Source: an uncultured Prevotellaceae bacterium
GTDB taxonomy: Bacteria > Bacteroidota > Bacteroidia > Bacteroidales > Bacteroidaceae
Assembly (NCBI GenBank): GCA_902763615.1
Contig: CACWSX010000026.1
Location: 1 to 50,383, forward strand
Direction: 5' to 3'
DNA length: 50,383 nt
Positions 1 to 50,383 of this stretch are shown here, one piece after another. A program made the position numbers and the translations under genes. Under the pieces are notes generated by a model. The model searched no databases. It was given only the letters and a program-made list of their open reading frames with translations, and was not told the DNA's origin. Numbering within the stretch: the first letter of the stretch is position 1; each line of letters begins with the position of its first letter.

Positions 1-732
1 GTCGCTGCCCAAGCCAGCCTCATTGAGCACCAGCTGACAGTTGCTGCGGAACCAGCCGCCACTCTTGTCCTTGCGGCTGACGATGATACCGGCAGCAATG
101 ACATCGCCGCCACGGCCAAGTACGAAGTTGAAGTGATTGGTGTCGAACTCGAAAGTCGAGAAGTTCAGGTGATTCTTCCAGTTGGAGCAGGGAAACCCGC
201 CCTCGTTGTTCACGATCTCGGTTGTCATGGGCGCACCGGAACCGTCGGCATTGCGAGGATTGAGCACGATGCGGGCACTCGCCGCTTCATACTTGCCATT
301 GAGCTTCTGTACGGTTACGAAGGTCACCTGGTCGCCACGCTGTAAACCCCATGCACTGATGAAGTCTGCGTAGGTGGGGCTGGGCGAATTGACATAAGCC
401 TTGTGGCCGCCTTCAGCATCGATGCCCACAGACACCTCGGGCAAATGACCCATTGAAATGATGGCGGCAAAGGGTGTCCACTTGTCGCTCTCAAGCGGCA
501 TGAACTGGTAGAACTGGTTGAGGCTCTGACCAGAGTTCTGGATCGTTGACGCACGTTCGCGAAGGTGCTTGAGGTTGACCTTCTTGAACTTGTTCATACA
601 CGCGAAGCCATTGCTGACACCCTCGAAAGAGTGATTGCAAATGAACTTCAACATGGCATAAAGCATGCCTACAGTCTTTACTAACACACGCTGCAAAGTC
701 TGTGCAGCTGTTTTTGGATTTTTTACATGCAT
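1..732 (-). CDS. DUF6266-like protein, C-terminus beyond the window
   Basis: The frame is open from ATG 732 to base 1 without a stop, giving at least 244 codons; the C-terminus lies outside the window. The N-terminus contains NPKTAAQTLQRVLVKTVG, which resembles the NPRTxAQxxQR block near the start of DUF6266 proteins, a Bacteroidetes family of unknown role. The rest (for example KWTPFAAIISMGHLPEVSVG) has no motif I can assign. No signal peptide or membrane segment is evident. It has a good promoter at 972-1003 and a leader of roughly 230 nt made largely of 11-bp repeats, which is unusual. The family call rests on the N-terminal block only and is moderate; that the frame is coding is well supported by its length and the promoter. 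Confidence 0.6.
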   Translation of the reverse strand, partial: MHVKNPKTAAQTLQRVLVKTVGMLYAMLKFICNHSFEGVSNGFACMNKFKKVNLKHLRERASTIQNSGQSLNQFYQFMPLESDKWTPFAAIISMGHLPEVSVGIDAEGGHKAYVNSPSPTYADFISAWGLQRGDQVTFVTVQKLNGKYEAASARIVLNPRNADGSGAPMTTEIVNNEGGFPCSNWKNHLNFSTFEFDTNHFNFVLGRGGDVIAAGIIVSRKDKSGGWFRSNCQLVLNEAGLGSD

Positions 733-783
733 AATTATAAAACATTAAATATTTAACTTAAATCCTACCCTTGGAGACTGAGG

Positions 784-937
784 TCAATTAGTGTTCAATT
801 AGAGTTGAATATGAGCTCAATTAGAGTTTAACTAGAACTTAATTAGAGTTTAATTAGAGTTCAATTAGAGTTCAATATGACTTTAATATGAGAACGATGT
901 GAGAGCAACATGAGTTAGTCATGAGCAATCAATGAGT
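784..937. repeat. Fourteen tandem 11-bp repeats
   Basis: Read on the plus strand, bases 784-937 divide exactly into 14 units of 11 bp with consensus TCAATTAGAGT. The first nine units are close to consensus (TCAATTAGTGT, TTAATTAGAGT, TCAATATGACT and similar). The last five drift (for example GCAACATGAGT, AATCAATGAGT) but keep the period and the ATGAG half. The array lies between the promoter at 972-1003 and the start codon at 732 of the leftward DUF6266-like gene, so it should be transcribed as leader RNA. Eleven bases is close to one helical turn, so equivalent positions face the same side of the DNA. Confidence 0.9.
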
Positions 938-971
938 CTGACCGAGTATCATCCAATTCGTGATCTCGGTG

Positions 972-1003
972 CAAATGTACGGCGTTTTCCCAATGCTTAC
1001 AAA
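972..1003 (-). promoter_or_regulatory. Bacteroidetes-type promoter of the DUF6266-like gene
   Basis: On the minus strand, TTTG (1003-1000) is followed after 20 bp by TACATTTG (979-972). This matches the Bacteroidetes sigma consensus TTTG-N19-21-TANNTTTG exactly. It points left toward the gene starting at 732. Confidence 0.8.
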
Positions 1004-1079
1004 TAAACATTCCCCCCAATATCTCCCGCAGGGGAAAGTGGGAGGATAATGGGGGGAAGAAATTGAGATTGATAGATTA

Positions 1080-2342
1080 TCAGAAGCCTTTTGCAATGGA
1101 ATTTATGTCATCCGAGTAGTTATTCTTTCTCTGGAGATAATACTCGTAATTCTTCCTGTCACCTATCTCCGGAAACTCCGAGAAAAGCGCTTTGTATGTA
1201 GGCTGCATAAGGGTGCCGTTCTGCACTGCGGCAAGAATCGTAAGGGCACATACCTTGGGTCTCTTGCCATCGATGATTTCGTGCAGCCGCTTCAAGACAG
1301 CTTCGCTTTTGGGCATATCAATTATGAAATCTGTAAAAGGACTGGGGGCTTTGGGTTTCCTTGCAAGTTTCTCAACAGGCAGCACATGTTGCTCGTCGTA
1401 TTCCTGCAGGACAGCAGCGACGGTAAGGATCGATATCCAGTTGTCGGTGTTGTAGCACTCGTCTTTGTTAATAGGTTCTGCAGGATGCTTTTCGCTATAA
1501 AACAGTTGAAAGTGAACATATCTGTCCTTTGAGAGATGATCATATTTGTTCACCCACGGGCCTAGCTTCTGGTCTTTTTCCATTTTGGCAATCAGGTTTT
1601 CGCGGGATCCTTCGAAGTCTTTCCGCCACGGCTCTATGTAGTCCTTTTGAGCTTTTTCGCTTTTGCGGAACCATGCTAATAATTCAGGAAAGTCAATATG
1701 ATATGCGTAAATATTCCAGAAATATATATGATAGTGTTGTATAAGATTCAGGATCTTTACGATTTGATTTAGCAAAGCCTCCTTATCAATCTGAGTTGCT
1801 TTATAATGATCGCACACATAAGCGTAGGCTTTCTCTTCTGTATAGGGCATTGTTGGGATGGGTGCATACCCTATCTGACGTACTGACAAAACGCCTTTTT
1901 CTACAATTTTAAGGCTTATATCCCATATTGGATCATGTTTGAGGCATTCTATTAAGGGGGCTCCTGCTTGAATTAAGCCTTCACTTATCTGTTCCAGAAT
2001 CTTGTAGCAGTCCATGTTCCAGAAACCCAGCGTATATAATACAGCTTTCGACATGGGATCACCACCAATCAATCTCTGACATGTCAAATAATAGAACAAA
2101 TCGTCTATCACATACAAATTGGTCTCCAACATGTCAAGAGCGGCAAAAAAAGTAGTTGAGGGATAAAGACTAATGTCGATCATTTGACTAGCCTGCCGCG
2201 TTCTCTCGACATGTTTTAGTATGATATTCCAATCCGGTGTTCTCCTCCAACGTGCCTTGAAAAAATAACCCAAGAATTTATTTTCGACATTATCCGTTAT
2301 GTCCAATTCCGGCTCTTCTGCTTCGTTTCTTCTTATTCCCAT
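1080..2342 (-). CDS. Hypothetical protein, 420 aa
   Basis: Long open frame with a -7-like element (TATATTTG, minus strand) about 25 bp upstream of its ATG. I do not recognise the family. The protein is charged at both ends and rich in Trp, Tyr and Leu between about residues 50 and 240 (for example YVIDDLFYYLTCQRL, HYHIYFWNIYAYHIDFPELLAWF), consistent with a helical, probably soluble protein. No signal peptide, Walker motif or metal-binding cluster is seen. It lies in the AT-rich accessory segment, separated by about 200 bp from the DUF3841 gene, so it may be its own transcription unit. That it is a real gene is likely; its function is unknown. Confidence 0.6.
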   Translation of the reverse strand: MGIRRNEAEEPELDITDNVENKFLGYFFKARWRRTPDWNIILKHVERTRQASQMIDISLYPSTTFFAALDMLETNLYVIDDLFYYLTCQRLIGGDPMSKAVLYTLGFWNMDCYKILEQISEGLIQAGAPLIECLKHDPIWDISLKIVEKGVLSVRQIGYAPIPTMPYTEEKAYAYVCDHYKATQIDKEALLNQIVKILNLIQHYHIYFWNIYAYHIDFPELLAWFRKSEKAQKDYIEPWRKDFEGSRENLIAKMEKDQKLGPWVNKYDHLSKDRYVHFQLFYSEKHPAEPINKDECYNTDNWISILTVAAVLQEYDEQHVLPVEKLARKPKAPSPFTDFIIDMPKSEAVLKRLHEIIDGKRPKVCALTILAAVQNGTLMQPTYKALFSEFPEIGDRKNYEYYLQRKNNYSDDINSIAKGF

Positions 2343-2364
2343 ATCATTTTCAGTTTATCAATGG

Positions 2365-2372
2365 CAAATATA
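2365..2372 (-). promoter_or_regulatory. -7-like element upstream of the 420-aa gene
   Basis: TATATTTG on the minus strand matches TANNTTTG and lies 22 bp before the start codon at 2342. No good TTTG is found at the -33 position, so only half of the consensus is present. Confidence 0.45.
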
Positions 2373-2548
2373 CACATAAATTCTGAAACCTCCACACATC
2401 AGAAACTGTTTTCTGCTAAAACCGTAGATATTTTAGCACTTTTTGGTATTTTCTTAGCCTTCCTTGACATGTCACGAATAATCCGTGACCGTTACGAAGT
2501 CTCCTGCCCCTGTCGTGACACTTTATGACCGGCGCATTAGCTTACTCC

Positions 2549-3184
2549 TTAACAGTTTTTGTCAAAACAGATGCGTTTTACAACATTTCCTTTTCTTTCG
2601 AGGAATTCAACAGATATAATGTTTTCTGATTTTAACATCCAGAATGTTGCTTGAATGCTACGGTTGCGCTTATGAGTACGGCCTACTTCTTTGTCACGCC
2701 TGTCTAAGTCAAATATAGCCTCCCAACTCTTTTCAATTTCCTTTTGTATCTCAGCAGGATAATCTTCAAATCTAAGACTTTTGCCAGCTTCCTTCTCCAA
2801 TAAATCAGTTTTCTTGTTGATTCTTTTCCAATTTGTCAGTGGGCATTGATTCAACACATTATGCCAATTGCAGAAATCAGAAAGAAGCACCTCATTATCA
2901 GGTATCTCAATTTCCATATAGGCCGATATTCCTTTTTGGATATCAAGACAACTTCTTAGTGGTTTCCTTGATTTTGCAGAGTTATACTGATACCAGGCCC
3001 ACATTGGATACCAGATTTCTTTCATTGGTGGTTCTCCTATACGTTGTCTCATCTGATCAGTCATCCAACGATAGGCTTTCATAAACTTCTCATCATCACC
3101 CCATGCTGGTTTGGTACAGTATGCCACCCCATCACGCTGCAATTGATCATAGATATCAATTCCCTGTATCGTCCAAAGTCTCAT
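2549..3184 (-). CDS. DUF3841 domain-containing protein
   Basis: The 211-aa product opens with MRLWTIQGIDIYDQLQRDGV and continues with AYRWMTDQMRQRIGEPP and YPMWAWYQY. That order (LWTIQ near the start, then W/M-rich helix, then YPxWAWY) is what I know from DUF3841 proteins, small cytoplasmic proteins often found among accessory genes. The biochemical role of the family is not established to my knowledge. The C-terminal part has DIFDLDRR-like acidic and basic stretches and ends in FDKNC. It stands alone: about 100 bp lie between its start and the small membrane gene upstream on the same strand, and 206 bp lie downstream before the next gene. Confidence 0.75.
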   Translation of the reverse strand: MRLWTIQGIDIYDQLQRDGVAYCTKPAWGDDEKFMKAYRWMTDQMRQRIGEPPMKEIWYPMWAWYQYNSAKSRKPLRSCLDIQKGISAYMEIEIPDNEVLLSDFCNWHNVLNQCPLTNWKRINKKTDLLEKEAGKSLRFEDYPAEIQKEIEKSWEAIFDLDRRDKEVGRTHKRNRSIQATFWMLKSENIISVEFLERKGNVVKRICFDKNC

Positions 3185-3284
3185 TTTCTTGATTTATTTT
3201 TCAACAACAACCTTCAGAAGTATGCTGTATTCTTCTAATAATACATTTACCCGTTTCATCATTTCTCATTTTCTATTAATACTG

Positions 3285-3434
3285 CTATCCTTTAAACGTC
3301 CATCTGAAGAATGCGAATATCCAATACCCTAAACCAATTATAAAAAACATACTCCATATAGCAGGAAACAAATGCCCAAGTTCCCATAGAGCAATGAGTG
3401 CCATAATAATGAATATATAATCACTCTTCTTCAT
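3285..3434 (-). CDS. Small membrane protein, 49 aa, coupled to the 115-aa gene
   Basis: Short frame read leftward from ATG 3434 to TAG 3285-3287. An in-frame ATG at 3440 would add two residues. The product begins MKKSDYIFIIMALIALW and ends WIFAFFRWTFKG. It is almost entirely hydrophobic between residues 5 and 44, with the helix-breaking GHLFP in the middle, so one long or two short membrane segments are expected, with a basic C-terminus. The start overlaps the last 14 bases of the 115-aa gene in another frame, which suggests translational coupling. Function is not known. The overlap, the composition and the clean stop support it as real. Confidence 0.55.
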   Translation of the reverse strand: MKKSDYIFIIMALIALWELGHLFPAIWSMFFIIGLGYWIFAFFRWTFKG

Positions 3435-3768
3435 TCTCATCTTCTGCCTCCTTATTATAATACTCCAAGATAGCCATTTGTACCATACCGTCTTCTAACT
3501 CGAAACCATATATTTCGCCTAAGGCAGGGTCATCAAAGTAATCTTCCCACTGCTCAAAAATATCCAACGGCTTTACCCTGCCTAAAAAAGGCATTTCAAG
3601 GAATGCTTTTATAATATCATCAAAATTGGTATCATAGCCATTACTGAATACTGCATACTTATCATCCTCTGCGTTATACAGAATCATCACAACTACCTGA
3701 TTCCTTTTTATTGCAGAGCGAACCTCTAAAATAAAGTTGTCTCTTTGTTCTTCTTTTATATCCACCAT
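3421..3768 (-). CDS. Hypothetical acidic protein, 115 aa
   Basis: Small, strongly acidic protein ending in a run of Glu (AEDENEEE). The middle contains VVVMILYNAEDDKYAVFSNG, which reads like a beta hairpin, followed by FDDIIKAFLEMPFLG. There is no signal peptide and no motif I can assign; the charge would fit an antagonist or adaptor, but that is speculation. A TACCTTTG element lies about 38 bp upstream and the gene overlaps the micro-membrane protein downstream, so the two probably share a transcript. It lies just downstream of the WYL regulator on the same strand. Confidence 0.6.
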   Translation of the reverse strand: MVDIKEEQRDNFILEVRSAIKRNQVVVMILYNAEDDKYAVFSNGYDTNFDDIIKAFLEMPFLGRVKPLDIFEQWEDYFDDPALGEIYGFELEDGMVQMAILEYYNKEAEDENEEE

Positions 3769-3805
3769 AACGTTACTGTATTTTAATAATTTATAAACTC
3801 GACTG

Positions 3806-3813
3806 CAAAGGTA
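3806..3813 (-). promoter_or_regulatory. -7 element upstream of the 115-aa gene
   Basis: TACCTTTG followed by CAG on the minus strand, a form seen at several other promoters in this window. A TTTG is present upstream but only 14 bp away, shorter than the usual 19-21, so the -33 part is uncertain. It separates this gene from the WYL gene's operon. Confidence 0.5.
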
Positions 3814-3855
3814 AGCGTAGGTTGTTTCAAATCGTGGTGCATGTTAGAGAAATCT

Positions 3856-4764
3856 TCACTTTTTCTCGTAATTTCTTAATGCATCTGCTAACATTTGGTG
3901 GATTTTGTCTGCTAATGACTGTGGTTTGAGCACCTGGAGACGGCAACCCCTTGATAGAATCTGGCCACAGAAATCCAAAGTTGGACGGACATAACACTCA
4001 AAGTCCGTATAACCGTCGCCATCGCCAATCTCTACCTGACTATGATGAATGGGAAGATCACGCAAATATAGACTCTCATCACCGTATGCACGAAGAACTA
4101 CCCGCTCAACAGGTACTTCCTCCATTCTGACTACGCCATAGCACTCACTGAAATACTCTTCTGCATCAAAGTCTTCATCAAGTTCAAACGTATCATTGCT
4201 GGTAATGAGTCGCTTAATCCTGTCGAATGAGAAAACCCTGAATTCACCAGATTCATATCTGCCTAAAATATACCAGCGCCTGTGATACAGCTTGATGCAA
4301 TAAGGGGCCATTTGATACTCTTTTGACTCTTCTGCACCATATTTATGATAATCGATGGTGATGAGCCTTTTCTTTTTCATGGCATCAATGATCGGCTCCA
4401 AATAGCCTTTCGATGAAGGTATAGGTTCAAGGAGTATGCGTTTCTGGAGGCTAAGGCTTTCGCTGATGACATGATTGACAGACAGAGTGGATAGCATCCA
4501 GTTCTGAATGCTGTCTTCAGTGAGCACTTTGGGATTACCTATATAATACTTATAGCCATTCTTCCTGTCGCACTCGATGAAGATGCCGAAGATGTTCTCA
4601 ATAGCATTCCTATGACGGATGAATGTGTTACGTGCCATTTCCACGCCACCGCTCATTTCCGTCTGGACCCACTTGCGATTGATCTCATCTAAAGTGATGT
4701 TACGAGCCTGGTAGATGGTGTTCACTAGCCAGATATACTCCTTGAAAAGAATTGGTGTAGTCAT
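3856..4764 (-). CDS. WYL domain-containing transcriptional regulator
   Basis: 302 aa. Residues 1 to about 90 form a winged-helix-like DNA-binding part (YIWLVNTIYQARNITLDEI, then ARNTFIRHRNAIENIFGIFI). From about residue 120 the WYL domain follows: LITIDYHKYG, YCIKLYHRRWYILGRYE, FRVFSFDRIKRL, and a C-terminal WCX-like part (SRGCRLQVLKPQSLADKIHQ). In many WYL proteins this domain binds a ligand, often nucleic acid, and several regulate phage-defence operons. Here it is the last gene of a leftward operon and overlaps the 230-aa gene by four bases (ATGA), so it probably controls the operon it belongs to. Confidence 0.85.
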   Translation of the reverse strand: MTTPILFKEYIWLVNTIYQARNITLDEINRKWVQTEMSGGVEMARNTFIRHRNAIENIFGIFIECDRKNGYKYYIGNPKVLTEDSIQNWMLSTLSVNHVISESLSLQKRILLEPIPSSKGYLEPIIDAMKKKRLITIDYHKYGAEESKEYQMAPYCIKLYHRRWYILGRYESGEFRVFSFDRIKRLITSNDTFELDEDFDAEEYFSECYGVVRMEEVPVERVVLRAYGDESLYLRDLPIHHSQVEIGDGDGYTDFECYVRPTLDFCGQILSRGCRLQVLKPQSLADKIHQMLADALRNYEKK

Positions 4765-5453
4765 ATATTACTGTTTTTTAATTGTTTATACCAGTCTACC
4801 ACCTCACGCATAGACATGATGTACATTTTGAGTCTCTTGCCGTCAAGAGGTGTGCGGTGACCGTCCATCCAGCTTAGTTCCTGGAATTGCATGCAGAACT
4901 CATCATAATCAATCTTGCCCTGTTGGTACCTGAGTAGCGCATCGGCATATACAGAGAAGTACAGGTTGCAGAACGGCTTGAAAAAGATGAAATGCTCATC
5001 GTCCTCATAGACCGTCTTGCAGAACTGATCCACGATGGCTGGTTCAAAATGCTCGTCGCTATACTCTGCCACGAGTTGTTTGTATTCCTTGTAAACGTCT
5101 ATGGACTCATCCGTACTCTGTTCCTGTGTATGCAGGAAGTCCGTTGGTGACGAATGGAAGACGGTCATCTTGTTCATCAAGTCAGCCGTTCTCTCCGCTT
5201 GTTGGAAAGAAGTCCGTTCCTCACTCATGGCCAACTGCCTATGGAGCATCATCAAGTGATACTTGCCATACGTAAGCGTTAATTTGCAAGCCAACGTAAT
5301 ATCAAGTGAACGCTTGTTATATCGTTTGGTCTGACCATTATGGAGAACCATGTGCTGGATTGTTTCTGCTGAGAAATAGTTTGCAGGTATTATTTTCTGC
5401 TTAACTTTCTTCTTTTCCATACTTAACATAGAGAGTGCTGTGTTATTTGACAT
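4761..5453 (-). CDS. Hypothetical protein, 230 aa, between metalloprotease and WYL gene
   Basis: I do not recognise this family. The product is soluble-looking, rich in His, Met and Glu, with a basic N-terminus (MEKKKVKQKIIPANYF), a central acidic stretch (STDESIDVYKEYKQLVAEYSDEHFEP) and a C-terminal part with several Tyr and Trp (LSWMDGHRTPLDGKRLKMYI). No catalytic motif stands out. The 5' end overlaps the last 11 bases of the HEXXH gene and the 3' end overlaps the WYL gene by 4. Start codons at 5453, 5426 and 5420 are all possible. The tight overlaps suggest it acts with its neighbours, perhaps as a partner or substrate of the putative protease; that is inference. Confidence 0.65.
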   Translation of the reverse strand: MSNNTALSMLSMEKKKVKQKIIPANYFSAETIQHMVLHNGQTKRYNKRSLDITLACKLTLTYGKYHLMMLHRQLAMSEERTSFQQAERTADLMNKMTVFHSSPTDFLHTQEQSTDESIDVYKEYKQLVAEYSDEHFEPAIVDQFCKTVYEDDEHFIFFKPFCNLYFSVYADALLRYQQGKIDYDEFCMQFQELSWMDGHRTPLDGKRLKMYIMSMREVVDWYKQLKNSNI

Positions 5454-6723
5454 TTATTATGTATTTGCTCAATCCCCAATGTTGCCATATGCCTCTAAAT
5501 GTGCAGAGTTGCCCATGATAGTCTGGATGATTCCATGGGCAATTGAAACAGGTACGGTCTACATTTACTGCATTGCGTGTATCATTACACCATGGCATCA
5601 AATCACATTTGGTATCTCCCATTACAAAGAGTTTGTATATCTGATTAAACACTTTAAAGTATACTAGACAAGACGAATCAAATCCTAATGGGTTTACATA
5701 GAAATAATCATGCTTTATAGTTTCTATAAGTGGACTTCCCGCATTATTTATGATCTCTGACCAAATAGGATTGTTCTTTATATAGCCATATTCTACAAGA
5801 TCTAGCCAAAACAATGGCTTGTTTGTTCTTAAATAGATAACATAATCAATAATTCTATCAACCCAAGTATGATAGTCAATAAAATATTTGTCGTTTAATA
5901 TGGCGTGTAGATTGTTCCTTACTTCTTCGGCACGATTTATAAAGTATTTGTGACAAGAAATTCTCTCACCCATATCAGATAATTCCCAATAATGGTCAAG
6001 AAACAGGAATAAGTTCGTTGGGTTACTATCTGAATATTTTATTTGTTTAAGCCATTGAACTATACTATACAATTCTGCTCCAGGGTTCGACGACATCAGG
6101 GCTTTGTCAAAGAGTATCAGTAAATTGCGATAGTCATTAAGTAATTCGGGATATATATAATTAACAACCATAATAGCTGCCTTATATGGATAATCTGGCG
6201 ATAATTCAAAATCTTTCGTTATATGTTGTTCAATAAGGTAAGCCATACTTTCGTATATTTCACGGGCTCCGAATGAACAAAGACCTTCTATCCCTGCTTT
6301 GTTTTGGTAATTTATGCTTATAGTCTTTACAATACGTTGTTCATCTATCTTTTCTTTATCAAATTCCTCAACAGAGACAAACGCAAAATCATCTATATCA
6401 ACAGATTCTCCCCATGTTAAATCTTTTATTTTTTTATTTGACTTAGTTAGTTCACTAAGTATGTCTTCAGATAGTGGGACGTAAACATCGGCATTATCAC
6501 GTTCTTTTATCCAATCAACCATTCTACATAAAATAGCGAAATCATAATTTAGACGCTCCAAGCCGTAAGTCGTAGTTATATTTTGTAAATAATGTATATA
6601 TTCATGAACAAATAATGATATCTCCCTATCAGACATCATTTCATCGTATGATAATGAATCTATCTTCATACAGAAGAAAGAAGGAATATACATGCCCTTT
6701 GATTTACTATTTAAGTCTTTCAT
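5443..6723 (-). CDS. Putative HEXXH zinc metalloprotease, 426 aa
   Basis: The signature is FVHEYIHYLQN, giving His40-Glu41-x-x-His44, the zinc-binding and catalytic motif of gluzincin-type metallopeptidases. A second block, GAREIYESMAYLIE (about residues 152-165), could provide the third zinc ligand as Glu158; this is inferred. The C-terminus carries a cluster CxxxPWC ... CFNCPW ... QLC (about residues 380-412) that could bind another metal. There is no signal peptide, so it probably acts in the cytoplasm. The gene is AT-rich. It starts 49 bp after the GIY-YIG gene 6773-7996 with no promoter visible between them, and overlaps the next gene by 11 bp. I know no named family for it. Confidence 0.65.
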   Translation of the reverse strand: MKDLNSKSKGMYIPSFFCMKIDSLSYDEMMSDREISLFVHEYIHYLQNITTTYGLERLNYDFAILCRMVDWIKERDNADVYVPLSEDILSELTKSNKKIKDLTWGESVDIDDFAFVSVEEFDKEKIDEQRIVKTISINYQNKAGIEGLCSFGAREIYESMAYLIEQHITKDFELSPDYPYKAAIMVVNYIYPELLNDYRNLLILFDKALMSSNPGAELYSIVQWLKQIKYSDSNPTNLFLFLDHYWELSDMGERISCHKYFINRAEEVRNNLHAILNDKYFIDYHTWVDRIIDYVIYLRTNKPLFWLDLVEYGYIKNNPIWSEIINNAGSPLIETIKHDYFYVNPLGFDSSCLVYFKVFNQIYKLFVMGDTKCDLMPWCNDTRNAVNVDRTCFNCPWNHPDYHGQLCTFRGIWQHWGLSKYIINVK

Positions 6724-6772
6724 ACCTGAACTTATAATTTATACCTTTTGTCGTTTTCTCTTTAGCAGAGAT

Positions 6773-7996
6773 TTATTTTTTGTGATTTCTTCCTTTTGTT
6801 CCATAAAATTTCTCAATTAGATGATTTCTTAATATGTATTGATATGCGCTGTTATACCGTTTTGAAAGTTCACTTTTTGTTTTACATTCTTTAACCGCGT
6901 TCCATAATCTTTCTTCTGTCCAATAAAGTCGCCAATTAGGATGAGGTTTCATGTGTTTACATATGTCGTCAAGCCATTTGTGTTTATATGCATACTCGTA
7001 CAAACGACGATTACCTATAAGAAACTCTTTCCTGTATCTATACTTCAAAGCTTCTTTATGGCATTGCTCCTTAGAATAAACCAAATCCTTAGCACTTCCT
7101 AAAGCCCCGCCACGCCTAGTATTTAGCATTGTCCATCCTTTGGATTTATACTCATTTATTAAATTGTCTTCTTGGTTTGCAGCGTCTTCTTTTGAAAGCC
7201 AGTCTGAAACAACCTTAAAAACATATCTGTCACAAGCGCCATGTAAATGCTTATATACAGCACTTTTTTCTTTGTGAAGATGTTCCCACTTCCTACGTGT
7301 AGTATTATAACTTAATCCAACATAGGCATATTTATCTATAAATTCAAACACGTATAGTTTTCGTAACCTCCAATTTCCTAACCTCTCCATGTGTGCACAA
7401 ATTTCATCTAAATAATGATGGGTTTGCGCATGTTCATATATTGAAGGATATTTTGACTGAAACTCTTTTCTCGTCTTACATTTTTTTGCAGTGTCCTGAC
7501 ATATGTGTTTGTTGTAGTAATTTTTCCTTTTCATGTGTGCTGTCAGTTCATCAAGCCAACCATTTTGCTTAGCACACCAAAATGTTGCATGACTTTTTGT
7601 TTCCCAATCTTTACGCATATTGTAATTTAAAGCATCAAGACGGCAATCTTCTTTTGAAAAACCTGTATGTCTAGGTAGCGTTTTTGTAATCTCTTCAAAC
7701 CAGCCATTCGTTTTAGATGCTCCATACGCGCCTTTACATTTAAGCCTAAATTCATTTAATGTCTTACACTTCGATACAGCTTTGATGCATCTACATTTTG
7801 TCCAATATCCTCTTGGATGTCGTTTCAGTTTATCTTTCATTCCTCTTGTCACTTTTTTCAAAATGCCAAGATAACGAGCCCTGTTGTAAGCCATTGGCTC
7901 ATTTATTCTAAAATCACTCTTATATTCATAATTTTGTGCTATCGCTGTTATTCTCTCTTCAGTCCAATAGCCATCTGGATGTTGTTTGCTTGCCAT
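6773..7996 (-). CDS. Modular GIY-YIG nuclease-like protein with six YWT repeats, 407 aa
   Basis: The protein has four imperfect ~50-residue repeats, then a GIY-YIG-like domain, then two more repeats. The repeat pattern is roughly (G)YWTxERC..EA.KYKTR.EF....p.AY..A..NGWLDEICxHM. The central domain (about residues 220-310) reads KLYVFEF..KYAYVGLSYNTTRRKWEHL, then NQEDNLINEYKSKGW. YVF and YVG stand for GIY and YIG; the Arg of TTRR and the Glu of NQED match the catalytic Arg and Glu of the family. This is a probable DNA nuclease whose repeats may bind DNA (inference). It starts 6 bp after its paralogue and is AT-rich like it. A homing-endonuclease or defence origin is possible. Confidence 0.7.
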   Translation of the reverse strand: MASKQHPDGYWTEERITAIAQNYEYKSDFRINEPMAYNRARYLGILKKVTRGMKDKLKRHPRGYWTKCRCIKAVSKCKTLNEFRLKCKGAYGASKTNGWFEEITKTLPRHTGFSKEDCRLDALNYNMRKDWETKSHATFWCAKQNGWLDELTAHMKRKNYYNKHICQDTAKKCKTRKEFQSKYPSIYEHAQTHHYLDEICAHMERLGNWRLRKLYVFEFIDKYAYVGLSYNTTRRKWEHLHKEKSAVYKHLHGACDRYVFKVVSDWLSKEDAANQEDNLINEYKSKGWTMLNTRRGGALGSAKDLVYSKEQCHKEALKYRYRKEFLIGNRRLYEYAYKHKWLDDICKHMKPHPNWRLYWTEERLWNAVKECKTKSELSKRYNSAYQYILRNHLIEKFYGTKGRNHKK

Positions 7997-8002
7997 AACT
8001 TC

Positions 8003-9361
8003 TTATTTTAAAATATCACGAATGTCATCTAACCAACCATTTCTCCATGCAATATTAAAAGCACTTGGACAATTCTTGCGGAATTTACTTATACTTTTGT
8101 ATCGTTTGGCTTCACTAATGCATCGAGCCTTAGTCCAATAGCCAGCAGGCTTAGAAGCTCTCGCCATATGTGAACAAATGGTATCGAGCAATCCATTTTT
8201 CTTCGCTGCATTATACGCTCCTGGGCTTGTCTTTTGAAAATCTCTTCTTGATGTATATTTCAATGCTTCTTCAGCACACCTTTCCGTCGTCCAATATAAA
8301 TTTGGGGGAATGGGCCTTTCCATGTGAGTACATATATCATCAAGCCACTTGTTCCTATAGGCAGCAGCATAGGCTCCACGACTTTCTTTTTGAAAATCCT
8401 TTCTAGTCTTATATTTATTGGCTTCCTCTTGGCATCTTTCTTTTGTCCAATGTTGTATTACGCTGACTCTATCCATGTGCGTACAGATTTCATCGAGGAA
8501 TCCATGGCGAAGAGCATAGTTATAGATAAGATGATTCCCTTTTTGAAAACTACTTCTACGAGAATACCTACTCGCAATCTGCTTGCAGTATTCCACTGTG
8601 TATTTGGGCGAGCCATCATTTGCAAGTTCGTCAAGTTCTTTATTTAGCAATATCCATCCGTTATCTTTGTACTTTTTTAACCATGATATTTCTTGCTGAA
8701 CAGCATCTTTGACTGATGCATCTGTCAATACTTTGAAGATGTGGTTACTACCTGTTTCCTTGATATGCTTAAACACCTTCGAGTTTCTTTCAGTCAAATG
8801 TTGTTTATATCTTTTTCGCGGGAAATACGACAGTCCAATATAAGCATGGTGATCTTCGAACTCAAACACGTAAACAAAGCGGTTATTATTGCTACCCACC
8901 ATGTGACTGCATATCTCTGTTAAGATTCCATACCTATAGGCACAATCATAATGTTGTGGCGCATAGTTCCTAAAAGCCTCTCTACTTTTATATTTTAAAG
9001 CCTCTGAACGACATTCTTCTTTCGTGTAATATAGGTTCTGTCTTCCAAAAATCAGGTGCAAATCGTCTATCCACCCTTGGTGAAGAGTAACTCTGTAGGC
9101 ACTTGGTTCGTTTTTGGCAAATTCGGTAATAGATATGTATTTTTTTGCCTGCTCAAAGATTCTATCTTTAGTCCAGTAGCCTTTGGGCTTTGTTAGCCTA
9201 TTCATATGACTACAGATTTCATCAAGCCATCCTTCTCGATGAGCCTTTTTATATGCACTCCTATTGCCTATTGCGAACTCGCTCCTAGTTGGATACCTCT
9301 TCGCTTCTTCTTGGATTTCTTCTTTAGTCCAAAATCTTTTAGATGCCCTTTTCTGTTCCAT
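8003..9361 (-). CDS. Modular GIY-YIG nuclease-like protein with seven YWT repeats, 452 aa
   Basis: Paralogue of the following gene. Three ~50-residue repeats precede and four follow the GIY-YIG-like domain. Examples are YWTKERC-type openings (FWTKEEI, YWTKDRI, HWTKERC, YWTTERC, YWTKARC), a basic YKSRxxF centre, and closings such as GWLDEICSHM. The nuclease-like domain (about residues 170-260) reads VYVFEFEDHHAYIGLSYFPRKRYKQHL, then VQQEISWLKKYKDNGW. The Arg after YIG and the Glu of QQE are the expected catalytic residues. No signal peptide or membrane segment is present. It is the first gene of the leftward run down to 3856; I found only a weak promoter match upstream (CATATTTG). Repeats flanking a nuclease core suggest modular target recognition (inference). 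Confidence 0.7.
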   Translation of the reverse strand: MEQKRASKRFWTKEEIQEEAKRYPTRSEFAIGNRSAYKKAHREGWLDEICSHMNRLTKPKGYWTKDRIFEQAKKYISITEFAKNEPSAYRVTLHQGWIDDLHLIFGRQNLYYTKEECRSEALKYKSREAFRNYAPQHYDCAYRYGILTEICSHMVGSNNNRFVYVFEFEDHHAYIGLSYFPRKRYKQHLTERNSKVFKHIKETGSNHIFKVLTDASVKDAVQQEISWLKKYKDNGWILLNKELDELANDGSPKYTVEYCKQIASRYSRRSSFQKGNHLIYNYALRHGFLDEICTHMDRVSVIQHWTKERCQEEANKYKTRKDFQKESRGAYAAAYRNKWLDDICTHMERPIPPNLYWTTERCAEEALKYTSRRDFQKTSPGAYNAAKKNGLLDTICSHMARASKPAGYWTKARCISEAKRYKSISKFRKNCPSAFNIAWRNGWLDDIRDILK

Positions 9362-9521
9362 CTTTCCTATACAAATATGTTAATCTAATAATTTATATTT
9401 TCAATTTTATTTCGGCGGCAAAATTAGTAATTATTTTCCAAATAAAAGGAACATTTTCGGTTAAAAAATCGAAAATGCGCAGAAAATGCCCTCATTTGTT
9501 TCGCATTTCAAAATCTTTTAT
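9362..9521. other. Intergenic AT-rich spacer between divergent units
   Basis: These 160 bp separate the leftward operon from the rightward leader RNA and gene. They are AT-rich and hold no convincing frame. The minus strand has only a weak -7 match (CATATTTG near 9375-9382); the plus strand holds the upstream part of the promoter whose -7 element is at 9522-9529. Confidence 0.5.
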
Positions 9522-9529
9522 TACTTTTG
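9522..9529 (+). promoter_or_regulatory. -7 element in front of the leader RNA
   Basis: TACTTTTG matches TANNTTTG and is followed by CAG. A TTTG lies 23 bp upstream (9495-9498), slightly further than usual. Transcription would start near 9536, immediately before the folded element at 9540-9606. Confidence 0.6.
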
Positions 9530-9539
9530 CAGTCTGTTA

Positions 9540-9606
9540 ACATCAAGAGTGGCTACATTAGCCCACCAACCAGCCAATATCGTTGGCAACGGTGGTAAAA
9601 CGATGT
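9540..9606 (+). ncRNA. Folded leader RNA, three-way junction with S-box-like motifs
   Basis: The leader folds by eye into a compact three-way junction. P1 pairs ACATC (9540-9544) with GATGT (9602-9606). P2 is GGCT (9551-9554) with AGCC (9560-9563). P3 is CACC (9564-9567) with GGTG (9591-9594), an internal loop AACCA/AAC, then GCCAA (9573-9577) with TTGGC (9583-9587). The single-stranded parts ATCAAGAG, CAACC and GGTGGTAAA recall the SAM-I (S-box) core, which has ATCAAGAG, GCAACC and GGTGCTAAA, but the usual P4 is missing. It begins at the predicted transcription start and ends 34 nt before the ATG at 9641. It could be a variant riboswitch or another cis-acting RNA. Confidence 0.45.
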
Positions 9607-9640
9607 GAGTGAGAATAACAACCCACTAAAAATAAACGAT

Positions 9641-10060
9641 ATGGAAATCAAGAAGATTGAAAAGAGTGACTTTGTATTGTTCCCACGTATGCAGCATCGT
9701 GGGCTGGAATTCAGACATGTAGAACGCAGTGCTTTCAAGGTAGAACTGCGCCATGTGGAGGGTCATGGTGACTACTGGCTGATTCATCAGCAATCGAAGC
9801 CACACGTTGTGGCCCACGTCCAACTACCCAAGACGGAGGCAGAGTTTGACAACATCCTTGGCTGGTGCTTAGGCCAAAACAAATGGTGCGAATACATCGA
9901 GGGCGATTTATCTTTTCTCTGCGTCATTGCTGGTTTCAATGCCGCCGAACTTACCCCCAAGTACCCAGACTTCTTCAGTGAGCGCGTTTATGCCCTCAGC
10001 GATGCCACTCACTGGTGGTATGAGTATGGAAAAGAGATTCTGATGCTAACGACGGCATAA
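9641..10060 (+). CDS. Hypothetical protein, 139 aa, behind a folded leader
   Basis: ATG 9641 is chosen because the frame's upstream GTG (9605) lies inside the P1 stem of the leader RNA. The product begins MEIKKIEKSDFVLFPRMQHR, is rich in His, Trp and Phe, and ends YGKEILMLTTA. Motifs such as HGDYWLIHQQ and NKWCEYIEGDLSFLCVIAGFN do not match any family I recognise; there is no signal peptide. Its composition suggests a small globular cytoplasmic protein. If the leader is a riboswitch, the ligand might hint at its role, but the protein itself gives none. It ends 37 bp before the promoter of the DUF4041 gene. Confidence 0.6.
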   Translation: MEIKKIEKSDFVLFPRMQHRGLEFRHVERSAFKVELRHVEGHGDYWLIHQQSKPHVVAHVQLPKTEAEFDNILGWCLGQNKWCEYIEGDLSFLCVIAGFNAAELTPKYPDFFSERVYALSDATHWWYEYGKEILMLTTA

Positions 10061-10097
10061 ATTTTTGTATTGCTTATTAATATATGATTATTTTTCG

Positions 10098-10105
10098 TAT
10101 CTTTG
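10098..10105 (+). promoter_or_regulatory. -7 element of the DUF4041/T5orf172 gene
   Basis: TATCTTTG followed by CAG, 25 bp before ATG 10131. No TTTG lies at the right distance upstream, so the -33 part is weak. Confidence 0.55.
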
Positions 10106-10130
10106 CAGCGTTAATATAAAATGTATCGTT

Positions 10131-11795
10131 ATGGCATTATTCGATTTCCTGAAATCCAAAAGTGACAAACAGGGCGAAACGGTTGCAGCATTACAGCAAC
10201 AGATTATTTCTTTGAAGGAAGAAGTGACCTCTGTGGAAAAGAAAAAAGAAGGCCTTCAATCCCAAGTCTTGGAGTTGGAAAATCAGATCGTAGTTCAGAA
10301 GAACGAACTGTATGATTTGCGACAAGACAAAGAAAAGACGAATAAGCAACTGAAAAAGTTAAAAGAAACATTTGAAAGGCTTGATAAGGCTTTAAACTCT
10401 TCAACACGACAAGTTAAAGGTATTCCATCATCAGATGATACTCCTATAATCAGTTTGTTTGATAATTACTTGATTTCCGTTGATGAAGAGGATTTTCAGG
10501 AGTTGTCCAAATATTATAGTCTTAAAGAAGAAAATAAATCCTTCTGTGAAAGGAAAGAGCAAAGGGAGGTAATATTACTAGAAATAGAAGATAAAATTAA
10601 AGAAGCAAATAATAAACTGATTCAACTTCGTGAAGAAATGCTTAAACAACAAGAGATCAATCATACTTATGAGATAAACACAATACAAAAGGAGATTTCT
10701 AAATATACCCATGAACTTAGCGAAATAAAGAAAGACATTGATGGCTATTTAAAAACTCATAAAGACAAGATACGCTTTGAAATGATGCATGAAATATATC
10801 AAAGGTTTACCATTTGCGAAGACAATACATTAAAAAAGATGAGGGAAAACCTTGATACGGTAATATTGACAGATTTGCGTGAATTAACAAGTGAAGATAA
10901 AGAAATTGTCAGAAATGGATGTCTTGTAAAAGAAGACAGAGTATTATACAATTTGCAGAAATTGTGTGAAGAATTTATTCAACTTAATATTGTTAAGTTA
11001 ACTAGAGAAATGAAATATTCTGACTGGGATTCTGTAAAGTTAGAGATTGGTTCCATGATTCAAATTGTTGAATCTTTACTACTATCCTATGGATACACCA
11101 TAAGTAAGTATTATTTTGAATCGCTCTATAACATTATGGAAGCCAAATATATTCGTATTCAGAAGCAAGAACTTGAACGAGAGAAAGAACGAGATGAGCG
11201 TGAGGCACAACGCGAATATGAACGTGCCATTAAAAAAGCTTTGAAAGAGGAAGAAAAGGCTCAAGAAGCTCTTGAAAAGAAGAAGAAAGAATTGGCTGAA
11301 GAACAGGCACAGGAGAAGATTCTTAAATTACAAGAGCAGATTCAAGGTTTAGAGAAAGCTCTTGTTGAAGCGCGTGAACTAAGAGAGAGAGCAATGAGTA
11401 TGGCTCAGCAAACAAAGATAGGATATGTTTATGTTATCTCTAATATCGGTTCTTTTGGTAAAGATGTCTACAAGATTGGTATGACACGACGGTTGGATCC
11501 AATGGAGCGTATTCTTGAATTGAGCAATGCGAGTGTGCCATTTCCATTTGATGTTCATACCTTTATATATAGTGAGGATGCACCAGCATTAGAGGCTGAT
11601 TTACATAGAAAATTCGATGCCAAAAAGGTTAACTCCATCAACTATCGCAAAGAGTATTTCCATGTGACGTTAGATGAAATAAAAGCGGCGTTGGAAGAGA
11701 AAGGAGTTGAAGCAAACTTCGTAGACGAACCAGATGCTTTCCAGTATAGAGAAAGCCGTATGAGAAATCGCAATGATCTTTCTACAATACAATAG
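10131..11795 (+). CDS. DUF4041 / T5orf172 GIY-YIG coiled-coil protein, 554 aa
   Basis: Start ATG 10131 (MALFDFLKSKSDKQG) follows a TATCTTTG promoter element; the frame is open further upstream but only across the promoter. Residues about 15-80 and 130-210 are coiled coil (heptads rich in Lys, Glu, Leu and Gln). A DUF4041-type region ends in the highly charged helix REAQREYERAIKKALKEEE (about 365-385). The C-terminus from about residue 430 is a T5orf172 domain, a GIY-YIG relative: GYVYVISNIGSFGKDVYKIGM, then an Arg-rich turn (TRRLDPMERILEL) and EADLHRKF. This architecture is known from phages and accessory islands; nuclease activity is inferred. It is the second GIY-YIG-type system within 6 kb. 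Confidence 0.85.
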   Translation: MALFDFLKSKSDKQGETVAALQQQIISLKEEVTSVEKKKEGLQSQVLELENQIVVQKNELYDLRQDKEKTNKQLKKLKETFERLDKALNSSTRQVKGIPSSDDTPIISLFDNYLISVDEEDFQELSKYYSLKEENKSFCERKEQREVILLEIEDKIKEANNKLIQLREEMLKQQEINHTYEINTIQKEISKYTHELSEIKKDIDGYLKTHKDKIRFEMMHEIYQRFTICEDNTLKKMRENLDTVILTDLRELTSEDKEIVRNGCLVKEDRVLYNLQKLCEEFIQLNIVKLTREMKYSDWDSVKLEIGSMIQIVESLLLSYGYTISKYYFESLYNIMEAKYIRIQKQELEREKERDEREAQREYERAIKKALKEEEKAQEALEKKKKELAEEQAQEKILKLQEQIQGLEKALVEARELRERAMSMAQQTKIGYVYVISNIGSFGKDVYKIGMTRRLDPMERILELSNASVPFPFDVHTFIYSEDAPALEADLHRKFDAKKVNSINYRKEYFHVTLDEIKAALEEKGVEANFVDEPDAFQYRESRMRNRNDLSTIQ

Positions 11796-11819
11796 TGAAA
11801 GTCCCTACGCCGATGACCT

Positions 11820-11935
11820 CTGACTAGGACTCAGACGGGACGGTTCTCAATGAGTCCTCGCTCATTCAGTCCCCTATGATTTGAAAGATGAGAATAGGAA
11901 ACGGGAGTCAGTCGGCTTCCGTGTTTTCGTCTGGT
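11820..11935 (+). repeat. Degenerate GGGACGGTTCT element plus hairpin repeat, copy 1
   Basis: GGGACGGTTCTCAATGAG (11837-11854) faces CTCATTCAGTCCCC (11861-11874), a decayed version of the palindrome found in tatD. It is followed by GATGAGAATAGGAAACGG (11887-11904) and a hairpin (GAAACGGGAG with CTTCCGTGTTTTC), the first of three copies of a hairpin repeat in this region. It sits right after the DUF4041 gene and may serve as its terminator. Confidence 0.65.
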
Positions 11936-11957
11936 TTTTGAAATAATCGCCTAAACA

Positions 11958-11989
11958 TTTGGAAGTTATTGATTTTTTTTCTACCTTTG
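11958..11989 (+). promoter_or_regulatory. Consensus promoter of an orphan transcript
   Basis: TTTG (11958-11961), 20 bp, then TACCTTTG (11982-11989) followed by CAG: a perfect match. No protein-coding frame lies downstream before the terminator at 12064-12087. Confidence 0.75.
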
Positions 11990-11994
11990 CAGCG

Positions 11995-12089
11995 TCAGAA
12001 TGAAAGTTCTGGCTATCCGGGCAGAATCCCGAGAGGGCAAGACTATATCGACACTACCCATTTAAAAGAGCTCGAAAGGGCTCTTTTTA
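11995..12089 (+). ncRNA. Candidate small RNA, about 95 nt
   Basis: Bases between the promoter at 11958-11989 and the terminator at 12064-12087 hold no plausible reading frame but fold well. The first hairpin is GTCAGAA-TGAAAG-TTCTGGC, with one G-U pair. The second is CGGG-CAGAAT-CCCG. A single-stranded stretch (GAGAGGGCAAGACTATATCGAC) follows, then the terminator stem with its T tract. The layout is that of an independent small RNA. It ends against the 3' end of the leftward nuclease-like gene, whose mRNA shares the terminator, so the two RNAs may touch. I cannot place it in a named RNA family. Confidence 0.5.
12064..12087. terminator. Bidirectional intrinsic terminator
   Basis: AAAAGAGC (12064-12071) pairs with GCTCTTTT (12080-12087) across an 8-base loop. 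T-rich DNA follows in both directions (TTTTTATTTT on plus, TTTTAAAT on minus). It ends the orphan RNA on the plus strand and the nuclease-like gene on the minus strand, whose stop codon starts at 12089. Confidence 0.8.
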
Positions 12090-12707
12090 TTTTAAGTATC
12101 TTTTTATAAACATCTTTATGTAATCCTTGCCCTCAACAAACTGTCTTGAGACCGAAAGGAATTTATTGCCCTTTATAATCAGTACTTCTCTGGCATTCTT
12201 GTTAGTTTCAAAATAGAATTGTACATCTTTGGCTAGTAATCGTGGGTAATAGTTTGTTACCATGTTCAACACAACATGATTCGTCTGGCCGATGGACTCC
12301 AATAAACGGCTGCTGGCCGACGTTTTCCCACTTATGGTTTTCAAATCAAACATTTTATAAATCCCCCTACGCTCAAAGATGAAATCTGCCGTCCTGATGC
12401 CTTTCGGGTTTGGAAGAATAAAGACCTTATAGTCATGATCGACTGCTTTTCGGGCTGCATTCAGCAAATTGGCGTAATCTTCACCTCGCTCACCACCAGT
12501 ACTGAAGATATCCGTCTCGCCTTCTATGGGGTGGAAATCGCCATAGTAGGTGATCAGCTTCAGTTGCCTTACGAACTGGGCACCCTGCAGATAGTGCAGT
12601 TCTTCCAGTTCGACTGCAATACCCCGCCAGGGAACACTTTCCACTTTGAGCGTCAAGCCGTCCTCTTCTCCGATGTAGTCGTATTCGCAATGCGGTTCTT
12701 CAATCAT
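12087..12707 (-). CDS. CdiA-CT-like PD-(D/E)XK nuclease domain protein, 206 aa
   Basis: Start ATG 12707 (MIEEPHCEYDYIGEEDG) is preferred over an in-frame codon at 12758, because 12728-12759 is a perfect promoter whose transcript would begin about 14 nt before 12707. The C-terminal half reads GIRTADFIFERRGIYKMFDLKTISG, then SSRLLESIGQTNHVVLNM. Asp108, Asp121 and Lys123 form the D...(D)xK pattern, and ADF...DLKT...Q..VVL is the layout of contact-dependent-inhibition tRNase domains and related phage toxins. There is no delivery domain or signal peptide, so it may be a stand-alone toxin or nuclease. No immunity gene is obvious beside it. Confidence 0.55.
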   Translation of the reverse strand: MIEEPHCEYDYIGEEDGLTLKVESVPWRGIAVELEELHYLQGAQFVRQLKLITYYGDFHPIEGETDIFSTGGERGEDYANLLNAARKAVDHDYKVFILPNPKGIRTADFIFERRGIYKMFDLKTISGKTSASSRLLESIGQTNHVVLNMVTNYYPRLLAKDVQFYFETNKNAREVLIIKGNKFLSVSRQFVEGKDYIKMFIKRYLK

Positions 12708-12727
12708 AGTAATTGTTTTTCCGTTTG

Positions 12728-12759
12728 CAAAGATAATACGTTTTCCGAATAATTCCAAA
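12728..12759 (-). promoter_or_regulatory. Consensus promoter of the CdiA-CT-like gene
   Basis: On the minus strand, TTTG (12759-12756), 20 bp, then TATCTTTG (12735-12728). This exact match overlaps the first codons of the longest open frame and therefore decides the start at 12707. Confidence 0.8.
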
Positions 12760-12790
12760 TTTTCCCTTGAAAATATTAAGATGAATCAAG

Positions 12791-12894
12791 GGGTCATTGA
12801 TCTGTTCCCCAAAGATGAGAATAGGAAACGGAAGTCAGTCAGCGGCTTCCGTTTCTTTGCGTCTAAAGCTGTCCCCTCCAGGCAGCACTGTTCG
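12791..12894 (+). repeat. ~100-bp direct repeat with hairpin, copy 2
   Basis: It starts GGTCATTGATCTGTTCCCC and ends GGCAGCACTGTTCG. It contains a strong hairpin, GAAACGGAAG (12825-12834) with CTTCCGTTTC (12846-12855). It is nearly identical to 13366-13463; the two copies flank the small membrane-protein cassette in the same orientation. Confidence 0.8.
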
Positions 12895-12943
12895 TGAGAA
12901 TTGTGGGGTTATTTGTTGGCGAATCGAAAAAACTCGAATATTA

Positions 12944-12975
12944 TTTGGTTTTTTGCTTGCTTATTCGTATCTTTG
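12944..12975 (+). promoter_or_regulatory. Consensus promoter of the small membrane-protein cassette
   Basis: TTTG (12944-12947), 20 bp, then TATCTTTG (12968-12975) followed by CAG. Transcription would start near 12982, leaving a leader of about 60-110 nt before the small genes. Confidence 0.8.
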
Positions 12976-13041
12976 CAGCTGAATACTACGAAGCACCGAT
13001 AACCGGGCCTCAAATTTAATAACTTAAACACATTTGGAACT

Positions 13042-13125
13042 ATGAAACAGAAATTGTGTAAAAAATGTAAGTTTTCGTGCGAAATGTTTGCTAGTGTCGA
13101 ACTTTTTAGCTACTTTTGCCGATGA
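13042..13125 (+). CDS. Possible 27-aa leader peptide with CxxC
   Basis: ATG 13042 opens a 27-codon frame (MKQKLCKKCKFSCEMFASVE...) ending at TGA 13123-13125. It is the first ATG after the promoter and contains Cys6, Cys9 and Cys13. It overlaps the beginning of the 55-aa frame in another reading frame. It could be a leader peptide that couples translation to the next gene, the real N-terminus of that gene before a one-base indel, or nothing. Confidence is low. Confidence 0.3.
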   Translation: MKQKLCKKCKFSCEMFASVELFSYFCR

Positions 13126-13261
13126 AAAGGGAATTTGGAAAAACCCTATCATTATTTATATGGTGGTGTTATTGTCATTAGTAATATTAGTATTAGGTCT
13201 CTATGTCATTTACGACAGTGACCAATATGAAAAGAAATTAAAGAAAGGAACAAGAAAATGA
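13094..13261 (+). CDS. Small membrane protein, 55 aa
   Basis: Starts at GTG 13094 (a TTG at 13088 is also in frame), reading MSNFLATFADEKGIWKNP. A long hydrophobic segment IIIYMVVLLSLVILVLGLYV (about residues 19-38) follows, then a charged tail (YDSDQYEKKLKKGTRK). The layout is a single membrane helix with a basic C-terminus. Its stop overlaps the next ATG (ATGA), as in translationally coupled pairs. I do not recognise the family. The non-ATG start and the ATG frame just upstream leave open that a base was lost near 13060-13090. Confidence 0.55.
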   Translation: MSNFLATFADEKGIWKNPIIIYMVVLLSLVILVLGLYVIYDSDQYEKKLKKGTRK

Positions 13262-13374
13262 ATACATTGATTGTAGCCGGATCTATGGTTTTAGTGGCAA
13301 TCGTTGGAACTGCCATTATTAAGTTTTTGGAAAAGAAAGAAGCGAATAGCGCGAATCAGGGTACAGGTCATTGA
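13258..13374 (+). CDS. Small membrane protein, 38 aa
   Basis: ATG 13258 overlaps the stop of the 55-aa gene by four bases. The product is MNTLIVAGSMVLVAIVGTAI followed by IKFLEKKEANSANQGTGH: one membrane helix (about residues 2-22) and a short polar tail. It resembles small accessory subunits of membrane complexes, but no partner is visible in the window. Its end lies inside the start of the third hairpin repeat, whose stem and TTTT could terminate this transcript. Confidence 0.5.
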   Translation: MNTLIVAGSMVLVAIVGTAIIKFLEKKEANSANQGTGH

Positions 13375-13463
13375 TCTGTTCCCCGAAGATGAGAATAGAG
13401 AAACGGAAGTCAGCGGCTTCCGTTTCTTTTCGTCTAAAGCTGTCTCTCAGGCAGCACAGTTCG
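13366..13463 (+). repeat. ~100-bp direct repeat with hairpin, copy 3
   Basis: Near-identical to 12791-12894 (GGTCATTGATCTGTTCCCC ... GGCAGCACAGTTCG). The hairpin GAAACGGAAG (13400-13409) with CTTCCGTTTC (13417-13426) is followed by TTTT, making it a likely terminator. The repeat begins inside the last codons of the 38-aa gene. Confidence 0.8.
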
Positions 13464-13549
13464 AAACACCCGGGGACGGTTCTTTTTTGTTTGACTGATT
13501 CCGCTGACGGCGCAGCGGGTCAAACAGGAAGAACCGTCCCCGGGTGTTT
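13464..13549. repeat. GGGGACGGTTCT palindrome, 86 bp
   Basis: Arms of about 31 bases, 13464-13494 and 13519-13549, are near-perfect inverted repeats containing CGGGGACGGTTCTTTT and GTTTGAC. The centre also pairs (CCGCTG 13501-13506 with CAGCGG 13513-13518). It lies 12 bp from the stop of nagB and is one of five elements of this family in the window. It resembles REP sequences of the kind moved by IS200-like (RAYT) transposases; no such gene is in view. Confidence 0.85.
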
Positions 13550-13561
13550 GATTAGGATGCT

Positions 13562-14356
13562 TTATAGCAGCTGATCGCTTTCGATATCCTTGAAATACTT
13601 GTAGGTGCTGACCTTGAGCTCGTCGGCAGCATCCTCGTCGCTGACGATGATACCATGCTCATGCATCTGCAGGGCGCTGATGGTCCACATGTGGTTGACG
13701 GCTCCCTCGATGGCAGCCTGCAGGGCGCGGGCCTTGGCGTGGCCGTTGACGAGGATCATTACCTCGCGGGCAGCCATGACGGTACCTACACCAACGGTCA
13801 GGGCATGGGCGGGCACGTTCTCAGGATTGCCACCAAAGAAACGGCTGTTGGCAATACGGGTGTCGGTGGTGAGCGTCTTCATACGGGTCTTTGAACTCAG
13901 CGAAGAACCAGGCTCATTGAAGGCAATATGACCATCGGGGCCGATACCACCGATAAACAGGTCGATACCGCCTGCTTCCTGGATCATTTCCTCGTAATGG
14001 GCACACTCGGCCACGAGGTCGGGCGCATTGCCATTGAGGATGTGAATATTCTCCTTCGGACAGTCGATGTGGTCGAAAAGGTTACGGGCCATAAAGGCAT
14101 GATAGCTCTCGGGATGGGTCTCGGGCAGACCGACGTATTCGTCCATATTGAAAGTCAGCACGTTCTTGAAGGATACGCGTCCTTCGCGGCAGGCTGCTAC
14201 CAAGGCATTGTACATGCCTACGGGTGATGAACCGGTTGGCAAACCGAGGACGAACTTGTGATCCGGAGTCGGTTTGAACTCGTTGATACGCTTGATGACA
14301 TGCTCAGCAGCCCACTGAGACAACTTCTGGTAGTCTGATTGAATAATTACTCTCAT
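13562..14356 (-). CDS. nagB: Glucosamine-6-phosphate deaminase
   Basis: 264 aa, the usual length of NagB. It converts glucosamine 6-phosphate to fructose 6-phosphate and ammonia, the last step of amino-sugar catabolism. Visible family motifs are [16 protein letters not shown] (phosphate binding), [12 protein letters not shown] (catalytic Asp at about residue 71), [19 protein letters not shown] (catalytic His at about 142) and [21 protein letters not shown]. It is monocistronic: a TATTTTTG promoter element lies about 42 bp upstream, and a palindromic element sits just beyond its stop. It is divergent from hflX, sharing a 160-bp intergenic region. GC content is clearly higher than in the accessory genes to the left, marking the start of the core region. 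Confidence 0.95.
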
Positions 14357-14397
14357 AATTGTTTGTTTTTTTGTTTTTGGTTCGTAAAAATCTGCTG

Positions 14398-14405
14398 CAA
14401 AAATA
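14398..14405 (-). promoter_or_regulatory. -7 element of nagB
   Basis: TATTTTTG followed by CAG on the minus strand, 42 bp upstream of the start codon. Only a TTTT is found near the -33 position. Confidence 0.55.
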
Positions 14406-14501
14406 CAAAATATTTTAGGAGTTAAAAGAGAGAAAGGAGTTAAAAGGAGTTAAAGGACAAAAAAATTGGAACATAAGCACATTAGAGCATAAAAAAATAA
14501 C

Positions 14502-14509
14502 TAACTTTG
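14502..14509 (+). promoter_or_regulatory. -7 element of hflX with almost no leader
   Basis: TAACTTTG lies 8 bp before ATG 14518. With initiation about 6-8 bases downstream, the hflX mRNA would be leaderless or nearly so, unless another promoter further up is used. Confidence 0.5.
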
Positions 14510-14517
14510 TAGCCAAT

Positions 14518-15864
14518 ATGAAGGAATTTGTAATATCTGAGGCAAAGGCTGAGACCGCGGTGCTGGTAGGACTCATCACCAAGGATCAGGACGAAGCCAA
14601 GACTAAAGAATATCTCGACGAGCTGGAGTTTCTGGCTGATACGGCAGGCGCTGTCACCGTGAAGCGGTTTACCCAGAAAGTGGGTGGGCCGAGTCAGACA
14701 ACGTATGTAGGCAGTGGCAAACTGTTGGAAATCAAGGCGTATATCAAACAATGTCAGGATGCTTATGACGACTGGGTGGACGCTCAGGATGCCTCATTGT
14801 GGGCAGAGGGCTTGTTGGATGAGACCAATGCCCCGCAACCTGTGGGTATGGTGATCTTCGACGATGAGTTGAGCGCCAAGCAGATGCGGAACATTGAGAA
14901 GGAACTGCAGGTGAAGATCCTCGACCGCACGTCGTTGATACTGGACATCTTCGCCATGCGCGCTCAGACCGCTGAGGCCAAGGCCCAGGTGGAGCTGGCG
15001 CAGCATCGCTATATGTTGCCCCGTCTGCAGCGCCTGTGGACGCACCTGGAACGACAGGGTGGCGGCTCAGGCTCTGGCGGTGGAAAAGGCTCCGTGGGAT
15101 TGCGTGGTCCTGGTGAGACGCAGCTGGAGATGGACCGTCGTATTATCCTCCAGCGTATCACGCTGTTGAAACAGCGTCTGGCAGAGATTGACAAGCAGAA
15201 GACAACTCAGAGAAAGAACCGTGGTCGTTTGATCCGTGTGGCCTTGGTAGGTTATACCAATGTGGGTAAGAGCACGATGATGAATCTGTTGGCCAAGAGT
15301 GAGGTGTTTGCAGAGAATAAGCTCTTTGCCACCCTCGACACGACGGTGCGGAAGATGACCATCGACAACCTGCCCTTCCTCTTGGCAGATACCGTAGGTT
15401 TTATCCGCAAGTTGCCCTCCGATCTGGTGGAGTCGTTCAAGTCGACCCTCGACGAGGTGAGAGAGGCCGATCTGCTGGTACACGTGGTGGACATCTCGCA
15501 TCCCGACTTTGAGGAGCAGATCCGCGTGGTGGAGGAAACCCTGAAGGAGTTGGGCTGCGCCGACAAACCTGCCATGCTGGTGTTTAACAAGATTGATGCC
15601 TATACGTGGGTAGAGAAGGAGGCCGACGACCTGACGCCTATGACGAAGGAGAACTATACACTCGACGATCTGAAGAAGACGTGGATGGGTAAGATGCAGA
15701 GTCAGGGGGCAGGAGACGGGAGTCAGTATCTGGAGTGCTTGTTTATTTCGGCGCGAGAGAAAGAAAACATTGACGAGCTTCGTGACATCCTCTACAAGCG
15801 GGTGCGCGAACTGCACGTCCAGAAATATCCCTATAACGATTTTTTATACAAAGACTATGAGTGA
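14518..15864 (+). CDS. hflX: GTPase HflX
   Basis: 448 aa. HflX is a ribosome-associated GTPase that splits stalled 70S ribosomes under stress. The N-terminal HflX domain includes GGPSQTTYVGSGKLLEI. A coiled linker and the Gly-rich GGGSGSGGGKGSVGLRGPGE (glycine-rich loop typical of HflX) follow. The G domain carries Walker A GYTNVGKST (from residue 245), the G2/switch region ATLDTTVRKM, DTVGFI for G3, FNKID for G4 and ISA for G5. It overlaps the next gene by 8 bases, so the two are probably translated together; downstream genes to 25350 follow with short gaps and may form one long operon. Confidence 0.95.
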   Translation: MKEFVISEAKAETAVLVGLITKDQDEAKTKEYLDELEFLADTAGAVTVKRFTQKVGGPSQTTYVGSGKLLEIKAYIKQCQDAYDDWVDAQDASLWAEGLLDETNAPQPVGMVIFDDELSAKQMRNIEKELQVKILDRTSLILDIFAMRAQTAEAKAQVELAQHRYMLPRLQRLWTHLERQGGGSGSGGGKGSVGLRGPGETQLEMDRRIILQRITLLKQRLAEIDKQKTTQRKNRGRLIRVALVGYTNVGKSTMMNLLAKSEVFAENKLFATLDTTVRKMTIDNLPFLLADTVGFIRKLPSDLVESFKSTLDEVREADLLVHVVDISHPDFEEQIRVVEETLKELGCADKPAMLVFNKIDAYTWVEKEADDLTPMTKENYTLDDLKKTWMGKMQSQGAGDGSQYLECLFISAREKENIDELRDILYKRVRELHVQKYPYNDFLYKDYE

Positions 15865-17710
15865 TTACAGGAACTTAACACAGACTGAAATTGAGGTTTT
15901 GGAGAACAACGTCTGCTGGGCTGAGGACTGGCAGCGGGTGATGGTGGCAGATGGTTTCAAACCTTATAATTTCCATCGTGTCATCTTCTATGGCGATATC
16001 CGCTTGGGATCGTTCGACAAGATGGTCGAGGTGACCAAGGGCTTCGTGAAGCATTCCGGCATCAACGATGCCACGCTGAGGAATGTCACCGTGGGCAATG
16101 ACTGTCTGATTGAGAAGGTGGGCAATTATATCAACAACTATACTATCGGCAACGACTGTTATATCTCGAATATCTGCACGCTGGAGACGACCGACGATGC
16201 GACCTATGGCGAGGGATCGGTCATCTCCGTGCTCAACGAGATGGGCGATGGCAACGTGACAATCTTCCGTGAGCTGAACAGCCAATTGGCTGCCCTCATG
16301 GTGAAATATAATACCGACAAGCAATTGAAGCACACCATGCAACAGATGATTGAAGACGAGCTGCGGGTGTCGCGTCCTGATCGCGGCTATATCGGTAATA
16401 ATGTGAAGATTATCAATGCCAAGGATATCACTAACACCATCATCAAGGGTGATTGTGAAATCAGCGGTGCTGCCCGTCTCTCGGAGTGTACCGTGATGAG
16501 TTCGATGGATGCCCCGGTGTTTATCGGTACGGGTGTGATCTGCGAGAACTCGATTATCTGTGACGGTTGCTCGATCAACAACTCGGTGAAGATGCAGGAT
16601 TGTTTTGTGGGTGAGGCCTGTCAGATTACCAATGGTTTTACGGCTGAGGCCAGTCTGTTCTTCGCCAATTCGTTTATGGCCAATGGCGAGGCCTGTGCTG
16701 CATTTTGCGGCCCCTTCAGTGCTTCGCACCATAAGAGTTCGTTGCTGATTGGCGGTGAGTTCTCGTTCTATAATGCAGGTTCTAACACCAACTTCTCGAA
16801 CCATGCCTATAAGATGGGCCCGATGCACTGGGGAACACTCGAGCGTGGTACGAAGACGGCCTCAGGTGCTTATGTCCTGATGCCTGCCACGATTGGTGCC
16901 TTCAGCGTGTGTTTCGGTAAGCTGATGCACCATCCTGATACGCGCAACCTGCCTTTCTCCTATTTGATTGCCTATGGCGATGAGATGGTATTGGTGCCTG
17001 GCCGGAACATCACGACAGTAGGACTGTATCGTGATATCAAGAAATGGCCGAAGCGTGACAAGCGTTCGCGTCAGTCGCGTAAGAGTATCATCAATTTCGA
17101 CTGGCTGTCGCCTTTCACGGTGGGTGAGATCATCGAGGGTATCCAGATTCTGAAGGATCTGCGTCATGCCTCGGGTGACAATGTGTCGAACTATAATTTC
17201 CATGAATATGTGATAGCCTGCTCATCATTGAAGAAGGGCTTGAAATACTACGATATCGCCCTGCGTATCTATATGGGTGCTGTGCTGAAGCGTGCCCAGA
17301 AGGAAGGGTATATCGGCAAGCCTGTGAGCAGTGTGGGTAAGGGCAAATGGGTGGATCTGAGTGGTCTGCTTTTGCCTGCGAGTGAGGAGCAGCGGCTGAT
17401 CAACGATATCAAGAGTGGTGCCCTCGACAATATCCAGCAGGTGCTCGACCGCTTTACGGAGATCAACAATAACTATAGTGACTATCGTTGGGCCTGGAGC
17501 TATCAGATGATTCTCGACTACTACAAGCTCGAGGCGCTTGATGCAGCAGCCTGTGAGCGCATCCATGAGGACTATGTGAAGGCCCGTCGTGCTTGGATTG
17601 CAGAGATCCGTAAGGATGCTGAGAAGGAATTTTCCATGGGTGATGTGGAGCGCGAAGTGTTTGACGACTTCCTCGAGAAACTTGATCATGAAATTGATTA
17701 CGAAAATTAG
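15857..17710 (+). CDS. DUF4954-type left-handed beta-helix protein, 617 aa
   Basis: ATG 15857 (MSDYRNLTQTEIEVLENN) overlaps the hflX stop region; the frame is open further upstream but only inside hflX. The N-terminal two thirds show hexapeptide-like repeats of left-handed beta helices (VTVGNDCLIEKVGNYINNYTIGNDCYI, then IIKGDCEISGAARLSECTV and VFIGTGVICENSIICDGCSI), as in acyl- and nucleotidyltransferases. A C-terminal helical part runs from about residue 410. It matches the DUF4954 family of Bacteroidetes as I know it. The enzymatic role is not settled; a sugar-nucleotide or acyl-transfer function is suggested by the fold only. It lies 7 bp upstream of the M16 gene. Confidence 0.85.
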   Translation: MSDYRNLTQTEIEVLENNVCWAEDWQRVMVADGFKPYNFHRVIFYGDIRLGSFDKMVEVTKGFVKHSGINDATLRNVTVGNDCLIEKVGNYINNYTIGNDCYISNICTLETTDDATYGEGSVISVLNEMGDGNVTIFRELNSQLAALMVKYNTDKQLKHTMQQMIEDELRVSRPDRGYIGNNVKIINAKDITNTIIKGDCEISGAARLSECTVMSSMDAPVFIGTGVICENSIICDGCSINNSVKMQDCFVGEACQITNGFTAEASLFFANSFMANGEACAAFCGPFSASHHKSSLLIGGEFSFYNAGSNTNFSNHAYKMGPMHWGTLERGTKTASGAYVLMPATIGAFSVCFGKLMHHPDTRNLPFSYLIAYGDEMVLVPGRNITTVGLYRDIKKWPKRDKRSRQSRKSIINFDWLSPFTVGEIIEGIQILKDLRHASGDNVSNYNFHEYVIACSSLKKGLKYYDIALRIYMGAVLKRAQKEGYIGKPVSSVGKGKWVDLSGLLLPASEEQRLINDIKSGALDNIQQVLDRFTEINNNYSDYRWAWSYQMILDYYKLEALDAAACERIHEDYVKARRAWIAEIRKDAEKEFSMGDVEREVFDDFLEKLDHEIDYEN

Positions 17711-17717
17711 TTTATAG

Positions 17718-20615
17718 ATGAAAACAAAGGTTTTACTGGCTATTGGCGCCTTGCTGGTGCTCGGAGTGAGTTCGTGCAGCAAGTACAAGTATGAGACTGT
17801 AAAGGGAGATCTGGCGCAGACGCGGATCTATACCCTGGAGAATGGACTGAAAGTCTATTTGAGTGTGAACAAGGAAGAGCCGCGTATCCAGACATACATC
17901 GCTGTGCGTACGGGTTCGAAGAACGATCCTGCGGAGACAACAGGATTGGCGCACTATCTGGAGCACCTGATGTTTAAGGGAACCAAGCAGTTTGGTACAA
18001 ATGATCCTGAGGCTGAGGCTCCGCTGCTGGATGAGATAGAGAAGCGTTATGAGACCTATCGCAAGTTGACGGATCCCGAGGCCCGTAAGCAGGCTTACCA
18101 TGAGATCGACTCTGTGAGTCAATTGGCTGCCAAGTATAACATTCCCAACGAATACGACAAGCTGATGGCTGCCATCGGTGCAGAGGGTTCAAACGCCTAT
18201 ACTTCTAACGATGTAACCTGTTATACAGAGAATATCCCTGCCAACGAGGTTGAGAACTGGGCTAAGATTCAGAGCGACCGCTTTATGAATATGGTGATTC
18301 GTGGTTTCCACACCGAGCTCGAGGCTGTGTATGAGGAGTATAACATCGGACTGACGAGTGATATGCGAAAACTGTACTACACAATCAGTGCCATGTTGTG
18401 GCCCAACCATCCCTATGGCACACAGACCACCATCGGTACGCAGGAGCATCTGAAGAACCCCTCGATCACCAATATCAAGAATTATTTCAAGAAATGGTAT
18501 GTACCCAACAATGTGGCCATCTGTATGAGTGGCGACCTGGATCCGGACAAGACCATTGAGATTATCAATCAGTACTTTGGCGAGTGGAAACCAGGCGATG
18601 ATGTGAGTCAGCCTGAGTTCGGACCGCTGACGGAACTCTCGCAGCCCAAGGATTCTACAGTGATTGGCCAGGAGGCAGAGCAGGTGTGGGTAGGTTGGCG
18701 CGCACTGCAGGCCAACACCTTGCAGGCTGATACGTTGTCGCTGATGGAAGATGTGCTGAGCAATGGCAAGGCGGGACTCTTCGACCTGGATCTGAACCAG
18801 ACGATGAAGGTGCAGCGTGCGAATGCCACTACAGAGCTGATGCACGACCATGGTGCCTTTATCCTGATGGGTACGCCGAAGGAAGGACAGACGCTGGAAG
18901 AGGTGAGAAGTCTGATGCTGGCCGAGATCGACAAACTGAAGAAGGGCGACTTCCCTGACAATCTCCTGCCAAGTATTATCAACAACAAGAAGCGTAATCA
19001 CTATGAGTTGCTGGAGCACAATGATGGTAGGGCCGATATGTTTGTCGATGCCTTTATCAACGAGATTGACTGGCAGCAGGAGGTGGGCCGTATCGACCGT
19101 ATTTCGAAGATTACCAAGCAGGAGCTGGTGGAATTTGTCAACCGGTTCTTCACTGAAGGGTATGTCACGGTGTTTAAGAAGCAGGGTGTCGACCCCAATC
19201 AGAAGAAAATCGATAAGCCTGCCATCACCCCGATTCAGGCTAATCGTGACCAGATGAGCGACTTCGTGAAGCAGATTCAGGAGTCGGAGGTGGAGCCCAT
19301 CCAGCCGAAGTTTGTGGACTATCAGAAGGATCTGACCATTGGAAAGACGGGCTACGACCAGCCGCTCTACTATGTTAAGAACAATACCAACGGACTGTTC
19401 GAACTGGTGTTTAAGTATGACTTCGGACAGAGTGCGGATTGCCGTTATGATGTGGTTTCCGACTATTTCCGCTATCTGGGTACTGACAAGCTCTCAGCAG
19501 CCGATTTGCGCCAGAAGTTCTATGAACTGGCCTGCGACTGCTATGTAAATGTGGGCGCTGAGAATATCTATATCAATCTCTCAGGTCTCAGCGAGAACAT
19601 GGAGCCGGCACTGGCCCTGATGCAGGATGTGCTGCAGAATGTCAAGGTGGATAAGGATGCCTACAACGAGATGGTGGGTGTGACCCTGAAGCGCAGAAAC
19701 GATGTCAAGAAGGATCAGCGCAATTTCTTCGAATTCCTGTACAGATACGCCACTCAGGGTGAGCACAATGCCTATCGCGACATGGTATCGGAGCAGGCCC
19801 TGAAGGATACCGATCCGCAGGTGTTCGTCGATTTGTTGAAGAGCCTGGGCCAGTATCAGCACTCTGTGCTCTATTATGGTCCTCAGGATGAGGCAAAGGT
19901 TTCGGCATCCGTCAATAAGCTGTTTGGAAAAGATCTGAAACCGGTGCCGGAAAACAAACCTTATCTGGATCAGTTGGCTAACGAGAACGAAATCTGGATT
20001 GCACCTTACGAGGCCAAGAACATCTATATGCGTATGTATCATAATGAAGGCTGCGACTGGAATCCTGACGGGTCAGCCGTACGCGCCCTCTTTAATGAGT
20101 ACTTTGGCGGTGGCATGAATGGCATCGTCTTCCAGGAGATGCGCGAGACGCGTGGTCTGGCTTATAATGCCTATGCCCGATACAACCGTCCGACGGTGAA
20201 GGGGCGAAAGGAGTCGTTTATGACGCATATCATCACCCAGAATGATAAGATGATGGACTGCGTGAACCACTTCAACGAGATTATGAACCAGATGCCTGCC
20301 AGTGAGAATGCCTTCCAGATTGCGAAGGATGCGCTGACCAAGCAGTTGGCTAGTTTGCGTACTACGAAGATGGGCATCATCTGGAGTTATCTCGACGCCG
20401 AGAAACTGGGTATCGACTACGACCTGAATGCCAAGATTTACGAGCAACTGCCAGAGGTCACCTTGCAGAATATTGTTGATTTCGCTAAGCAGCAGATTGC
20501 TGATAAGCCCTATCGTTACATCATTCTGGGTGATGAGAAGGAGCTCGACATGAAGTCGCTGGAGAAGATCGGTCCTATTCGCAGATTAACTGTAAAGGAT
20601 GTTTTCGGGTATTAA
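17718..20615 (+). CDS. M16 family zinc metallopeptidase lipoprotein, 965 aa
   Basis: The N-terminus MKTKVLLAIGALLVLGVSSC is a lipoprotein signal with Cys20, so the protein is probably membrane anchored outside the cytoplasm. The catalytic inverted motif is HYLEH (residues 79-83) within the usual GLAHYLEHLMFKGT, with the third zinc ligand in TELEAVYEEYN. Two M16 catalytic-type halves are fused: the first active, the second (from about residue 520, containing ETRGLAYNAYARY) without HXXEH, as is common. A 60-residue insertion (ALLDEIEKRYETYRK region) after the active site fits the pitrilysin-like subfamily of Bacteroidetes. It degrades peptides; the substrate is unknown. It lies in the hflX run, 23 bp before fumarase. 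Confidence 0.9.
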   Translation: MKTKVLLAIGALLVLGVSSCSKYKYETVKGDLAQTRIYTLENGLKVYLSVNKEEPRIQTYIAVRTGSKNDPAETTGLAHYLEHLMFKGTKQFGTNDPEAEAPLLDEIEKRYETYRKLTDPEARKQAYHEIDSVSQLAAKYNIPNEYDKLMAAIGAEGSNAYTSNDVTCYTENIPANEVENWAKIQSDRFMNMVIRGFHTELEAVYEEYNIGLTSDMRKLYYTISAMLWPNHPYGTQTTIGTQEHLKNPSITNIKNYFKKWYVPNNVAICMSGDLDPDKTIEIINQYFGEWKPGDDVSQPEFGPLTELSQPKDSTVIGQEAEQVWVGWRALQANTLQADTLSLMEDVLSNGKAGLFDLDLNQTMKVQRANATTELMHDHGAFILMGTPKEGQTLEEVRSLMLAEIDKLKKGDFPDNLLPSIINNKKRNHYELLEHNDGRADMFVDAFINEIDWQQEVGRIDRISKITKQELVEFVNRFFTEGYVTVFKKQGVDPNQKKIDKPAITPIQANRDQMSDFVKQIQESEVEPIQPKFVDYQKDLTIGKTGYDQPLYYVKNNTNGLFELVFKYDFGQSADCRYDVVSDYFRYLGTDKLSAADLRQKFYELACDCYVNVGAENIYINLSGLSENMEPALALMQDVLQNVKVDKDAYNEMVGVTLKRRNDVKKDQRNFFEFLYRYATQGEHNAYRDMVSEQALKDTDPQVFVDLLKSLGQYQHSVLYYGPQDEAKVSASVNKLFGKDLKPVPENKPYLDQLANENEIWIAPYEAKNIYMRMYHNEGCDWNPDGSAVRALFNEYFGGGMNGIVFQEMRETRGLAYNAYARYNRPTVKGRKESFMTHIITQNDKMMDCVNHFNEIMNQMPASENAFQIAKDALTKQLASLRTTKMGIIWSYLDAEKLGIDYDLNAKIYEQLPEVTLQNIVDFAKQQIADKPYRYIILGDEKELDMKSLEKIGPIRRLTVKDVFGY

Positions 20616-20638
20616 AGAACAATTAAACAAATATATTT

Positions 20639-22288
20639 ATGGCTAAGACAGTTGAATTTAAGTATGCCCCGATGTTTCAAGTGGGCGAAGACAAAACGGA
20701 GTACCGCTTATTGAGTAAGGAAGGCGTGACGACCGCCGAGTTTGAAGGAAAGACGATTGTAAAGGTGTCGAAAGAGGCACTGACGCTGCTGGCTCAGCAG
20801 GCCTTCCACGATGTGGAATTCATGCTGCGTCGTGAGCATAACCTGCAGGTGGCTCAGATTTTGAACGACCCTGAGGCCTCTGAGAATGATAAGTACGTGG
20901 CTCTGCAGTTCCTGCGTAATGCCGAGGTGGCTGCACGTGGCATCCTGCCGTTCTGTCAGGATACGGGTACGGCGATTATCCATGGTGAGAAAGGTCAGCA
21001 GATATGGACGGGCTTCGAGGATGAAGAGGCACTGAGTCTGGGTGTGTTCAATACCTTTACACAGGACAATCTGCGCTACTCGCAGAATGCCCCGTTGAAC
21101 ATGTACGATGAGGTGAATACGCGTTGCAACCTGCCTGCTCAGATCGATATCGAGGCCACTGAGGGTGCTGAGTATAAGTTCGTGATGGTGGCCAAGGGTG
21201 GTGGCTCGGCCAATAAGACCTACTTCTATCCGATGACCAAGGCTACCATTCAGAACGAGGGTACGCTCATCCCATTCCTGGTAGAGAAGATGAAGAGCCT
21301 CGGTACCGCTGCTTGTCCGCCGTACCACATCGCTTTCGTGATTGGCGGTACGTCAGCTGAGAAGAACCTGCTCACGGTGAAACTCGCTTCTATCAAGTAC
21401 TACGATGGTCTGCCTACGACAGGTGATGAGACTGGTCGTGCCTTCCGTGATGTAGACCTTGAGGAGAAACTCCTGAAGGAGGCCCATAAGATTGGCTTGG
21501 GTGCGCAGTTCGGTGGTAAGTATCTGGCTCACGACATCCGTGTCGTGCGTCTGCCGCGTCATGGTGCCTCTTGTCCGATTGGCATGGGGGTCAGTTGTTC
21601 TGCCGACCGTAATATCAAGGCGAAGATCAATGCCGATGGTATCTGGCTCGAGAAGATGGATTCGAACCCCTCTGAGCTGATTCCTGCGGAGTACGCTAAG
21701 GCTGGTGAGGGCCAGAACACCATCACCATCGACTTGAACGAGGGTATCGATGCTGTTCGCAAGGAACTCTCTAAGTATCCTGTCTCTACCCGCGTCAACC
21801 TGAAGGGTACCATCATTGTGGCCCGTGATATTGCTCACGCCAAGCTGAAGGCCCGTCTGGATGCTGGAGAGGGATTACCCGACTACTTCAAGAAATATCC
21901 TGTGCTCTATGCCGGTCCAGCCAAGACACCGGAGGGTTATCCTTGCGGTTCGATGGGGCCGACAACGGCCAACCGTATGGATCCCTATGTGGACGAGTTC
22001 CAGTCGTTGGGTGCCTCTCTCGTGATGATTGCCAAGGGTAATCGCTCCGATGTGGTGACAGAGGCTTGTAAGAAGTATGGAGGCTTCTATTTGGGTAGTA
22101 TCGGCGGTGTAGCCGCAGTGCTTTCTCAGAGTAGCATCAAGAGCATCGAGTGCGTGGAATATCCCGAACTCGGTATGGAGGCTGTCTGGAAGATCGATGT
22201 GGAAGACTTCCCCGCCTTCATCCTTGTCGATGATAAAGGTAACGACTTCTTCAAGACCTTGAAGCCCTGGTGTCCGAATTCGAAGTGA
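20639..22288 (+). CDS. Class I fumarate hydratase (4Fe-4S)
   Basis: 549 aa, the length of class I iron-sulfur fumarases (FumA/FumB type), which interconvert fumarate and malate in the citric acid cycle or its reductive branch. The N-terminal alpha part contains [19 protein letters not shown], with a cluster Cys. [17 protein letters not shown] and [19 protein letters not shown] carry further cluster and substrate residues. The C-terminal beta part (from about 370) includes [15 protein letters not shown] and [30 protein letters not shown]. Both parts are fused in one chain. It is in the hflX run, 23 bp after M16 and 3 bp before the M6 protease gene. The substrate assignment is solid; the letter (A or B) cannot be given. 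Confidence 0.93.
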
Positions 22289-22291
22289 AAA

Positions 22292-23848
22292 GTGAATAAT
22301 CGACGAAGTCGCTTTAACCTCGGTCAAAGAAATAAGAAATGGATAACTGCCATTCTGTTGCTGCTGCTGACCCTCTCGGCGGCAGCACAGGATGTTATGA
22401 TTCAGCGGGGATGTCGTGTCTGTAGGCCAAGACCGGAAGGTAAGGCTTTGCGTCGCGCTCCAGGTGGGCAGCCCAAACAGACCGGTGGTGACTTCTATTA
22501 TGGTGAGTGTCATCAGTTGGTTGTCTTGACGGAATTCAACGACCGTACCTTTAAGGACTCGACTGATGTGGCCGCTACCATGGCGCAATGGGATAAGATA
22601 TTCAATGCCAAGAACCTGACGGAGGCACCCTTTAAAGGTTCTGTACACGACTATTTCTATGCCCAAAGCTATGGTGTCTTCGACCTTACCTTTGACCTGG
22701 TCTATGTCAAGGTGAAAGGCGATGCTGTGAAGTATGCAAGCGATGATTTCGACGAGAACTCGCGTTTCCTTGTGCAGGACATCATGGAAGAACTGCAAAC
22801 CCGCGACATTGACTGGAGCCTTTACGATTGGAACGGCGACGGTTTCGTCAACCAGCTGCTCATCGTCTATGCCGGTCAGGGAATGAACGACTATGACAAG
22901 AAAGAGTACAAGGACAAGGCCATGATTTGGCCCCACCAGTGGTGGATGAGCGAACACTATCAAGATGGCGTGGAGGAACCCTGTTGCGACCCTATACCCG
23001 TCACCTATAATGACAAAGAGTATAAGGTGGATTGCTACTGTGCCTTGGCCGAACTGACCAAAAATAATGATTATGGCTCTTTCGGTACACTCTGTCACGA
23101 GTACACCCACTGTTTCGGATTTCCTGACTTTTATTCTAATCGGTCTTACCTTGGTTCTTGGGAGCTCATGGACAGTGGCAATTATAACGGAGGCGGCTAT
23201 TGCCCTCCAGGTTATTCTGCCCACGAACGCTGGATGATGGGATGGCTCACTCCCTCCGAATTGAAAGAAGCAGCGACCATTACCGACATGCCTGCTCTGA
23301 GTGACAAGCCACAGGCTTACCTCATCCGCAATGATGGTTTCGAAAATGAATACTACATTGTGGAGAATCGTCAGCAAAAAGGATGGGATGCCCATCTTCC
23401 CGGTAATGGCATCATTGTCTTCCATATCGACTACGACCCTGCCCTTTGGGTAAGCATTTATGAGTATGTCAACACTTCTTCCAATCAACACTACCTCATT
23501 TTCCCTGCCAACAACAAATCCTCTACGTTTTCTAGTAATTCCAAGAACTGGGCCTATCCTTATCAGGGCAATAACAGTCTGACGGATACTTCAGAGCCTG
23601 CTGCCCAGTTATGGCGTGCACGTAATGACAGTATCTTCCTGATGTCGAAACCTCTGACAAACATGGTGGTCGACAGCGTTGGTCTGGCGTCGTTTGACTT
23701 TATGAAGGAACCATTGGCGATTCAGACCGTAAAAAGCACTTCTGTTGCGAATGAGCAGTGGTTCGATTTGCAGGGACGCCAGTTACCAGGCCGTCCCCAG
23801 CGCAAAGGAGTTTATATTGTTGAAGGTCGTAAAGTGGTCGTCAAATGA
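22292..23848 (+). CDS. Secreted M6 family metalloprotease, 518 aa
   Basis: Start GTG 22292, since ATGs nearby are out of frame. A basic N-terminus is followed by the signal peptide ITAILLLLLTLSAAAQ. The zinc site is LCHEYTHCFGFPDFYS with His269 and His273, the HExxHxxGxxD motif of immune inhibitor A-like M6 peptidases; WSLYDWNGDGFVNQ is a Ca-binding type loop before it. The C-terminus FDLQGRQLPGRPQRKGVYIV...VVVK looks like a short T9SS-type A sorting tail (pattern DLxGR...GVYIV), which fits the PorQ gene in this window. It overlaps the next gene, a paralogue, by 4 bases. It is probably secreted or surface bound; the substrate is unknown. Confidence 0.88.
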   Translation: MNNRRSRFNLGQRNKKWITAILLLLLTLSAAAQDVMIQRGCRVCRPRPEGKALRRAPGGQPKQTGGDFYYGECHQLVVLTEFNDRTFKDSTDVAATMAQWDKIFNAKNLTEAPFKGSVHDYFYAQSYGVFDLTFDLVYVKVKGDAVKYASDDFDENSRFLVQDIMEELQTRDIDWSLYDWNGDGFVNQLLIVYAGQGMNDYDKKEYKDKAMIWPHQWWMSEHYQDGVEEPCCDPIPVTYNDKEYKVDCYCALAELTKNNDYGSFGTLCHEYTHCFGFPDFYSNRSYLGSWELMDSGNYNGGGYCPPGYSAHERWMMGWLTPSELKEAATITDMPALSDKPQAYLIRNDGFENEYYIVENRQQKGWDAHLPGNGIIVFHIDYDPALWVSIYEYVNTSSNQHYLIFPANNKSSTFSSNSKNWAYPYQGNNSLTDTSEPAAQLWRARNDSIFLMSKPLTNMVVDSVGLASFDFMKEPLAIQTVKSTSVANEQWFDLQGRQLPGRPQRKGVYIVEGRKVVVK

Positions 23849-25350
23849 GAAAGTTGGTGACAGTCTTTATCTTATCTCTTTTGATGGTATCTCCGGCATG
23901 GGCGGGCGATACTCGCTTACCTCTTCGACAGTGCTGTGTGGATGAAGCTCCTTCGTTGTTGCCTTCTGTTCCAAGGCGTTCCAGCACTGCCACCTCGTTG
24001 TTTGGCGATGTGCGTGTTCCTATTATCCTTGTCGCCTATCAGGATGTGCCATTTACAATCGAGAATGTTCGTGAAGTGTGGGATGATATGGCCAATAAAC
24101 CCGGTTATTCCGAGCATGGTGCTGTGGGGTGTATGGCGGACTATTTCTATGAACAGAGCCGCGGACAGTTTCGTGTCACTTTCGATGTCATCGGACCAGT
24201 CACGCTCCCTGAGAAACGTGCGTATTATGGTATGGATAATGAGGGGAGGGTGGATGTCAGAATCGATCAGATGATTAAGTGGGCCTGTGATATGACAAAT
24301 GCCTTGCCTGATGTGGATTTCTCTCGTTACGACTGGGACGGTGACGGAAGTGTGGAAACGGTACTTGTGGTGTATGCAGGAGTCGGTCAGAACTACATCG
24401 GAGCCCCCGATGACGTAGTCTGGCCAAAACGAGGCTATTATGGCGGCAGGCTTGACAACAAGATTGTTCTTCGATATTATGCCTGTGCCAATGAACTGTG
24501 TTGGCCAAGCCTGCAACAGGAGGGTTTCGGTACGCTCATCCATGAGTTCTCTCATTGCTTGGGACTGCCAGACCTCTATAATGTTTCCAATGACGTTAAT
24601 GACTATATCATTTTCGACGAATGGGATGTGATGGATGGAGGGTGCTATGCCAACGACAGTTGGGCTCCTGTGGGTTATTCTGCCTATGAGCGTTATCTCT
24701 GTGGATGGCTGGAACCGGAAGCGTTGCCAGATGATGCCAGTGTCGAAGCGATGATATCCATGTATGACGGCGGTAAAGTATATAGACTCGATCATAGTTC
24801 AGGTAAAGAATACCTGCTTTTTGAGAATCGCCAGCAGCAATGTTTCGATTTCTATTTACCGGGTCATGGATTGCTCGTTACCCATGTCGGCTCCAATAAC
24901 TATAACCCGAACAATGGGACTAATGTTACTGTCTATCCTATTCCTGCCGATGGTCTTGACTATCCGCACAGTTTTAAGAAGTATGTGCAGGACTATTATG
25001 GTGTGATCCTGCCGGATGACTCGTTGAATATGACAGGGAAATACAAGAGATATCAATACGATGAGAATGGTAGAAGCCGTTTGATGGCGGGCACGGCTTT
25101 TCCTTATAGGGAAGGTGATATTGTTGTTAATGATGCGTTGACAGTATATTCGAAGACGATTAGCGGCATTCGTGAAGAGGATGGACGGCTATTCTTCCAG
25201 GTGTCCTCTGCTGAAAGTGTGGCTGGTCCAATCGCGAATGACCGTCCTGTGGCTTATTACGACCTGCAGGGGCGATATTCCGAAAGTCGTTCTCCTGGCA
25301 TCTATATAGCAAAATACCCCGATGGAAGCACAAAAAAATGCATCCGTTGA
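23845..25350 (+). CDS. Secreted M6 family metalloprotease, 501 aa
   Basis: Paralogue of the preceding gene, with which its ATG overlaps the stop (ATGA). Signal peptide MRKLVTVFILSLLMVSPAWA. The Ca-binding type loop FSRYDWDGDGSVETVLVVYAG is followed by the zinc motif LIHEFSHCLGLPDLYN (His233, His237). The C-terminal PVAYYDLQGRYSESRSPGIY followed by a basic end again resembles a T9SS sorting tail. Its stop at 25350 lies only two bases before the 34-bp-arm palindrome that separates it from the convergent clpB. The pair probably acts on extracellular protein. Duplication within the same operon is evident from shared order of signal, DWDGDG loop, HExxH and tail. Confidence 0.88.
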   Translation: MRKLVTVFILSLLMVSPAWAGDTRLPLRQCCVDEAPSLLPSVPRRSSTATSLFGDVRVPIILVAYQDVPFTIENVREVWDDMANKPGYSEHGAVGCMADYFYEQSRGQFRVTFDVIGPVTLPEKRAYYGMDNEGRVDVRIDQMIKWACDMTNALPDVDFSRYDWDGDGSVETVLVVYAGVGQNYIGAPDDVVWPKRGYYGGRLDNKIVLRYYACANELCWPSLQQEGFGTLIHEFSHCLGLPDLYNVSNDVNDYIIFDEWDVMDGGCYANDSWAPVGYSAYERYLCGWLEPEALPDDASVEAMISMYDGGKVYRLDHSSGKEYLLFENRQQQCFDFYLPGHGLLVTHVGSNNYNPNNGTNVTVYPIPADGLDYPHSFKKYVQDYYGVILPDDSLNMTGKYKRYQYDENGRSRLMAGTAFPYREGDIVVNDALTVYSKTISGIREEDGRLFFQVSSAESVAGPIANDRPVAYYDLQGRYSESRSPGIYIAKYPDGSTKKCIR

Positions 25351-25352
25351 TG

Positions 25353-25439
25353 TCAAACAGTAGGGGACGGTTCTTTTTTGTTTGACAGCGTATTCGCATG
25401 TTTGAGTCAAACAAAAAAGAACCGTCCCCTACTGTTTGA
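25353..25439. repeat. GGGGACGGTTCT palindrome with perfect 34-bp arms
   Basis: Arms 25353-25386 and 25406-25439 are exact reverse complements (34 bases, containing AGTAGGGGACGGTTCTTTTT and GTTTGAC), with a 19-base loop. The element fills the whole space between the stops of the convergent M6 and clpB genes: it starts 3 bp after one and ends 1 bp before the other. It would form a very strong hairpin in both transcripts and probably serves as terminator or mRNA 3' end. It is the best preserved copy of the family. Confidence 0.92.
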
Positions 25440-27947
25440 TTAGTTCCTGAAGATCAAGCCTTCGCCAAATTCATCGATGATGATAGGCTTGTCGCGATTC
25501 ACCTCGTCGGCCAGGAGCTTCTTCGAGAGGTCGTTCAGCACGAACTGCTGGATGGCGCGCTTCACCGGTCTTGCACCGAAGTCCGGATCATAGCCCTGTT
25601 CGGCGAGATAGTTGATGGCCTGAGGTGTACATTCGAGTTTGATACCCTGAGGCTCCAGCATTTCCGTCACTTTCTTCATCTGCAGTTTGACCACATCCGC
25701 AATCTGCTCCTTCGTCAGTGGCGTAAAGGTGATAATCTCATCGATACGGTTCAGGAATTCGGGACGCATAGTGGCCTTCAGTTGCTCGCGTGTGGCATTC
25801 GAGGTCATGATGATGATGGTGTTCTTGAAGTTGGCCGTACGACCTTTGTTGTCTGTCAGACGTCCGTCGTCCAACACCTGCAGCAGGATATTGAATACAT
25901 CCGGATGGGCCTTCTCAATCTCATCGAAGAGTACCACAGAGTAAGGCTTGCGTCTGACGGCCTCCGTCAGTTGTCCGCCCTCATCGTAGCCGACGTATCC
26001 TGGAGGTGCACCAATCAGTCGCGATACGCTGTATTTCTCCTGATACTCACTCATGTCGATACGTGTCATCATCGTCTCGTCGTTAAACAGATAGTCGGCC
26101 AGTGTCTTGGCGAGTTCCGTCTTACCCACACCTGTGGTACCGAGGAAGATAAAGCTTGCAATCGGTCGTTTGGGATCCTGCAGACCGGCACGTGAACGAC
26201 GTACGGCATCCGATACGGCCGTGATGGCCTCGTCCTGACCAATCACTCGTTTGTGCAGCTCCTCTTCCAGATGCAGCAACTTCTCACGCTCACTCTGCAT
26301 CATACGTGTCACGGGGATTCCCGTCCAACGCGAAACGACCTCTGCGATATCATCGGCTGTCACTTCCTCACGCACGAGCGAGTCACCATTCTGAGCTGTT
26401 GCCAGTTGCTGCTGGATGGCCTTTATATCATCTTCGAGGGCTTTTAGTTTTGAATAGCGTATCTCCGCCACCTTACCATAATCGCCCTCGCGTTCTGCAC
26501 GTTCTGCCTCCAGTTTCAGGTTCTCCATCTCCTGTTTGTCCTGTTGGATTTTGTTGATGAGCTGGCGCTCACCTTCCCATTTTGCACGGAACTGCGTCTC
26601 CTGCTCGCGCAGTTCTGCGATGTCTTTATCGAGTTGTGCAATCTTGGGTTCATCGCCCTCGCGCTTGATGGCCTCGCGTTCGATCTCCAGCTGTGCCAGA
26701 CGGCGTGTAATCTCGTCGAGTTCCTCAGGCACAGAGTCGCGCTCCATCCTTAACTTCGCTGCAGCCTCGTCCATCAAGTCGATGGCCTTATCGGGCAGGA
26801 ATCGCTCAGAGATATAGCGCTCTGAGAGTTGGACGGCAGCGATACAGGCATCATCCTGGATTCTCACCTTGTGATGGTTCTCGTAGCGCTCCTTCAGACC
26901 TCTTAATATCGAGATGGCCGAGAGTTCGTCGGGCTCATCCACCATCACCGTCTGGAATCGACGCTCCAGTGCCTTGTCCTTCTCGAAATACTTCTGATAT
27001 TCGTTCAGTGTCGTGGCACCGATGGCGCGCAGTTCGCCACGGGCTAGGGCCGGTTTCAGGATGTTGGCAGCATCCATCGCGCCCTCACCGCCGCCAGCAC
27101 CTACCAGTGTGTGGATCTCGTCGATAAACAGGATGATGCGGCCCTCGGCCTTTGTCACCTCGTTGATGACGCTCTTCAGACGCTCCTCAAACTCACCTTT
27201 GTACTTCGCACCAGCTACCAGTGCACCCATATCCAGCGAATAGAGTTGCTTGTCCTTCAGGTTCTCGGGCACATCACCGCGTACGATTCGGCCTGCGAGA
27301 CCTTCCACGATGGCGGTCTTACCAGTACCTGGCTCACCGATCAGGATCGGGTTGTTCTTCGTTCTTCGCGAGAGAATCTGGAGCAGTCGTCTGATTTCAT
27401 CGTCGCGACCGATAACAGGATCGAGCTTTCCCTTACGGGCGAGGTCTACCAGGTTCTTGGCATATTTCTCCAGACTCTGATAATTCTCGTCTGCCGATTG
27501 CGACTGCACTTTCTGTCCCTGGCGCAGTTCCTGTATGGCCTTCAGCATGTCCTTCTCCGTGCAGCCGGCATCCTTCATGATGCGTGAGGCCGTCGAGTTC
27601 ACGTTCAACAGCGCCAGCAGTATCGGCTCCACGCTGACAAACTCGTCGCCCATCTTCTGGGCAGTCTCCTGTGCACGTACGAGTACATTATTACTATCAT
27701 TCGAGAGATACGGCTGCCCGCCCTGCACTTTTGGCAGATGCTTGATTTCACTATCCACGAGCATCTCTATTTGCTGAGCGTTCACACCGAGTTTTTGGAA
27801 GATGAAGTTCGTTACGTCCTTCGCCTTCTCCAATATACCTTTCAGTATGTGTACAGGTTCGATGACCTGCTGGCCGTTCAGTTGTGCGCTGTTCACCGCC
27901 TGCTGTACGGCCTCTTGTGCTTTGATTGTAAACTTGTCTAATGTCAT
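25440..27947 (-). CDS. clpB: ATP-dependent chaperone ClpB
   Basis: 835 aa (ClpB is usually about 860). ClpB is a hexameric Hsp100 disaggregase working with DnaK. The N-terminal Clp_N repeat domain is followed by AAA-1 (Walker [14 protein letters not shown], Walker [12 protein letters not shown]). The coiled-coil middle domain (about residues 390-520, rich in Glu, Arg and Lys) follows. AAA-2 has Walker [14 protein letters not shown], Walker [13 protein letters not shown] and arginine finger region. The C-terminal D2 small domain ends [10 protein letters not shown]. It has an unusually strong Shine-Dalgarno sequence for this phylum. No CIRCE element is visible; a 16-bp palindrome lies about 60 bp upstream. 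Convergent with the M6 gene. Confidence 0.97.
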
Positions 27948-27955
27948 ATCTTTGT

Positions 27956-27961
27956 CCTCCT
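27956..27961 (-). promoter_or_regulatory. Strong Shine-Dalgarno of clpB
   Basis: AGGAGG on the minus strand, 8 bases before ATG 27947. Bacteroidetes genes seldom carry such a site, and the other starts in this window lack one, so clpB stands out as translated by a classical mechanism. Confidence 0.8.
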
Positions 27962-28006
27962 ATGTTTTTGCAAAAAGAGCAACAAAGTGTGTGCCGAACA
28001 AAACGA

Positions 28007-28046
28007 GGCCGACAAAACGGCACAGCATTCTGCCGTTTTGTCGGCC
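28007..28046. terminator. Perfect 16-bp-stem hairpin upstream of clpB
   Basis: GGCCGACAAAACGGCA (28007-28022) pairs exactly with 28031-28046 around an 8-base loop. It is 43 bp after the stop of the GH94 gene, on the same strand, and about 60 bp before clpB. The minus-strand continuation TCGTTTTGTTCGG is T-rich but not a clean tract. It may terminate GH94 or be an operator or attenuator for clpB; a third copy of GCCGA-CAAAACG half lies at 27993-28005. Confidence 0.6.
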
Positions 28047-28088
28047 ACATACGCGGGAAAGGGCGCCCGCAGAGTGGTGGGCCCTATC

Positions 28089-30530
28089 TTACATCGTCAC
28101 TTCGACGGTGTGTTTACCGGGAGCGTAGGGGATGACAGTGCCTGTGATGGGCTGACCGTCGAGCGTAATGGATTTCACGCCTTTCTGGACACCATTCGGA
28201 TGGATGGTAATCTCGTAGTCAGCCTCGCGGAACTTACGGGTAACGGTGTAGTCGGAAGCCGTTTCGGGCAGACAGGGATCAATGCGGATACCATCGTAGT
28301 CGGGCTTGATGCCGAGGATGAACTCCGAGACGGTGTACCACATCCAGGCGGCCGTGCCCGTGAGCCAGGAGTTCTTACCCTCTCCCGGCTTGTAGGCATC
28401 CTTACCGGCCACCATCTGGCAGTTGACGTAAGGCTCCACCTTATGGAGTGTCTGATATTTCTCCTCGACATACGAAGGCAGGATCTTGGCGTAGTGGCTC
28501 CAGGCATCGTTGCCGCGACCTGCGATACACTCGCCGATAATCACCCAAGGATTGTTGTGGCAGAAGATGCCGGCATTCTCCTTGTAGCCCTCAGGATAAG
28601 ATGAAATCTCGCCGTACTCATAGATGTACTTAGTGAAGGCGGGATTGTTGAGTACCATACCATGCTCGCACTCCAGATACTTCTTGCAAGAATCGAGGCT
28701 CTTGGCCACCATACCCTCTTCAGCTCCGATTTCGGCCATCGTACACCAGCCCTGTGACTCGATGAAGATCTTTGCCTCTTCGCATTCATTAGAGCCGATT
28801 TTACGGCCGTAGAAGTCGTAGGCGCGCAGATACCACTCGCCATCCCAGCCATGCTTCTTGACAGCTTCGATCATCGCATCGATAGCTTTCTGCATGCGTG
28901 CAGCTTCGTCGGCCTTGCCAATCTTCTGGCAGAGGGCTACGTAGTCCTTTCCTGTAACGACAAAGAGACCGGCAATCATGAGTGATTCAGCCTTGGTGCC
29001 CTCAGAGACATTCTCAGTGGTCTGGAAACTCTCGTTCGGATCCCATGAGAAGCAGTTGAGGTTCAAGCAGTCGTTCCAGTCGGCACGGCCGATGAGCGGC
29101 AACAAGTGAGGACCAAGGTTGTTGATGACGTGATCCATGGAAATCTTGAGGTGCTCGAAAAGGGTGACCTCAGAACCGGGCTGGTTGTCGAATGGCACCA
29201 TCTCGTCGAGAATCGAGAAGTCGCCTGTTTCCTTGATATAGGCCACTGTGCCGAAGATGAGCCAGCACGGGTCGTCATTAAAGCCGCCACCGATATCGTT
29301 GTTGCCACGCTTGGTGAGGGGTTGATACTGGTGATAGCAGCCGCCGTCGGGGAATTGTGTCGAGGCGATGTCGATGATGCGCTGACGGGCGCGTGATGGT
29401 ATCTGATGCACAAAGCCCACCAGGTCTTGGTTGGAGTCGCGGAAGCCCATGCCACGGCCAATGCCACTCTCGAAGAACGATGCCGAACGCGAGAAGTTGA
29501 AAGTGACCATGCACTGGTACTGGTTCCAAATGTTGACCATGCGGTCGAGCTTGTCGTTGCCAGTCTTTACCTTATATATGTTAAGTAGGGCATCCCAGTA
29601 TTCGCATAGCTCAGCGAATGCCTTGTCCACCTTCTCTGTGGTATCAAGCTCTGCGATGAGGGCGTGTGCTTTCTGTTTGTTGATGACCTGAGGCGCCTCG
29701 AACTTTTCATTCTGTTCGTTTTCGATATAGCCAAGGAGGAACACGAAATCCTTGCTTTCGCCTGGTTGCAGAGTGACCTCGATATAGTGTGAGGCGATGG
29801 GGCTCCAGCCGTGGGCGTGTGAGTTGCGGGGCTTACCCTCCATCACAGCCTGCGGATCCGCAAACTCGTTGTAGAGGCCGACAAATGTCTCGCGGTCGGT
29901 ATCAAAGCCCTGAATAGGTGAATTGACATGATAGAACGCATAGTGGTTACGACGTTCGCGATACTCGGTCTTGTGGTAGATCGTGCTACCCTCAATCTCA
30001 ACCTCTCCCGTTGAGAAATTACGCTGGAAATTCTCCATGTCAGTAGCTGCATTCCAGAGGCACCACTCCTCGAACGAGAAGAGCTTCAAGGTCTTCACCC
30101 CGTTAGATTCGTTTTTAAGTGTCAGCTTCTGCACCTCTGCCCATTTCTTCAGTGGCACAAAGAACAGTACAGAAGCCTCTACGTCATTCTTACGCCCTGT
30201 AATGCGGGTGTAACTCATGCCATGGCGACACTCGTAAAAGTCGAGTGGCGTCTTGCAGGGCTTCCACCCCGGGTTCCAGACGGTGTCGCGGTCCTTGATA
30301 TAGAAATACCGACCTCCATTGTCCATCGGTACATTATTGTAGCGATAACGGGTGATGCGGCGGAATTTGGCATCCTTGTAGAAAGAATAGCCGCCGGCGG
30401 TGTTGGAGATGAGAGAGAAAAAGTCCTCATTGCCCAAGTAGTTAATCCATGGCCATGGTGTCTGCGGGTCTGTTATGACATACTCGCGATGCTGGTCGTC
30501 AAAGTGACCATAACGTTTCTGTTGTTCCAT
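28089..30530 (-). CDS. Cellobiose phosphorylase-like GH94 enzyme
   Basis: Start ATG 30530 ([20 protein letters not shown]) follows a perfect promoter; the frame is open 29 codons further upstream but only across the promoter. 813 aa, as in cellobiose phosphorylases (about 811-822). The N-terminal block PWPWINYLG ... [15 protein letters not shown] ... [10 protein letters not shown] is highly characteristic. The (alpha/alpha)6 domain has [12 protein letters not shown] with Asp487 as general acid, close to the known position in the family. It splits cellobiose with phosphate to glucose 1-phosphate and glucose, in the cytoplasm. No transporter lies beside it. Other GH94 specificities (such as chitobiose) are less likely from the N-terminal block. 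Confidence 0.9.
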
Positions 30531-30561
30531 TATTTCGATTGTTTTTTGTCGTGATTGCTTG

Positions 30562-30593
30562 CAAAGGTACGAACATATTCTGATACTTCCAAA
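30562..30593 (-). promoter_or_regulatory. Consensus promoter of the GH94 gene
   Basis: TTTG (30593-30590), 20 bp, TACCTTTG (30569-30562) followed by CAA on the minus strand. Perfect match; it overlaps the extended open frame and so settles the start at 30530. Confidence 0.85.
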
Positions 30594-30631
30594 TCTTTTG
30601 GAAAATAGTGTTATCAATAAGCAATATAATA

Positions 30632-32716
30632 TTACTTTCCGATGAGGATTCGGGCATCGACAGCGATGATGTCAGATCCGTCGGCGAGCAACGGGTTGAT
30701 GTCCATTTCCTTGATTTCCGTCGCAAAGCGGAGCAGGGTGGAGAGACGTACGATGATCTCGGCATATTTTTGTTCGTTGATGCCCTGTTGCCCTCGTGTT
30801 CCTTTTAATATTTTGTAGCCGCGTAAGGAGTGGATCATCGAATAGGCCTCGGCATAACTTAATGGTGCCAGACCAGACGACACATCCTTCAACACCTCGA
30901 CAAAGATGCCGCCCAGACCACAGAGCACCACATGCCCGAAACGCGTCTCGTATTTCGCGCCGATGAAGAGTTCCGTGCCCTTCAGCATCTTCTGCACCAT
31001 TACGCCGGTGGCATCGGGAATCTGCATCATCCGGTCGAATTCAAGGGCGAGGTGTTCTGGCGTGCGGATGTTCAGGGCTACGCCGCCCACATCGCTCTTA
31101 TGCACGGGACCCACCACCTTGGCTACGACGGGATAACCCACTTTCCCGGCGAAGGCCGTGAGTTCCTCTTTCGACATGCTGACCATTTCGGGCACCAATG
31201 GAATGCCGGCACAGGAGAGGATCTCGCGCACCGTATCTGGAGCCAGGTAGCCACTTGTGATGCCTTCGAATTTCAGACGGTTGGTCTCGCGGTAGATGAT
31301 CTCACGGATCTTTGGCACATCGACGCCATAGAGTTCCAATTCGGGTGATGCAGGCTGTGGGGTGCGCATGATCTGACTCAGGGCGGTGGCCAATGTCACC
31401 TCGTCGCTGAAGTTCACGTGTCCCTTAGCCAGGAACTCCGCCACTTCTGCTCCGGCGGTATGCAGGCTGGGCAGCACGGGGAAGATGGGTTTATGGCATT
31501 CGCGGATTTTCCGGTCCAGTACATCGTAGGCCTCGTAGAGTTGGTTGAGCCCAGGTGTGCCGTAGATGACGGCGATAGCATCGATATTATCGAATTTCTG
31601 TTCGCAGTAGTCGATGATGGTGCCCAATTGCTCGGCGGTGCCTGTGGCCAGGAAGTCGATGGGATTAGAGACTGAAGAGCCTGGGAAGAGTTTGGTCTTC
31701 AGTTCCTCGGCAATAGCCCCTTCCACCTTTGGAACACTGAGGCCGCCTTTTGAGAGCGCATCGGTAAGCATGACGCCAGGGCCTCCGGCATGGGTGACGA
31801 TGGCGAAATTCCTGCCATTGAGGGTAGGCAGGGTGAAGATACAGCCCACAGTGGTAAGCTCCTCACGGCTGTAGCAGCGCACGATGCCCGCCTTGCGGAA
31901 AAGGGCTTCGACAGCGGAATCAGACGAGGCAATCGCGCCCGTATGAGAGGAGGCGGCACGAGAACCACTCTCGCTGGCGCCTGCCTTGATGGCAGCGATG
32001 CGACAACCCTTGCGGATGAGACTTCCTGCATGGAAAAGCAGCTTGTCAGGATTGCTGATATTCTCGATATAGAGCAGTTTGACTTTCGAATCGGTCTCGG
32101 GGTTGAAGTGCTCGTCCATATACTGCAGGACATCCTCGATGCCAATCTGCTTACCGTTGCCTATCGACCACACACTGTTGAACTGCAGTCCCTTGATGAC
32201 GGCACTCTCCAGGATAAAGACAGCTGTGGCGCCGCTGCCGCTGACGAAATCGGCTCCCTTGGGGTCGAGGTTTGGAATGGGCAGGGTGAAGACACTATGA
32301 TGATTCCGGTTTAAGAGTCCGATGCAGTTAGGGCCGATGAGGGCGGCACCATACTGCTGACAAGTGTCGAGTATGCGCTGTTCGAGTTCGGCGCCCGCCT
32401 TCGTCTCCTCGCCGAATCCTGCGGAGATGATGATGAAGGCCCGCGTCTGTTTCTCTTTTGCCAGCATCTCCACATAGTCGGGACAGAACCTGGCTGCCAC
32501 CACGAGGATGGCCAGTTCGGTAGGGGGTATGTCGCGGGCATCGTGGAAGGCCTTGATACCTTGCACTTCATCTTCCTTGGGGTTTACAATGTGCAAGGTT
32601 CCATTGTAACCACCACTCACCAAATTGCGCACAATAGAGCCGCCTGGCTTATGCACGTTATTAGAACCGCCGATGACGACAATGCTCTGCGGGTTCAATA
32701 GTTGTTGGTTAATCAT
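30632..32716 (-). CDS. Acyl-CoA (acetate-CoA) ligase, ADP-forming
   Basis: Start ATG 32716 ([20 protein letters not shown]); 694 aa. This is the fused alpha-beta form of NDP-forming acyl-CoA synthetases: a CoA-binding Rossmann domain first, then succinyl-CoA-ligase-like domains with [18 protein letters not shown] (the SHTGA His is the phosphorylated or transfer residue known in the family). An ATP-grasp domain follows from about residue 480 ([37 protein letters not shown]). It converts acetyl-CoA or another acyl-CoA to the acid while making ATP, a fermentation step. Its promoter leaves practically no leader (see 32721-32751). Confidence 0.92.
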
Positions 32717-32720
32717 GGCA

Positions 32721-32751
32721 CAAAGATATATAAAAAACGCTAAAAGGCAAA
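32721..32751 (-). promoter_or_regulatory. Consensus promoter with no leader
   Basis: TTTG (32751-32748), 19 bp, TATCTTTG (32728-32721) on the minus strand. The start codon at 32716 is 4 bases past the element, so the transcript would begin at or very near the ATG: a leaderless mRNA if the start is right. Confidence 0.7.
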
Positions 32752-32771
32752 GCAATCTGACAGAAAATCTT

Positions 32772-32779
32772 TATCTTTG
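32772..32779 (+). promoter_or_regulatory. -7 element of the alpha-2-macroglobulin-like gene
   Basis: TATCTTTG, 25 bp before ATG 32804; no TTTG at -33. It is divergent from the promoter at 32721-32751, with which it shares about 20 bp of intervening DNA. Confidence 0.6.
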
Positions 32780-32803
32780 CATGTAGATTTAAGTCAAAAG
32801 GGT

Positions 32804-35800
32804 ATGAAACAGAAACTTTTTATACTAATTATATCATTGGTTATGCCATTTATAACTTGGGGGCAGACCTATTCGGCCCTATGGAAGAAAGTGAATGAGG
32901 CAGAGCAAAAAGATCTGCCTCAGACGATGTCGAAGGTGCTTCAGCAGATTGTCGATAAGGCAACTTCTGAGAAAGCCTATGGTCAGCTGATGAAGGCAGA
33001 ATTGAAGAATGCCCAGGTAAAGGCCAGTGTGGCGCCTGACTCGTTAAAACCTGCCGTCGAGATGTTGGAGCAGCGTTGTACGAGCATTAACGACGAGGTA
33101 CTGAAGACGGTGTATCAGACGGTGCTCTACCGCATTTGTCAAATGAACCGCATCCTGGAGAAGGAACCTCAGAAACCAGAGTTGACAGCAGCCCTCTGCG
33201 CGAAGCTGGCTCAGGTGAAGGATGAAACCTATGAGCCTTTCGTCAAGGTGGAACCCGACAGTAAGCTTTTCAATCACGACCTGCTGAGCATTGTAGGCCA
33301 TGAACTCGATGCCTATCAGGAGATGCATGATTACTATGAAAAGGCGGGTAATCGTCAGGCTGCTTGTCTGACGGCGTTGGAAGTGGTGGAGTCGCAAGGC
33401 ATGGGAAAAGAATTCATTCATAAGATTGATTCGCTCATCAGCCGATATGGAGACTTGCCCGAAGCTGGCGAACTGGCCATCAGCCGTGTAAACTATATGC
33501 AGAACAGGGGTGAGGATGAGTTTCCTGTTGGGGAGACCGTCGGCTATGCGCGTCAGGCCGTAGAGAAATGGGCGTCATGGAGTCGTATTAATACCCTCAA
33601 GAATACGATTAAAAGCATGATTAACCCGCAGTTCGGGGCCACCATCGACCAGCGCATCTCGCTGCCCATGCGTGAGCAGACGGTTTATCTGCATGAGGTG
33701 CGTAATCTCTCGCAGGTTGAGATGAAGGTTTATCGGGTGAACGGCAACGGCGATCTGAACCTGAATCCCGAATCAAAGGAAGACTTTAAGAAACTGAAAC
33801 CCCTGCTGAAACTCATACCGGAGGCCTGCGTTGAGATGACGTTTCCCAGCAAGCCCGACTATGAGGTCTTTGAAGACAGTATAGCATTGCAGGGCCTGCC
33901 GATTGGCGTGTATATGCTCGAATTCTCCTCGAAGCCTGGCACTGAGGTCGTTCGCAGGATGTTTCACGTCACTGATTTGTTTGTGATGTCCGAGAAACAG
34001 CCAGATCTTCGGATACGTTATGTTGTGGTCAATGCTACCACAGGTCAGCCAGTGGCCAAGGCTCATGTGCGCATCAAGGAATATACCTCCTGGAAGGAAT
34101 ATATCACCCACAACCTCATGGCTGATAGCAAGGGTGAATGCTATTTTGAGAATAGTACAGACCGCAGATTGGAGGTGTTTGCCTATACCGACGGCGACAA
34201 GGCCCTGCCGGAGATGAACCTCAGCAACCGCTATAATTACTACAAGAGAAATGACGATGGTGAGCGTACCATGATTTATACTGACCGTGCGATTTATCGT
34301 CCGGGACAGACGGTTCATGCTGCCGCAATCGTATATGAGATGACGGAGGGTTATAAGCATAATGCTGTGGAAGGCAAACGGATGAGTTTCGTGCTCCGTG
34401 ACGCTAATTATAAAGAGGTGCAGCGTGTGTCGGCCGTTACCGATCAGTATGGTACTTGCAGTGCCGATCTGACATTGCCTTCAACGGGACTGACAGGACA
34501 GTTCTCCTTGGTGGTGAACGGAGAGACTCAGCGTATCCGTGTGGAGGAATACAAGCGCCCCACCTTCGAAGTGAAATTCGATGAGGTAAAGGCGCACTAT
34601 GAGGCTGGCGATACGGTGACCGTCAAGGCGACGGCCCGCAGCTATGCCGGTGTGCCCGTGCAGGGCGCTACCGTGAAATATAAGGTGGTGCGCCGCCTGG
34701 CCCTCTGGTGGTGGAACTATAACCGCTACTGGAATACGGGTACGATAGGCCTCTCCAGTAATGACGAGGAGATAAGCAGTGGTGAGACGGTGACTGGCGA
34801 CGACGGTACTTTCACGGTGGATATGCCGATGGTATTGCCGGAAAGCAAGAGTCCGTTGTTCTATAACTTCATTGTGACGGCGGATGTGACGGACACGGCC
34901 GGTGAGACGCATGCCGGACAGACCTCGCTGCCCTTAGGCAACCGTAAGACGGCGCTGAGTGTCGATCTCGGCCAGCAGATCCTCGCGGAGAGCAATCCCA
35001 CGATGACCTTCCATCTGCGTAATGCTGCAGGCAATGACATTGCTTCCAGCGTAAAGTATAAAATAGACGACTCGCAGAAATGGCAGGATGTGCCAACGCA
35101 GCAGAAGATAGCGTTGGCATCGATGCACCTGAAATCAGGCAAGCATACGGTGGAGGCTATCTGTGAAGGTGATACGCTGAAACGTGATTTTGTAATTTTC
35201 TCGAAGGACGACAAACGACCGGCTACAGAGACCGACGACTGGTTCTGGGTCTCTGACTCCCAATTCCCCGACGATGGCCGTCCTGTCACTGTTCAGGTAG
35301 GCTCATCGGCCAAAGATGTGCATATCATTTACAGTATCTTCTCGGGCGAAAAATTGGTTGAGTCGGGCCGTGTCGACAGAGACAATGAGCTACTCAATCG
35401 CAAACTGACTTATAAAGAGGAGTGGGGCAATGGCATCTTGCTGACTTTTGCTTGGGTGAAGGAAAATGTCTGCTATACCCATCAGACCACGATCCGGCGT
35501 CCATTGCCGAACAAACAACTTAAGCTCGCATGGAAAACCTTCCGCGACCGCCTGAAACCGGGTCAGCAGGAGGAGTGGTCACTCATGGTTTCAGGACCTG
35601 ACGGTCAACCCGCTAACGCTCAGTTGATGGCTACGCTCTATGACAAGAGTCTGGATCAGCTGACCTCGCATTACTGGCTGTTCTATCCCTATATCTCTCT
35701 ACCATTGCCATATGCCCAGTGGAATCACTCATCACGGGGCAGTCTCAGTTTGTCAGCTCGTCAGGAGTGGCATTCGTTGAGCGTCCGCTCGTTGACCTAT

Positions 35801-38347
35801 AGTCATTTCGACCATACGGCCTATCCCTCTACCAGCAGCTATTACACAATGCGTGGCTTAAGAAGGACCAGAGGAGCTGGCCTGGGAGCGACCATGTTGG
35901 CTAAATCAGCGGTGGCTGATGAGATGGTTGTGGAAGAAGCGGCTGTGCTGAACGATGCCGTAATAGGCGCATTTGATGTCAATAAATCATCAACCGGATT
36001 TGATGACGGATCTGATGACGCCCAGCTTAAGAGGGTTCAGGGCAACGGACTGCCTACAGTGGAGTCTGACGAGCAGGCTGCATCTTTGGATCAGATACAG
36101 ATCCGCGAGAACCTCAACGAGACAGCCTTCTTCTATCCCCAGCTGACGACAGACTCCACGGGGGTTATCACCCTGAAGTTTACGTTGCCGGAGAGCCTGA
36201 CCACCTGGCGCTTTATGGGACTCGCTCATACACCGGATATGTGCTACGGTCTGCTCGAAGGTGAGACTGTGGCAAAGAAGGATGTGATGATACAGCCCAA
36301 TATGCCGCGCTTCGTCCGCGAAGGCGATCAGGCCGTGCTCACGGCCCGTATCTTCAATACGAGCGATCATGCTGTCAGCGGCAAGGCCCGTCTGAGACTG
36401 CTGAACCCAGAGACAGAGGTCGTGGTATTCGAAAGTACGCAAGACTTTTCGTTGAAGGAGGGTGCTACGGGTAGTGCCTCGTTTGCGCTCCCTGAACTGG
36501 GTGCCGACGTGACACCGCTCATCTGTCAGGTGATGGCTATGGGCGAAGGCTTCTCTGATGGCGAGCAGCATTATCTGCCTGTATTGCCGAGTACAGAGCG
36601 TGTCACCGTCACCGTGCCGTTTACACAGATTGAGCCAGGCAAGAAGACCATCGACCTGGCTGCCCTCCTGCCTGCTGACAGTAAGAATCAGAAACTGACC
36701 TTCGAATATACGAACAATCCTGCGTGGCTGATGATCCAGGCTTTGCCAACAGTGGGTAAGCCTTCTGCAGATGATGCCATCTCGCAGGCCGCCTCTTACT
36801 ATGCCAACAGCATCGGCAAACATATCCTTGCACAGAATCCGAAAGCAAAGACCGCCTTCCAGCTCTGGCAAAAGGAAACAGGTGACGAGACTTCGCTGAT
36901 GAGTAGTCTGGAGAAAAACCAAGAGTTGAAAGATCTGATGCTCAGCGAGACGCCGTGGGTGTTGGATGCCGACCATGAAAACGAACAGAAACAGCGCTTA
37001 GCTGATTTCTTCGATGAGAATACCATGCAGCAGCGTCTGGAGTCTGCCGCAACAAAACTAAAGAAACTGCAACGTAGTGACGGCTCTTGGTCGTGGTGGC
37101 CCGAGATGCCCGGTTCCTTCTACATGACGGTGGCCATCTCTGAGATGCTGGTGCGCCTGAATAGTCTGACAGATGAACAGGCGGAGACAAGTTCCATGTT
37201 GAAGGGTGCCTTCAGGTTTATGGGCAAGGAGATTGTTGAGGAGGTGAACGAGCTGAAGAAATGGGAGAAGAAAGGTCATAAACCTGGTTTCCCCAATTTT
37301 AAGTGCCTGCAATGGCTCTATCTCTCCACCCTCGACGGCCGTACGCTGCCAGCAGATGTACAAGAGGCTAATGTCTATCTGCTCAAACTGCTGAAGAAGG
37401 AAATCAAGAATCAGTCGATATATGAAAAAGCGATGACGGCTGTGATTCTCGCGGCCTCGCATCAGGCCCAGGAGAGCGACCGTAAGAAGGCTCTCGAGTA
37501 TGTGCAGAGTCTGAAGGAATATACCGTCTATCGTGAAGAGATGGGACGCTATTACGATACACCGCGCGCTGGTTATTCGTGGTACGACTATAAGATCCCC
37601 ACGCAGACGATGGCCATCGAGGCCCTGCAGCGCATTACACCCAATGACGAGAAGACCATCCGCGAGATGCAGCGCTGGCTCCTTCAGTCGAAGCGTACAC
37701 AGGCTTGGGATACGCCCATCAACAGCGTGAATGCCGTCTATGCCTTCCTGAACGGACAGACGTTGGCACTCACTTCGCAGGCTCCTGTCTTCACCGTCGA
37801 CGACCAGTTGCTAGAGACACCGAAGGCCACGGCTGCCATAGGTTATGTAAAGACCCCCATTGCTGCAGTGAGCAAGTCGATGACCATCGAGAAGACCTCG
37901 GAAGGTACTTCGTGGGGCGCTGTCTATGCCCAGTTCTACCAGCCATCTAAGAGCATCAAGGACAGTGGCAGTGGTCTGACCGTGAAACGTGAGATACTAT
38001 CTAATGGCGCCCCCGTCTCTCACCTTTCTGTCGGAGACCGCATCAAGGTGCGTATTACCATCGAGGCCGACCGTGATTACGATTTCGTACAGCTCATCGA
38101 CCGCCGTGCGGCCTGTATGGAGCCCGTGAAGCAGTTGAGCGGCTACCACAGCGGCTCGTATTGTACGCCACGCGACAATACCACGAATTATTATTTTGAT
38201 TGTTTCTCGAAAGGCAAGCACATCATCGAGAGCGAATATTACATTGACCGTCCAGGAACCTACGAAACGGGCAGTTGCACTGTGATGTGCGCCTATGCCC
38301 CAGAGTTCCGTGCAACGACAAAGTCACAAACCATTATCGTGAAGTAG
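32804..38347 (+). CDS. Large MG2 / alpha-2-macroglobulin-like protein, 1847 aa
   Basis: Start ATG 32804; MKQKLFILIISLVMPFITWG is a signal peptide. An N-terminal helical part is followed by MG domains, with DRAIYRPGQTVHAAAIVYEM (about residues 495-514) as the hallmark MG2 motif and RVEEYKRPTFEVKFD in the next domain. The alpha-2-macroglobulin central domain (TAFFYPQLTTDSTGVITLKF) and a terpenoid-cyclase-like helical domain follow to the end. The thioester motif CxEQ is absent; the site reads TVGKPSADDAISQA. So it is the non-thioester type seen in Bacteroidetes, probably periplasmic and anchored, with a role in cell-envelope protection rather than covalent trapping (inference). It heads a run with DUF1573, meaB and ispH. 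Confidence 0.88.
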   Translation: MKQKLFILIISLVMPFITWGQTYSALWKKVNEAEQKDLPQTMSKVLQQIVDKATSEKAYGQLMKAELKNAQVKASVAPDSLKPAVEMLEQRCTSINDEVLKTVYQTVLYRICQMNRILEKEPQKPELTAALCAKLAQVKDETYEPFVKVEPDSKLFNHDLLSIVGHELDAYQEMHDYYEKAGNRQAACLTALEVVESQGMGKEFIHKIDSLISRYGDLPEAGELAISRVNYMQNRGEDEFPVGETVGYARQAVEKWASWSRINTLKNTIKSMINPQFGATIDQRISLPMREQTVYLHEVRNLSQVEMKVYRVNGNGDLNLNPESKEDFKKLKPLLKLIPEACVEMTFPSKPDYEVFEDSIALQGLPIGVYMLEFSSKPGTEVVRRMFHVTDLFVMSEKQPDLRIRYVVVNATTGQPVAKAHVRIKEYTSWKEYITHNLMADSKGECYFENSTDRRLEVFAYTDGDKALPEMNLSNRYNYYKRNDDGERTMIYTDRAIYRPGQTVHAAAIVYEMTEGYKHNAVEGKRMSFVLRDANYKEVQRVSAVTDQYGTCSADLTLPSTGLTGQFSLVVNGETQRIRVEEYKRPTFEVKFDEVKAHYEAGDTVTVKATARSYAGVPVQGATVKYKVVRRLALWWWNYNRYWNTGTIGLSSNDEEISSGETVTGDDGTFTVDMPMVLPESKSPLFYNFIVTADVTDTAGETHAGQTSLPLGNRKTALSVDLGQQILAESNPTMTFHLRNAAGNDIASSVKYKIDDSQKWQDVPTQQKIALASMHLKSGKHTVEAICEGDTLKRDFVIFSKDDKRPATETDDWFWVSDSQFPDDGRPVTVQVGSSAKDVHIIYSIFSGEKLVESGRVDRDNELLNRKLTYKEEWGNGILLTFAWVKENVCYTHQTTIRRPLPNKQLKLAWKTFRDRLKPGQQEEWSLMVSGPDGQPANAQLMATLYDKSLDQLTSHYWLFYPYISLPLPYAQWNHSSRGSLSLSARQEWHSLSVRSLTYSHFDHTAYPSTSSYYTMRGLRRTRGAGLGATMLAKSAVADEMVVEEAAVLNDAVIGAFDVNKSSTGFDDGSDDAQLKRVQGNGLPTVESDEQAASLDQIQIRENLNETAFFYPQLTTDSTGVITLKFTLPESLTTWRFMGLAHTPDMCYGLLEGETVAKKDVMIQPNMPRFVREGDQAVLTARIFNTSDHAVSGKARLRLLNPETEVVVFESTQDFSLKEGATGSASFALPELGADVTPLICQVMAMGEGFSDGEQHYLPVLPSTERVTVTVPFTQIEPGKKTIDLAALLPADSKNQKLTFEYTNNPAWLMIQALPTVGKPSADDAISQAASYYANSIGKHILAQNPKAKTAFQLWQKETGDETSLMSSLEKNQELKDLMLSETPWVLDADHENEQKQRLADFFDENTMQQRLESAATKLKKLQRSDGSWSWWPEMPGSFYMTVAISEMLVRLNSLTDEQAETSSMLKGAFRFMGKEIVEEVNELKKWEKKGHKPGFPNFKCLQWLYLSTLDGRTLPADVQEANVYLLKLLKKEIKNQSIYEKAMTAVILAASHQAQESDRKKALEYVQSLKEYTVYREEMGRYYDTPRAGYSWYDYKIPTQTMAIEALQRITPNDEKTIREMQRWLLQSKRTQAWDTPINSVNAVYAFLNGQTLALTSQAPVFTVDDQLLETPKATAAIGYVKTPIAAVSKSMTIEKTSEGTSWGAVYAQFYQPSKSIKDSGSGLTVKREILSNGAPVSHLSVGDRIKVRITIEADRDYDFVQLIDRRAACMEPVKQLSGYHSGSYCTPRDNTTNYYFDCFSKGKHIIESEYYIDRPGTYETGSCTVMCAYAPEFRATTKSQTIIVK

Positions 38348-38348
38348 A

Positions 38349-39410
38349 ATGATGAAACGACAACTGATGATTCCCCTAATGGCGCTGGCCATGTTGCCAG
38401 TGTCTGCTCAGAAACTGACTGTCACCAACGCCACCGTGAATGCGGGTCGGACAGGCTATCTGCAACCTATCACCGCCACCTTTGAACTCCGCAACAAGAG
38501 TAAGCGCAAGCTTATTATCGAGAGCGTCAAGCCTGACTGCGGTTGTACGGCTGTGGAATATCCCAAAGAAGTGGATGCCAACAAGAAGTTTACCATCAAG
38601 ATGACTTACGATGCCCGTATGCTCGGTCATTTCCAGAAAATGGCGGCTGTGAAGAGCAACGGCTCCGAGAAGCCCGTCTATCTCACCATGAAAGGTATCG
38701 TGCTGACAGAGATGGTCGACTACACCGGCCGCTATCCGTTGGCCATGGGCGACCTGCTACTCGATAAGAACGACCTTGAATACGATGATGTAAACAAAGG
38801 CGATCATCCTGTGCAGGAAATACATATCTTCAATAATAGTGAAGAGACGATGACACCTAATGTGATGCACCTGCCGCCCTATCTCACGGCCCTTGTTACG
38901 CCTGAGAATTTGGAACCTGCTAAGGCGGGCACCATTGCCATCACCCTCAATTCTGAGAAGCTCCGCGATTTCGGTCTGAACCAGACCTCGGTCTATATCG
39001 CCAAGAAACTGGGTGAGAAAGTGAGTCAGGACAATGAAGTGCCTGTCTCTGCTGTGCTCCTGCCTGACCTCAAGGACTATGATGCTGTGAGCAAGGCCTT
39101 GGCACCGCAGTTACAGATCTCCGCTACCGACGTCGATTTCACCGACTTCGGTGGCAAGTCGAAGAAGACTGCGGAGATCCTTTTGGTCAATACAGGAAAG
39201 ACGACACTGGAAATCCGCTCTATGCAGATGTTCACTCGTGGCATAAAACTAACGTTGAGCAGCACGAAACTGGAGCCCTCACAGTCGGCGACGATGAAGA
39301 TTACTGGTATTGCCGACGATTTGCAGAAGGTGCGTACCAAGCCCCGTATCTTGATGATTACCAATGATCCCGACCATACGAAGGTCATTATAAACATAAA
39401 TGTGAAATGA
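38349..39410 (+). CDS. DUF1573 domain-containing secreted protein, 353 aa
   Basis: Signal peptide MMKRQLMIPLMALAMLPVSA. DUF1573 repeats have immunoglobulin-like pattern: KSKRKLIIESVKPDCGCTAV, then MTYDARMLGHFQKMAAVKSN and a second copy near residues 250-350 (VDFTDFGGKSKKTAEILLVN). The DCGCT motif is typical of the family. Exact role is not established; these are Bacteroidetes periplasmic or surface proteins. It follows the MG2 gene by one base and overlaps meaB by 4, hence a tight operon. Confidence 0.87.
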   Translation: MMKRQLMIPLMALAMLPVSAQKLTVTNATVNAGRTGYLQPITATFELRNKSKRKLIIESVKPDCGCTAVEYPKEVDANKKFTIKMTYDARMLGHFQKMAAVKSNGSEKPVYLTMKGIVLTEMVDYTGRYPLAMGDLLLDKNDLEYDDVNKGDHPVQEIHIFNNSEETMTPNVMHLPPYLTALVTPENLEPAKAGTIAITLNSEKLRDFGLNQTSVYIAKKLGEKVSQDNEVPVSAVLLPDLKDYDAVSKALAPQLQISATDVDFTDFGGKSKKTAEILLVNTGKTTLEIRSMQMFTRGIKLTLSSTKLEPSQSATMKITGIADDLQKVRTKPRILMITNDPDHTKVIININVK

Positions 39411-40513
39411 TTATGGAACATCCCGAGAACAGTTCCGAATTTGCAGGTCTGCAAGTCAACAGTGGTGTTGAGCAGCCCTCCATCGTCAATCCTTATCTGC
39501 AACGCAACCGTTTCCGTCGGCGTGAACTTACTGCGGCCGAGATGGTGGAAGGTATCCTCAAAGGCGATGTCACCATCCTCTCGCAGGCTGTGACGTTGAT
39601 TGAGAGTGTGAATCCCGACCATCAGGCGAAGGCGCAGGAGGTGATTAATAAGTGCCTGCCATACAGTGGCAACAGTGTCCGTGTGGGCATCAGTGGCGTG
39701 CCTGGTGCAGGCAAGTCTACGAGTATCGATGAGTTTGGTATCCACGTATTGAAAGAAAAGGGTGGTAAGTTGGCCGTTCTGGCCATCGACCCGTCCAGTG
39801 AGCGCACCAAGGGCAGTATCCTCGGCGACAAGACGCGCATGGAAAAACTGGCGCTTCATCCCGATTCCTTCATCCGTCCTAGTCCGTCGGCAGGTTCCTT
39901 GGGTGGTGTGGCCAGAAAGACGCGTGAGACCATCATCCTCTGTGAGGCGGCAGGCTTCGATAAGATTTTTGTCGAGACAGTGGGTGTGGGACAGAGCGAG
40001 ACGGCCTGTCACTCGATGGTAGACTTCTTCCTGCTCATCCAAGTGGCAGGTACCGGTGATGAGTTGCAGGGTATCAAACGTGGCATCATGGAGATTTCCG
40101 ACGGCATCGTCATCAACAAATGCGATGGCGACAATGTCGACCGTTGTCACATGGCAGCCACCAATTTCCGTAATGCCCTCCATTTCTTTCCCAAACCCGA
40201 TAGCGGTTGGCTGCCGCAGGTGCTTTGTTATAGCGGCTTCTACGGCACAGGTGTCAAAGAGATCTGGGATATGATCTATGCGTATATCGATTTCGTGAAG
40301 GGCAACGGTTATTTCGATTACCGTCGCAACGAACAGTCGAAATACTGGATGTATGAGAGCATCAATGAGCATCTGCGTCTGAACTTCTACAACAATCCGA
40401 CCATCAAGGCGCAGTTGGCTTCCGCTGAACAGACCGTCCTCGCCGGCGAGAAGACCTCCTTCGTGGCTGCACAGGATCTCCTTGATATGTACTTTGAGGA
40501 ATTAAAGGGATAG
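39407..40513 (+). CDS. meaB: Methylmalonyl-CoA mutase-associated GTPase MeaB
   Basis: 368 aa. MeaB (ArgK family) protects and gates cofactor loading of adenosylcobalamin-dependent methylmalonyl-CoA mutase, used in propionate production. Motifs: Walker A GVPGAGKST (residues 97-105), LAVLAIDPSSERTKGSILGD, ETVGVGQSE for G3, and NKCDGDN for the base-specificity motif. The start overlaps the DUF1573 stop by four bases (ATGA); a second ATG two codons in is also possible. The mutase genes are not in this window. The N-terminal extension of about 40 residues is usual in Bacteroidetes. Confidence 0.93.
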   Translation: MIMEHPENSSEFAGLQVNSGVEQPSIVNPYLQRNRFRRRELTAAEMVEGILKGDVTILSQAVTLIESVNPDHQAKAQEVINKCLPYSGNSVRVGISGVPGAGKSTSIDEFGIHVLKEKGGKLAVLAIDPSSERTKGSILGDKTRMEKLALHPDSFIRPSPSAGSLGGVARKTRETIILCEAAGFDKIFVETVGVGQSETACHSMVDFFLLIQVAGTGDELQGIKRGIMEISDGIVINKCDGDNVDRCHMAATNFRNALHFFPKPDSGWLPQVLCYSGFYGTGVKEIWDMIYAYIDFVKGNGYFDYRRNEQSKYWMYESINEHLRLNFYNNPTIKAQLASAEQTVLAGEKTSFVAAQDLLDMYFEELKG

Positions 40514-40516
40514 TTT

Positions 40517-41383
40517 ATGGTGATTGAAATCGACAGCGGCAGTGGTTTCTGCTTCGGTGTGACCACCGCCATCCGGAAGGCTGAAGAGGAACTGGCACAG
40601 GGCAAAAAACTCTATTGTCTGGGCGACATCGTACACAACGGTATGGAATGTGACCGTCTCCGTGAAATGGGACTTATCACCATTAAGCATGATGAGATGC
40701 GTGAGTTGCACGATGTGAAGGTGTTGCTGCGTGCACATGGTGAACCCCCCGAGACCTATGAGCTGGCAAAGAAAAATAATATTGAGATTATCGATGCCAC
40801 TTGCCCTGTGGTGCTTCAATTGCAGAAACGCATCAAACGTCAGTACGACAATAATCAGAGTCAGTCGGCACAGATTGTGATTTTCGGTAAGCGTGGTCAT
40901 GCCGAGGTGCTTGGCCTCGTGGGCCAGACACATTCCTCGGCCATCGTTATCGAGAGTTTCGATGAGGTGAAACGCCTCGACTTCACCCGCGACATCTACC
41001 TCTATTCGCAGACCACGAAGTCGCTCGATGAGTATCACCGCATCATTGACTACATCCAGATGCATATCTCGCCTGAAGCCAATTTCGAGCGTTTCGACAC
41101 CATCTGTCGTTCGGTAGCCAACCGCATGCCGAACATCTCGCAGTTTGCCTCACGCCACGACCTTATCCTGTTCGTCTGTGGCAAGAAAAGCAGTAATGGC
41201 AAGGTGCTCTTTAACGAGTGTTTGCAAGTCAATCCCAACAGCTATCTCATCGAAGATCCTCAGGAGATTCAGCCCGAGTGGCTTGAAGGCATTGATACGG
41301 TGGGCATCTGTGGAGCCACCTCCACCCCGAAGTGGCTGATGGAACAGGCCCGTGATGCTATAGAAAAAATGCAACGTCTTTAA
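40517..41383 (+). CDS. ispH: 4-hydroxy-3-methylbut-2-enyl diphosphate reductase
   Basis: 288 aa, full length for IspH/LytB. It makes IPP and DMAPP in the last step of the MEP isoprenoid pathway, using a 4Fe-4S cluster. The three conserved Cys are in [12 protein letters not shown] (Cys12), [13 protein letters not shown] and [22 protein letters not shown] and the TTKSLDEY motif hold substrate residues. It begins three bases after meaB and ends in a loop shared with the cmk stop. The supply of isoprenoid precursors fits the polyprenyl synthase gene 2.4 kb further right. Confidence 0.95.
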
Positions 41384-41397
41384 AGCGTTGCATTTTT
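41365..41397. terminator. Bidirectional terminator across two stop codons
   Basis: AAAAATGCAACG (41365-41376) pairs with CGTTGCATTTTT (41386-41397) across the loop TCTTTAAAG. The stop of ispH (41381-41383) and of cmk (41382-41380) both lie in the loop, within the palindrome TTTAAA. A-T-rich flanks give T tracts on both strands. Confidence 0.85.
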
Positions 41398-42069
41398 AAA
41401 TTGTTCGAGCAGCCATTGTTTCTGCTCCTCAATGGTCATGTTCGAGTTGTCCAGCAAGATGGCATCCTCTGCCTGGCGCAACGGCGATTCCTCACGGTGT
41501 GAGTCGATGTAGTCGCGTTCCTGCACATTTTTCAGGATATCATCGAAATCCGCCGGCATGCCTTTGGCAATTAGTTCGTCGTAGCGGCGCTGGGCACGCA
41601 CCTCGGCCGAGGCGGTGACAAATACCTTCAGTTCCGCATCAGGGAAGACCACCGTTCCGATATCGCGGCCATCCATCACAACCCCCTTGTCCTTGCCCAT
41701 CTGTTGCTGTTGGGCCACGAGGGCACGGCGTACGAAACCTACGGCTGCAATGGGACTGACATGACTGCTCACCTCTAGCGAGCGAATCTCCTTCTCTACA
41801 CACTCACCGTTCAGGTAAGTGTCAGGACGTCCAGTCTCGGCATTCAACTGGAAAGAGATGTGGATATTGGGCATCTCCTCCTCCAGTTCCTTGGTATTCA
41901 CACTGCCGTCAGCCTCGAAAAGTCCCTTGCGTAGGGCATAGAGTGTGACGCTGCGGTACATGGCACCCGTGTCAACATAGATGTAGCCAACCTCACGGGC
42001 AAGGTCCTTGGCCATGGTGCTCTTTCCGCACGAGCTGTGGCCGTCGATGGCAATGGTTATTTTTTTCAT
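41380..42069 (-). CDS. cmk: (d)CMP kinase
   Basis: 229 aa. Cytidylate kinase phosphorylates CMP and dCMP with ATP. P-loop GHSSCGKST (residues 9-17); [13 protein letters not shown] nucleoside-binding site; [25 protein letters not shown] lid or substrate region; [20 protein letters not shown] at the C-terminal CMP site. It overlaps porQ by four bases and ends tail to tail with ispH. Confidence 0.95.
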
Positions 42070-43010
42070 AATGTATAGGATACGTTTATTATCAGACTAT
42101 TGGCACTGACATGGTATTTGGCATAACCGATGTGCAGTTTGAAACGCTCGAGCGACAGTCCACCACCCAGCGACAGACCAGCGCTGTGGCTACTCTCTCC
42201 TTCGCTGTCGCTGATTTTCATCTCCGAGGCGCGTCGGAAGTTGTAGCCGGCCGCCAGATAGATGGTAGGTGAGAGAATCAGATCGGTGCCCACGGACAGA
42301 TGTTTCCCGATACCGTAGCTCCAGTCGTTCAGGCGGCTCATAGTGGCAGAGAAGCGTAAAGGCGAGTTGAGCAGCCGTTTGCTGAAGCCCACCTGCAGGT
42401 CGAGGGGGATGCGCTCAAACTCATCGTCGTAGGCCTTGATCTGACCGCCTAGGTTCTTGGCCACTGCCGAGATGCTCAGTTCACTTTCCTCCAGATAATA
42501 GTTCAGCCCTAGGTCGATGCCCACGGCCATTGAGTGATATGAAGCAATATGTGAGGTGATGAAACGTGCCGTGATACCTCCTGAGAAGCGGTTGCTCAGG
42601 GCGTAGGCGTACGAACCGGCCACAGCGATGTCGCGTGCTGAAAACTCGCCCAGTTGCGTGTTGTCCCAGCTCACCTCTTTCATCGTACCATAGTCCATAT
42701 ATTGCGCACTCACGCCCCATGTACCTCTTTCGCCTGCTGCCTTTACAAAGGCGGCGCTGGCGGTCTTGGCTCCTTCCATATAGGTCATGTAGTTGAGGTT
42801 GATGGTGCGGTCGCTCACATCGTTGATGAGGGCGGGGTTATGAAAGATAAGGGTGGCATCGTCCTCGATAATCGAGATGTTGTCGCCGCCGAGGGCTGCC
42901 ACATGGGCACTCACCGGCAGACGTAGGAAGTTATAAGCCGTCTGACTCTCCTGAGCGACTGTCAGGAGCGTGCTAATCAATGAAATGATGGTAAAAACGG
43001 CTCTTTTCAT
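42066..43010 (-). CDS. porQ: Type IX secretion system protein PorQ
   Basis: 314 aa. PorQ is an outer-membrane protein that, with PorU, PorV and PorZ, forms the attachment complex of T9SS. Signal peptide [20 protein letters not shown]; then [21 protein letters not shown], typical of the PorV/PorQ beta-barrel family, and many alternating strands to the end (INVSYTL, with a terminal Leu). Overlaps cmk (4 bases), an arrangement known in Bacteroidetes. Its presence supports T9SS-dependent export of the two M6 proteases in this window. Confidence 0.88.
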
Positions 43011-43032
43011 CTAAATATTCCTAATTTCGGTG

Positions 43033-43061
43033 CAAAGTTACTGCTTTTTTTCTTAATTTTG
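43033..43061. promoter_or_regulatory. Divergent -7 elements of porQ and tonB
   Basis: On the minus strand TAACTTTG (43040-43033) lies 22 bp before the porQ start at 43010. On the plus strand TAATTTTG (43054-43061) lies 42 bp before the tonB start at 43104. Neither has a clear TTTG at -33. The two elements are separated by only 13 bp, so RNA polymerase binding at one would hinder the other. Confidence 0.5.
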
Positions 43062-43103
43062 CACGCAGTTTTAGATATTAACGGAAGAAATGGCGGTTTT
43101 ATT

Positions 43104-43763
43104 ATGAACAGGACGACCAATTTCCTGCTGGGCTTAGTCTTCGTACTGGCCTGTTTGTTTGTCGCGCTCGAATGGAACAGTGGCGACAGTGGCTGGCATT
43201 TCTTCGACATGGAAGACGACCTAGAGGCCGAGATCGAACTCTCGCCGTTGCACCGCGACGAAAACGAGGTGCCGATGATGAAACCCACTGAGGAAACGCC
43301 CCCCGAGGTGAAGTCACAGGAGGTGAACCCCGTTGAGGAGGATGTCGAGATTCCGCCTGAGGAGGTAGAACCGACCCCTGCCGAGTTGCAGGAACCTCCG
43401 AAACCTGAAGAGGAGAAATTACCCGAGGCCGTCGATATGTATGACGAGCCGGTTGATTTCAGGGTGGTTGAGGATCTGCCACAGTTCCCCGGTGGTGCTG
43501 TCGAGTTCATGAAGTGGCTCACCAAATACCTGCATTATCCGCCCTCTGCCCAGCAACGAAAGGTGCAAGGCAAGGTGGTGGCCCAGTTCATTGTCGAGAG
43601 AGACGGTTCTATCAGCGATCTGCAGGTCATCAAGAAACTCGATCCCTCGTGCGACCGTGAGGCACTGCGGGTATTACGTATGATGCCCAAGTGGAAAGCC
43701 GGGCTTATGGATGCCAAACCCTGCCGTACCCAAGTCTGCATCCCCATCGTTTTCAAATTGTAA
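43104..43763 (+). CDS. Energy transducer TonB family protein, 219 aa
   Basis: Start ATG 43104 (MNRTTNFLLGLVFVLACLFV), giving a single N-terminal membrane anchor. A Pro- and Glu-rich periplasmic spacer runs about residues 40-120 (for example TEETPPEVKSQEV, PPEEVEPTPAELQEPPKPEE). The TonB C-terminal domain runs about 135-219 (GGAVEFMKWLTKYLHYP, VQGKVVAQFIVERDGSISDL, MMPKWKAGLMD). It transmits the proton motive force to outer-membrane receptors. It is not adjacent to exbB/exbD, but those genes lie 2 kb downstream. Confidence 0.9.
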   Translation: MNRTTNFLLGLVFVLACLFVALEWNSGDSGWHFFDMEDDLEAEIELSPLHRDENEVPMMKPTEETPPEVKSQEVNPVEEDVEIPPEEVEPTPAELQEPPKPEEEKLPEAVDMYDEPVDFRVVEDLPQFPGGAVEFMKWLTKYLHYPPSAQQRKVQGKVVAQFIVERDGSISDLQVIKKLDPSCDREALRVLRMMPKWKAGLMDAKPCRTQVCIPIVFKL

Positions 43764-43793
43764 ATAGTAAACAGTCAAATTGTAGATATCATA

Positions 43794-44768
43794 ATGTATA
43801 GCTCAGAAGAATTGCTCAACAAGGTGAACGAGGCCCTCGAGAACCTCGCCTACGACCGTCAGCCACACACGCTCTATGATCCCATCCGCTATGTTCTGTC
43901 GTTGGGAGGAAAACGTATCAGACCTGTCCTCATGCTCTTGGCTTACAACCTCTATCGTGAGGATCCCCTTCGCATCATGTCGCAGGCCATTGGTGTGGAG
44001 ACCTACCACAACTTCACGTTGCTTCATGATGACCTGATGGATAAAGCCGATATGCGTCGCGGCAATGAGACGGTTCATAAGAAGTGGAACGCCAATCAGG
44101 CCATCCTCTCGGGCGACACTATGCTCTTGCAGGCTTTCGACCGGGTAGGCGACTGTGATGCCGACAAGATGAAGGATGTGATGGCTGTCTTTATCCTGAC
44201 CACTTACGAGGTGGGTGAGGGACAGCAGTTCGATGTGGAGTTTGAGACCCGCGACGATGTCACCGAGGCAGAGTATATTGAGATGATCCGTTTGAAGACG
44301 AGTGTCCTGCTTGCTTGTGCCCTGAAGATTGGAGGTATCATGGCAGGTGCCTCGGCCGACGACCTGGACAACCTCTACAAGACGGGTGAGCAGATCGGAC
44401 TGGCCTTTCAGTTGCAGGATGACCTTCTTGATGTCTATGGCGACCCTCAGGTGTTCGGTAAGAACATCGGTGGCGACATCGTCTCGAACAAGAAGACTTA
44501 TATGCTTATCAATGCCCTCAACCGTGCCAATCCCGCCCAGCATGCGAAACTCGTCGATTTGCTTCAGACTTGGCCATTCGACCGTTCTGAGAAAATTGAG
44601 GCGGTCACGGAACTCTATAATGCAATTGGTATTCGAGAGCTCTGCGAGGAGCGCATTAACTATTATTTCGAGCAGGGATGCCAGTATCTCGACCGTGTGA
44701 ATGTGCCTGAGGCTCGGAAGACCATCCTCCGCCAGTATATAGCTCAAATGGTAAACCGTCAGTCTTGA
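43794..44768 (+). CDS. Polyprenyl diphosphate synthase
   Basis: 324 aa, trans-isoprenyl diphosphate synthase. The first Asp-rich motif is LLHDDLMDKADMRRGNETVH, the second LQDDLLDVYGD; GGKRIRPVLMLLAYNL holds the substrate Lys-Arg-x-x-Arg. Residues before the first motif (ETYHNFT) suggest a chain longer than GPP, so geranylgeranyl or a longer polyprenyl product for quinones or undecaprenyl is possible. The short isoform cannot be told from sequence alone. The stop TGA overlaps the tatD start (TGATG). Confidence 0.9.
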   Translation: MYSSEELLNKVNEALENLAYDRQPHTLYDPIRYVLSLGGKRIRPVLMLLAYNLYREDPLRIMSQAIGVETYHNFTLLHDDLMDKADMRRGNETVHKKWNANQAILSGDTMLLQAFDRVGDCDADKMKDVMAVFILTTYEVGEGQQFDVEFETRDDVTEAEYIEMIRLKTSVLLACALKIGGIMAGASADDLDNLYKTGEQIGLAFQLQDDLLDVYGDPQVFGKNIGGDIVSNKKTYMLINALNRANPAQHAKLVDLLQTWPFDRSEKIEAVTELYNAIGIRELCEERINYYFEQGCQYLDRVNVPEARKTILRQYIAQMVNRQS

Positions 44769-45580
44769 TGCTTTCATTCATCGATACCCATTGTCACCTC
44801 GATGGTGAGGAGTTTGCCGCCGACCGCGAAGAAGTGGTGGCCCGTGCCCGTGCTGCCGGTGTCTCCAAAATCCTCGTTCCGGCCATCGACTTCAAATCCT
44901 GTCACTCTGTCCTTGATGTCTGCCGTCAATACCCTGATTATTGCTATCCCATGCTCGGCCTTCATCCTGAAGAGGTCCGGGCAGACTGGCGCCAGCAACT
45001 AGACTCACTGGGGACGGTTCTGAGTGAGTCGTTGCAGACAAAAACTCATTCAGAACCGTCCCCAGTGGGTCCAATCGCCATAGGTGAAGTAGGACTTGAT
45101 TATTACTGGAGCCGTGAGTTCGAGCAGGAACAGTTAGAGGCCTTCGAAGAACAGGTACGCTGGTCGGTGGAGACGCGCCTCCCCCTGATGATTCATTGTC
45201 GCAAGGCACAGAACGAGATGGTGGCCATCCTGAGGAAATACGCCGATGACCTGCCTGGTGGTGTGTTCCATTGCTTCACCGGCAATGAGATTGAAGCCCG
45301 CGAACTGCTCCAGTTCAATCGGTTTGTACTCGGTATCGGCGGTGTGCTCACCTTCAAGAAATCCAATCTGCCGCAAACTATGGCCGTTATTCCCCTAAAC
45401 CGCATTGTCCTCGAGACCGATGCCCCTTATATGGCCCCTGTGCCCCATCGAGGCCAGCGCAATGAGCCTGCCTTTGTAAGCGAAGTGTTGCGGAAACTCG
45501 CTGAGGTTTATGGTGTCAGCGAGGAGGAAGTAGCCCGCCAGACAACGGCCAACGCCTTTGAGGTGTTTAAAAAAATATAA
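44768..45580 (+). CDS. TatD family DNase, with an inserted repeat
   Basis: ATG 44768 (MLSFIDTHCHLDGEEFAADR) is preferred; an in-frame TTG one codon up is also possible. 270 aa. Metal ligands of the TIM-barrel hydrolase are visible: His7/His9 in DTHCHLD, Glu in IAIGEVGLDYYW, His in PLMIHCRKA and VFHCFTGN, Asp in LETDAPYMAP. Members are 3'-5' DNases. Anomaly: between LGLHPEEVRADWRQQLD and GPIAIGEVGLD about 23 residues (LGTVLSESLQTKTHSEPSPV) come from a palindromic repeat (45003-45070). The enzyme core is complete on both sides, so the insertion is probably tolerated in a loop. Located next to the polyprenyl synthase gene and tRNA-Ser. Confidence 0.9.
   Translation: MLSFIDTHCHLDGEEFAADREEVVARARAAGVSKILVPAIDFKSCHSVLDVCRQYPDYCYPMLGLHPEEVRADWRQQLDSLGTVLSESLQTKTHSEPSPVGPIAIGEVGLDYYWSREFEQEQLEAFEEQVRWSVETRLPLMIHCRKAQNEMVAILRKYADDLPGGVFHCFTGNEIEARELLQFNRFVLGIGGVLTFKKSNLPQTMAVIPLNRIVLETDAPYMAPVPHRGQRNEPAFVSEVLRKLAEVYGVSEEEVARQTTANAFEVFKKI
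45003..45070. repeat. GGGGACGGTTCT palindrome inside tatD
   Basis: Arms 45003-45028 and 45045-45070 (26 bases, two mismatches) contain ACTGGGGACGGTTCTGAGTG and its complement, around a 16-base loop. The reading frame passes through without a stop. Confidence 0.92.
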
Positions 45581-45618
45581 AATAATCGTCATTCTGATGT
45601 ATTTCGGCTGAAAAGCGG

Positions 45619-45626
45619 TAATTTTG
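45619..45626 (+). promoter_or_regulatory. -7 element of tRNA-Ser
   Basis: TAATTTTG, 15 bp before the tRNA; no clear -33 TTTG. Confidence 0.45.
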
Positions 45627-45641
45627 CATCCGCTAATCTTT

Positions 45642-45729
45642 GGAGAGGTGCTCGAGTGGTTGAAGAGGCACGCCTGGAAAGCGTGTAACCGGCAAAACCG
45701 GTTCGCAGGTTCGAATCCTGTTCTCTCCG
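45642..45729 (+). tRNA. tRNA-Ser (GGA)
   Basis: Acceptor GGAGAGG (45642-45648) pairs with TCTCTCC (45722-45728), discriminator G45729; CCA not encoded. The anticodon arm ACGCCTGGAAAGCGTGT has anticodon GGA; a long variable arm (ACCGGCAAAACCGGT) and T arm GCAGGTTCGAATCCTGT complete the class II serine tRNA. Confidence 0.96.
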
Positions 45730-45786
45730 CAAAGAACAGACTTCAGAACGCCCAAAGGCGAAATCTGTTCTTCTTACGAATAGACA

Positions 45787-46614
45787 ATGAAAAGGTTTTA
45801 TATTTTGTTCCTGCTGCTGATGTCACTGGCTGTGTCACAGCCGGTGAACGCACAAGAATTGTCAAAACCCGATTCTTCCTCAGTCGTCCTTTCTGATTCC
45901 ATTGCTAACGACTCCATTGTCACCACTATGGTCGACGATGAGGCCTTTGCCGATGCCACAGGCGAGGAGGAAGAGGCAGGCGGGTTTCATAAGCAACTGA
46001 AAACCAAGTTCATCGATGGAAATGTCGGCTTTATGTCGTTGGTGGCGCTTGCCCTCGTATTGGGACTCGCCTTCTGCATCGAGCGCATTCTCTATCTGAT
46101 GATGTCGGAGGTCAAGTTCCGTAAACTGCTCGACGATGTGGAGGCACGTCTCAAGGCCGACGATCTCGAAGGTGCCAAGCAACTCTGTCGCAGCACCCGA
46201 GGACCCGTATCGAGCGTGTGTTACCATGCCCTGTTGCATATCCATCAGCCCATGGACGCTATTGAGCGCAGTGTCACTAACTACGGTGGTCTGCAGGCGG
46301 CCAACCTCGAAAAGGGCTGTTCCTGGATCAAGCTTTTCATCGCCATGGCACCCTCATTGGGATTCCTTGGTACTGTAATCGGTATGGTCATGGCCTTTGA
46401 TAGCATCCAGACGCAGGGTGACATCAGCCCCACCATTGTGGCGCAGGGCATGAAGGTGGCACTCATTACTACCATCTTCGGTATCATTGTGGCGCTGGTG
46501 CTACAGCTCTTCTATAGTTATATTCTCTCGAAGATCGAACATCTTACGGCTCAGATGGAAGAGTCGGCTATTCGCCTGCTCGACCTCATGGCCGTATGGA
46601 AAGAAAAGCACTAG
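45787..46614 (+). CDS. exbB: MotA/TolQ/ExbB proton channel family protein
   Basis: 275 aa. Proton-channel subunit of a TonB energising complex in the inner membrane. An N-terminal signal-like segment (MKRFYILFLLLMSLAVSQPVNAQ) and an acidic linker of about 50 residues precede the usual start, a common trait in Bacteroidetes. Three membrane segments: FMSLVALALVLGLAFCIERI, then after the cytoplasmic loop KLFIAMAPSLGFLGTVIGMV and ALITTIFGIIVALVLQLFYS. GFLGTVIGM holds the conserved pore. Followed within 3 bp by a membrane protein, then two exbD genes. Confidence 0.93.
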   Translation: MKRFYILFLLLMSLAVSQPVNAQELSKPDSSSVVLSDSIANDSIVTTMVDDEAFADATGEEEEAGGFHKQLKTKFIDGNVGFMSLVALALVLGLAFCIERILYLMMSEVKFRKLLDDVEARLKADDLEGAKQLCRSTRGPVSSVCYHALLHIHQPMDAIERSVTNYGGLQAANLEKGCSWIKLFIAMAPSLGFLGTVIGMVMAFDSIQTQGDISPTIVAQGMKVALITTIFGIIVALVLQLFYSYILSKIEHLTAQMEESAIRLLDLMAVWKEKH

Positions 46615-46617
46615 CCC

Positions 46618-46974
46618 ATGTCGTTCGTATCACCCTTCATTGCCGATATCATGCTCTGGCTGATGTATATCGCCATTGTTGTAGCCGTCATTGTCACCAT
46701 TGTGTCAATGGCCCGTACGGTGCGGCTGCGCACGAAAGATGAAGAGGTGGTCAACGGCGTACCCCGTACCCGCATGGCATGGATTGTCATCGTAGCTTTC
46801 CTGCTCTGTCTTGTCCTCACCTTCCTGTTGGGCTCCTCCGAGCCTGTCAAGACCAATGGTGAACTCTTTACCGACACTTTCTGGTTGAAGGCTGCCGATA
46901 TGTTTATCTATACTTCCCTCATATTGATTATCGGATGTTTCGTAGGCGTCGTTTTGAGCAGATTCCGGAGCTGA
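46618..46974 (+). CDS. Unknown membrane protein, 118 aa, in exb operon
   Basis: Between exbB and the first exbD; overlaps exbD by 40 bases. Three membrane segments: MLWLMYIAIVVAVIVTIVSM, MAWIVIVAFLLCLVLTFLLG and MFIYTSLILIIGCFVGVVLS, with a polar loop around residues 30-50. Frequently found in Bacteroidetes exb clusters as an extra component, in my recollection; it has no motif that I can name. Possibly an accessory subunit of the ExbB-ExbD complex (inference). Confidence 0.75.
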   Translation: MSFVSPFIADIMLWLMYIAIVVAVIVTIVSMARTVRLRTKDEEVVNGVPRTRMAWIVIVAFLLCLVLTFLLGSSEPVKTNGELFTDTFWLKAADMFIYTSLILIIGCFVGVVLSRFRS

Positions 46975-47456
46975 ACACCAGTTCTACGGCCGACATCTCG
47001 TTTATGTTGCTGATTTTCTTCCTCGTGACGTCGTCGATGGACACGGACAAGGGTCTTTTGCGCCAGTTGCCGCCATTGCCGCAGGAGCAGACACCGCCCA
47101 CCGATGTGCGCAAGGATCATGTCCTGCAGGTTACCCTTGATGCCCATGACCAGCTGGCTGTCGACGGCACGCTCGTCACCCCGCAGCAGTTGTGCGACCA
47201 GATTGCCGAGTTTGTCGCAGCCGATCGCACCGACCATGTCATCAGCATTCGCACCGACCGCGCCACCACCTATGAGGCTTATTTCCGCATGCAGAACGCC
47301 ATCGTGGCAGCCTACGTCCACTTGCGCGACCGCTATGCCCGTGAACGTTATGGAAAGGGTTATGGCGAGTTGGTGGAAGAGCAGCGCGATGAGGTCAACC
47401 AATATTATCCCCAGCGCATCAGCGAGTCGAAACCATCGGAAGGAGGTGCATCATGA
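46935..47456 (+). CDS. exbD: ExbD/TolR family biopolymer transport protein
   Basis: 173 aa. Starts MFRRRRFEQIPELNTSSTAD; one membrane segment ISFMLLIFFLVTSSMDTDKG with the proton-carrying Asp in TADISFM; then periplasmic domain. Its ATG is inside the preceding gene. The next exbD gene overlaps its stop by 4 bases. Confidence 0.92.
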   Translation: MFRRRRFEQIPELNTSSTADISFMLLIFFLVTSSMDTDKGLLRQLPPLPQEQTPPTDVRKDHVLQVTLDAHDQLAVDGTLVTPQQLCDQIAEFVAADRTDHVISIRTDRATTYEAYFRMQNAIVAAYVHLRDRYARERYGKGYGELVEEQRDEVNQYYPQRISESKPSEGGAS

Positions 47457-47893
47457 GACGTATGCAGTCCATCTTCCGTCGCAGCTCCCACGACATGCCA
47501 GGCCTGAATCTCGCCTCCATGCCCGACCTCATCTTCACCGTGCTGTTCTTCTTTATGATAGTCACCCACATGCGTCATGACGATGTGAAGGTGCGCTATC
47601 AGGTGCCCGCCGGTACCGAGGTACAGAAACTCCAGCAGAAGTCGGCCGTCATCAACATCTATATCGGCGAAGGGAAGATTCAGGTGAACAACCAGCTCAC
47701 CGATGTCGAGCACCTGCCCCAACTCATCGAGGCCGAGCGCAAAAAACTCTCTGAAGATAATGCCGAGCGCCTCACAGTTAGTCTCAAGGCTGATAAACAT
47801 ACCCCCATGGGCATCATCGCCGATGTCAAGGAAGCCCTCCAGCGCTCCTTTGCCCTCCGCATCAACTACAGCGGCACGACAGCAGGAAATTAA
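47453..47893 (+). CDS. exbD: ExbD/TolR family biopolymer transport protein, second copy
   Basis: 146 aa, paralogue of the preceding gene. Membrane segment after LNLASMPDLIFTVLFFFMIV, with the functional Asp in MPDLIF; periplasmic part ending FALRINYSGTTAGN. Two ExbD subunits of different sequence are typical of Bacteroidetes exb sets and may form a heteromeric pair. The 3' end is followed by an out-of-frame sorting-tail fragment. Confidence 0.92.
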   Translation: MRRMQSIFRRSSHDMPGLNLASMPDLIFTVLFFFMIVTHMRHDDVKVRYQVPAGTEVQKLQQKSAVINIYIGEGKIQVNNQLTDVEHLPQLIEAERKKLSEDNAERLTVSLKADKHTPMGIIADVKEALQRSFALRINYSGTTAGN

Positions 47894-47954
47894 GAACGAC
47901 GAGTCGGGTGAGACTGCTATCAGCGATGCCGTGCGTCAGAATAATCCGTCGCAG

Positions 47955-48059
47955 ATGATGGACGACCACTGGTACACGCTCGATGGTCGCCGCTTCGATG
48001 CCCAACCCACGAAGAAGGGCATGTATATCCATAATGGCAAGAAGCAGGTCATTAAATAG
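47955..48059 (+). pseudogene. Orphan T9SS-like C-terminal tail
   Basis: The frame reads MMDDHWYTLDGRRFDAQPTK, then KGMYIHNGKKQVIK and stop. WYTLDGRR...KGMYI.NGKK is the pattern of a T9SS/secreted-protein C-terminal tail in this group, here without a protein in front. The open frame runs upstream to 47894-47900 and beyond, overlapping the end of exbD in another frame; no good start is visible except ATG 47955 or 47958. It is most likely the remnant of a lost secreted-protein gene, or a tail separated from its gene by insertion of the exb set. Confidence 0.5.
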
Positions 48060-48071
48060 TTAAGTCTCAAA

Positions 48072-48107
48072 ACTCACTGGGGACGGCATTCTCAGTGAGT
48101 CGTTCTG
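48072..48107 (+). repeat. GGGGACGG element, short copy
   Basis: ACTCACTGGGGACGGCATTC, then TCAGTGAGTCGTTCTGAA. ACTCACTG (48072-48079) pairs with CAGTGAGT (48093-48100). It resembles the left arm of the tatD copy, ending GTTCTGAA. Confidence 0.75.
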
Positions 48108-48111
48108 AAAT

Positions 48112-48145
48112 AAGAAATCCCTCGTCGATCGGCGAAGGGTTTCTT
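48112..48145. terminator. Hairpin terminator between convergent genes
   Basis: AAGAAATCCCTCG (48112-48124) pairs imperfectly with CGAAGGGTTTCTT (48133-48145), 8-base loop; the 3' end TTTCTTGTTT is T-rich. It lies between the exb operon and the convergent acyltransferase. Confidence 0.6.
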
Positions 48146-48168
48146 GTTTAGAGAGTAATTAGCTGCGG

Positions 48169-49548
48169 CTATCTTATATCCGTAGTCGAAAGATAGTCTG
48201 CTATGGGTGCCACCGTCATCGGATGGCGCGTAGCGATGCGATAGGTCAGACCTATCCGGTGGAGTTCGTCGAGGAAAGCATCAAGGTATGTATCATCCGC
48301 AAACCTTTGCATCAGGCTGATACAGAACATGCCGCCCACAGCGCTCATCTCAATGGTAAGGGCATACGGTGTGTAGGCCTCTGTGTACATCTCGCTGACG
48401 TATTTTTCGGCGGCACCCAGATTCGCCTTGCCGACGTAGCTGACACAGGCTGTGGCTGCCGATGATGCTACACTAAAGGCTTTGGCCATTGCCTGATGGC
48501 GCCCCTCAAGGGTGGGAATCTTCTCGAACATGTCTTGAGTATTCTGAGTTTGCCAGAAATTCTCAATGACGTTGTCATCGTTTGACTGCAGAGCCACCAT
48601 GCCCCGGAATATGATCTGCTGCGTTTCAAGGTCCTTCCCTCGCATCTCTTCGCTCAGGGGCAGGCGGAGCGCTGAAGCCAGTGTTTGGCAGGCCTGTGGA
48701 CAGCCTAGTGCAGGACGCTGGTTGATGGCCAGTGCCACCATCGGCACACCTTCCGTAAAACCGGGATGCAGATGGGCGATGGCACGGGTAAGCAGCAGTG
48801 ACACGAGCGTAGCGGGCGATGTGTCGCCTGAGGACACATACTTCATCATCTCTTGCTCTTCAACAAGAATATTGACGGTTTCCACCGCCTCGTTTACCGC
48901 AGTCTTGGCCTGTGTCAATAGATTGATGCAGCGCTGGCGTTCTGGAAGGGGCAGGGGGTCCAGGTGGTCGGGCTTAGTCTGTGCGGCAGGGTCTTCCCAT
49001 TCCTCTGGGCCAATAATGTCACCTGCTACACGAATGGTCGCCATACCCATTCCTTCAGGCGTAAGAATGCGCTCCACATGAACACCCTTTGGCAGCGATA
49101 TCCTTTCACGACTCAATGTCGCATCATAGCGGCGGCGGGAATATTCATAAAGCAGGGTGCGCAGGATGTTATAGGCTCCTGTGCCGTCGGTCAGGCAGTG
49201 GAAGAAATCGAGGGCGATGCAGTCATCCCAGTAGCAGAATGCCAGCAGATGGTAGTTCGACGCTGGGCCAATTAGCCTCACGGGTTCTTCTCCTTCGCTA
49301 GTTACCCACGGTTCGCTGTTGTCTTCATACACGAAATATTCCGTGCCTTCAGCATCTCTCCTAATGCCGAGTTTCACTTGATAATATGGATATCGCTGGC
49401 GCGTTGATTCTACTGCCTGACGCAATAAATCACCGTCAACGGCATTCCTCATCTTCAGTGTCATTCTGACTGTCCAGCTCATCTGCTCTCCCGCCCATGT
49501 CAGGTAGAATCTTTCTGAAAGCAGTTTCTTTCCTTTTTGATAGTTCAT
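48169..49548 (-). CDS. Condensation-superfamily acyltransferase-like protein, 459 aa
   Basis: CoA-dependent acyltransferase / condensation-domain fold: the active-site motif HxxxD appears as DFFHCLTDGTGAYNIL (about residue 119). N-terminal VRMTLKMRNAVDGDLLRQAV is the usual first substrate lobe; the C-terminal lobe starts about residue 230 and has ALAINQRPALGCPQ and VSYVGKANLG (similar to the DFGxG/SxxG region). No carrier-protein or adenylation domain is fused. It might acetylate an alcohol or make a lipid/ester; the substrate is unknown. Its promoter element is 37 bp upstream. Confidence 0.75.
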   Translation of the reverse strand: MNYQKGKKLLSERFYLTWAGEQMSWTVRMTLKMRNAVDGDLLRQAVESTRQRYPYYQVKLGIRRDAEGTEYFVYEDNSEPWVTSEGEEPVRLIGPASNYHLLAFCYWDDCIALDFFHCLTDGTGAYNILRTLLYEYSRRRYDATLSRERISLPKGVHVERILTPEGMGMATIRVAGDIIGPEEWEDPAAQTKPDHLDPLPLPERQRCINLLTQAKTAVNEAVETVNILVEEQEMMKYVSSGDTSPATLVSLLLTRAIAHLHPGFTEGVPMVALAINQRPALGCPQACQTLASALRLPLSEEMRGKDLETQQIIFRGMVALQSNDDNVIENFWQTQNTQDMFEKIPTLEGRHQAMAKAFSVASSAATACVSYVGKANLGAAEKYVSEMYTEAYTPYALTIEMSAVGGMFCISLMQRFADDTYLDAFLDELHRIGLTYRIATRHPMTVAPIADYLSTTDIR

Positions 49549-49584
49549 CTTTACATTCTTGCTGTTATTTCACAAATTCCTGTG

Positions 49585-49592
49585 CAAATATA
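49585..49592 (-). promoter_or_regulatory. -7 element of the acyltransferase gene
   Basis: TATATTTG followed by CAC on the minus strand, 37 bp before the start codon 49548. No -33 TTTG. Confidence 0.5.
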
Positions 49593-49671
49593 ATGATAAA
49601 TGCTGAATAATTGATATAATTGTACCGATTATTTTAACACAGGAGGCTGTAACGATGTGTTAGGAGCAAAA

Positions 49672-49697
49672 AAAAGCGGGCCTTGCGGCTCGCTTTT
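49672..49697. terminator. Intrinsic terminator downstream of the lipoprotein pseudogene
   Basis: AAAAGCGGGCC (49672-49682) pairs with GGCTCGCTTTT (49687-49697) around TTGC, one G-U pair. On the minus strand it runs into T8. It lies 25 bp after the remade stop at 49722. Confidence 0.85.
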
Positions 49698-49721
49698 CTT
49701 TGTGTGAGAGAGAATCTATTA

Positions 49722-50383
49722 TTATAAACTATAAACTATACCTCTACAATTATCTTCCAGAATCATCCTGACCTCTTTTTGTGTGAGGGTCTTTATTTTA
49801 TTAACAGACATTTCCTTCAATTTCTGGAAGTCGGCATCAATATTCTTGGGGGCGTAACCATCATTCGTCACAGTGAATAAATTTTCACGTATATGAAGAG
49901 GGCTTTCTTCTGACCTTTAATGTTGTATGTAATCTTCGGTCCCCACTTACCATAAGGTTATCATTTCCTGCCAGCACCTCAGCGATGGAAGACGGGGTAA
50001 CCTGGAGGATGTAGCGGTCGCCTACCAGCTTCTCATCAGTAGCGCGGCGCAGATAGGCGCGGTGCTCGGGGTTGTCCCAGATACCCATCGGGTGACCTAC
50101 GAACGACTGGATGCCCAGCTTGTCGGCCAGAGCCTTGTTGATAGAGATCTCTGTCGTATCGGCGTTGAGGATTGTAACGTCCTCGGTTGTCAAGAAGTCA
50201 TAATAGGATAGTCCATAGGCTTCCTGTAGCGAGCCGTTGTACTTCTTTTCCATTTCTGGTGGCGCGACTTCACTTTCTAAAATGTCATCATCGCTGCATG
50301 ATGTGAATGCGAATGAGAAACTTATAATACCTGCGGTAACGATGCTCATGAGCACCTGCTTTACCAAAATTGAATTTTTCTTC
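49722..50383 (-). pseudogene. Lipoprotein gene with two frameshifts
   Basis: From the window edge the frame reads KKNSILVKQVLMSIVTAGII, then SFSFAFTSC, a lipoprotein signal; the start codon ATG has only its last base (50383) in view. Coding continues without interruption to about NDNL (49960), in frame to a stop at 49885. But plausible protein resumes in the next frame as YGKWGPKITYNIKGQKKALF (+2), stopping at 49868-49870, then in the third frame as ENLFTVTNDGYAPKNIDADF up to VYSL and TAA at 49724-49722. Two single-base losses, about 49949-49953 and 49888-49894, would restore one continuous protein of about 219 aa. It is either a decayed gene or a region of base-calling errors. The family is unknown. 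Confidence 0.55.

Follow-up and report, generated by a model that had tools for sequence, protein, structure and literature searches.

How does a long palindrome come to lie in frame within a conserved enzyme gene, and where did it come from? The question is raised by tatD in the window, the whole stretch of 50,383 nucleotides that we analysed from an uncultured Prevotellaceae bacterium, for which an earlier, sequence-only reading had claimed an in-frame insertion of a REP-like palindrome in the TatD of a Bacteroidales member. The claim is supported by the sequence and by relatives. We suggest, with a probability of roughly four in five, that the insert belongs to a family of REP doublets (REPINs) that subclass 2.6 RAYT transposases spread in Prevotella, a reading based on comparison of mostly draft, metagenome-type assemblies. 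The gene and the parts of the element are as follows.

44768-45580, plus strand: tatD (270 aa), the host gene; open reading frame with Pfam TatD_DNase match, E 1.9e-74
45002-45071, no strand: REP doublet (REPIN-like palindrome), an inverted repeat coding TatD residues 79-101 in frame
45002-45030, plus strand: left REP unit, with stem GACTCACT, core GGGGACGGTTCT (45010-45021) and stem GAGTGAGTC, from sequence and core matches
45031-45043, no strand: hairpin centre, 13 nt, poorly conserved against the TatD carriers L064 and L322
45044-45071, minus strand: right REP unit, inverted, with stem ACTCATTC, core AGAACCGTCCCC (45052-45063) and stem AGTGGGTC, from sequence and core matches

The palindrome is near-perfect and 70 nt long, two inverted stem-core-stem units with 40-nt arms that are 83% complementary, and its hairpin reaches -57.5 kcal/mol, versus -19.4 +/- 3.2 for 200 shuffles (z -11.8). 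It encodes residues 79-101, DSLGTVLSESLQTKTHSEPSPVG, plus the first base of codon 102, and falls between the HPEE and IGEVGLD motifs of TatD. The start of tatD overlaps the stop of an upstream polyprenyl-synthetase ORF (43794-44768); from there the frame is open throughout, and the TatD_DNase match runs from residue 5 to 268 across the element (best E among PDB TatD relatives, 4.6e-43). Hence the palindrome is in frame and free of stops over its 23 codons, as had been claimed, and the opposite strand does encode a similar string, LGTVLNEFLSATTHSEPSPV. The catalytic residues on both sides are also intact, as H10, E107, H143, H168 and D218, which we take to be the metal-site residues of TatD, are invariant in an alignment of 46 sequences (chosen from 81; H8 precedes the start of the other rows). 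The statement that about 23 residues are added needs qualification: 23 are encoded by the element, but the net gain is 13-14, given an HP-to-IGE spacing of 37 in this TatD and 23-24 in its shortest relatives. The only Rfam hits in 44700-45400 were two animal microRNA models, which we dismissed as chance hairpin matches far below their gathering scores (42.1/100 and 23.1/76 bits).

An AlphaFold2 model of TatD (46 sequences; mean pLDDT 90.8, pTM 0.89) has helix 74-90 continuing into the insert, a block at 91-100 with a mean pLDDT of 56, and a strand at 104-109 that carries E107. The insert is thus predicted to lengthen the helix before the E107 strand and to form a flexible, low-confidence helix-to-strand loop. 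In TIM-barrel topology such loops lie opposite the active site, and by that topology the insert would be on the side away from it. TatD is expected to stay active, with an insert that is near neutral for the host. From motif inspection only, the insertion sites in BirA, RsmD and PrmA, described below, also appear to be helix-strand junctions.

Relatives of TatD place the insert in a hypervariable loop. Across 103 TatD proteins, from 23 genus loci (the window's own included) and 80 related loci, the GLHP-to-IGE spacing ranges from 23 to 61 residues. The core is carried by two of them, the window's own and L064 (Prevotella sp. RGIG8115), and a later doublet search revealed a third carrier, L322, in genome G128. 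Both elements align without gaps to the window's, at the same TatD codon. This argues against an assembly artefact, an objection that the sequence-only reading had itself named. The genome to which the window belongs is in 117 contigs and 87% complete, and the doublet genomes are mostly drafts of tens to hundreds of contigs; even so, an error of assembly or binning is hardly credible when the TatD insert recurs at one codon in three genomes and domains continue in frame across many inserts.

The comparison of carriers bears on a second alternative, namely that the hairpin itself has a function for which it is retained, such as control of expression by an mRNA hairpin or RAYT binding, its coding capacity being a by-product. 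Relative to the window's element, L064 and L322 each keep 53/57 arm and 24/24 core positions, against 526/717 (L064) and 597/717 (L322) in the flanks, while the centre diverges (3/13 and 8/13 identical, respectively). Such retention would fit a selected hairpin, yet the hairpin occupies different genes in different species, and relatives without it are common for TatD, BirA, RsmD and PrmA alike, so we consider this explanation unlikely.

A TatD tree built without the loop (104 proteins) requires two changes rather than one to account for the three carriers; two insertions, loss or replacement in sisters, or gene exchange would each be possible. We favor an old insertion that would have been replaced in sisters, because the carriers share the codon position. 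The precise gap that had been predicted for relatives was not found among them: because the loop is hypervariable and holds other repeats in other species, relatives carry other loop contents. Tandem arrays with a period of 7 or 14 (run of at least 14) occupy 26 of 102 distinct TatD loops but 0 of 2040 control windows in the same genes, and a hand-made pattern finds GGAGAGGG/GGGTGAGG-type palindromes in 12 of 103. Near-identical orthologues (L070, L072, L077-L079) have different loop repeats, which is why we think that the loop changes quickly and might be phase-variable; L069, L071 and L085 are further examples of repeat loops among L036-L133. A separate palindrome family, of the CTCCCTCTCC...GGAGAGGG...GGTGAGG type and seemingly translated, was seen in the TatD loop of L073, L074, L076, L094, L111, L116, L117 and L123, and also in the RsmD loop of L257.

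The TatD element is not alone. The 12-mer core occurs eight times in the window with at most one mismatch, versus 0.16 expected, and the intergenic copies are these.

11836-11870, plus strand: decayed half-copy, intergenic, CGGGACGGTTCT with CTCA/TGAG stems, from its core match
13462-13551, no strand: doublet with the same core and the TGTTTGA stem family, intergenic, just past the 3' end of the minus-strand ORF 13562-14356
25353-25439, no strand: doublet with the same core and the TGTTTGA stem family, intergenic, between two convergent ORFs

The TatD element had been equated with the window's intergenic element. The core is indeed common to both, but the stem of the copies at 13472 and 25363 is another one (TGTTTGA), which makes the intergenic doublets sister families of the TatD element. 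A one-mismatch copy at 43367 on the minus strand, partnerless and inside another ORF, was taken as chance. Elsewhere in the window, an 11-nt tandem array, GAGTTCAATTA, extends over 8.8 copies at 779-887.

The genome as a whole holds 31 exact cores in 19 clusters, and 0 of the reversed control. A search of the genome for other coding copies, proposed in the sequence-only reading, was rewarded with in-frame copies in BirA, RsmD, RsmF, PrmA and a BT4734-like protein (host gene names are from Pfam and PDB relatives). A further doublet forms the C-terminus of Fmt, DacB has a half copy close to its N-terminus, and 11 clusters are outside those genes (the placement of the C7 cluster is uncertain). 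Among the 12 clusters with two exact cores, seven are coding, Fmt included, and five are intergenic, all five of the long-spaced TGTTTGA family. Pfam models cross the insert in TatD, RsmF and PrmA, while the BT4734-like protein has a match (BT4734-like N-terminal domain) on the upstream side only. Against PDB relatives, the PrmA insert corresponds to a 16-residue gap in 1ufk and the RsmF insert lies partly in a 9-residue gap of 3m4x; for RsmD and BirA, the insert is where the alignment breaks or begins. The PrmA insert is absent from 29 genus PrmA relatives, one of which (L286) has another longer loop. In BirA, doublets are found at one site in four genomes among 33 rows, namely the own genome, RGIG9705 (L169), RGIG8115 (L168) and G056 (L348/L226), and these belong to two stem families read in different frames (GTVL... 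and GDGS...). For RsmD, L151 shows a half copy at the site used in the own genome, and L256, L257 and L258 have other repeat-like loops.

The same pattern extends through the genus. Doublets with exact cores and a centre of 8-38 nt, a definition that leaves the long-spaced TGTTTGA doublets outside, occur in 21 of 299 genomes of the genus, one of them the window's own, and in 0 of 294 from the rest of the order; the reversed control matched no listed genome. We fetched 51 doublets from 20 other genomes, G056 contributing 7 of its 9 and G106 7 of its 8; G260 appears to be the same genome as that of L065 (RGIG9705), with identical coordinates. Forty-six of the 51 lie wholly inside ORFs of at least 150 aa, compared with 1518 of 1803 random 50-nt windows (84%) from the same loci. 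The element therefore does not avoid genes, and is placed inside them about as often as random windows are. Four of the remaining doublets look intergenic (L316, L325, L344 and L346), and the fifth, L356, is in a short frame that to the eye resembles part of a PrmC-type gene and has no Pfam match.

Doublets lie in frame in many conserved genes of the genus. We scanned one ORF for each of 44 of the 46 coding doublets (L322 and L363 were left out), and 38 of these match a Pfam family at E <= 0.001, L351 and L352 being under the curated cut-off; the other six (L326, L327, L329, L340, L350 and L365) may not be genes. In 18 of the 44, Pfam models either span the element (L324, L328, L330, L337, L339, L342, L343, L353, L355 and L358) or match on both sides of it (L318, L323, L332, L336, L341, L354, L359 and L361). 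Hosts include a HemW-like protein, a P-type ATPase, a pseudouridine synthase, DsbD, PnuC, RsmF, CobU, CobT, an ABC transporter and GH92.

Several individual loci deserve mention. CobT was struck at the same residue (221) in two genomes, L315 and L358, by different stem families; the L315 copy goes out of frame at its doublet, which includes two Ns. On contig G115:C2, identical doublets (L356 and L357, at 273931 and 275837) are 1.9 kb apart. The second is inside a PrmC-like methyltransferase ORF, the short frame of the first resembles the N-terminal part of that ORF, and a lipoprotein-like ORF lies between them on the opposite strand. A rearrangement at the REP copies, or else a faulty assembly, is perhaps the cause. 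In three genomes (L147, L326 and L350) a GATC-type doublet precedes one common signal-peptide-like region, and in two of them an ATG is inside the doublet on the same strand; the doublet might there supply the start codon.

Are the doublets inside genes translated? In the frame that is used, 41 of 41 listed coding doublets contain no stop, with a mean of 1.7 of three same-strand frames open, but the corresponding probability (2e-11) is biased, as ORFs were chosen for being open, and is not a proof. We replaced it by a separate-frame test, in which the coding frame was judged for each flank; 27 of the 51 doublets are flanked on either side by at least 100 open codons, and the two flanking frames coincide in 21 of these 27 (p = 3e-6 for a null of one third). 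The six disagreements are L315, L326, L327, L337, L344 and L350, and the test is crude, because L337 disagrees despite a single Pfam model that spans its element. All three core frames are used, GDGS in 27, GTVL in 7 and GRF in 7 of the 41 (three from the own genome). The core-to-core length of the GATC-stem family is 58 in 14 of 16 coding copies, 55 in one and 61 in one, and the TTTTGTNACA family falls into two length classes, 50/56 and 49/52, that enter in different phases. We assessed the periodicity of total length visually, using core spacing and arm lengths; automatic arm lengths do not show it, because chance pairing extends the arms and mismatches shorten them. Taken together, frame agreement, frame usage and length classes point to translation.

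It could be argued that the segment is instead removed or skipped at the RNA level, by bypassing or splicing, leaving a protein without the insert. Bypassing elements use strong mRNA hairpins, and the -57 kcal/mol hairpin in the tatD mRNA resembles their structures. A skipped insert would need neither an open frame nor agreement between flanking frames, so both the stop-free frames, with the bias just stated, and the independent agreement count against this idea, which we regard as very unlikely.

If the TatD insert is a REP doublet, which transposase could have moved it? Each half of a doublet shares the layout of hairpins adjacent to RAYTs: a variable stem, the GGGGACGGTTCT core and a returning stem. 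The single Y1_Tnp match of the own genome is a RAYT that carries NHVH and YIHQNP and is flanked on both sides by hairpins with the core GGGGTCAGGATAC, not GGGGACGGTTCT; the RAYT in the genome of L064 goes with the core GGGGACAG. In the genus, Y1_Tnp matches occur in 88 of 150 genomes. Of the 20 long-type loci fetched, 5 (L205, L206, L207, L208 and L214) have the exact GGGGACGGTTCT core at most 110 nt from the RAYT frame, with inverted cores on both sides in L205, L206 and L208, and a unit with this core stands on one side in L207, L214 and L380. The other 15 lack an exact core nearby, many having variant cores, and L211 has a GGGGTCGGTTCT pair. Loci L175-L204, which are of the other Y1_Tnp type and mostly encode short proteins (about 140-220 aa), served as a negative control, and none of these 30 has the core. 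None of the genus RAYT loci examined has the TatD-type stem (GACTCACT/AGTGAGTC). On contig C38 of G056, a TGTAACAG-core-TTTTGTTACA doublet whose second core has decayed by one base lies 7 nt after the RAYT, and the TGTAACAG...TTTTGTTACA family also occurs inside the BirA, MntP-like and DUF3109 genes of that genome.

The association holds across genomes as well. Among the matches listed, a long RAYT (a frame of 250-315 aa, E <= 1e-6) is found in 9 of 12 doublet genomes versus 20 of 138 others (p = 2e-5), counted by hand with the 150 genomes taken from locus numbering. Any Y1_Tnp match is found in 13 of 18 doublet genomes and absent from five (G207, G259, G260, G316 and G322), two of which are 93% complete. 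Hairpins that flank RAYTs in L218, L219, L223, L384 and others have the core variants GGGGCCAGGCCC, GGGGACAGTCCCC, GGGGACAGGTTT and GGGGACAGGTACC; further variants are GGGGACAGG, GGGGCCAGGCC and the GGGGTCAGGATAC of the own genome. The occurrence of several core variants beside RAYTs suggests that core and transposase co-vary across Prevotella. The NH[LIV]H...YIHQNP motif is present in 20 of 21 loci, L144 included, with no match in L210. By the motifs given in PMC6006769, the long-type RAYTs of the genus are assignable to subclass 2.6.

According to that source, subclass 2.6 RAYTs are Bertels group 5 and mostly from Bacteroidetes, with NH[LIV]H and YIH[QN]NP motifs, and 'atypical secondary structures' flank the gene and have copies elsewhere in the genome (PMC6006769). 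Our family is alike in its motifs and in having atypical flanking structures with dispersed copies, and differs in its coding location; the terms 'intragenic', 'within genes' and 'Prevotella' are absent from the main text of that paper. In REPINs and the REP-RAYT system, as portrayed in two studies, inverted REP doublets form one hairpin and RAYTs are flanked by inverted REPs of the same family (PMC3116915, PMC2817692). Here, too, two inverted units form one hairpin, and there are RAYTs in the genus with GGGGACGGTTCT units on both sides (L205, L206 and L208), whereas the only RAYT found in the own genome has a different core beside it. In P. fluorescens SBW25, 14 of 1,067 REP 16-mers overlap genes (PMC3116915), in contrast to 46 of 51 Prevotella doublets inside ORFs; extragenic placement is a usual, not a mechanistic, feature. 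REPs usually exceed 100 copies (PMC2817692); the Prevotella unit is dispersed too, but has fewer copies (31 exact cores in 19 clusters). By inspection only, a conserved GT[AG]G foot is absent from the listed flanks. We think that the family is set apart from classical REPs by an atypical core, by the lack of a GT[AG]G foot and, most of all, by its coding location.

Coding palindromes as such have precedents. In Rickettsia (Alphaproteobacteria), RPEs are palindromic repeats that lie in frame in many unrelated proteins. The likeness to our doublets is that both are in-frame coding palindromes in unrelated proteins, set side by side by description, not by sequence. The sequence-only reading had cited RPEs as the precedent; this holds, but the precedent is wider, as GTAG and CGTC REPs and their dimers were found inside ORFs of several species, where more than half encode 20-30 aa of known proteins (PMC3733652). 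Most GTAG and CGTC REPs are nevertheless intergenic, each family bears its GTAG or CGTC tag at one end, no transposase is associated with CGTC REPs, and RPE-4 and RPE-6 belong to the CGTC repeats (PMC3733652). The tag is there unpaired at the end, whereas here, by inspection, CGTC is within the core, between two stems, and our family is RAYT-associated. Because intragenic REPs and Rickettsia RPEs came before, the kind is already known; a RAYT-linked, predominantly coding family appears to be new within the open-access literature searched.

Thus, a REP doublet spread by a subclass 2.6 RAYT would account for the TatD insert as follows. The RAYT would cut the hairpin and move it as single-stranded DNA, copies would land in genes about as often as elsewhere, and those retained would be the ones that keep the frame, lack stops and fall in tolerant surface loops, to be translated as about 20-30 foreign residues. 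Translation, mobility and function of the doublets are what we infer here, while their layout and position are observed. It would be tempting to go further and regard Prevotella subclass 2.6 REPINs as a protein-coding class of mobile elements, whose lengths in multiples of three (by reckoning) and stop-poor cores make genes habitable, which reuse helix-to-strand loops (TatD, BirA, RsmD, RsmF and CobT), whose different stem families and frames reach the same site across species, and which provide raw material for new protein segments. We offer this extension tentatively and rate it at somewhat below even odds.

By definition REPs are extragenic, yet housekeeping enzymes of Prevotella carry a RAYT-linked REP family in frame. 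It offers a candidate substrate for subclass 2.6 RAYTs, about which little is known. Annotators of Prevotella proteins should be wary of strings like GDGS...EPSP or GTVL...RTVP, which are likely transposon-derived. Prevotella proteins thus seem to carry stretches from a transposable element, and the origin of new protein segments from mobile DNA becomes testable within one genus, with many natural pairs with and without the insert.
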